Program-made: the position numbers and the translations under genes
From: a virus
Reading direction: 5' to 3' (one strand)
IMG/VR virus record: IMGVR_UViG_3300047457_000373
Coordinates: 1-28,223 of that record
Length of the DNA: 28,223 nucleotides
The notes under the pieces: generated by a model
Database searches by the model: none
The model's input: only the letters and a program-made list of their open reading frames with translations
What the model was told of the DNA's origin: nothing
In this document: positions 1 to 28,223 of the stretch, piece by piece
Numbering within the stretch: position 1 is the stretch's first letter
Layout: every line of letters starts with the position of its first letter

Positions 1-1
1 T

Positions 2-103
2 CCTCACCAAGTCTGGGCAGAACAGGGCGAGCCACAATGTGGACATTTGTATCCATTTTGTACCCCAAACTGGGGAACGATAAAGGCTATATGTGATGGC
101 TAA
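2..103 (+). CDS. 3' end of an unidentified Cys-containing gene (partial)
   Basis: An open frame runs in from the left edge and ends at a TAA that overlaps the next gene's ATG by eight bases, the usual spacing in this genome. Only 33 residues are visible. They contain C-G-H near the middle, then C five residues later and another C near the end, plus several Trp, Tyr and Pro. This suggests a small zinc-binding tail, but the metal site is incomplete here. The coding assignment rests on the open frame and the overlap. No family is recognised. It reads in the same direction as the virion genes that follow and was probably part of the same transcript. Confidence 0.5.
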   Translation, partial: PHQVWAEQGEPQCGHLYPFCTPNWGTIKAICDG

Positions 104-530
104 TTTGGCAGATATTGGACTGTGGTACGAATCCCAGAGGCGACCCGCCCAGCAGAAGCGGGACGCCAGTTTGGCCATGAACTCGTACGCCCGCTTCCTT
201 TCCCAGCAGCGGGGCAATCGTCAGGCCATGGATATTGACGTTCAGGGAACCAAGGGCTTGGGCAAACTGGCAGCGCAGTATGGCGCTCGCGGTTTGCGTA
301 ACAGCGGCATCCGCACTCGTGGTGTAGGCGAGTATGGCGCTGGCTGGGCGCGCCAGAAGCAGGATGTGCTTGACCAAATGACGCAAGACATCCAGCAGTT
401 GGATTTACAGGATACTGCCGCCCAGGCGGAGTATAACAATTTGTTGCAGGAGTTGGAGCGGGAGAAGGAACGACGCATCCTTGAAGCCGCCATCAGTCTC
501 AATAGTGTGCGTCCTTTCTTGGGGAGTTAG
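96..530 (+). CDS. Putative virion-associated protein, 144 aa
   Basis: I do not recognise a named family. The protein is highly charged and Gln/Ala-rich. It opens with a basic segment, has a Gly/Arg-rich middle (residues about 50-80, with repeated GLR, RGVG and YGAG-like turns), and ends in a long predicted helix full of Gln, Glu and Leu (about 85-130). This composition is common in small internal or head-tail proteins encoded just before large internal virion proteins. A GTG lies three bases upstream; ATG 96 is preferred because AAAGG sits nine bases before it and because it makes an 8-base overlap with the preceding stop. Its stop is two bases from the next start, so it belongs to the rightward structural operon. 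The virion role is inferred from position and composition only. Confidence 0.7.
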   Translation: MANLADIGLWYESQRRPAQQKRDASLAMNSYARFLSQQRGNRQAMDIDVQGTKGLGKLAAQYGARGLRNSGIRTRGVGEYGAGWARQKQDVLDQMTQDIQQLDLQDTAAQAEYNNLLQELEREKERRILEAAISLNSVRPFLGS

Positions 531-532
531 TT

Positions 533-1402
533 ATGGGTTCAGCAGACCAGATGGAACGTGACCGCCGCCGTGCGGCGGGACAGTCTCCTATTTATATTTC
601 CAATGACTATAAGCGTCAATCGGACAAGCCTACTCAGACCACGCGTCGCGATAAGACATGGGATGAGATGAACGACAGTGAGCGCAGGAGCGCGCTTGAT
701 AAGGTTGACTGGGAAGGTCTTGGCAAGATGACTGGCACGACGCCATCCTCTAGTGGTGACGGGGGCAGCGGAGAGACGAAGAAGGATAAGACTTCCACGG
801 TCAACACTGCAGCATTGAAGAAGTATTATGATGATGCGATCAAGGCGCTTCTTGATGCTGTCAGTCAGAGCGGCAAGGGCATTGACGAATCGATTGCACG
901 CATGCAAGCCAGCCCCTATAACACGGCGAATGCTTATGGTAGTCTTGTCGCCCAGGCTCCGACCGTGGCCGCCAACCCGATTGCCGAGTATGCCGCTGCT
1001 GCTGGCATCTCGCCCACGATGGCCGCAGAGCAGGTTGCTTTGTCGCAGGCTCAAGGCGATGCGTACACGCGTGCTATGCAGAATGCTATCGATGTTATGT
1101 CTACGTCGCAACAGCAGGCCAACGCTTCGCGTCTGGCCGATATTGGTTTGATTGAAACTGGTGCTCGCCAAGATTTGGCGAACAATCAGTTGATGTTGCA
1201 GTTGGCTTTGGAGAAGGCCCGCATTGGTGATATGACAAGTCTTCAACAGCAGAATCTCACAAACCAATTGAATCTTCGCAATGCTCTGACAAGTCAAATC
1301 GGAAGCATCTTTCAGGGTCAGAATGTTGCACCAGAATCCATCTTGAAGTTGATTGAAGCGGCGTTTGCGAAGATCAATACGAATCAGTGGAGCATGGTGT
1401 AA
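533..1402 (+). CDS. Putative internal virion protein, 289 aa
   Basis: No confident family. The N-terminal 90 residues are polar and charged, with a Ser/Gly/Lys linker around residues 70-90, so probably disordered. From about residue 90 to the end the protein is Ala/Gln-rich and predicted almost wholly helical, with a clear heptad-like stretch (about 175-250, rich in L, Q, N and A). Such helical Ala/Gln proteins are typical of internal or ejected virion proteins of short-tailed phages, as in the T7 gp14-gp15-gp16 cluster, and this gene sits two places before a giant protein of that kind. GGGGAG lies a few bases upstream of the ATG. The stop overlaps the next start as TAATG, indicating translational coupling. 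Confidence 0.7.
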   Translation: MGSADQMERDRRRAAGQSPIYISNDYKRQSDKPTQTTRRDKTWDEMNDSERRSALDKVDWEGLGKMTGTTPSSSGDGGSGETKKDKTSTVNTAALKKYYDDAIKALLDAVSQSGKGIDESIARMQASPYNTANAYGSLVAQAPTVAANPIAEYAAAAGISPTMAAEQVALSQAQGDAYTRAMQNAIDVMSTSQQQANASRLADIGLIETGARQDLANNQLMLQLALEKARIGDMTSLQQQNLTNQLNLRNALTSQIGSIFQGQNVAPESILKLIEAAFAKINTNQWSMV

Positions 1403-2697
1403 TGGGCGACGAGAACGAAGATACCACCCTCAGCGAATACAACAAGATATTCGGGTCGATTAGTGACCCGCTATTCATGGTTGCTTCGGGCATTCTGACG
1501 CCCCAGGATTTGGCTGACATGATGAAGTATCTCACTTATGAACCAGTGAGTACTGATTGGCAGTCAATGAAGCAAGAGAATCAGTATTCCGATGGAACGC
1601 CGATTGATACTTTGCTTGCTGAGGCATACAATCAGGTTGAGCAGTATGGCCTTCGCCCCGAGTCTGTCCGTATTTGGATTATGAATCAGTTGCCTACGCG
1701 CAATGGCCAGATTTCCAACAGCGACATGGATAAGTTGGAATCGTGGATGAGTTTTGTTGATGAATTCAGCAAGCGATTTGAGGCAAGCATTGATGTTGCT
1801 AGTCCAGATGCAAAGGGTTATATTTGGGATTCCGCTACTGGCTCGTGGTTGAAGCCACTCGCTGATGATGTGGCCCGCCAGAATCTTCGCGATACCAATC
1901 TTGAAGGATTGTTCTCGCTCCCCGAAACTTGGCGTATCATTCCCGATGCGGTAACCCAGCAGGAGGCAATGGCTCTCGCTGATCGTGCCGAGCAACTTGG
2001 CAAGACAGCAGACAAAGCAGAAAGTGGAATGTGGAAGGCTGTTTCAAATGCGGCCAAAGAAGCGAAGGCTTCATTTTGGCAGTATCGTTTTGGTGTTGAA
2101 AAAGATGTTGCAGCCAGAAATACTGACGTTGCGCTTCCTGGTTCGCGTGGCCAGATGGAAGGATTGTCTCCCTCCGAACTGCCCAAGGGGACGCATCCCA
2201 ATTCTCCCGCTGCTCGCGATTTAGCGCAGCGCATGCTTCAGGCGCGCGGCATTCCGCGGCCTGCAACGCAAGGCAAAATCAATACTGTTGGTAAGGACAT
2301 TGCCACGATGGCAAAGTATGTTGCTCAACTTGCAACGCCAAAGAAGTCTTTGCCCGCTGTTGATGAAAAGACTCGCATCAACCTATCTGACCCCAATGGT
2401 TATTTCGCCAAGCAGGCAGAGTACTATGGTGCTAAAGGTGCTTGGTATGAGAATCAACCTGGCGTGTCAGAGAAGCGTGCTGCTGCTTCTGTTGTTGACA
2501 AGCAGGCAAAGGCGAAGGCGCTTGAAGCATACAATCTTGGTACTAGCGGCGCGTTGCAACTTCTTCAGGCTGGCGTTCCCGTAGCGCAGCCTCTTGTTTC
2601 TAGTAGTAGTGGTGGAAGCGGTCGCGCTGCACCTCGTGTTCTGTCCGATCAAGAGATCGAACAGATGGCCAACATGATTGCTGGAGGAATGGCATAG
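1402..2697 (+). CDS. Putative virion protein upstream of giant protein, 431 aa
   Basis: Unrecognised protein. The reading frame is open from GTG 1387, but ATG 1402 is chosen because it overlaps the previous stop as TAATG and has GGAG about ten bases upstream. The first 150 residues are acidic and rich in aromatic residues, including a run of short predicted helices. Residues about 180-250 are Ala/Lys-rich helix. The last 40 residues carry Val/Pro/Ser and a Ser-Gly linker before a final acidic helix. There is no signal peptide or membrane segment. Its stop shares one base with the next gene's start, so the two products are probably made in linked amounts. A structural or ejection role is inferred from context. 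Confidence 0.7.
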   Translation: MGDENEDTTLSEYNKIFGSISDPLFMVASGILTPQDLADMMKYLTYEPVSTDWQSMKQENQYSDGTPIDTLLAEAYNQVEQYGLRPESVRIWIMNQLPTRNGQISNSDMDKLESWMSFVDEFSKRFEASIDVASPDAKGYIWDSATGSWLKPLADDVARQNLRDTNLEGLFSLPETWRIIPDAVTQQEAMALADRAEQLGKTADKAESGMWKAVSNAAKEAKASFWQYRFGVEKDVAARNTDVALPGSRGQMEGLSPSELPKGTHPNSPAARDLAQRMLQARGIPRPATQGKINTVGKDIATMAKYVAQLATPKKSLPAVDEKTRINLSDPNGYFAKQAEYYGAKGAWYENQPGVSEKRAAASVVDKQAKAKALEAYNLGTSGALQLLQAGVPVAQPLVSSSSGGSGRAAPRVLSDQEIEQMANMIAGGMA

Positions 2698-5600
2698 TGG
2701 CAAACTGGGAAGACCTGCTAGCATCGGCACAGGGCGCAGACCAGACTAGACTTACGGGGACAAGGCCGAGGCCGAAGCGCCCCGCTGTCATCAGTCAGAA
2801 GGATGTGCTTGGTCCTTCTACGCCTGCCACTGAAGGCTTTGTTGCCCCTGGCAAAGAGCCGCCTGGTCCTGGTGGATGGAAAGGTTTCGTCACCGACCTA
2901 ATTGATTCTCCCCTTGGCAAGGTTATTACTGGTGCGGGAAATATTATTTCTTATCCTGGTCGTCTTGTAACGTCTAGCGTTCAGGAATGGGCGGACATGC
3001 TTGACTCCGACCCGAATACCAATGCTTCTTGGTCTGATATGTTTGAACAGGCCGCCAATCCTGAGTTTGGTTTTGGAAAAGTCATTGGCAATCTCACTGG
3101 GAATAAATGGGCTGATCGAATTCTTGGTTTTGCTGGCGATGTTTTTCTGGACCCACTTACATACGTGACGTTTGGTGGGGCTAAGGCATTTTCCGAAACA
3201 GCGAAACTTACTGGCAAGGCAGGTCGTACTGCTCGTCGCATTTCATCTCTTACTTCACAGGAAGGACGTTTGGCCTTGGCCAACCGCCTGTCTGATCTTG
3301 GCGCGGAGCCAGCATTGGTTCTTGACGCCGTTCGTCGTGGACGTGCAGCAGTAAAAGATGCCGATCTTCTTGCCAAGGCTGGGTACAGCCGCGCTGGCGT
3401 CTATTGGTTTGGGAAGCGCATACCAATGACAACGAAGTTGGGAACTGTTGCTGAAGGTTCTCTCACTTCGCTGCGGGTATGGTCTGGCGACCACGTGTTT
3501 AGGCGTTTGTCGTCGTTGTTTACTCCTCGTGATATGCAGGCCATTCGTGTTGCATTGGCGCGCGGTGAACGTCCCGCCACGGAGGAGAGCGTTGATCTTC
3601 TCAAGTTGGTTGTTAGCCGCAATGCCGAGCGCGCAGAGTGGGGCGCTGCTGGACGCAAGGCGTCCGTGTATCGCAAGCAGTTGACTAACGCTGTTTCCAG
3701 GGAAGACATTCAGTCTGCTCGTTCTACTGCATACAAGTATCTTGATGTGGCTGGCAAGCAAGCCCCTGCTGGTTCTGCAGCAGAACGTGTCGTCAACGGT
3801 GTTCGTCAGTTCTTGAATAATCTTGGCATGGATGTCTATAAGGCGGCCAAGGCTGTCGACCCTGAAGCACCCGTAGGGATGCTGGATAACTATTTCCCTC
3901 ACATCACGAGCGACAAGGCGTTGACGTGGATGAGCGATGATGGCAGTTCTCTCGCATTGACTGTTCGCGATCAGGTGTTCAATCCGCTTGACAACGTGTC
4001 TTCGTGGAAGACGCGTATGGAAGTTGGTGACGATTTCTTTGGCAAGATTCTGACGGAAGAAGATATCGCTGGCGGTATTGATTCATTGAATCAGATTGCT
4101 CGCGAGTATGGGAAACTTGATTTTGATTTCTTTGAAACTGATCTCCCAACAATTCTTGATAAGTATGTCGATGCATATACGAAGCAGATGGGTATTGTTG
4201 CTCGCCGCAAGAGCATGGTTGATAGCGGCGTGTACAAGAAACTGGATGAACTCATTGAGGTCAACCCAGAAATCGAGCGTGCTTTCTCTAGGGAGTTGAG
4301 GGCGGCGGACAAGGCGCGCGCCGCAGCACGTAACAAGGCTGTCAAGACTCTTGACGATTTCGTCAATTTCAGCAAATCGTTTATCAATGATGAGTTGAAG
4401 GCGGCAGACCAAGAAGCGTCTGGCGCTATGAAGAATGTTCTTGATGCCTGGGCCGAAGGTGCTGGCGCTGGGATGCAAAAGCATCTAGCAGAGAAGGCCC
4501 TGTCTTCCGCGAAGAACTCGCTGCTTGAAAAGCAGCATGCTCTCGCGGCAATGCTTGATGAGCGTAGCCCTATTCTTGATTTGTTGGAGGAGCGATACAA
4601 CTCCACGATCAAGCAGATTGATGATATCAATGCGGAACTTGGTCGTACGGAGACAGTCAGCCGTGAGATAATCGACAGGGTTTCTGTCCTGTCTAAGCAG
4701 ATTCAGGAAGACGCCAAGATTGAGGCAACGGTAGTTCAGAAATCAAATGTGATTCAGAACGACTGGTATTCTATTGTTGCTGGCAATAATCCCGCCCAAT
4801 ACAAGACGCTAGCGAATAATATTCGCACCGCCTTGTTTGGTGAGGTGAAGATTGAGGGCGGCATGGCGAAGAGGGTCAGTGGCTCTCGTCCTGTTATTGC
4901 CGACAAGGAACAGTTCAATTCTTTGGTTGCCGATTTCCGCAAGGAAATGAAGATTCCGAAGGGCAAGAAGTTGACTCCTGCCCAGTATCAGATTGTGCGC
5001 GATAGGTACGAGCGTGCTGGTGGCAAGTTCCTTGAGGGTGAAGTCGGCATCAAGAATCAGCCATGGTTCATGGCTGCACAGGGCGAGTCGCCCATAAATC
5101 TGGAAAAGATTGTCAAGGCAATTGAACCAGAGAGAGTGAAGACAACTGTCAACCGTGCTGTTGCTGGCGAAGCATCTCTTGAGGAGATGCGTGCGCTTGG
5201 CATGGCTATGCTTATTGCGCGTGATGATATTGCCCCAGAACTTAGAACTCGGATGGAGCAGTATCTTGCGGAGGCGGCAAAGGCCAACTCTTATCTTCTG
5301 GCATTCAAGCAGGCTCAACGTAGTAATCGTGGAGTAATTATTACTCAGCGCATTCTGGATAATTATGGCACTATCGAACGTGCGATCATCGATGACATTA
5401 CATCTTGGGCTTCGGCTAGTAACCTATTGGTAAAACTTGGTGACACCATCGATCAGATCGATGTTACACAGACAGTGCCATTTGACTTCTTGGCGCGACT
5501 TGTTGATAGCAATGAGTTTGCTTCACTCCGCAATTTGCTCGACCCATATCTTGGGTCGGATGATAACTTCATCAACATTAGGGCGCTTGCGAATATGCAA

Positions 5601-8600
5601 GAAGGATTTGAGGCTGGCGATCTTGCTGGTCTTGCGCTTCGCGGTACGGGAATAAATGCCAAATCTACCATTAGTGATCTTGGCGACTTTGCGATGGTGA
5701 ACTCCATTGAGGAGACACGCCCGATCACATGGGGCGAACTTGTCGATGTGCTTCAGAACCACATGAGAACTGTCCAGAAGAATACGTACGATATTGGGTT
5801 TGCTGTACAGGATATTGTTCGTGGCGAACTCAAGAATGTTACGACAGAGGGCAAGTGGATTGATGTTGGCGCCATGCTTGATTCCATGCGCTATGAACTT
5901 GGCAACTCGCCCTCGTTGGATGAAGTTGAGAAGTTTATTGATAGAGTCATCACTGGTAGGGTGGAGAAATCAAGCGTTAGAACGCGACCCATTACTGGTC
6001 GCGTCATGTATGACCCCTCTAGTGAATCTGACAGTCTTCGTTCTTTGATGAATGAAACTCGCAAGAAGTTGAATGCGCAAAGCAAGATTGACTTCTATGA
6101 TGTGAAGGGGCAGAAAGATGTTGCTGCTGCTCGCCGCGCAGTTCAGCGAGGTGAAGCGCCTGGTGAGGCGTTGAAGCAAGCCAAGATTGAGGCAACCGCG
6201 GACTTCGCTAAGCAGATTGAATCCATTGGTTATGGCGGTGCCAGTATTGACGATATTCGTCGCGAATTCGGCAACCTCCTAATGGAAGTGCATTTCAGGA
6301 GTGAAGTGCAATTGCGTTTCGACCGTGTTGTGGATTTGATGGCCAAGGAAGGACTTGTCGCCCACGAAGGAATGTTCAGGTCTGTAATCAATGCTGTTGC
6401 TCGCGACACCTCTAACGAGGTGTTCTCGCATAGCCGCGGTCTTGTGCGCGTTGAGTCAAAGATGCGCGAAGTTCTTGACATCATTGAGGGGAGCGATTGG
6501 ACTGGACGTTCTGAGGAATTGTATAATCGCCTACAGAGTATCGTCAACGATCAGACGTTTGACAACGACAGGTCGGTTGCTCTTATCACTCGTCTGAATG
6601 GCACTGGTTCAGCAAGCGAATTGTGGGCCGAATATAAGCGGTATGGTGGCAAGGCTGGTGACAGCGGATACGCATATCAGCGCAAGAAGATTGCTCAAGC
6701 ATTGAAGAACGACATGCTTACTACGGAGCAGCGTTTGGCCCTTCAGAAGGAACTTGAATCTCTTCCGACAGCAAAGCAATTGAGCGCATCAAAGATGCGT
6801 TTGAAGAAGGGCAAACTGCTGGACTGGTGGCGTGCACATATTGACCCGACCGCAACGTCGCTGAACGACAACGAGATTGTCGCCACCCTGAAGGAATACT
6901 CTGCAATCAAATCCAGTTCGGGCAGATTGACCGAAGACGCTTCTCCTATGGAGATGAAGCGTTGGGCGCAGGCAACTCTTGACAAGGCGCGGAACGCAAA
7001 TAGGGAACTGCGCAATCGCACTGGCTGGTTGCTTGATGCGAGCGACCCGTTTGTCGACGTACGACAGTTGAAGTTTACTGGCAATAGTATTCAGGACTTG
7101 CCCAGTTGGTACGCCAATAGTTTGTCCTATGGCGCACGTCGCCTGGAACAGGCAAACGATAGATTCAATCAATTGCTCAATGAAGCCATCAAGGCGGAAA
7201 TGACTATTGATGAATTCATTTATCGCATTGATGCCGAGAATCCAGATGTATGGAACTACCGTGACATCGTAGTAAATGAGGCGTTGAATCTTCCCAAGGG
7301 AGCCAAACTCACTGACGCTCAAGATGTTCTTGGCGCTTTGGAAATGCAAGACCTTCGCGCCATGCGCGCAATCCATTACAAGATTGCCGAGATCGAAAGT
7401 TCGCCAGAATATCTTCGTGCTCTTGTCCGACAGGACGAGCAAAAGATTATTGAACTCATGGTGCCATACGCCGCTAATCAACCTATCGATTTGTATTATC
7501 AGCGTCCGCGTCATGTCCTTGCGCGTGACGCATTTGATAAGGGCGTTACTCTTTATGTGAAAGAGGGCGAGCCGAATCTAGAGGCGAAGATCAATGTTGA
7601 AAAGGCCAAGCGAGATGTCGCGCGTTTGGAAAGTCAACGCGCTCAGGTTGCCGCCGACACGCAGAAGGGGCGCATGCAGACGGAAGAAGTTTATGCCGCT
7701 GCACAAGAAGAACGCACACGCACCCTTGCGCGTATAGATGCGGAATTGGAAATGGCTCGCGCGGAATATAACCGCAACTCCGCCATTGTCATGCAGGATA
7801 AGCGTTTTGAATCTGCTTCGTATAGGCCAGTTTTGAATCGTGCAGAAATCAAGCCTGGCAATACATACTTTACTGTCAAACAGGGAGCAGTCACCAAAGA
7901 TATCGAACGCTCACAAGAGCGTGTTATCTCATTGATGAAGGATAGTGAGAAGGCACGCAAACTTGCTGCTGGTAAACAAAGTGTTGAGCGTCTTGATCTT
8001 ATTGCAACCTCCAATAGACTTGCTCGCGAATCCGAAGATTTGCGCAAGTCAATCGATGATTCATTGCGCCCAATCCTTGAATCACCTGTTGAACCATTGA
8101 CTGTTTACACAGATCAATTTGCAACGCAGGTTAGTTTTGAACCGTGGGAAATTGAAATGTTGTTCAATTTCCACGGTGATACTAAGTTCCTCGCAGCACA
8201 AGCCCGTGAAACAGAAGGCAAGATTATTCCTACCATGCAACGATACTCTGGTGAAGTTGCATCTGCTGAAAGTGCAGCAAGAATGGGAGACGAGGGGCAA
8301 AGGGCTGCTTATCGTATGGCGAGACAGGAGGGCATGAGCGAGGAAGAAGCACGTCGCTACGCCGCAACTGTCACTCGTGCATCTGCGAAGCAGCGTGAAG
8401 CACGGCTCCCATCAATTGCTTCGATGCGCAAGGATATCGAGGATGCGGATGTCGCTGCGTTGCGTGCCGAGGCGCGCCTTGAGGGCGCTACTGCTAATGC
8501 GGATAAGCGGAATTCTGTTCTTCAAAAGATTCATTGGATTGCCAAATCAATTGGCGATGGCGATATTACCTTTGAAGACTTTGCCAATGCTTTATCGTTG

Positions 8601-11258
8601 ACATCAAAGTTGAACAAGGACAATATGTATACGGTTGACAACAACTTTGTTCGTTGGCGCAATGGTTACATTGGAAAGATTTGGTCCGATAGCAATGAGG
8701 CCAAGTTATTGGCTGGCGTGGAAGAGATGCGAAGTTCTGCGGAGGAAATCGCATACAATAAAACTGTGCGCGAAACGGGCAAGGTCGTCAAGACCGTTGC
8801 TGAAATGCGCAATGCCGCGCGCAAGGCGTGGGGCGATGTTCATGCACCACAACCTGGCGCCCCGTATGGTTACAAGCCATGGAACATTGGCGACTACAGC
8901 AGTTTGTATAAGACCAAGTACGATGAACTTGTCCAGTCTGGCGTCCCGTACAAGGAGGCTCAGGCAACTGCTCGCGAATTCGCTCGCACGCAAGCATACA
9001 AGGTTCCGTACGAGAAGCCTGTTGTTGGTGTGGCTGGAGCCAAGTATGAACTTGACCAGATCAGCGACGAATTGACTGGCAATCTTGAATCAATTACTCG
9101 TACAACCAATGGCGAGTACAATGCGCTTGAACGCTACGCCGCATTGCGTAGCGATGGAGCCAGCATTGGCGAAGCGGTCGATACCATTGCTCGCGAAGTT
9201 GTCGACATGCATCCAAAGGCGGATGTCCTAGTGACGTCAGCCAAACTCAACGAGTTTGCTTTCAGGAAAGCAGCGCGAGAAGCCGAGATCGGATTCCTCA
9301 AGAGCATCTATCCTGGCGATACATACGAAATCTTTGGTTTCGGTTTGACTCGTACGCAGACATTGGAGGGCACTCGCGACAAACTGGTCAAGACCGCCAA
9401 GTCCCTAGAGAAGGAACTCAAGAAGGAATGGGAAGTCGAGCGTGTCGCCACCAATCGTATTGAGCGTGGCCGCGCGAAACTTGTTGAGAAGAATGTGAGC
9501 GATGTTCTCCGAGCGGAAGAGGCATTGCTTGATGCTAGCAAGCGATTTGATTCTGCGCATGTGAACTACATGGATGCACAGAAGCATGCGGCTACTGTCG
9601 TGCCTTCGCTTCAGCGTAAGGCCGATGGACTGCGTACGATTCTTAGCAAACTGAATGCCATCAAGGATGGCATGGGCGACGATCTGCTTGCCACGAAACT
9701 TGAGATGGAGAACTGGCTCAAGGAATCAGAGGATTTGATGGCGGAGATTGGACATACTGCCGCACCCGAAAGCCAAGCCGCTATTAGCGGCGACGCTGGG
9801 CACTGGTTGACCGACGCCTATTCGGCGTATATCAATCGTCCAGTAGCGAAGAAGGATTACGAGAAGTTCCTTCGCCTCAAGGCAGATTACCTTGATGCTT
9901 CGGCCAATCTTGTCATGCGCGAACGTCAGGCTGCAGCCGCAGAGAACATGCTGCTCAATCTGAAGGATGGCTACTGGGGCAAGCGTGTGGTGAAACAGTT
10001 CAATGAGGGCATGGTTTCACTTGAGCGTTTGGGCTTGCCTTCATACCAGGCTGCGCCCGAACTTGAGGAGATTTCCCGCAACATGTCACAGATGTTGGAA
10101 CCATCCTACATTCGTGCGCTCAATAGGTTCATTGGCAAATACACGGGCTTCTTCAAATCGTATGCCACGTCGACACCAGGGTTCGTTGTTCGCAACACCC
10201 TTCAGAACACCTTCATGATTATGGCCGCTGGCGCATCGCCCAAGAATATGATCGAAGGTCTGGGCTGGTATCGTCAATTCATGCAGGCTGTCAATGATGG
10301 AACGCATGAGGCATGGCTGGAAGGCTTGTCCGAAACGGATAGGTTTACTGTCGGCTTGGCCATCAAGGCCGCCGATGCGTCTGGCTACGGAAAGACTAGC
10401 GACGCATTCTTGATGTGGAAACCTAAGCGTGCTGGCTTGACTGACAACAAGTACACTCGCCTATTCCGTACCCGCAACGAAGCAGTTGAAGGTAGTGCCC
10501 GATTCATGCTTGCCTACGATTCGGTTGTGCGTGGTCTTGATTTCAATCAAGCCACCGCACGCGTCAAGCGGTATCTGTTTGATTACACGGATGTCGGTGT
10601 TGGTGATGCGATCATGCGTCCTATTGTCCCGTTCTGGTTCTGGATGTCACGCAACCTGCCGCTACAGATCATGAACCAATGGCAGAACCCCCGCGCCTAC
10701 AACATCTACCAGGACGCCATGAACAATCTCGGCATCAACGATGACGAAGACAAGTTCTTGCCATCGTGGATGAAGGAACAGGGCGCCGTGAAGGTTGGCG
10801 ACAACCTGTACGTCATGATGGACATGGGATTCAATAGGGTGGGCCAGCAGTTTGAGGAGTTCTCTGACCCCGCTCGCCTGCTGTCGTACGTCAACCCGAT
10901 CTTGCGCCTACCGTTTGAAACGATCATCGGTGACCGCAAGTTCTATAGGAACGTGCCATTCAGGGACGAAGATCAGCAGACTGCTGGTGGTCCGCTGAAG
11001 CCTGCGGTTCAGTTGCTTGCTGAACTTCTGTTCCAAGGACGCGATCTCCCATCGGGAGAACGCGGTTCAAGCGAACGCTTCAACTATGCGGTTCAGAACC
11101 TCGTGCCGTTGCTCGGCCAGGTCGAGCGCATTATGCCCTCAACGGATTATAACGAGGAACGCCAGTTGAGCAACATCTTCGGATACTTGGGCATCCCATT
11201 GCGTGGTGTTACGGCATCGCAGCGTGAGGCTGAACAACGACGACAGGAGAACTGGTGA
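2697..11258 (+). CDS. Giant internal virion / ejection-type protein, 2853 aa
   Basis: A single uninterrupted frame encodes 2853 residues, almost all predicted helical. The start is GTG, overlapping the previous stop by one base, with GGAGG about ten bases upstream. Near the N-terminus (residues about 55-165) is a Gly-rich segment including LGFAGDVFLDPLTYVTFGGA, a pattern seen near the start of giant internal or 'polyvalent' phage proteins. Around residues 1625-1700 there is a long coiled coil rich in A, R, E and Q. The C-terminal region has a stretch like PGFVVRNTLQNT (about 2494) and then DYTDVGVGDAIMRPIVPFWFWMSRNLPLQ-type sequence (about 2629-2657), an aromatic, partly hydrophobic segment typical of the end of these proteins and possibly membrane-inserting. 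Known relatives are packaged in the head and injected with DNA. I saw no enzyme motif I could defend, so any lytic or polymerase activity is open. Confidence 0.75.
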   Translation: MANWEDLLASAQGADQTRLTGTRPRPKRPAVISQKDVLGPSTPATEGFVAPGKEPPGPGGWKGFVTDLIDSPLGKVITGAGNIISYPGRLVTSSVQEWADMLDSDPNTNASWSDMFEQAANPEFGFGKVIGNLTGNKWADRILGFAGDVFLDPLTYVTFGGAKAFSETAKLTGKAGRTARRISSLTSQEGRLALANRLSDLGAEPALVLDAVRRGRAAVKDADLLAKAGYSRAGVYWFGKRIPMTTKLGTVAEGSLTSLRVWSGDHVFRRLSSLFTPRDMQAIRVALARGERPATEESVDLLKLVVSRNAERAEWGAAGRKASVYRKQLTNAVSREDIQSARSTAYKYLDVAGKQAPAGSAAERVVNGVRQFLNNLGMDVYKAAKAVDPEAPVGMLDNYFPHITSDKALTWMSDDGSSLALTVRDQVFNPLDNVSSWKTRMEVGDDFFGKILTEEDIAGGIDSLNQIAREYGKLDFDFFETDLPTILDKYVDAYTKQMGIVARRKSMVDSGVYKKLDELIEVNPEIERAFSRELRAADKARAAARNKAVKTLDDFVNFSKSFINDELKAADQEASGAMKNVLDAWAEGAGAGMQKHLAEKALSSAKNSLLEKQHALAAMLDERSPILDLLEERYNSTIKQIDDINAELGRTETVSREIIDRVSVLSKQIQEDAKIEATVVQKSNVIQNDWYSIVAGNNPAQYKTLANNIRTALFGEVKIEGGMAKRVSGSRPVIADKEQFNSLVADFRKEMKIPKGKKLTPAQYQIVRDRYERAGGKFLEGEVGIKNQPWFMAAQGESPINLEKIVKAIEPERVKTTVNRAVAGEASLEEMRALGMAMLIARDDIAPELRTRMEQYLAEAAKANSYLLAFKQAQRSNRGVIITQRILDNYGTIERAIIDDITSWASASNLLVKLGDTIDQIDVTQTVPFDFLARLVDSNEFASLRNLLDPYLGSDDNFINIRALANMQEGFEAGDLAGLALRGTGINAKSTISDLGDFAMVNSIEETRPITWGELVDVLQNHMRTVQKNTYDIGFAVQDIVRGELKNVTTEGKWIDVGAMLDSMRYELGNSPSLDEVEKFIDRVITGRVEKSSVRTRPITGRVMYDPSSESDSLRSLMNETRKKLNAQSKIDFYDVKGQKDVAAARRAVQRGEAPGEALKQAKIEATADFAKQIESIGYGGASIDDIRREFGNLLMEVHFRSEVQLRFDRVVDLMAKEGLVAHEGMFRSVINAVARDTSNEVFSHSRGLVRVESKMREVLDIIEGSDWTGRSEELYNRLQSIVNDQTFDNDRSVALITRLNGTGSASELWAEYKRYGGKAGDSGYAYQRKKIAQALKNDMLTTEQRLALQKELESLPTAKQLSASKMRLKKGKLLDWWRAHIDPTATSLNDNEIVATLKEYSAIKSSSGRLTEDASPMEMKRWAQATLDKARNANRELRNRTGWLLDASDPFVDVRQLKFTGNSIQDLPSWYANSLSYGARRLEQANDRFNQLLNEAIKAEMTIDEFIYRIDAENPDVWNYRDIVVNEALNLPKGAKLTDAQDVLGALEMQDLRAMRAIHYKIAEIESSPEYLRALVRQDEQKIIELMVPYAANQPIDLYYQRPRHVLARDAFDKGVTLYVKEGEPNLEAKINVEKAKRDVARLESQRAQVAADTQKGRMQTEEVYAAAQEERTRTLARIDAELEMARAEYNRNSAIVMQDKRFESASYRPVLNRAEIKPGNTYFTVKQGAVTKDIERSQERVISLMKDSEKARKLAAGKQSVERLDLIATSNRLARESEDLRKSIDDSLRPILESPVEPLTVYTDQFATQVSFEPWEIEMLFNFHGDTKFLAAQARETEGKIIPTMQRYSGEVASAESAARMGDEGQRAAYRMARQEGMSEEEARRYAATVTRASAKQREARLPSIASMRKDIEDADVAALRAEARLEGATANADKRNSVLQKIHWIAKSIGDGDITFEDFANALSLTSKLNKDNMYTVDNNFVRWRNGYIGKIWSDSNEAKLLAGVEEMRSSAEEIAYNKTVRETGKVVKTVAEMRNAARKAWGDVHAPQPGAPYGYKPWNIGDYSSLYKTKYDELVQSGVPYKEAQATAREFARTQAYKVPYEKPVVGVAGAKYELDQISDELTGNLESITRTTNGEYNALERYAALRSDGASIGEAVDTIAREVVDMHPKADVLVTSAKLNEFAFRKAAREAEIGFLKSIYPGDTYEIFGFGLTRTQTLEGTRDKLVKTAKSLEKELKKEWEVERVATNRIERGRAKLVEKNVSDVLRAEEALLDASKRFDSAHVNYMDAQKHAATVVPSLQRKADGLRTILSKLNAIKDGMGDDLLATKLEMENWLKESEDLMAEIGHTAAPESQAAISGDAGHWLTDAYSAYINRPVAKKDYEKFLRLKADYLDASANLVMRERQAAAAENMLLNLKDGYWGKRVVKQFNEGMVSLERLGLPSYQAAPELEEISRNMSQMLEPSYIRALNRFIGKYTGFFKSYATSTPGFVVRNTLQNTFMIMAAGASPKNMIEGLGWYRQFMQAVNDGTHEAWLEGLSETDRFTVGLAIKAADASGYGKTSDAFLMWKPKRAGLTDNKYTRLFRTRNEAVEGSARFMLAYDSVVRGLDFNQATARVKRYLFDYTDVGVGDAIMRPIVPFWFWMSRNLPLQIMNQWQNPRAYNIYQDAMNNLGINDDEDKFLPSWMKEQGAVKVGDNLYVMMDMGFNRVGQQFEEFSDPARLLSYVNPILRLPFETIIGDRKFYRNVPFRDEDQQTAGGPLKPAVQLLAELLFQGRDLPSGERGSSERFNYAVQNLVPLLGQVERIMPSTDYNEERQLSNIFGYLGIPLRGVTASQREAEQRRQENW

Positions 11259-11752
11259 TGAAACTCTGGAAGGGCAAGCGCACATACACGGGCTTCGATA
11301 AGCAGGCTTCGGGTAGACGCGCTGGAACACAGAAGTTGATTGACTATGTGTTGTTCTTGAACGGCGGCAAGATCAAGAATCTTGGTTCGTTCATGGTGCG
11401 CGACATGCGGGGGAAGGCTGGCAAGCCCAGCGTCCACAGTACGGGGCGGGCTATTGATTTCGGTTACACGAACCGCGAAGATGGTCTCGCTCTGGCGGAC
11501 TTTTTCGTCCGCAACTGGGAGGCCTTTGGCGTTGAGTTGATTGTTGACTATTATCCGACGCCCCATGGGCGCGGATGGAATGTGACTCGTCTTGCTTGGC
11601 AGGACTACAAGAAGCCGACAGTAAGCGGCGCCCCCTATGGGCGCTGGCTCCACGTGGAAATCAGTAACGAGGTTGCTGATAACGCCGCTTACATCGACTT
11701 CGTATTCGCTCTGCTACTTGCTGATACGAGAGGTCACGACCCCTCGTCCTGA
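11258..11752 (+). CDS. M15-type peptidoglycan peptidase (endolysin candidate), 164 aa
   Basis: The protein carries the zinc-site signature of M15 / D-Ala-D-Ala carboxypeptidase-like peptidases: SVHSTGRAIDFG with His60 and Asp67 as ligands, and WLHVE with His132 as the third ligand. Other M15-like phage enzymes of this type cut peptide bonds in the cell-wall stem peptide. There is no signal peptide, membrane helix or separate wall-binding domain, so export would need a holin, or the enzyme could act from the virion. ATG 11258 overlaps the giant gene's stop as TGATG and has AGGAG upstream, so it is translated with that gene. A GTG one codon earlier is less likely. It is the last gene of the rightward block and converges on the leftward replication block. 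Confidence 0.8.
   Translation: MKLWKGKRTYTGFDKQASGRRAGTQKLIDYVLFLNGGKIKNLGSFMVRDMRGKAGKPSVHSTGRAIDFGYTNREDGLALADFFVRNWEAFGVELIVDYYPTPHGRGWNVTRLAWQDYKKPTVSGAPYGRWLHVEISNEVADNAAYIDFVFALLLADTRGHDPSS
11726..11747. terminator. Possible bidirectional terminator hairpin at convergent gene ends
   Basis: ACGAG and CTCGT flank an inner GGT/ACC pair with one A-C mismatch and a CACG loop. The hairpin lies inside the overlapping 3' ends of the lysin gene and the leftward 85-aa gene, exactly where two convergent transcripts meet. No T-run follows on either strand, so intrinsic termination is uncertain. Confidence 0.3.
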
Positions 11753-11991
11753 GACAGGGCTTCTTCCAGCGATTTGGCAATCGCATGGACGATCATCATC
11801 ATGTCTAGGAATGACATGACCTCGCCGTCCTTTGCTTCGTAATACTTGCGCAGGAACTCTTTGGCGCCATGTGCGTTGACGACGAGCGTCAACTCAAAGT
11901 AGGTGTCGTGGTCATGCTCAATCCTCTTGGCTCGCGCCTCAAGGTCGGCTATGTCCTCTGGGTCAAAGCCTTCAAGATCACCCATGAACAT
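11734..11991 (-). CDS. Small acidic protein, 85 aa
   Basis: Unrecognised. The protein is acidic, with an Asp/Glu-rich N-terminus, a central beta-like stretch (FELTLVVNAHG) and a C-terminal helix rich in Met, Ala and Glu. It is the last gene of the leftward replication transcript, and its 3' end overlaps the lysin gene by 19 bases. ATG 11991 overlaps the preceding gene and has GGAG four bases upstream. ATG 11985 is a possible alternative with better spacing. No membrane segment or catalytic motif is visible. Confidence 0.65.
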   Translation of the reverse strand: MFMGDLEGFDPEDIADLEARAKRIEHDHDTYFELTLVVNAHGAKEFLRKYYEAKDGEVMSFLDMMMIVHAIAKSLEEALSQDEGS

Positions 11992-12139
11992 GCTTCTCCA
12001 TCACTCTGGTAACAACATTGATGGTGTCATCAATGGTGCGCACATTGTTGTATGGCATTCCTTTGGAAAGGACTGTCGCTTTGAGTTTGTTCAAAGCGGC
12101 AAGCAGTTCCTTGTAGTCATTCTTTTGGAGTTTCGCCAT
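11978..12139 (-). CDS. Small basic protein, 53 aa
   Basis: Unrecognised short Lys-rich protein, predicted as two helices: a Leu/Lys-rich first half and a Val/Thr-rich second half. ATG 12139 is chosen because GGAGG lies eight bases upstream; the frame continues further upstream but without a comparable ribosome site. It overlaps both neighbours, which supports real translation within the leftward operon. It could be a small nucleic-acid-binding or host-modifying protein, but nothing specific shows this. Confidence 0.6.
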   Translation of the reverse strand: MAKLQKNDYKELLAALNKLKATVLSKGMPYNNVRTIDDTINVVTRVMEKHVHG

Positions 12140-12293
12140 TGTTATCTTCCTCCATCCGCGTAGCAATCACTTCCGACATCTGGGCAATCTGATCTATCGC
12201 CTTGTCGTCGTCACCCACAACAAACAGGGTGAGGGCAATGAGCAGTGCTTCCATTTCAATGGGCGACAATCGCTCGTGTTCAAACATTTTCAT
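12117..12293 (-). CDS. Small acidic helical protein, 58 aa
   Basis: Unrecognised. ATG 12293 overlaps the upstream stop as ATGA and follows AAGGAGG, a near-perfect ribosome site. The sequence is a hydrophobic helix (residues about 14-26, rich in Leu, Ala and Val) followed by an acidic tail. The hydrophobic stretch is short and contains Glu, so a membrane helix is unlikely; a small helical adaptor fits better. It is translationally coupled to the HTH-Nmad1 fusion gene before it. Confidence 0.65.
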   Translation of the reverse strand: MKMFEHERLSPIEMEALLIALTLFVVGDDDKAIDQIAQMSEVIATRMEEDNNGETPKE

Positions 12294-13060
12294 GATTCCT
12301 CCTTGAGGTTGAGACTGAACGTATTCATAAAGAGCATTTCGGAAATCACCGAATAGCCAACGATGTCCATCCACGTATCGATCAATGATTCGTTGGATGG
12401 TTCCGCTCCGCTATCCAGCAGGGTATTGAGTCTTGCCAGTTTATCACACAACCGAATCATGAGTCCGACATGTCCGAACTCCAAGATGTTGTTATGCCCG
12501 TAGTCTCGTTGCTTGCGCACGAGAAGGGCAACCATCTCTTCGGCATCCCATTGCTTGCGATAACGCAATTCGTTGACAGCAAGGTAGGCGAGATCAATGA
12601 TGAGAAGCCGAGGCGTCTCCTCCTGTTCCCGTACTGCCTTGGCTAGGCGCGTGCGATAGAACTCAATGTGCGGATGGTGAGCCGCTTGCGAACCAGACGT
12701 ACCGTCCCATTCGATAACGATTGCTTCAGCCGCATCTTCCCAGTTGTCGAACACCTTGTACCTCATGTTGATAGCGTGGTTGGTGAATAGTTTGCGCTCA
12801 AGTTCAGCGATGGCTTTGCGAGCCAATCGCCAAGCGTGAGGCTTGGATACCCCGAGCCGCTTACCAAGTGTGCTGTATGAGATGCCCTCATAGAAGATGG
12901 CCTCAACACAGAACCTTGCTTCTGGCCCGAGTGTTTCAATCGCATCACGCACGGCCTCAATGTGCGCAATGTCGTAGTTGGTTGTATCGTCCCCATACTG
13001 TAGCAGTCTTTCTGCTTCGGTCGTGGGCACTGCTGCCAATACGTCAGGGTCAAACGGCAT
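12290..13060 (-). CDS. Sigma-region-4-like HTH fused to DUF1599/Nmad1-type domain, 256 aa
   Basis: Two recognisable parts. Residues about 36-91 form a sigma-70 region-4 or LuxR-like helix-turn-helix (AIETLGPEARFCVEAIF..GISYSTLGKRLGVS), the kind that contacts promoter DNA. Residues about 181-245 resemble DUF1599, 'nucleotide modification associated domain 1': KQRDYG, then IRLCDKLARLN, then DTWMDIVGY. That domain is found in phages and has been linked by genome context to modified bases. The linker of about 90 residues is helical with Trp/His-rich patches. ATG 13060 is chosen over an upstream start because GGAG lies ten bases before it. It overlaps both neighbours. It could couple promoter binding to nucleotide metabolism, or the HTH may be a remnant; the joint role is inference. 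Confidence 0.7.
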   Translation of the reverse strand: MPFDPDVLAAVPTTEAERLLQYGDDTTNYDIAHIEAVRDAIETLGPEARFCVEAIFYEGISYSTLGKRLGVSKPHAWRLARKAIAELERKLFTNHAINMRYKVFDNWEDAAEAIVIEWDGTSGSQAAHHPHIEFYRTRLAKAVREQEETPRLLIIDLAYLAVNELRYRKQWDAEEMVALLVRKQRDYGHNNILEFGHVGLMIRLCDKLARLNTLLDSGAEPSNESLIDTWMDIVGYSVISEMLFMNTFSLNLKEES

Positions 13061-13514
13061 GGCGGATAGGCTCCGATGGGAAGTTCTCAATCGGCAATGC
13101 GAAGTACGGCTGGTTGTTATCGTGGAACCTGTCCACGCTGGCATGCTTGTGGCATGCCTTCAACCAATCCACAAGAGGAGAATCCCAATACCTCTTGCGA
13201 GACGAATCGTAAATCCACATCCTGATCGGCCCGATGCACTGCCATGTCTGAAGTGCTGAAGCCTTGTTCAGTTTCAGTTTGAGCGTACCATCACCACGTG
13301 ACGCCACGCCCATCACCTCATACAGGCAGTCGGGAACCATGAAGTCTGGTGCGTATCGCATGGCGTCGGCCATGCCACGCACATCAAAGACAGGGCGGTT
13401 GAGACCCATGCGGTGAGCGTAAGGGTGGATACCCAAGAACGCTGTCTCCGCCGTGTCACCCATTGAACCGTACCTGCCGTTCCAACTCTTGTCCTTGAAG
13501 GCGGCGGCGTTCAT
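13050..13514 (-). CDS. Unknown protein, possibly nuclease-fold, 154 aa
   Basis: I do not recognise it firmly. Around residues 54-85 it has APDFMVPDCLYEV followed by LKLKLNK, which resembles the PD...E.K core of PD-(D/E)XK nucleases, with an E at residue 6 or 23 as a possible extra ligand. The usual Lys two residues after the core Glu is Met here; the later Lys residues would have to substitute. The C-terminal half is Trp- and His-rich. It lies directly after the RusA gene with an ATGA overlap, so a DNA-processing role fits the context. The fold assignment is tentative. Confidence 0.65.
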   Translation of the reverse strand: MNAAAFKDKSWNGRYGSMGDTAETAFLGIHPYAHRMGLNRPVFDVRGMADAMRYAPDFMVPDCLYEVMGVASRGDGTLKLKLNKASALQTWQCIGPIRMWIYDSSRKRYWDSPLVDWLKACHKHASVDRFHDNNQPYFALPIENFPSEPIRHAV

Positions 13515-13924
13515 GCTTTGATTCCCGTGATCTTGACAACCTGAGAGTCATCACGCCAAGCGATACCGTTCAACGCATCAAGGATTGTCTTGATGTAGTT
13601 GTCTAGATCGCCACGCAACTTCGTCTTGTTGTCAATGTCGACGCGCTCAACGATGATCGCTGTTCCTTCCGTGTCCACCACGATGTGGACAGCAACCTCG
13701 CCCTCAAAGACTGGCCCGTCCCACGCTTGGGCTATTGCTTTCTCAGCGTCAACAGTTTTCTTCGGCGTGTATGCCAAAGCCTTGCCGTTGCGCTGAACAA
13801 CACGTGGTCGTTCCTTTGGGTGTGGCTTGCCTTCTATGAAGATGGAGTGCGACCGTACGCTCGCACCAGTAATTTTTCCAACTCCACGTGTCCTCTTTCG
13901 CCCCTCGCCATGTACTTGCCCCAT
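13511..13924 (-). CDS. rusA: RusA-family Holliday junction resolvase, 137 aa
   Basis: Matches the RusA pattern: GKPHPKERPR near the N-terminus, YTPKKT, then GDLDNYIKTILDALNGIAWRDD. The acidic residues expected to bind magnesium are Asp106, Asp108 and Asp125/126, with Lys112 and Asp116 in their usual places. RusA dimers cut four-way DNA junctions symmetrically, so the product should resolve recombination or replication branches before packaging. Length is close to the family's usual 120-140 residues. The only standard start that covers the domain is ATG 13924, with GGAGG thirteen bases upstream; it overlaps the primase gene by 91 bases, which is unusually long here. Confidence 0.88.
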   Translation of the reverse strand: MGQVHGEGRKRTRGVGKITGASVRSHSIFIEGKPHPKERPRVVQRNGKALAYTPKKTVDAEKAIAQAWDGPVFEGEVAVHIVVDTEGTAIIVERVDIDNKTKLRGDLDNYIKTILDALNGIAWRDDSQVVKITGIKA

Positions 13925-14733
13925 CGCAAATCAGCATCCTCCAAAATTCTAAGTGCGTCGGCTGGATGTATGTTCGCTTGCTTGCACTCGTAGGCAAGAC
14001 GAACAAGTGTGGTTGATCTATCCCTGCCCTCAAGCGGGCCATCACGGTAGATGGCTCGGCCTGCGACCGAAAGAGAACGAACCGTTGAAGCAAGGTCAGC
14101 CGAGGGCTGACCATAATCGCGCGCCTCAACTGTCGGTGCTTTGTACAGTTTAGCAATCTCCCCAACCCTTTCGGGGTTGATGCGACTGCCAATGGCGCTG
14201 GCAATGAAGTCATCAAACGAGATGGGTGAACCATCGCGATTGACCATGACTCTCTTACCAGAGCCGATGTTCGGATACGGGAGACGAACGTAGTTGCCCA
14301 CTTGCCCACGCTCCAAGGTTTCCTGCTTCGGATTGACTTCCTTCGGTGGGAGATCAACAACCTTGTGAGCGGCGAGGAACATGCGCCGCATGTCCGACGC
14401 TGGCGTCAGTTCGGTAGCGAACACCCACACGTGGTAGCCTCTCGCAGTCTTCTCAACCCATGCGGTCACACCGACATGAGAGAGAGCGTCAGCAAGAATC
14501 CATGCGTGCGCTGGCTCGTCATAGTCAATGTCGCTACAACCCCATACGCACAGCGTCTTGCCAGACGCAGTGACACAGGGGTAGACACCGATGTGCGGGC
14601 CTCGTTCCAGATGATTGGCGAACGATTCAAAGGTGAGTGGCTCACGGACACAGCCACCTTCCCAAGAGCCGTAGCAGTCACCACGACCACGGAACAGGGT
14701 TACGAAGTCGCCAACCTTGTCCTCCGCAATCAT
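13834..14733 (-). CDS. Archaeo-eukaryotic-type DNA primase (AEP/PrimPol-like), 299 aa
   Basis: The N-terminal 160 residues show the AEP signatures: CSDIDYD (Asp68 and Asp70, metal ligands), then ARGYHVWVF (His101, nucleotide binding), and GNYVRLPYPN at about 146-154. This combination is typical of primase/PrimPol domains in phages, plasmids and TOTE-type systems. The C-terminal 100 residues are helical with a RxxxLxxLAYECKQANI-like stretch, comparable to accessory C-terminal domains of primases. The gene lies directly downstream of the DnaB-like helicase with a two-base gap, so the pair probably works together at the phage replication fork. No replicative DNA polymerase is in this window. The start is ATG 14733; its ribosome site is weak, suggesting coupling to the helicase gene. 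Confidence 0.85.
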   Translation of the reverse strand: MIAEDKVGDFVTLFRGRGDCYGSWEGGCVREPLTFESFANHLERGPHIGVYPCVTASGKTLCVWGCSDIDYDEPAHAWILADALSHVGVTAWVEKTARGYHVWVFATELTPASDMRRMFLAAHKVVDLPPKEVNPKQETLERGQVGNYVRLPYPNIGSGKRVMVNRDGSPISFDDFIASAIGSRINPERVGEIAKLYKAPTVEARDYGQPSADLASTVRSLSVAGRAIYRDGPLEGRDRSTTLVRLAYECKQANIHPADALRILEDADLRWGKYMARGERGHVELEKLLVRAYGRTPSS

Positions 14734-14735
14734 GA

Positions 14736-15785
14736 CTATCTACCAATCTCGTTGAGGAACTGGCGTGGCAACTCACCGTCACGCAGACGGGAAAGCCTAC
14801 CCGTTCCCTGCTCAATCTCAAAGTCAATGTCGTCAAGCAGGTTGCCCGCTGGACGCTTGTTCTTCACGAGGTTGAGCGTGAGAGTGTGGGCATGGATGCG
14901 AGCGTTGTAGCGCAACAAATCGAGTTGCTCCATCGCACGTTCGCTGACGGTTGACCTGTCCAGTTTCGCTTCAAGTTCACGAATCTGTGACTCAATCTCA
15001 AACCGCTTGCGTCGCACACCGATGATGTGTGTCGCCTGCTGTTCGCCACCGAATGAACCCGACGAGATAGTCATGCGCCTACCGTCAGCACCAGACGAAC
15101 GGGAAGTCTGATGAAGCACCAGCAACGGCACATCATGCCGACGACCCCACGCTTTCAACGTGTTCGCCTTGGACGGTACGTCCTCGCCACCACCCTGAAG
15201 CAACTCAAGATAGTCGAACACTACGAGGTCGGGCTTCTGCCCCCACACATCGCATACCTCGCCCATCGCTTTCTCCATGTCGGACAAAGCCATCGGCTGG
15301 TCAAACACGGCAAGGTTGGGGAAGTACTCGTTCGCTGTCTCACGCAACAGATCAATGGCACGCTCATCGTCAGCGGCGATAGCACGCTCAAGATCAAACG
15401 CGTTCACGCCATGGATAACGCAAGCCAACTTGATGAGTACCAGGGTGCGCGGTTCGTCGGGGACGAAGTACACCACGTTCTTGTTGCGGTTGGTGCGCAA
15501 CATCTCCAACATGGTGAGCGTCTTGCCCGAGTGGGAGTAGCCAACGACGAGAGTCATTTCGCCAGGAGCAATGCCACGCATCTGATCATCAAGATCAGCG
15601 AAGCCCGTGTACACGCGTTCGTGTGGGGACTGTGCCCAACGCACAAACTCGTGAGCCGCTTCGTCAAGCGGACGGTAGTACACGTGCGGCTTGCTCTGCT
15701 CAACGGGTTCCGAGGCAGGGGACTCATCGTCCCCCGCCAAGGAAGCCCAACGAGAAGCGATCTCGTCTGTGTCAACCAACGTCAC
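14736..15785 (-). CDS. DnaB-like replicative helicase (RecA-fold ATPase), 349 aa
   Basis: The RecA-fold ATPase core begins near residue 58. Walker A is GYSHSGKT (82-89), the catalytic Glu is probably Glu111 in VPDEP, Walker B is LVVFDYLELL with Asp191, and the H4-like segment is LLVLHQTSR with Gln226. A Gly-rich loop (SSGSFGGEQQATHI) follows, as in DnaB family DNA-binding loops. The N-terminal DnaB domain is absent, which is common in phage versions. GTG 15785 is chosen because it overlaps the previous stop as GTGA; a TTG seven codons upstream is possible. It would form a hexamer that unwinds the fork with the adjacent primase. A long Arg/Glu helix near residues 254-285 may serve as linker. 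Confidence 0.85.
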   Translation of the reverse strand: MTLVDTDEIASRWASLAGDDESPASEPVEQSKPHVYYRPLDEAAHEFVRWAQSPHERVYTGFADLDDQMRGIAPGEMTLVVGYSHSGKTLTMLEMLRTNRNKNVVYFVPDEPRTLVLIKLACVIHGVNAFDLERAIAADDERAIDLLRETANEYFPNLAVFDQPMALSDMEKAMGEVCDVWGQKPDLVVFDYLELLQGGGEDVPSKANTLKAWGRRHDVPLLVLHQTSRSSGADGRRMTISSGSFGGEQQATHIIGVRRKRFEIESQIRELEAKLDRSTVSERAMEQLDLLRYNARIHAHTLTLNLVKNKRPAGNLLDDIDFEIEQGTGRLSRLRDGELPRQFLNEIGR

Positions 15786-16231
15786 TTGACGTTCTTCGGC
15801 GGCCAAAACGCCGCAGGCTCAACACCCTCAGGCGCGTCCGCCTGCTTGAACCAAGGGCGCTTCGTTCCGACAGCAGAGTCGCGGTTGTCCCACACTCGCC
15901 CAACGCCAGCCTTCTGGCACGCAGACACGAGCCAGTTCGGAAGGTCGCCATGCTGAGTGCCAGCAACGGTGACAGAGGAGGTGTCACGCGCAGGAGCGAG
16001 CGTCACCTGAATCGCGCTGGACGGGATGTCCGCTTCGGTCACCATCGTTGCCGTGGGGAACGCCGCCTTCACCATCTCCACGCCATTGGTGGTCTGAAGT
16101 TTGTCGTTCACAAAGTTGAAAGCCACGTCCCAATCGGAGAGCGTTGCTTCCAAGTTGTCTGACTTGACACACAGTTCAGCCGCGATCTTTGCGGCAACCT
16201 GCATGATGATTGACTGGTCCTTGCTAATCAT
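15782..16231 (-). CDS. Unknown replication-block protein, 149 aa
   Basis: Family not recognised. The N-terminal 60 residues form a mixed helical region. The C-terminal third has a distinct block: THGDLPNWLV-like sequence followed by VWDNRDS, KRPWFK and a final FWPPK. The density of Trp, Asp and Pro, with basic residues close by, suggests a small DNA- or nucleotide-binding module. Its place between a RecB/Cas4-like nuclease and a DnaB-like helicase makes a single-strand-binding or nuclease-partner role plausible, but this is inference. It starts as TAATG against the nuclease stop and ends as GTGA against the helicase, so it is tightly coupled to both. Confidence 0.7.
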   Translation of the reverse strand: MISKDQSIIMQVAAKIAAELCVKSDNLEATLSDWDVAFNFVNDKLQTTNGVEMVKAAFPTATMVTEADIPSSAIQVTLAPARDTSSVTVAGTQHGDLPNWLVSACQKAGVGRVWDNRDSAVGTKRPWFKQADAPEGVEPAAFWPPKNVK

Positions 16232-17055
16232 TACTTATCCCCTTCGGGGGTCAGGTCACTAGGTGACAGTTTGCTTCCCTTACAGATTGACCACCATGAA
16301 CACCACGTTTCACTACACAGGTAGTGCGTGTCATTCTTTGTCCATGATGTGTCAGTACCGAGCAACATCGTTGTCCGTACAAACGGGCGAACGATGTCTC
16401 GTAGCCACTCGGTGTGGCTTTCGTTGCGATGAACGGGCACGATCTGTGCCTTACCGCCACGAACCATAACGCCATACTTGAATGTTACAGGATACTCCAG
16501 CCAGCCCATGGCAACAGCGGCAGCCGAATACATCGTTGGCTGTACCGCTTGTGACTGTTTCTCTCTGGCGTTGTACTTGCGCCCCGCTGTCTTCCAGTCC
16601 CACACATCCGTGGTGGTAACGAGGTCAATCGTTCCCTTGCCATGAACACGCACGACACCAAGCGTTGGGTCTGTGAACTCATCGAGCAGGAACTCGAAAT
16701 CTTTCTCAACGGCAACGACCTCACCGACATGAGGGGCGACGTTGCGTTCCCACTCAGACACGAGTTCGCGAGCATGATCGTGAAGTTCCTCATTCGTGTA
16801 CTTCGTACGCATGAAAGGCTGGGCGATCAACTCATTCAGCGTTTCGTGCGCCACCTTAGTGCCACTACCCTTGCCCTCCAGAATGGTGGCAATGCCAGCA
16901 TGAACAGCCGTACCAAGAATGGTGGCATCATTAGGCATAGACCACTCGGGACGGATGATTGCTTGCCTGCCTCGCTCGGCGCACATCATCGCGTCGTTTA
17001 TCCACGACTGCCTGACATACACATCAGCGCCATCTGACCTTTGTTCAACTCTCAT
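16231..17055 (-). CDS. RecB/Cas4-like PD-(D/E)XK nuclease, 274 aa
   Basis: The sequence follows the RecB/Cas4 nuclease order: GTAVHAG with His52, VVAVEKDFEF with Glu117, GKGTIDLV with Asp144, VWDWKTAG with Asp153 and Lys155, then QAVQPTMY (Gln169 or Gln172, Tyr176). Four cysteines at 25, 247, 252 and 258 match the arrangement of the iron-sulfur cluster found in Cas4, AddB and related exonucleases. The likely activity is metal-dependent exonuclease action on DNA ends. In phages it is usually placed in recombination or replication. The start has AAGGTG just upstream and overlaps the previous gene by eleven bases. No CRISPR array or Cas1/Cas2 is present, so a role in spacer acquisition is not supported. 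Confidence 0.85.
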   Translation of the reverse strand: MRVEQRSDGADVYVRQSWINDAMMCAERGRQAIIRPEWSMPNDATILGTAVHAGIATILEGKGSGTKVAHETLNELIAQPFMRTKYTNEELHDHARELVSEWERNVAPHVGEVVAVEKDFEFLLDEFTDPTLGVVRVHGKGTIDLVTTTDVWDWKTAGRKYNAREKQSQAVQPTMYSAAAVAMGWLEYPVTFKYGVMVRGGKAQIVPVHRNESHTEWLRDIVRPFVRTTMLLGTDTSWTKNDTHYLCSETWCSWWSICKGSKLSPSDLTPEGDK

Positions 17056-17494
17056 TGTTCACCTTGTCCAACGTACGCCGGCGCAGATGCGCCGCGTACG
17101 TCTTGGTTAGTTCCAATCCGTACTTGGATTGGAGATGGATACGAACAGCCGTAGTCGTGGCCCCGTTGATGAACATACGCTGAACCTCGTTCATCTGTTC
17201 GGGCGACATCAGGGTCTTGCGCTCACTCTTGTTACGCTTGCGTTCTTCCTCAGAAAGAACCTCAAGTTTGTATTGTACCACATACTCATCGTGAAGCATG
17301 GTCTGCGCCACGAGAAGTTCCAGAATGGTTGCGTCAGTCCAAGGCGTAGACAGACCAAGACGCTCCGCTATGACCTTCGTGAACCAGCCATCGTTCGCCC
17401 AATCCGAAAGGATTGGCGATGGCTCGGTGACGATGACATCACAGAGACAGTCGGGGTCGTGACCTTTGACAGGGCAACGGGTAGGGTCGGACAT
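17045..17494 (-). CDS. Zn-site plus HTH protein, first gene of replication block, 149 aa
   Basis: The N-terminus carries Cys7, His12, Cys16 and Cys18 in a CxxxxHxxxCxC pattern that could bind one zinc. Residues about 28-60 are helical. The C-terminal 55 residues (SPEQMNEVQRMF..GATTTAVRIHLQSKYG) look like a helix-turn-helix, with a basic end. A DNA-binding role, perhaps as regulator or origin-binding factor for the replication operon, fits its position as the first gene. A strong ribosome site (AAGGAGG, four bases before ATG) and a long structured leader precede it. No known named family is assigned. Confidence 0.75.
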   Translation of the reverse strand: MSDPTRCPVKGHDPDCLCDVIVTEPSPILSDWANDGWFTKVIAERLGLSTPWTDATILELLVAQTMLHDEYVVQYKLEVLSEEERKRNKSERKTLMSPEQMNEVQRMFINGATTTAVRIHLQSKYGLELTKTYAAHLRRRTLDKVNNES

Positions 17495-17525
17495 TCGTCC
17501 TCCTTGTCTTTGTCGTAGTTACCTA

Positions 17526-17552
17526 ATCCACGGCGCTTCGAGCGCCGTGGAT
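17526..17552 (-). promoter_or_regulatory. Perfect 12-bp hairpin in leader of replication operon
   Basis: ATCCACGGCGCT and AGCGCCGTGGAT pair perfectly around a 3-base loop (CGA on the minus strand). The hairpin lies directly after the TACAGT of the promoter-like element and about 30 bases before the first gene's ATG. No T-run follows on either strand, so it is more likely a 5'-end mRNA structure than a terminator. Confidence 0.6.
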
Positions 17553-17570
17553 ACTGTATCCCCCTAGCAA
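17553..17570 (-). promoter_or_regulatory. Promoter-like element TAGGGG-N2-TACAGT (weak palindrome relative)
   Basis: On the minus strand TAGGGGGATACAGT lies 58 bases before the ATG of the replication operon. It matches the element at 24345-24358 at 12 of 14 positions, and both are followed at once by a GC-rich hairpin. TACAGT fits a TANNNT -10 shape, but no good -35 is visible at 17 bases. Confidence 0.4.
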
Positions 17571-17585
17571 CTTCTGACGAAGTTG
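17568..17585. promoter_or_regulatory. Small hairpin upstream of replication operon
   Basis: CAACTTC and GAAGTTG form a 7-bp stem around TGAC. It overlaps the promoter-like element's upstream side, so it could be a DNA-level operator as easily as an RNA structure. The rest of 17495-17667, outside the named elements, holds no gene that I can support. Confidence 0.3.
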
Positions 17586-17625
17586 ATTGTAGCAACGGGG
17601 TTTGTCAACTGGTGGGTAGAGACGA

Positions 17626-17667
17626 CGAAAGCCCCCGACACAGGGGCGCTGTGCCGAGGGCGTTTCG
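17626..17667 (-). terminator. Intrinsic terminator of the amidoligase unit
   Basis: A long imperfect hairpin starts directly after the TAA of the 46-aa zinc-ribbon gene: CACAG/CTGTG, CG/CG and GCCC/GGGC stems with two mismatches, extended by CGAAA/TTTCG with one bulge, and a 5-base loop. On the minus strand the stem ends GGGCTTTCG followed by TCGTCTCT, a modest U-rich tail. It marks the end of the seven-gene leftward unit. Confidence 0.7.
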
Positions 17668-17808
17668 TTACTTGCCTTGCGGAACCATCTTGACCCAGCC
17701 ACCACGGTGCTTGATACAAGACGGTGGTTCCGATAATACCACATGGGTTGTCAACTTAGTGCCACACTTGGGGCATACCCAGCGTTCCGTGTTGTCAGAA
17801 CGGTTCAT
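17668..17808 (-). CDS. Small zinc-ribbon protein, 46 aa
   Basis: A short gene with a clear metal-binding pattern: WVCPKCG (Cys12, Cys15), then PPSCIKH (Cys31 and His34), giving a CxxC...CxxH zinc site. The rest is short and basic at the end. It overlaps the upstream gene by 14 bases and is followed without a gap by a terminator hairpin, both of which support it as a real last gene. There is no strong ribosome site, so translation probably depends on the preceding gene. Small zinc ribbons like this occur widely in phages, often without known roles. A regulatory or adaptor function is possible. Confidence 0.7.
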   Translation of the reverse strand: MNRSDNTERWVCPKCGTKLTTHVVLSEPPSCIKHRGGWVKMVPQGK

Positions 17809-18055
17809 CGGGCATGGGTTCTGGCTGGAACCAGCGCACGAGATCAAGCGCGCTCAGGTAGTCATCCACTTGCTCAACGATTTCCTGAGGCAACTGATTC
17901 AAGATGAAACGCTTCTTGTTCTTGTTGTCGTTGACATACAGCCCGCCCTCCGTGCTCCATTGGAGTTCGTGAGAACGGACGTTACCGTGCTCATCGAAAT
18001 CCACGAAGACAAGAGGGGAGTACACCATCGTGTACGGGGTTGATGCTTCTCTCAT
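17795..18055 (-). CDS. Unknown small protein in amidoligase unit, 86 aa
   Basis: Not recognised. The first 45 residues look beta-rich (MVYSPLVFVDFDEHGNV, then a Gly-containing turn), followed by a basic NKNKKRF segment and an acidic helical C-terminus ending in Pro/Glu. It could be a small alpha/beta binding protein. A near-ideal AGGAGG lies five bases before the ATG, and the preceding gene's TAG is part of the same stretch. It sits next to last in a seven-gene unit whose identifiable members are an amidoligase and a glutamine amidotransferase. Confidence 0.65.
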   Translation of the reverse strand: MREASTPYTMVYSPLVFVDFDEHGNVRSHELQWSTEGGLYVNDNKNKKRFILNQLPQEIVEQVDDYLSALDLVRWFQPEPMPDEPF

Positions 18056-18063
18056 GCTTCCTC

Positions 18064-18498
18064 CTAGTTGTTTGCTGATTGGATTGCCCGAAGTTCTCGG
18101 ATTGCGTCACCGAACATACCTTCACCATTCGGTACTTCCTCAATCGTTTCGCCCTTGAACTGGAGAGCGATACGTTCCTCTCCGTTGTGGAAGTAGACGA
18201 TGACACGGACACGGCGACGTTCCTCGCCCCCCACTTCCTCGTTGTCCTCCGTGACAGGGGTAGCCCAGCCGTACATCATCATCATGTACTCCTGTGCGCT
18301 GTCCTTTGGCGTTGACTGAACACACAGGGGGAGCAGATGGTACGGGTCTTGCGTTGGCAAGACCTGAATGTCCCACTCGTTGAGGCTACTACCCCTTGCC
18401 CACACGCTGGCATACTGGTCGTTCCACGAGTCGGCATTCGTTGCCCACACAAGAAACGAGTTGAAGAGTTCATCGTTGGTGCTGAGTTTGTTGTTCAT
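18064..18498 (-). CDS. Unknown protein in amidoligase unit, 144 aa
   Basis: Not recognised. The N-terminal half is rich in Asn, Ser, Asp and Trp, suggesting a globular domain with several turns. The middle has an acidic run followed by an Arg-rich strand (ERRRVRVIVYFHNG), and the C-terminus is amphipathic. There is no signal peptide, membrane helix or recognisable catalytic signature. AAAGG is well spaced before the ATG. It belongs to the amidoligase unit and is a reasonable candidate for a substrate, partner or inhibitor of that system, purely by position. Confidence 0.65.
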   Translation of the reverse strand: MNNKLSTNDELFNSFLVWATNADSWNDQYASVWARGSSLNEWDIQVLPTQDPYHLLPLCVQSTPKDSAQEYMMMMYGWATPVTEDNEEVGGEERRRVRVIVYFHNGEERIALQFKGETIEEVPNGEGMFGDAIRELRAIQSANN

Positions 18499-18507
18499 GG
18501 TTGCCTT

Positions 18508-18705
18508 TCAGTTAGTGAGTTGGTCAAGAATCTGACGTTGAATGTTGGCTAGCAGGTTGAGGTCAGAGAGCGCATCGCTACCCCGATGAGAGTCAGTACC
18601 CAGACGGGCAACCTTACTATTGAGGTTGTCAATCGCAATACCGATTGTCTTGTGAAGAGCAGACAACTCCTCAAAGGTTACATCAAGACTGAGTGTCGGT
18701 TCCAT
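18508..18705 (-). CDS. Small coiled-coil-like protein, 65 aa
   Basis: Not recognised. Two helices rich in Leu, Ile, Ala and Asp/Asn are separated by a short basic/Gly turn (RLGTDSHRGSD), a helical hairpin that could dimerise. Its ATG overlaps the previous gene's stop as TAATG, and AAGGA lies upstream within that gene. It follows a one-helix membrane peptide in the amidoligase unit, so the two may act as a pair, but no direct sign of this is visible. Confidence 0.65.
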   Translation of the reverse strand: MEPTLSLDVTFEELSALHKTIGIAIDNLNSKVARLGTDSHRGSDALSDLNLLANIQRQILDQLTN

Positions 18706-18824
18706 TATTCGTTATCCTTCCGTAGTTCGTAGAGAGCATGATTGTATCCGACATGAAACGAGAACGCCATCAGGCCGACGACGATTCCCGCCCACAAGAA
18801 TGAGATGAGCAATACCCAGTTCAT
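18705..18824 (-). CDS. One-helix membrane peptide, 39 aa
   Basis: A short gene with one strong membrane segment: residues about 3-25 (WVLLISFLWAGIVVGLMAFSF) are almost all hydrophobic, followed by a polar, charged tail ending in RKDNE. The topology is probably N-out or N-in with a short cytoplasmic tail; charges do not settle it. AAAGGAAG precedes the ATG, which sits directly after the amidotransferase stop, and its own stop overlaps the next ATG as TAATG. It is the only clear membrane protein in the window, so it could tether the amidoligase system to the membrane or be a small holin-like peptide; neither is shown. Confidence 0.7.
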   Translation of the reverse strand: MNWVLLISFLWAGIVVGLMAFSFHVGYNHALYELRKDNE

Positions 18825-19676
18825 TTACTTCCTTTCCAATTGTAGTTTCGGATGCCAACAGTAGCAGGACGAGTAGTCCTTCTCGCAGAACCAGCACGTG
18901 CCGCACTCGGGGCAGGCACGAGGCTCGTCATCAGCGAGATCAATAGCAGTTGTCAGGTCGCACACATTACAACGCCAGTCAACAATCTCGTCCTCGTAGT
19001 ACCACTCGTCTTGCTCCTCGTCCCACTGCCACGAGTTGTTGATGACAAGCGCATCATCTTGTGGGGTGTAGCCGTGACCGTTGTATGAACGCAACGACGC
19101 AGACGAATACGACATCCACGAGTTGTAGTTCTTGGTGTACGACGAGTTGGAATACCACACGCCCTTGTCCCAGTGACCGAGCCGTTCGTTCACGATGTAG
19201 AACGGATGATCGAGTTGCGGATTGGCGGAAACAATAGCCAACTTGGAACCCGTCGCAAAGGATTCCAAGTCTGCGAAGCCTTGCGGTGTGTCCAACATTT
19301 CCTTGATACCCATCGTCGGCAGCCACTCCTCAGCGAACTGACGAGTGTCAGACTTGCCATCTTGTTCCTTGATGGGAAGCATGCCGTTGTGCGCAAGCAC
19401 GATGGCGTCATCCACTACGAACGGATGGCAGTTGTCCAGATTCGTAGCACCATGCGTGGTGATACGGAGATGGAAGATGGAATGGCTATCGGGGAACCGC
19501 TTGCGGAGATCAAAGAACTCCTTGATGGTGTCCTCAATAGACATGGACTTGTAGTACAAGACTTCCTTGTTGGTGCGCACAGCGAACCCGAACCCATCAG
19601 GATTGTTGTTCGCGGCACGACGCAAGGCTTTCTTGGACGGGTTGCTATTGGGTGAAGCGTAGATGAGCAAACACAT
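18825..19676 (-). CDS. Class II glutamine amidotransferase with Cys-rich C-terminus, 283 aa
   Basis: An Ntn-type (class II) glutamine amidotransferase. Met is followed by Cys2, the expected nucleophile, in MCLLIYA. Other family signatures are present and intact: NNPDGFGFA (25-32), HLRITTHG (Arg71, Thr73, Gly76), NCHPF (82-86), and AHNG (Asn97, Gly98, oxyanion hole). The reaction is release of ammonia from glutamine for a partner enzyme. The C-terminal 50 residues carry eight cysteines (236, 239, 255, 258, 261, 264, 271, 273) that look like one or two zinc ribbons and are unusual for the family. ATG 19676 is chosen because it exposes Cys2 and has GGAG nine bases upstream. It lies just downstream of the amidoligase, its likely partner. 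Confidence 0.88.
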   Translation of the reverse strand: MCLLIYASPNSNPSKKALRRAANNNPDGFGFAVRTNKEVLYYKSMSIEDTIKEFFDLRKRFPDSHSIFHLRITTHGATNLDNCHPFVVDDAIVLAHNGMLPIKEQDGKSDTRQFAEEWLPTMGIKEMLDTPQGFADLESFATGSKLAIVSANPQLDHPFYIVNERLGHWDKGVWYSNSSYTKNYNSWMSYSSASLRSYNGHGYTPQDDALVINNSWQWDEEQDEWYYEDEIVDWRCNVCDLTTAIDLADDEPRACPECGTCWFCEKDYSSCYCWHPKLQLERK

Positions 19677-19699
19677 TTGATGTATCTCCTGTTCTGTGG

Positions 19700-20920
19700 T
19701 CAGAGACCACGGGTAGTGACGAGTGACTGAGCGTGCGTGAACTCTGGCTGAGCGAACAGCCACTCACGATACGCTGGCCACAGAATGTTCTTGTGCGAGT
19801 CAAGTGAAGTGAACTTGGTCTGCTTGGTGTACTGCCACAACGAGTGCGTGAACTCCAACACACCCTTGACAGTCTGCTCTCTGAGACTGCCACGGAAGTA
19901 GCGCAGTTCCACAGTGTTGCGGTTTTGGAGATTGACTGCGACATAACGGTCGCCGTTCACTTCCAATCCCATCGCCTGCTTCACTCTGTCCATCTTGACA
20001 TCGTGGTTCCAGTCACGAATCGTGCGTCCGAACTTGGAGTAGGTGGACTCACGACCCGCCAACTTGACAAGTTCATTGATGTTCTTGTCATGAAATTGGA
20101 GGAACGCACCGAGGTGGAGTTTGCTAAACGATGACTTGCTGATGTGAACATGAAGCCCAGCGCCAGCGCCACGCCACGATGTCATACCGAAATCGGTAGC
20201 AAGTTTGTTGAGCATGTGCCACGGGAACAACTCCAAGTGGGTGCGATAGTCACACGGTTCGGTGACAATCTCAAACCCAGAGATGCTTCCGTCCTCCTTC
20301 ATGATGAGGTAGTCGTCAGGCGATGCGTCACGCAGAGCGATAGCACCACGCTCACGCAACTCGTAACCCGACCCCTCTCGCATGTTGGTCTCCAACTCAA
20401 AGCCGAGATACGGAATCTCGTGACGACCACGACCAGTGAGAACACAGTCGTTGATGGCGGCATCCCAATGACGGAACACGCTACCCAACTTGGTTGAGTA
20501 CGACCTGATGACATTAGACGGATATTCATAGTCACAGTCATCACCGTAGTGCTCATCCTCAATCACGATTAGGCAATCGTCACAGTAAGGACCATCGCGG
20601 AAGTCGGGATAGTTGGACTGGTGCGCCCAGATGGTGTCATCGCAACGCTCACATGTGTTGTGAGTTTCGCAATAGCAATCCTCGCAATAGATCTCGCCGT
20701 TCAGCGAGGATGGATAGCGATTTGTTTCTGGCGTCGGCTCGTTACATTCGTGGCAGACGAAGAAACATTCCTCGCAATACATGTGATAGCGCTGACGCCA
20801 GCGGTGCTGTTCGTCATACGAGTATCCGTCCGCGACGGACGTAAGCAAACCCCCCTCGCCACAGTTGTGGCACTCACTAATCGGTGGTTCCTCGGGAACG
20901 AAATCCTCTGCTGATGTCAT
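19700..20920 (-). CDS. Zinc-ribbon GS-like amidoligase (COOH-NH2 ligase), 406 aa
   Basis: The C-terminal two thirds match putative amidoligase (Amidoligase_2, glutamine-synthetase-like fold): GFELETN (173-179, with Glu175 and Glu177), KEDGSISGFEIVTEP (208-222), GLHVHIS (255-261, with His257 and His259), and VNLQNRNTVELRYFRG (329-344, with Glu338 and Arg340). These enzymes use ATP to join a carboxyl and an amine, forming amide or peptide-like bonds. Residues 17-129 hold an array of cysteines (17, 20, 49, 52, 56, 59, 79, 82, 84, 90, 93, 113, 116, 129), consistent with three treble-clef or zinc-ribbon units, a possible substrate reader. The class II amidotransferase follows after 23 bases. GAAAGGAAAG precedes the ATG. 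The target is unknown. Confidence 0.85.
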   Translation of the reverse strand: MTSAEDFVPEEPPISECHNCGEGGLLTSVADGYSYDEQHRWRQRYHMYCEECFFVCHECNEPTPETNRYPSSLNGEIYCEDCYCETHNTCERCDDTIWAHQSNYPDFRDGPYCDDCLIVIEDEHYGDDCDYEYPSNVIRSYSTKLGSVFRHWDAAINDCVLTGRGRHEIPYLGFELETNMREGSGYELRERGAIALRDASPDDYLIMKEDGSISGFEIVTEPCDYRTHLELFPWHMLNKLATDFGMTSWRGAGAGLHVHISKSSFSKLHLGAFLQFHDKNINELVKLAGRESTYSKFGRTIRDWNHDVKMDRVKQAMGLEVNGDRYVAVNLQNRNTVELRYFRGSLREQTVKGVLEFTHSLWQYTKQTKFTSLDSHKNILWPAYREWLFAQPEFTHAQSLVTTRGL

Positions 20921-20964
20921 GGTTACTTTCCTTTCTGTTGTTGTTGGTTGTTGTTGCTTCCGAG

Positions 20965-20982
20965 TTGATAGGAACCTATCAA
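20965..20982 (-). promoter_or_regulatory. Palindromic element copy 1, heading the amidoligase unit
   Basis: TTGATAGGAACCTATCAA: two 8-base arms around AA. On the minus strand it lies 44 bases before the amidoligase ATG and supplies tandem TGA-TAG stops for the preceding gene. The leader between it and the ribosome site is rich in CAA repeats and looks unstructured. Probable operator or promoter core. Confidence 0.6.
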
Positions 20983-21377
20983 ATCAGACCTCGCTCCATG
21001 CGATACTCCATCAGAGTGGAGCCACCGACATAGACCTCTGCGTCCCACACGCAAGTTGTGGACGCGTACATGTCGTCCAAGAAACGAATCGCTTCGTCCT
21101 GTGAACGGAAGTTGTGCGAGAGCAGAATGTGCTCATGCGGGAATGGCATCTCTGCGATGACGAGATGCCCATTCATTCTCGCATCGCTGGATGGACGCAC
21201 ATGAAATGCGCGCACTATTTCCATCATGCCCCACCATTCATTCATGTCATCAGTTGACAAGTGAACGAACCCGTCATCCTTGTACCACCAACGACCGCGA
21301 GACTGTACTGCGACGAGTCCAGACCAATAGTGGCCCTGCCACTTCATGTAGAACTCGCCCTTGTTCTGCGGACGCAT
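20979..21377 (-). CDS. Unknown protein, 132 aa
   Basis: Not recognised. The protein is Trp-, His- and Met-rich with a mixed alpha/beta look: a strand-like FYMKWQGHYW, an RWWYKDD turn, then helices and strands ending at LMEYRMERG. The frame is open further upstream, but ATG 21377 is preferred because AAAGGTG lies seven bases before it; longer starts overlap the upstream gene and lack such a site. Its TGA stop, backed by an in-frame TAG, is inside the palindromic element that heads the amidoligase unit, which suggests that this is the last gene of its own unit. Confidence 0.65.
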   Translation of the reverse strand: MRPQNKGEFYMKWQGHYWSGLVAVQSRGRWWYKDDGFVHLSTDDMNEWWGMMEIVRAFHVRPSSDARMNGHLVIAEMPFPHEHILLSHNFRSQDEAIRFLDDMYASTTCVWDAEVYVGGSTLMEYRMERGLI

Positions 21378-21406
21378 GACCGCCCACCTTTCATTTGTCT
21401 GTGTGT

Positions 21407-21805
21407 TCACTTGCTTTCTCCCTTCCATAGGATTCTCATTGGTATGTGGAACAACCGAGCGAAGTCGTGAAAATCCCACTGTGTTAGCCGACATTCGGAC
21501 GACTCAACGACGAGATGCTGATGCGGGTAGCGCATCTCTATCTCGCACGACTCGTAGTCCGTGCCGAACACATCGTGTGCTATGCCACTGGCATTTCTCA
21601 TCACAACATTCACAGCGTTGTTGCTGATGAACTGCAAGTAGTCGCCCGCCCAATCCCAATCTGTTTCTCCATTATCGCAGAGACTTTCAAAGTGGAAAGC
21701 GGAACCGTATTCACCGCTCGTGGCAACATAGGTCGCGTCCATGAGCGAGACATCAAGTCTCGCCCACGAAACGACAAGTTCCCTCTGGCTTTCGTTGAGG
21801 TTCAC
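21407..21805 (-). CDS. Unknown protein, 132 aa
   Basis: Not recognised. Features visible are an N-terminal helix, an Asp/Glu/Trp-rich middle (DNGETDWDWAGDYLQF), and a C-terminal strand/helix mix with MRYPHQHLVVE and RLFHIPMRIL. It shares a weak pattern (HEHILL/HQHLVV within a similar span near the C-terminal third) with the adjacent 132-aa protein, so the two could be distant duplicates. The GTG start overlaps the upstream stop as GTGA and has AAGGAG upstream. No catalytic or membrane features are seen. Confidence 0.65.
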   Translation of the reverse strand: MNLNESQRELVVSWARLDVSLMDATYVATSGEYGSAFHFESLCDNGETDWDWAGDYLQFISNNAVNVVMRNASGIAHDVFGTDYESCEIEMRYPHQHLVVESSECRLTQWDFHDFARLFHIPMRILWKGESK

Positions 21806-22029
21806 GACATCTCCTTGTTGAAGAAGTGGAAGTTGCCGAGAGCAGTGCGCTCATCACGCAAACGCGAGATGATACGCCACTCTATGTCGGACAAGTTGTC
21901 TTCGTCGCCGTACTCCTCGTACGAGAACAACTCATCAAAGTCAGGCTCCTCGTCACGGCGAGGCACAAAGACACCTCGGTCGTAATACGAAAGCAGGAAC
22001 TCCCGACGAGCATTATCTGCGCTGAACAT
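21802..22029 (-). CDS. Small acidic protein, 75 aa
   Basis: Not recognised. Strongly acidic in the middle (about 12 Asp/Glu within residues 26-48), ending in a basic helix with IISRLRDER and an aromatic NFHFF. Acidic small phage proteins sometimes mimic DNA or block host proteins, but nothing specific is visible. ATG 22029 is chosen because AAGGAG sits just upstream and because the whole 5' leader with its palindrome lies beyond it; earlier in-frame starts would read through that element. It is the first of three genes in its unit. Confidence 0.65.
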   Translation of the reverse strand: MFSADNARREFLLSYYDRGVFVPRRDEEPDFDELFSYEEYGDEDNLSDIEWRIISRLRDERTALGNFHFFNKEMS

Positions 22030-22080
22030 TTCTTTCTCCTTGTGTTGTTTGTGTGCGTGGATTTCACGCCGACAGCACAC

Positions 22081-22098
22081 TTGATAGGAACCTATCAA
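22081..22098 (-). promoter_or_regulatory. Palindromic element copy 2
   Basis: An exact copy of TTGATAGGAACCTATCAA, in the same orientation as the other copies, 51 bases before the ATG of the 75-aa gene. It is followed on the minus strand by a possible leader structure (GCGTG-AAATC-CACGC with GTGT/ACAC flanks). It lies between this unit and the one upstream. Confidence 0.6.
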
Positions 22099-22109
22099 AT
22101 GAACTCTCG

Positions 22110-22139
22110 GCGTGGCACAAGACTCATCTTGTGCGACGC
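22110..22139 (-). terminator. Intercistronic hairpin, possible terminator
   Basis: CACAAGA and TCTTGTG pair around a 4-base loop, extended by GCGT/ACGC with one mismatch. It starts five bases after the stop of the 81-aa gene and precedes palindrome copy 2, so it probably ends that unit's transcript. There is no U-run, so efficiency is uncertain. Confidence 0.45.
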
Positions 22140-22144
22140 TTCTA

Positions 22145-22390
22145 TCACTTGACCAACTTGGGCTTGCTGACCCGACGGGCGCGTGCCTCCCACATCTTGT
22201 CGTCGCAGATGTAGTCCAGATGACGACGACGACGGGAGTCGGCGTTGTATAGCGCCATCTCCCACTCATCGCGATCATCGGACATGATCTCGCGCACGAC
22301 GAGAGAATCAAGATGAGCCTGAACGCTCGGCGCGTCAGCCCACCACTCCACGATAAGCCCGTTCAGAACGAGCGACTTCATCCGCTTCAC
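22145..22390 (-). CDS. Small charged protein, 81 aa
   Basis: Not recognised. A short hydrophobic start (SLVLNGLIVEWW) is followed by a helical, charged body with an RRRRH cluster and a basic tail ending KPKLVK. GTG 22390 overlaps the upstream stop as GTGA; an ATG three codons in is possible. It is the second and last gene of a two-gene unit ended by a hairpin. The basic patches would allow nucleic-acid binding, which is conjecture. Confidence 0.65.
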   Translation of the reverse strand: MKRMKSLVLNGLIVEWWADAPSVQAHLDSLVVREIMSDDRDEWEMALYNADSRRRRHLDYICDDKMWEARARRVSKPKLVK

Positions 22391-22569
22391 AGTTTGATGT
22401 TCCTTTCGTTGAGGGCACGCACGATAAGTGCGAGACCCGATGTAAGCGCGTCATGACGACGCTTGTACTCCCACTTCGCAAGAGAAAGAAACGGCAACGC
22501 GTTGAGAGCATCAACAACATCGTCGTGCTTCTCCACGAGCGAGAGATCGCTGTGGTGTGCGAGTAGCAT
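22387..22569 (-). CDS. Small helical protein, 60 aa
   Basis: Not recognised. Predicted helices: an N-terminal stretch with HHSDLSLVEKHDD, a Leu/Ala stretch, and a basic stretch (KWEYKRRHDAL) before a final LALIVRAL helix. ATG 22569 is chosen because AAAGG sits seven bases upstream; the frame is open back to 22632 but without a ribosome site. It is coupled to the next gene by a GTGA overlap and heads a two-gene unit after palindrome copy 3. Confidence 0.6.
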   Translation of the reverse strand: MLLAHHSDLSLVEKHDDVVDALNALPFLSLAKWEYKRRHDALTSGLALIVRALNERNIKL

Positions 22570-22623
22570 TTGATTTCCTTTCAGCCCTGCCTCATCAGGC
22601 TCGCAGAGGGCAACCTGCGAACG

Positions 22624-22637
22624 ACGCCTCACGGCGT
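22624..22637. promoter_or_regulatory. Small hairpin in leader after palindrome copy 3
   Basis: ACGCC and GGCGT flank a 4-base loop. The 90-base leader that contains it also has CGCAG/CTGCG pairing possibilities, so the 5' end of this transcript is probably structured. No T-run follows. Confidence 0.3.
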
Positions 22638-22645
22638 TTCGGCAG

Positions 22646-22663
22646 TTGATAGGAACCTATCAG
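22646..22663 (-). promoter_or_regulatory. Palindromic element copy 3 (one mismatch)
   Basis: TTGATAGGAACCTATCAG, identical to the other copies except for the last base. It lies 76 bases before the ATG of the 60-aa gene. As with copy 1, its minus-strand TGA-TAG supplies two in-frame stops for the gene upstream. Confidence 0.55.
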
Positions 22664-23133
22664 CCGATGTTGGTGTGGAACGCCTTGCCGTCTCGCAACT
22701 TGCGAATCAGCGCCTTCTCAGCGGCAGGCAACGCACGGAACTCAGCCGTCGCAAACAACGCGTCGTACGCCTTGCGCGTCGTCGCGTTCACCTTGCGCGT
22801 GCCAGTCTCCACAGGCTTCGGAGCCTTGCTCTTGTTGGAGTAGTAGCCGAGCGTTTCCCACGCATGTTCAAGACTCTTGAACTCGGCGGGCTTGTGACCC
22901 TGCTCTATCAGCCGAACGATACGGTTGATGTACGCACGAATCGTGTCCCGCGACCAGTCGCTGGACTTGCTCTTGCGAGCGTACTCCGAACCGTTGCTCT
23001 CGTAGTCAGCGATACACTCGCGTGCCGCGTCCCACCACGCGCACAACGCGTGCTGGTTGCCACGACGAATAGCGCGCTCGTGCTTGCTGAAATTGGTCTG
23101 CGCGACGCGTCGCGTACGATCGGAAGTTACTAT
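22660..23133 (-). CDS. Unknown basic helical protein with apparent AUA start, 157 aa
   Basis: Not recognised. It is a Lys/Arg-rich helical protein: an N-terminal basic region, CAWWDAAREC around residues 31-40, then helices with DWSRDTIRAYINRIVRLIEQG and a C-terminal RKAYDALF..FRALPAAEKALIRKLRDGK segment. The middle could bind nucleic acid. The frame continues without a stop well past the first standard start (TTG 23046, no ribosome site) to a strong AAGGAG at about 23145-23150, but the codon at ideal spacing is ATA. The nearby ATG 23138 is in another frame and stops after two codons. I place the start at ATA 23133. A point mutation of ATG, a frameshift or an assembly error are alternatives. 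It is the only gene of its unit. Confidence 0.55.
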   Translation of the reverse strand: MVTSDRTRRVAQTNFSKHERAIRRGNQHALCAWWDAARECIADYESNGSEYARKSKSSDWSRDTIRAYINRIVRLIEQGHKPAEFKSLEHAWETLGYYSNKSKAPKPVETGTRKVNATTRKAYDALFATAEFRALPAAEKALIRKLRDGKAFHTNIG

Positions 23134-23154
23134 GACATTCTCTCCTTATGATCG

Positions 23155-23172
23155 TTGATAGGAACCTATCAA
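23155..23172 (-). promoter_or_regulatory. Palindromic element copy 4
   Basis: An exact copy, with arms extended by one more base pair (G/C) on each side. It sits only about 21 bases before the next gene's inferred start, so a repressor bound here would also cover the ribosome site region at the DNA level. Confidence 0.6.
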
Positions 23173-23438
23173 CTCGTTGATGTGATGTGTGTGTGCGGAT
23201 ACCAGCGACACGCCGAGAACATGCGATGTTTGGGGCGGAATACGCTCGTTTCCTCACACCTATGGCGCACCGAGGATTATTCCGATTTCACGAAACGGCA
23301 GGCAGGCGCATACGGCGACATCGTTGCCCATGTCCTCGTGCGCGCAGGTGGGCGCATGGGTGGGTGTGCGGGTTCCATTCCGAAGGAATCGTGAGGCCGA
23401 AGGCCGTCTGGACTTCTTTGTATATGTGGGGGGTTTAT
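23173..23438. other. Non-coding gap of 266 bases between leftward units
   Basis: All three rightward frames are largely free of stops, but none has a ribosome site, sensible composition or a conserved motif, and the GC-rich composition explains the openness. The region lies between the end of the three-gene leftward unit and palindrome copy 4. It contains two small hairpins near its right end and otherwise nothing that I can identify. Confidence 0.5.
23377..23405. terminator. Paired small hairpins after leftward unit
   Basis: ATTCCGAAGGAAT (5-bp arms) and GGCCGAAGGCC (4-bp arms) share a CCGAAGG core and lie 35-60 bases past the stop of the 87-aa gene. They could terminate or stabilise the leftward transcript. 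They lack a T-run, so this is a weak call. Confidence 0.3.
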
Positions 23439-23702
23439 TTAGTGGAAGCCTGCTGTGGCTAGTGGCGTTCTGGCCACTATGCAGGGCTTATATATGGCGA
23501 TGGCTACTGAGTAGGTTCCGCTGTATGGGTCGAATGTGGTGGCTAGATGAACGTAATGGTCGTCTTCTCCTACGACATAACCCGTGCTAAAGATATGTCT
23601 GTGGGGGTGTTTGGTGTTGAGGTCGTACCATTCGTCTTCGATGCTGAAGGAGTCCCACCATTCTACGATTTGGATGGGGGGTGTTTTGTGTTCGCTCACC
23701 AT
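23439..23702 (-). CDS. Small conserved-looking phage protein, 87 aa
   Basis: Sequence style matches a small beta-rich phage protein that I have seen near terminase genes but cannot name: IVEWWDSFSIEDEWYDL, then a FSTGYVVGEDDHYVHLATT stretch, then AIAIYKPCIVAR. The pattern 'W-D-x-x...GW/EW...S-x-G-x-x-V...D-x-Y-V-x-L-A...I-P/Y-K-x-C-I' suggests a compact beta-barrel. The frame is open upstream to 24041, but only from ATG 23702 does the composition look natural; that ATG has AAGGTG close upstream and overlaps the preceding gene by seven bases. Function unknown. Confidence 0.7.
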   Translation of the reverse strand: MVSEHKTPPIQIVEWWDSFSIEDEWYDLNTKHPHRHIFSTGYVVGEDDHYVHLATTFDPYSGTYSVAIAIYKPCIVARTPLATAGFH

Positions 23703-23983
23703 TTCACCTTGTCTGCCCAGTAGGCCGCCGACATCTTGCCTTTGGCGATGTTGGTGGCGTGTCTTGCTTTGAAGGATTCCCGCCGTTTTCTGTATGAGGC
23801 GGATTCTCCTGCTTTCTTGGGGGAGCCTTGGACGCCTTGCTGTCCGAAGCGGATGGTCTTGATTTGGTCGCCTTGTTTGGCGACCACCACATGGGATTTC
23901 TTGGGGTGGTTGGGGGTGCGCTTGGGCTTGTTGTAGCCCGACACTCCCGCCCTTGCTAGTCGTGGGTCCCTGGGGGTGGCCAT
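23696..23983 (-). CDS. Basic phage protein resembling DUF6321, 95 aa
   Basis: A very basic protein. The C-terminal 45 residues follow a strongly recognisable phage pattern: SYRKRRESFKARH, then KGKMSAAYWADKVKW. This resembles the family annotated as DUF6321, found in many environmental phages and of unknown role. The N-terminal half has PKRTPNHPKKSH and FGQQG segments typical of the same proteins. High Lys/Arg content suggests DNA or RNA binding, or a structural role in packed DNA. Start and upstream stop overlap as TAATG. Family naming is from memory of the pattern. Confidence 0.75.
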   Translation of the reverse strand: MATPRDPRLARAGVSGYNKPKRTPNHPKKSHVVVAKQGDQIKTIRFGQQGVQGSPKKAGESASYRKRRESFKARHATNIAKGKMSAAYWADKVKW

Positions 23984-24276
23984 TATTTCTTCTTCGGCTT
24001 GGGGCCGTACTCGGCTCGCTTCTCGGCTTTGGACTCGCCACGTTCGTGGCGGGGTCCTTCCTTGTGGGACTCCCCCTTCATGAGTTTGCCGTTGGGCATC
24101 CGATGGTATCCCTTGGGTGTCTTTGTGGCCTGCTTGCCTTCGCTGATAGCGATGGCAATGGCCTGCTTACGAGACTTCACAATAGGACCATTTTTCCCAG
24201 AATGTAGAGACCCTGCCTTGAACTCATGCATGACCTTGGCGGCCTTCTTGGCCGCGACCCTCTTCTTGCTAGCCAT
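23983..24276 (-). CDS. Lys-rich phage protein resembling DUF6496, 97 aa
   Basis: An extremely Lys-rich small protein. The pattern VMHEFKAGSLHSGKNGPIVKSRKQAIAIAISEG near residues 15-48 is the hallmark of the family annotated as DUF6496, common in phages and some bacteria, with unknown function. The C-terminal half (PKGYHRMPNGKLMKGESHKEGPRHE) is an added basic tail. It may bind nucleic acid. ATG 24276 is used; a GTG one codon earlier is possible. It is the first gene of the leftward unit that diverges from the rightward packaging/tail genes. Confidence 0.78.
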   Translation of the reverse strand: MASKKRVAAKKAAKVMHEFKAGSLHSGKNGPIVKSRKQAIAIAISEGKQATKTPKGYHRMPNGKLMKGESHKEGPRHERGESKAEKRAEYGPKPKKK

Positions 24277-24313
24277 CACTCACCTGTCTTCGTCGTAGTT
24301 TCTGGGGATCAAT

Positions 24314-24343
24314 ATCGGGCGTTCGCTGGAGGCTCCGCCCGAT
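24314..24343 (-). promoter_or_regulatory. Inverted repeat in leader of the DUF6496 unit
   Basis: ATCGGGCG and CGCCCGAT pair over a 14-base loop that itself holds GGAG/CTCC. It begins one base after the TACAGT of the promoter-like element, mirroring the hairpin arrangement in the replication operon leader. Confidence 0.45.
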
Positions 24344-24344
24344 C

Positions 24345-24362
24345 ACTGTAGGCCCCTATCCA
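24345..24362. promoter_or_regulatory. Diverged palindromic element at divergent gene junction
   Basis: On the plus strand, TAGG-CC-CCTATCCA keeps the TAGG-N2-CCTATC-N-A core of the four-copy palindrome. On the minus strand it reads TAGGGGCCTACAGT. It lies 55 bases before the rightward ATG 24418 and 68 bases before the leftward ATG 24276, so it could serve both directions. Confidence 0.4.
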
Positions 24363-24417
24363 AAGCGTTACGCGTTACATTGCACCGCACCCGAGGTAAC
24401 GAGGGTGATTATTGGTA

Positions 24418-24852
24418 ATGGCACTGGAAGAAAACCTGCTGGACGCGCGACAGGAAGCGTACATTTCCTGGCTGTGCACCCCTCCCCAAGAACGAGAACC
24501 ATCCTCAAAGAATGCCTATGCCACCGCCCACGGCGTCGACGTTTCGACCCTGCGCCGCTGGGAAAAGAAGGACGTTTTTCGTAAGGCTTGGCAGGCCAAG
24601 GTGGACGAGGTTCAGGGGTCGCCAGAGCGCAGCCAGAGGCTGCTGGACACGCTCTACGGCAAGGCGCTGGAGGGTGACATCAAAGCCGCCCAGTTGTACC
24701 TTCAGGCGACGAATCGGATGGCTCCGCCTACGGTCACACTGAAGTCGGAGAAGGGGGCTACGGAGTTGTCCGACCAAGAGTTGGATGACCTGATTGCGGC
24801 TGTCGCTTCTCGTGAGCGTGAGACGCGTGGTTCGCACCTGAAGGCGATGTAA
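24418..24852 (+). CDS. Putative terminase small subunit, 144 aa
   Basis: The N-terminal region (residues about 8-60) looks like a helix-turn-helix domain (AYATAHGVDVSTLRRWEKKDVFRKAW), the DNA-recognition module of small terminases. The middle has GDIKAAQLYLQATNRMAPP, a typical small-terminase segment that leads to oligomerisation helices. The acidic C-terminus (ELSDQELDDLIAAV) fits a partner-binding tail. It would recognise the packaging site and work with the large terminase that begins near the right edge; unusually, several tail-fibre genes lie between them. ATG 24418 is used, with GAGGGTG about ten bases before it; TTG 24412 is an alternative. Confidence 0.75.
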   Translation: MALEENLLDARQEAYISWLCTPPQEREPSSKNAYATAHGVDVSTLRRWEKKDVFRKAWQAKVDEVQGSPERSQRLLDTLYGKALEGDIKAAQLYLQATNRMAPPTVTLKSEKGATELSDQELDDLIAAVASRERETRGSHLKAM

Positions 24853-24855
24853 CGA

Positions 24856-24996
24856 ATGGGGCATTTAGTTGAGTGCTTGAACTGCGGTGAGGAGTATCCG
24901 CCCACGGCTTGCCGCTGGCGGTGTCCTTCTTGTGGCTTCAAGGATTCGTGCTGTGATGGGGAACCTTCCCCCGAGTCAACCGAGGACGCCGAGTGA
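24856..24996 (+). CDS. Small double-CxxC zinc-ribbon protein, 46 aa
   Basis: A short gene with four main cysteines in two CxxC pairs: ECLNCG (Cys7, Cys10) and RCPSCG (Cys23, Cys26), plus extra cysteines at 19, 32 and 33, and an acidic Ser/Pro/Glu tail. This is a classic rubredoxin-like or zinc-ribbon knuckle. It starts three bases after the small-terminase stop and its own stop overlaps the next gene as GTGA, which supports expression. Its role is unknown; regulation of packaging or late transcription is possible from its position only. Confidence 0.7.
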   Translation: MGHLVECLNCGEEYPPTACRWRCPSCGFKDSCCDGEPSPESTEDAE

Positions 24997-25355
24997 GCAT
25001 TTCTAACTATCTTGAGAACAAGTTGCTGGACACCCTTCGGGCGCAGTCGTTCTCTGTGTCGAACGTCTATCTGGCCCTGCATACGGGCGACCCTGGCGAG
25101 GATGGCACGTCAAATGCCGCTGCCAACACCTCGCGCCAGTCGGTTTCGTTTTCAACTGCCGCTAGCGGGTCGATGGCTTCTTCGGCTGCCGTGACGTGGT
25201 CTTCGGTGTCGAACACGGAGACTTATACGCATTGGTCGGCTTGGGATGCGAGCAGTTCTGGGAACTGTCTGTGGTCGGGCGCTTTGTCGTCGTCTGCTGC
25301 TGTGACCGCTGGTGACACTTTCCAGATTACCAGCCTGACGTTGACACTGGACTAA
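24993..25355 (+). CDS. Tail-fibre-associated protein, 120 aa
   Basis: The sequence matches a family often annotated as phage tail fibre protein: SISNYLENKLLDTLRAQSFS, then VYLALHTGDPGEDGT, then TWSSVSNTETYTHWSAWDASSSGNCLWSGAL and a final GDTFQITSLTLTL. The pattern is a short N-terminal helix followed by a beta-sandwich. In other phages the gene lies next to fibre or adaptor genes. The GTG start overlaps the zinc-ribbon stop and has GAGG seven bases upstream. The residue make-up (many Ser, Thr, Ala) is shared with the next proteins. Confidence 0.75.
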   Translation: MSISNYLENKLLDTLRAQSFSVSNVYLALHTGDPGEDGTSNAAANTSRQSVSFSTAASGSMASSAAVTWSSVSNTETYTHWSAWDASSSGNCLWSGALSSSAAVTAGDTFQITSLTLTLD

Positions 25356-25358
25356 TAG

Positions 25359-26006
25359 ATGGCCACCAACTTTCCTTCCTCACTTGATTCGCTCACTAAT
25401 CCGACTTCCAGTGACCCGCTAAACAGCCCATCGCATTCGGCGCAACACGCCAATGCGAACGACGCCATTGAAGCCCTGCAGGCCAAGGTAGGCGTAGACA
25501 GTTCGGCTGTCACCACTAGCCTTGACTATAAGGTTGCTCAGGCGGCTACGCTGACTGGCACCCAGACTTTGACGAACAAGACGCTTACGGCTCCTGTGGT
25601 CAATGGTGCTGTTCTCAAAGAAACCGAGGAAACTTGGAATGTGTCGGCTACTGCCGCTACTGGCACTGTGAACATGGATGTCAATACTGCTAGCGCATGG
25701 TATTACACGAGTAACGCTACCGCTAACTGGACTTTCAACTTTCGTGGCGATGGGTCAACTACTTTGGCTTCGTTGCTGAACACGGGCGATAGCATTACTG
25801 TTGCGTTTGCTGTGACTCAGGGCACGACCGCATATTATGCGTCCGCTTTCCAGATTGATGGTTCTAGCGTCACCCCGAAGTGGCAGGGTGGTTCTGCCCC
25901 CACTAGTGGTAATGCTTCGGCTATTGATTTGTATACTTTTACGATTGTCAAGACTGCGGCTACGCCAACTTATACGGTATTTGCCGCTCGCACTAAGTTC
26001 GCCTAG
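25359..26006 (+). CDS. Tail-fibre / virion surface protein, 215 aa
   Basis: The N-terminal segment SPSHSAQHANANDAIEALQAKVGVDSSAVTTSLDYKV is a common phage fibre attachment region (an 'H-x-x-x-N-x-x-IEALQ-x-KVG' pattern). It is followed by TLTGTQTLTNKTLTAPVVNG, a repeat typical of fibre shafts, and then a Thr/Ser/Ala-rich beta domain. It probably trimerises and forms part of the host-recognition apparatus. There is no strong ribosome site; the ATG lies three bases after the upstream stop. Fibre type and receptor are unknown. Confidence 0.78.
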   Translation: MATNFPSSLDSLTNPTSSDPLNSPSHSAQHANANDAIEALQAKVGVDSSAVTTSLDYKVAQAATLTGTQTLTNKTLTAPVVNGAVLKETEETWNVSATAATGTVNMDVNTASAWYYTSNATANWTFNFRGDGSTTLASLLNTGDSITVAFAVTQGTTAYYASAFQIDGSSVTPKWQGGSAPTSGNASAIDLYTFTIVKTAATPTYTVFAARTKFA

Positions 26007-26014
26007 GAGTTATT

Positions 26015-27040
26015 GTGCCGATTGTTGGTTCGCTTGCGAACGCTTCCGCTAAATCTTTGGGTTTCACTAGTTCTAGTGATTATCCCGTTTATATGTGGAT
26101 TATTGTTGGCAACAACGGCAACCTTTGGACTAGCACTAGTTCAACTGCTAGTTCGTGGACTAGTCGCACTAGTTCATTTGGTTCAACAGATATCCAGAGT
26201 ATTGCAAGCAATGGCAAAGATTTGTTTGTTGCTGTTGGTGCGGGTGGGAAACTTGCCACCAGTTCTGATGGAATAAACTGGACGCAACGAACCTCTAGTT
26301 TCGGGACAACGGATATCAATAATATTGCTTATGGTGCCGATGGGTATTGGGTTGCTACGGGTGCTGGCGGAAAGATTGCTACCAGCCAGAATGGTATTGA
26401 TTGGACGCAACGCACCAGCGGAACATCAAATGATTTATACTCAGTGGCTTATGGAAATGGTTTGTGGTTAGTGGGAGAGAATGGTGGCAACTTCTTGCGT
26501 CGTGCCACCAACCCAACTAGCACTTGGACCGCAACATCTTGCACACTCAGTTCAGTGCCGCAACGACAATGCATCTATTACGCCAAGAGTCAGGCTATTT
26601 GGGTCATTGGAAATGATGGTGGGACAACTGGTGCATTTGCCAGTTCTACTGACGGTATTTCTTGGACTGCACGAACTTCGGCATGGTCAACTGCTGGATT
26701 TGGTGGAGCATTTATTTCTAACTCATCGGTGATTGCATTTGCTGGCTTGGATAATATCTTGAACTCAACTAGCGATGTTGAATCTTCAACCAATGGAACA
26801 ACTTGGACAAATAGGGCATTGGCTGATTCCTATTGTAGTTTGTTTGCTGGAGCCGTAGATGCAAGTGGTTTATTGGTATTCGCTGGAAATGATTTCAATA
26901 CAAGCGGAGCAAGTCTTGGCGTAAAGGTTCAATCGTCTTCGGATGGAACCACTTGGACAACCAGAACATCCCCTTCAACCACCGCTGGGGTTTATGGGTG
27001 GTCCATATGTCATTCTGTTGGTTTGCCATCGGCTACTTAG
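26015..27040 (+). CDS. Beta-propeller virion protein with Asp-box-like repeats, 341 aa
   Basis: Repeated blades of about 41 residues carry Asp-box-like motifs: SSDGINW (83-89), SQNGIDW (124-130), and later STDGISW, STNGTTW and SSDGTTW, each followed by TxRT. Between them run glycine-rich strands such as FVAVGAGGKLAT and WVATGAGGKIAT. This is the layout of sialidase/BNR-type propellers, probably six or seven blades. In a phage fibre cluster the likely role is receptor binding; none of the Arg/Glu/Tyr residues of active sialidases was seen, so I do not call it an enzyme. GTG is the start, with AGGAG seven bases before. Blade sequences are similar enough to suggest recent duplication. Confidence 0.8.
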   Translation: MPIVGSLANASAKSLGFTSSSDYPVYMWIIVGNNGNLWTSTSSTASSWTSRTSSFGSTDIQSIASNGKDLFVAVGAGGKLATSSDGINWTQRTSSFGTTDINNIAYGADGYWVATGAGGKIATSQNGIDWTQRTSGTSNDLYSVAYGNGLWLVGENGGNFLRRATNPTSTWTATSCTLSSVPQRQCIYYAKSQAIWVIGNDGGTTGAFASSTDGISWTARTSAWSTAGFGGAFISNSSVIAFAGLDNILNSTSDVESSTNGTTWTNRALADSYCSLFAGAVDASGLLVFAGNDFNTSGASLGVKVQSSSDGTTWTTRTSPSTTAGVYGWSICHSVGLPSAT

Positions 27041-27048
27041 GAGCAACA

Positions 27049-27249
27049 ATGATTATCGCAACATTCTCACAAGGTGAATACTCGGCTACCGTAACTGACG
27101 ACAACAAGGTTCAGGTTGCCAAGGGTGGTGTCGTGTTTGATAACTGTGGTCCGTGGGGCGACGCTGATGGTGCGCTTGCGTGGGCTGAGGCTATTGTTGT
27201 GAAGTACGATTTGTTTGGTGTTCAGGAGCGTTCGCCGCTAGGAAACTAA
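27049..27249 (+). CDS. Small protein in fibre cluster, 66 aa
   Basis: Not recognised. A beta-rich start (MIIATFSQGEYSATVTDDNKVQVAKGGVVFDN) is followed by a Gly/Trp/Asp turn and a helix (GALAWAEAIVVKYDLFG). ATG 27049 is chosen because TAGGAG lies just upstream; the longer open frame would run inside the propeller gene. Its place between the propeller and the repeat protein suggests a small virion accessory or fibre chaperone, without direct evidence. Confidence 0.7.
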   Translation: MIIATFSQGEYSATVTDDNKVQVAKGGVVFDNCGPWGDADGALAWAEAIVVKYDLFGVQERSPLGN

Positions 27250-27250
27250 C

Positions 27251-28003
27251 ATGGCGGCATTGTACGATTCCTCCGAACTATACGAGAATACTTTATTCAC
27301 GTATGAAGGCATGCCGCTTCGCACGGCGAGCGGCAATGGCACTGGCGCACAAACAACTAGCAGCAATGCAATAAAACTGCGCACCGCCACGGGAAGTGGC
27401 ACGGGCACGCAATCCGCTTCTGGTTCACGTTTATTCCTAAAGACTGCTTCAGGTTCTGGCGTTGGTGCGTCAACCGCACTTGGTGCAGTGGCGCATCTGG
27501 AGACTGGCTCTGGCTCTGGCGTGGGCGGCTCTGCCGCTTCTGGCTTGCGAACCGCAATCCGCACTGCCACTGGCAGTGGGCAAGGCGCACAAGCAGGCGC
27601 CAGTCTGCGCACCGTTCCAAGAACCGCTTCTGGTTCTGGAACTGGCACGCATGCAATCACATCGTTCAAGGGTCGCTCTGCTTCCGCTACAGGTTCTGGC
27701 ACATCGACAGGCGCGGCGGATTGGGTGCGCCAAGTCTTCCGAGGAGCCGTTGGTTCTGGCTCTTCGTCGGCACTAACACAGACGCTCCGAACAGTTTTCA
27801 AATCCGCTACGGGCGCTGGCTCATCTTCCGCCATCGCTGTCAGGGATGTCATCATTCTGCGTTCGTCGGCATCGGATGGTGCTGGGTCAACGGATGTGGC
27901 ATTGTGGGCGAATGCTGGCCGCACGCTAAACGACACAATCGTTTTGCGTCAAGTAATTCAGGTTGGCTTCCCACCTGAAATCAGGACGTACCTACGCCGA
28001 TAA
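27251..28003 (+). CDS. Gly/Ser/Thr-rich tandem-repeat protein, 250 aa
   Basis: After a 20-residue start, the protein is built from nine or ten repeats of about 20 residues (residues about 22-205). Each begins with a pattern like hRTATGSGxGxxxA, where h is hydrophobic: LRTASGNGTG, LRTATGSGTG, LKTASGSGVG, IRTATGSGQG, PRTASGSGTG and so on. It then changes to a short, more ordinary C-terminus ending RTYLRR. Such repeats suggest a fibrous or filamentous virion component. Gly-Ser-Gly turns alternating with an Arg/Lys-Thr strand hint at a stacked beta structure. The ATG follows the upstream stop by one base and has AGGAAA before it. The family is unknown. Confidence 0.75.
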   Translation: MAALYDSSELYENTLFTYEGMPLRTASGNGTGAQTTSSNAIKLRTATGSGTGTQSASGSRLFLKTASGSGVGASTALGAVAHLETGSGSGVGGSAASGLRTAIRTATGSGQGAQAGASLRTVPRTASGSGTGTHAITSFKGRSASATGSGTSTGAADWVRQVFRGAVGSGSSSALTQTLRTVFKSATGAGSSSAIAVRDVIILRSSASDGAGSTDVALWANAGRTLNDTIVLRQVIQVGFPPEIRTYLRR

Positions 28004-28004
28004 T

Positions 28005-28223
28005 ATGGAACTAAACGAACTGCTCAATGAGCGTGAATGGCGGCTTTGCCGCGGGTCCTCCGATTCTATCGATGACCTGCTTGAAGGCTTCGCCTATTTC
28101 TGCGAGAACTATTGGAATATCAAGCACCCCGAGCAGGGGCGTATTCTGTTCGAGTTGCGTGAAGCCCAGTCGGAAACCATTCGCGCTTGGATGAGCAACC
28201 GCTATAGCGTGGTGCTCAAAGCC
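28005..28223 (+). CDS. terL: Terminase large subunit, N-terminal part (cut by window edge)
   Basis: The 73 visible residues match the N-terminus of phage large terminases: F-x-x-NYW-x-IKHPE-x-GRILFELREAQ, then TIRAWMSNRYSVVLKA at the edge, where the family goes on into its Walker A-like ATPase motif. The full protein would hold an ATPase motor and a nuclease that cut and pump DNA into heads. It starts one base after the repeat protein's stop. The ATPase and nuclease motifs lie outside the window, so activity cannot be checked here. Confidence 0.82.
   Translation, partial: MELNELLNEREWRLCRGSSDSIDDLLEGFAYFCENYWNIKHPEQGRILFELREAQSETIRAWMSNRYSVVLKA

Follow-up and report, generated by a model that had tools for sequence, protein, structure and literature searches.

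Seven leftward open reading frames (ORFs), among them a predicted amidoligase and a predicted glutamine amidotransferase, raise the question of which of these genes belong together and what they would act on in an infected cell. The initial annotation had read all seven as one cassette with a new set of partner genes. The window (the whole analysed stretch of 28,223 nucleotides, from IMG/VR record IMGVR_UViG_3300047457_000373) comes from a virus whose hosts are probably actinobacteria. All seven ORFs were verified on the minus strand, from 20920 to 17668 (Table 1). A purine-rich Shine–Dalgarno-like stretch lies ahead of six of the seven, and the start of the zinc-ribbon gene overlaps the end of the 86-residue gene.

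Table 1. Features of the ligase–amidotransferase locus, with positions in the window.
Feature	Position	Strand	Basis
GS-fold amidoligase (Amidoligase_2), 406 aa	19700..20920	-	PF12224, predicted fold, invariant residues
Class II glutamine amidotransferase (Ntn hydrolase), 283 aa	18825..19676	-	PF13230, predicted fold, invariant residues
One-helix membrane peptide, 39 aa	18705..18824	-	Hydropathy; weak relatives near the pair, look-alikes in phages lacking it
65-aa conserved protein, lineage neighbour	18508..18705	-	Occurs with and without the pair
144-aa protein, GWA[AST]P...RRVR family, lineage neighbour	18064..18498	-	Family occurs without the pair
86-aa conserved protein, lineage neighbour	17795..18055	-	Occurs in phages that lack the pair
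46-aa zinc ribbon, lineage neighbour	17668..17808	-	Alignment of conserved residues
Palindrome TTGATAGGTTCCTATCAA, immediately upstream of the ligase gene	20965..20982	.	Four-copy count
GC-rich hairpin where the zinc-ribbon gene ends, probable site of transcription end	17625..17668	-	Fold energy

The ligase matches Pfam Amidoligase_2 (PF12224) at 28.6 bits, above the curated cut-off (22). The protein is made of a cysteine-rich N-terminal region (approximately residues 17–120) and a catalytic part (approximately residues 160–406), in which G173, E175, E177, D210, G215, E217, G255, H257, H259, R325, N330, E338 and R340 are invariant in 47 relatives. Structure prediction used an alignment without one row from the phages collection, and the ligase model has a pLDDT of 86. 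Its fold matches include YbdK, glutamine synthetase (GS), Dop and PafA, with E values from 7e-6 to 1e-3 and TM scores of about 0.3, and also GmaS. Family (Amidoligase_2) and predicted fold (that of glutamine synthetase) both support the GS-like amidoligase proposed initially. The cysteine-rich region had been overlooked in the initial annotation. Its residues Cys90, Cys93, Cys113 and Cys116 are invariant or nearly so among the aligned relatives, and it probably binds zinc.

The partner of the ligase matches Pfam GATase_4 (PF13230; 32.3 bits, cut-off 23). Cys2, Arg71, Asn97, Gly98 and Asp110 are invariant among 47–48 aligned relatives, and GlmS-type glutaminase structures head the list from the fold search (prob 1.00). 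Its sequence places the protein among the class II glutamine amidotransferases, with the full set of catalytic residues, as had been proposed from the intact Cys2, Arg71, Asn97 and Gly98, and its predicted fold is GlmS-like. It also carries a cysteine-rich C-terminal tail, which had escaped notice. EgtC structures are also among the nearest folds; EgtC hydrolyses an amide rather than feeding ammonia to a partner. An EgtC-like γ-glutamyl amide hydrolase would undo or trim the product of the ligase, giving a two-step γ-glutamylation and release with no sharing of ammonia. This arrangement, which would fit the classification of a phage amidotransferase as degradative in one paper (PMC5498523), appears very unlikely. 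In both fold and sequence, the protein is matched best by the glutaminase domains of GlmS and PurF, which are true ammonia donors, and the four residues of its glutamine site (Arg, Asn, Gly and Asp) are invariant.

The two genes lie on the same strand, 23 nt apart in the window (ligase end 19700, amidotransferase start 19676). Pairing of an amidoligase with a class II amidotransferase, as Iyer and colleagues predicted, is borne out in phages: 161 of 166 fetched loci hold both genes, with the ligase followed by the amidotransferase in 160 and a distance of ≤300 nt in 159. The median gap across 142 non-redundant groups is 2 nt, and no fusion of the two genes was found in these groups. In relatives retrieved by way of the neighbouring exonuclease, both genes are present in 17 non-redundant groups, neither in 19 and a single gene in none; the absences were upheld by searches of whole records. 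Alignment distances of the ligase and the amidotransferase are correlated (r=0.90, 98 groups). Hundreds of viral contigs carry the pair, as do clostridial genomes. The ligase and the amidotransferase form a functional two-gene unit, near-obligate in pairing and order, that is jointly present or absent.

The comparison of relatives with and without the pair also bears on a role in making a modified DNA base, which might be read from a sigma-region-4/DUF1599 (nucleotide modification associated) protein at 12290–13075 in the window. This protein is present in 18/18 relatives with the pair and in 17/19 without it, and is therefore lineage backbone. A link to the pair was rejected, and we regard participation in base modification as extremely improbable.

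The five small genes are neighbours shared within the lineage. The 65-residue, 86-residue and zinc-ribbon genes are present in relatives whose whole records have neither ligase nor amidotransferase. The zinc ribbon, in which A4, W10, C12, C15, C31 and H34 are invariant, is just as frequent whether the pair is present or absent. The 65-residue gene is enriched with the pair (16/17 groups), yet it is found in 7/19 groups without it and was rejected as pair-dependent. The 144-residue protein, which has no match in Pfam or the PDB, belongs to a family found in many WhiB-bearing phages. It initially looked pair-specific, but 53 of 80 loci carry it without the pair (some truncated by contig ends, others with 7 kb on both sides), which ruled it out as a true third member. 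The membrane peptide (hydropathy 2.35 over 19 residues) has weak relatives near the pair and look-alikes in phages without it, and is not shown to be part of the pair. The proposed partner genes do accompany the pair in related phages, yet they also occur without it; they represent a shared neighbourhood, and the seven-gene cassette is rejected.

These small genes also matter for the idea that the pair modifies a host or phage protein by an amide or isopeptide-like bond, in the manner of PafA and Dop. Both enzymes are structural neighbours of the ligase, and the conserved cysteine-rich region could recruit a protein. The neighbouring candidates also occur without the pair, so none of them qualifies as a Pup-like protein or another obligate small partner, although a distant or host-encoded one is possible. 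We consider protein modification quite unlikely.

A palindrome does lie just upstream of the ligase gene, where the initial annotation had placed the start of the unit, but it is one of four copies of TTGATAGGTTCCTATCAA in the early region (20965, 22081, 22646 and 23155; chance expectation 0.01), and hence is a phage-wide element not particular to the seven genes. Relatives have different palindromes at the equivalent places, and sigma-70-type promoters show no excess over chance in the region. At the other end, the proposed terminator corresponds to the GC-rich hairpin (−32.1 kcal mol−1, z=−3.26), a probable transcription end, but its U-tract is weak and it was missed by a simple terminator scan.

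Of 104 non-redundant phage groups, 63 have a secreted lysozyme-like gene close to the pair, nearly always within about 2.3 kb. Three families are represented: AggPromo_Cterm (39 groups), SLT_3/SLT (18) and Rpf-type Transglycosylas (6). A gene of this type is present in 12/17 groups with the pair versus 4/19 without it (p=0.006, kinship ignored). The link may partly be lineage background: one branch keeps its SLT gene in a fixed arrangement, flanked by the 65-residue gene and the exonuclease, and the corresponding slot of the window holds no secreted lysozyme-like gene. Modification of the cell wall has been proposed earlier for such phage genes (PMC5498523, PMC10580990, PMC11318856); what is new here is the association of the pair with secreted lysozyme-like enzymes of three families in related phages. 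These recurrent neighbours support peptidoglycan as the putative target. They would not be predicted if the pair amidated a small metabolite of the cytoplasm (a compound of nitrogen metabolism or signalling) in an auxiliary metabolic or counter-defence role, a reading that we find unlikely. Soluble small-molecule ligases (YbdK, GS and GmaS) do rank high in the fold search, and in one paper the genes are counted among auxiliary genes related to nitrogen (PMC10945688). The defence library (PADLOC) gave no match, and a defence function was rejected.

We therefore favour, with nearly even credence, a mechanism in which the two enzymes form an amide, most likely on a carboxylate of the host peptidoglycan stem peptide or its precursor. 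The pair would be expressed from the early, replication-side gene block. The amidotransferase would split glutamine with Cys2 as the nucleophile and release ammonia, while the ligase would use ATP to activate the carboxylate as an acyl phosphate and join it to the ammonia (or another amine). None of the five small genes is required. Neither protein has an N-terminal signal-like stretch, which would limit their reach to cytoplasmic precursors. With such a substrate the phage would alter the cell wall, and the amidated wall might, for example, exclude competing phages or set the action of wall-cutting enzymes. A broader scheme is possible but doubtful: one early peptidoglycan-remodelling programme of actinobacterial phages would comprise the pair together with a secreted enzyme of lysozyme-like type, drawn independently from three families, with the pair amidating wall carboxylates and the secreted enzyme acting on the altered wall in rival exclusion or lysis regulation. 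We came across no biochemical assay of this phage family, and no report naming the substrate of the pair. Joint presence and absence, together with repeated secreted wall-cutting neighbours in actinophage-like viruses, sharpen the old cell-wall prediction into a specific expectation, namely amidated muropeptides, and effort on the small genes can be spared.

A chemical precedent for wall amidation is MurT/GatD of Staphylococcus aureus, described as an adjacent ligase and glutaminase that amidate peptidoglycan glutamate (PMC3267633). The logic of an ATP-dependent ligase next to a glutaminase is shared with the phage pair. The folds of MurT/GatD are those of a Mur ligase and a class I amidotransferase, unrelated to the GS-like fold and class II amidotransferase that the phage pair matches. 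YbdK, glutamine synthetase, GmaS and PafA/Dop resemble the phage ligase in its predicted GS-like fold, at low identity (10–16 %), and PafA/Dop differ in having a Pup partner, for which no counterpart was found among the small neighbouring genes here. We know of no stand-alone class II amidotransferase partner for any of these enzymes.

Within phages, the pair has already been described in Marvin, MEP401/402, LUZ24, phiEco32 and PSA-HP1. The 'peptidoglycan modification cassette' of PSA-HP1, phiEco32, LUZ24, PaP3, tf and UFV-P2 (PMC5498523, PMC3890496), also seen in L004, likewise holds an Amidoligase_2 protein and a class II amidotransferase in one gene cluster. It differs in its further amidoligase-type enzymes, its ATP-grasp protein and, in several of these phages, a γ-glutamyl cyclotransferase; single-sequence searches of limited sensitivity with the L004 copies found no second COOH-NH2 ligase, ATP-grasp or γ-glutamyl cyclotransferase in the window or the other loci. 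The OM43 phages MEP401 and MEP402 have adjacent PF12224 and GATase genes in the same order (PMC10580990), placed in front of primase and helicase; they differ in their proteobacterial host and in lacking the small-gene block, and no lysozyme-like neighbour was seen. In the mycobacteriophage Marvin (Marvinvirus), gp105 and gp106 are of the same families, the ligase gene again directly followed by the amidotransferase gene. The amidotransferases are about 36 % identical over 174 residues and the ligases about 25–28 % over the catalytic part. Marvin differs in that its pair lies at the right genome end, the C-terminal part of its ligase is longer and the five small genes are not seen alongside. 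The pair in the window is a further instance of this known phage kind.

Seven closely spaced ORFs run on the minus strand of the 28,223-base virus record from 20920 to 17668, as the initial annotation had described, and six of them have Shine-Dalgarno-like stretches. The palindrome placed at the head of this unit was also found there, and its four copies all lie at the starts of early units. The start of the zinc-ribbon gene overlaps the last codons of the 86-aa gene, where one set of bases (17795-17808) is read in two frames and encodes the C-terminal DEPF of the 86-aa protein and the N-terminal MNRS of the zinc ribbon; relatives conserve both ends. A strong hairpin (z = -3.26) lies 3' of the zinc ribbon.

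Features of the window and of related loci
Feature	Position	Strand	Length	Remark
Ligase	19700-20920	-	406 aa	first ORF of seven
Amidotransferase	18825-19676	-	283 aa	second ORF of seven
Membrane peptide		-	39 aa	one of the seven
65-aa protein		-	65 aa	one of the seven
144-aa protein		-	144 aa	one of the seven
86-aa protein		-	86 aa	one of the seven
Zinc ribbon		-	46 aa	last ORF of seven
Palindrome TTGATAGGTTCCTATCAA	20965-20982			immediately precedes ligase gene
Palindrome TTGATAGGTTCCTATCAA	22081-22098			
Palindrome TTGATAGGTTCCTATCAA	22646-22663			
Palindrome TTGATAGGTTCCTATCAA	23155-23172			
Long ORF	2697-11258		2853 aa	
Extensin-like_C match	11255-11752			weak match; HSTGRAIDFG...HVEIS pattern
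Sigma-70 region 4 + DUF1599	12290-13075			DUF1599: nucleotide modification associated domain 1
DUF932-type gene	L171: 5713-6714			directly before 65-aa gene
DUF932-type gene	L168: 5679-6689			directly before 65-aa gene
DUF932-type gene	L013: 7730-8731			directly before 65-aa gene

Related loci carry different repeated palindromes at such places: TGTGTGCTAGCACACA (five copies, L182), TTTAATTTCAAATTAAA (nine, L174), TTAAGTTAAACTTAA (seven, L169) and CTTTACACCTGTAAAG (five, L200). The ligase of L008 is 95% identical to that of the window, and the palindrome at the matching place is TAGGATTTCCTA. Judged from these sequences, the differences look like fast-switching operator specificity.

The proposed identities of both enzymes held. 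Both proteins score above their Pfam cut-offs, the ligase as Amidoligase_2 and the amidotransferase as GATase_4. In alignments of 47 to 48 relatives, the Cys2, Arg71, Asn97 and Gly98 reported as intact in the class II amidotransferase are invariant, as is Asp110. Invariant in the ligase are E-x-E (175, 177), D210, E217, H257, H259, R325, N330, E338 and R340. These are the catalytic residues expected for the two families. Both predicted structures have a pLDDT of 86. The amidotransferase model matches the glutaminase domains of GlmS and PurF, and the GS-like ligase model matches YbdK, glutamine synthetase, Dop, PafA and gamma-glutamylmethylamide synthetase; with low TM-scores of about 0.3-0.5, the matches assign a fold and do not indicate close kinship. 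The conserved, cysteine-rich N-terminal region of the ligase shows weak likeness to LIM-type zinc fingers.

The ligase and amidotransferase genes form a unit. Both are present in 161 of 166 loci, in the same order in 160 and within 300 nt in 159; the exceptions are mostly contig ends. The two genes are separated by a median of 2 nt across 142 non-redundant groups and are never fused. The best control for pairing comes from relatives picked up with the PD-(D/E)XK exonuclease that is encoded just downstream: of their 36 non-redundant groups, 17 carry the complete pair, 19 carry no part of it, and no group has a single member. Whole-record searches confirmed the absences, several in records of 36-39 kb. 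In clostridial genomes, a recognised amidotransferase adjoins the ligase in 52 of 80 ligase loci; among the rest, L364 at least has a divergent GATase_6 protein beside the ligase. Oscillospiraceae and other Clostridia carry the pair (L286-L365, mostly clostridial genomes), sometimes in several copies per genome, and a serine-recombinase-like gene lies near it in 36 groups. The clostridial pair with this neighbour is probably a mobile element.

The seven-gene cassette of the initial annotation did not survive this comparison. In phages of both kinds, those that have the pair and those that lack it, the zinc-ribbon, 149-aa and exonuclease genes make up a conserved block, joined by the 86-aa gene in closer relatives; the zinc ribbon is found as often with the pair (16/17 groups) as without it (17/19). 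The 65-aa gene is more frequent in groups with the pair, but 7 of the 19 groups that lack the pair have this gene as well. The 144-aa family looked pair-bound at first, which a dedicated search contradicted (53 of 80 loci lack the pair, many with WhiB and some cut by contig ends). In phages that lack the pair, membrane peptides of similar size and layout are encoded in this region too. The unit therefore consists of two functional genes and of lineage neighbours that are probably cotranscribed with them. The DUF932-type gene adjoins the 65-aa gene in phages that lack the pair, and also in some that have it; L171 has a GP88 family gene farther upstream. The sigma-70 region 4/DUF1599 protein belongs to the backbone of the lineage.

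Regulators of the actinobacterial WhiB type are encoded close to the pair in 51 of 104 phage groups, from which we infer an actinobacterial host for the window's lineage; the window itself gave no WhiB match. In 63 of the 104 groups, a gene near the pair, mostly within about 2.3 kb, encodes a short protein that combines a lysozyme-like domain with an N-terminal stretch that looks signal-like by eye. The domain is of the aggregation-promoting-factor C-terminal type in 39 groups, SLT_3/SLT in 18 and Rpf-type transglycosylase in 6. Such a gene accompanies 12 of 17 groups with the pair versus 4 of 19 without (p = 0.006, kinship ignored). In one branch the SLT gene belongs to a fixed gene order. 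In the window's sisters L012, L167 and L193 the SLT gene lies between the zinc-ribbon and 149-aa genes, a slot that in the window measures only 173 nt and is occupied by the hairpin. The 11255-11752 product is possibly a D,D-peptidase-like endolysin.

Family membership makes a glutamine-dependent ligase chemistry likely: the amidotransferase would split glutamine, and the ligase would phosphorylate a carboxylate and then form an amide. We favour peptidoglycan as the target on three grounds: lysozyme-like genes recur near the pair, cell-wall modification has been proposed before for relatives in phages (PMC5498523, PMC10580990, PMC11318856), and MurT/GatD (PMC3267633) offers a precedent. Taken jointly, chemistry and target make a tentative statement, with slightly under an even chance of being right in full.

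Literature searches found no earlier account of the two genes being present or absent together across a single phage lineage, or of the pair accompanied by three lysozyme-like families. In LUZ24-like, phiEco32-like and PSA-HP1 phages, the pair is part of larger cassettes. For the adjacent pair itself, annotations or descriptions already exist from Marvin and its relatives, MEP401/402 and a spring-water podovirus record, and the pair of the window therefore belongs to a known kind.
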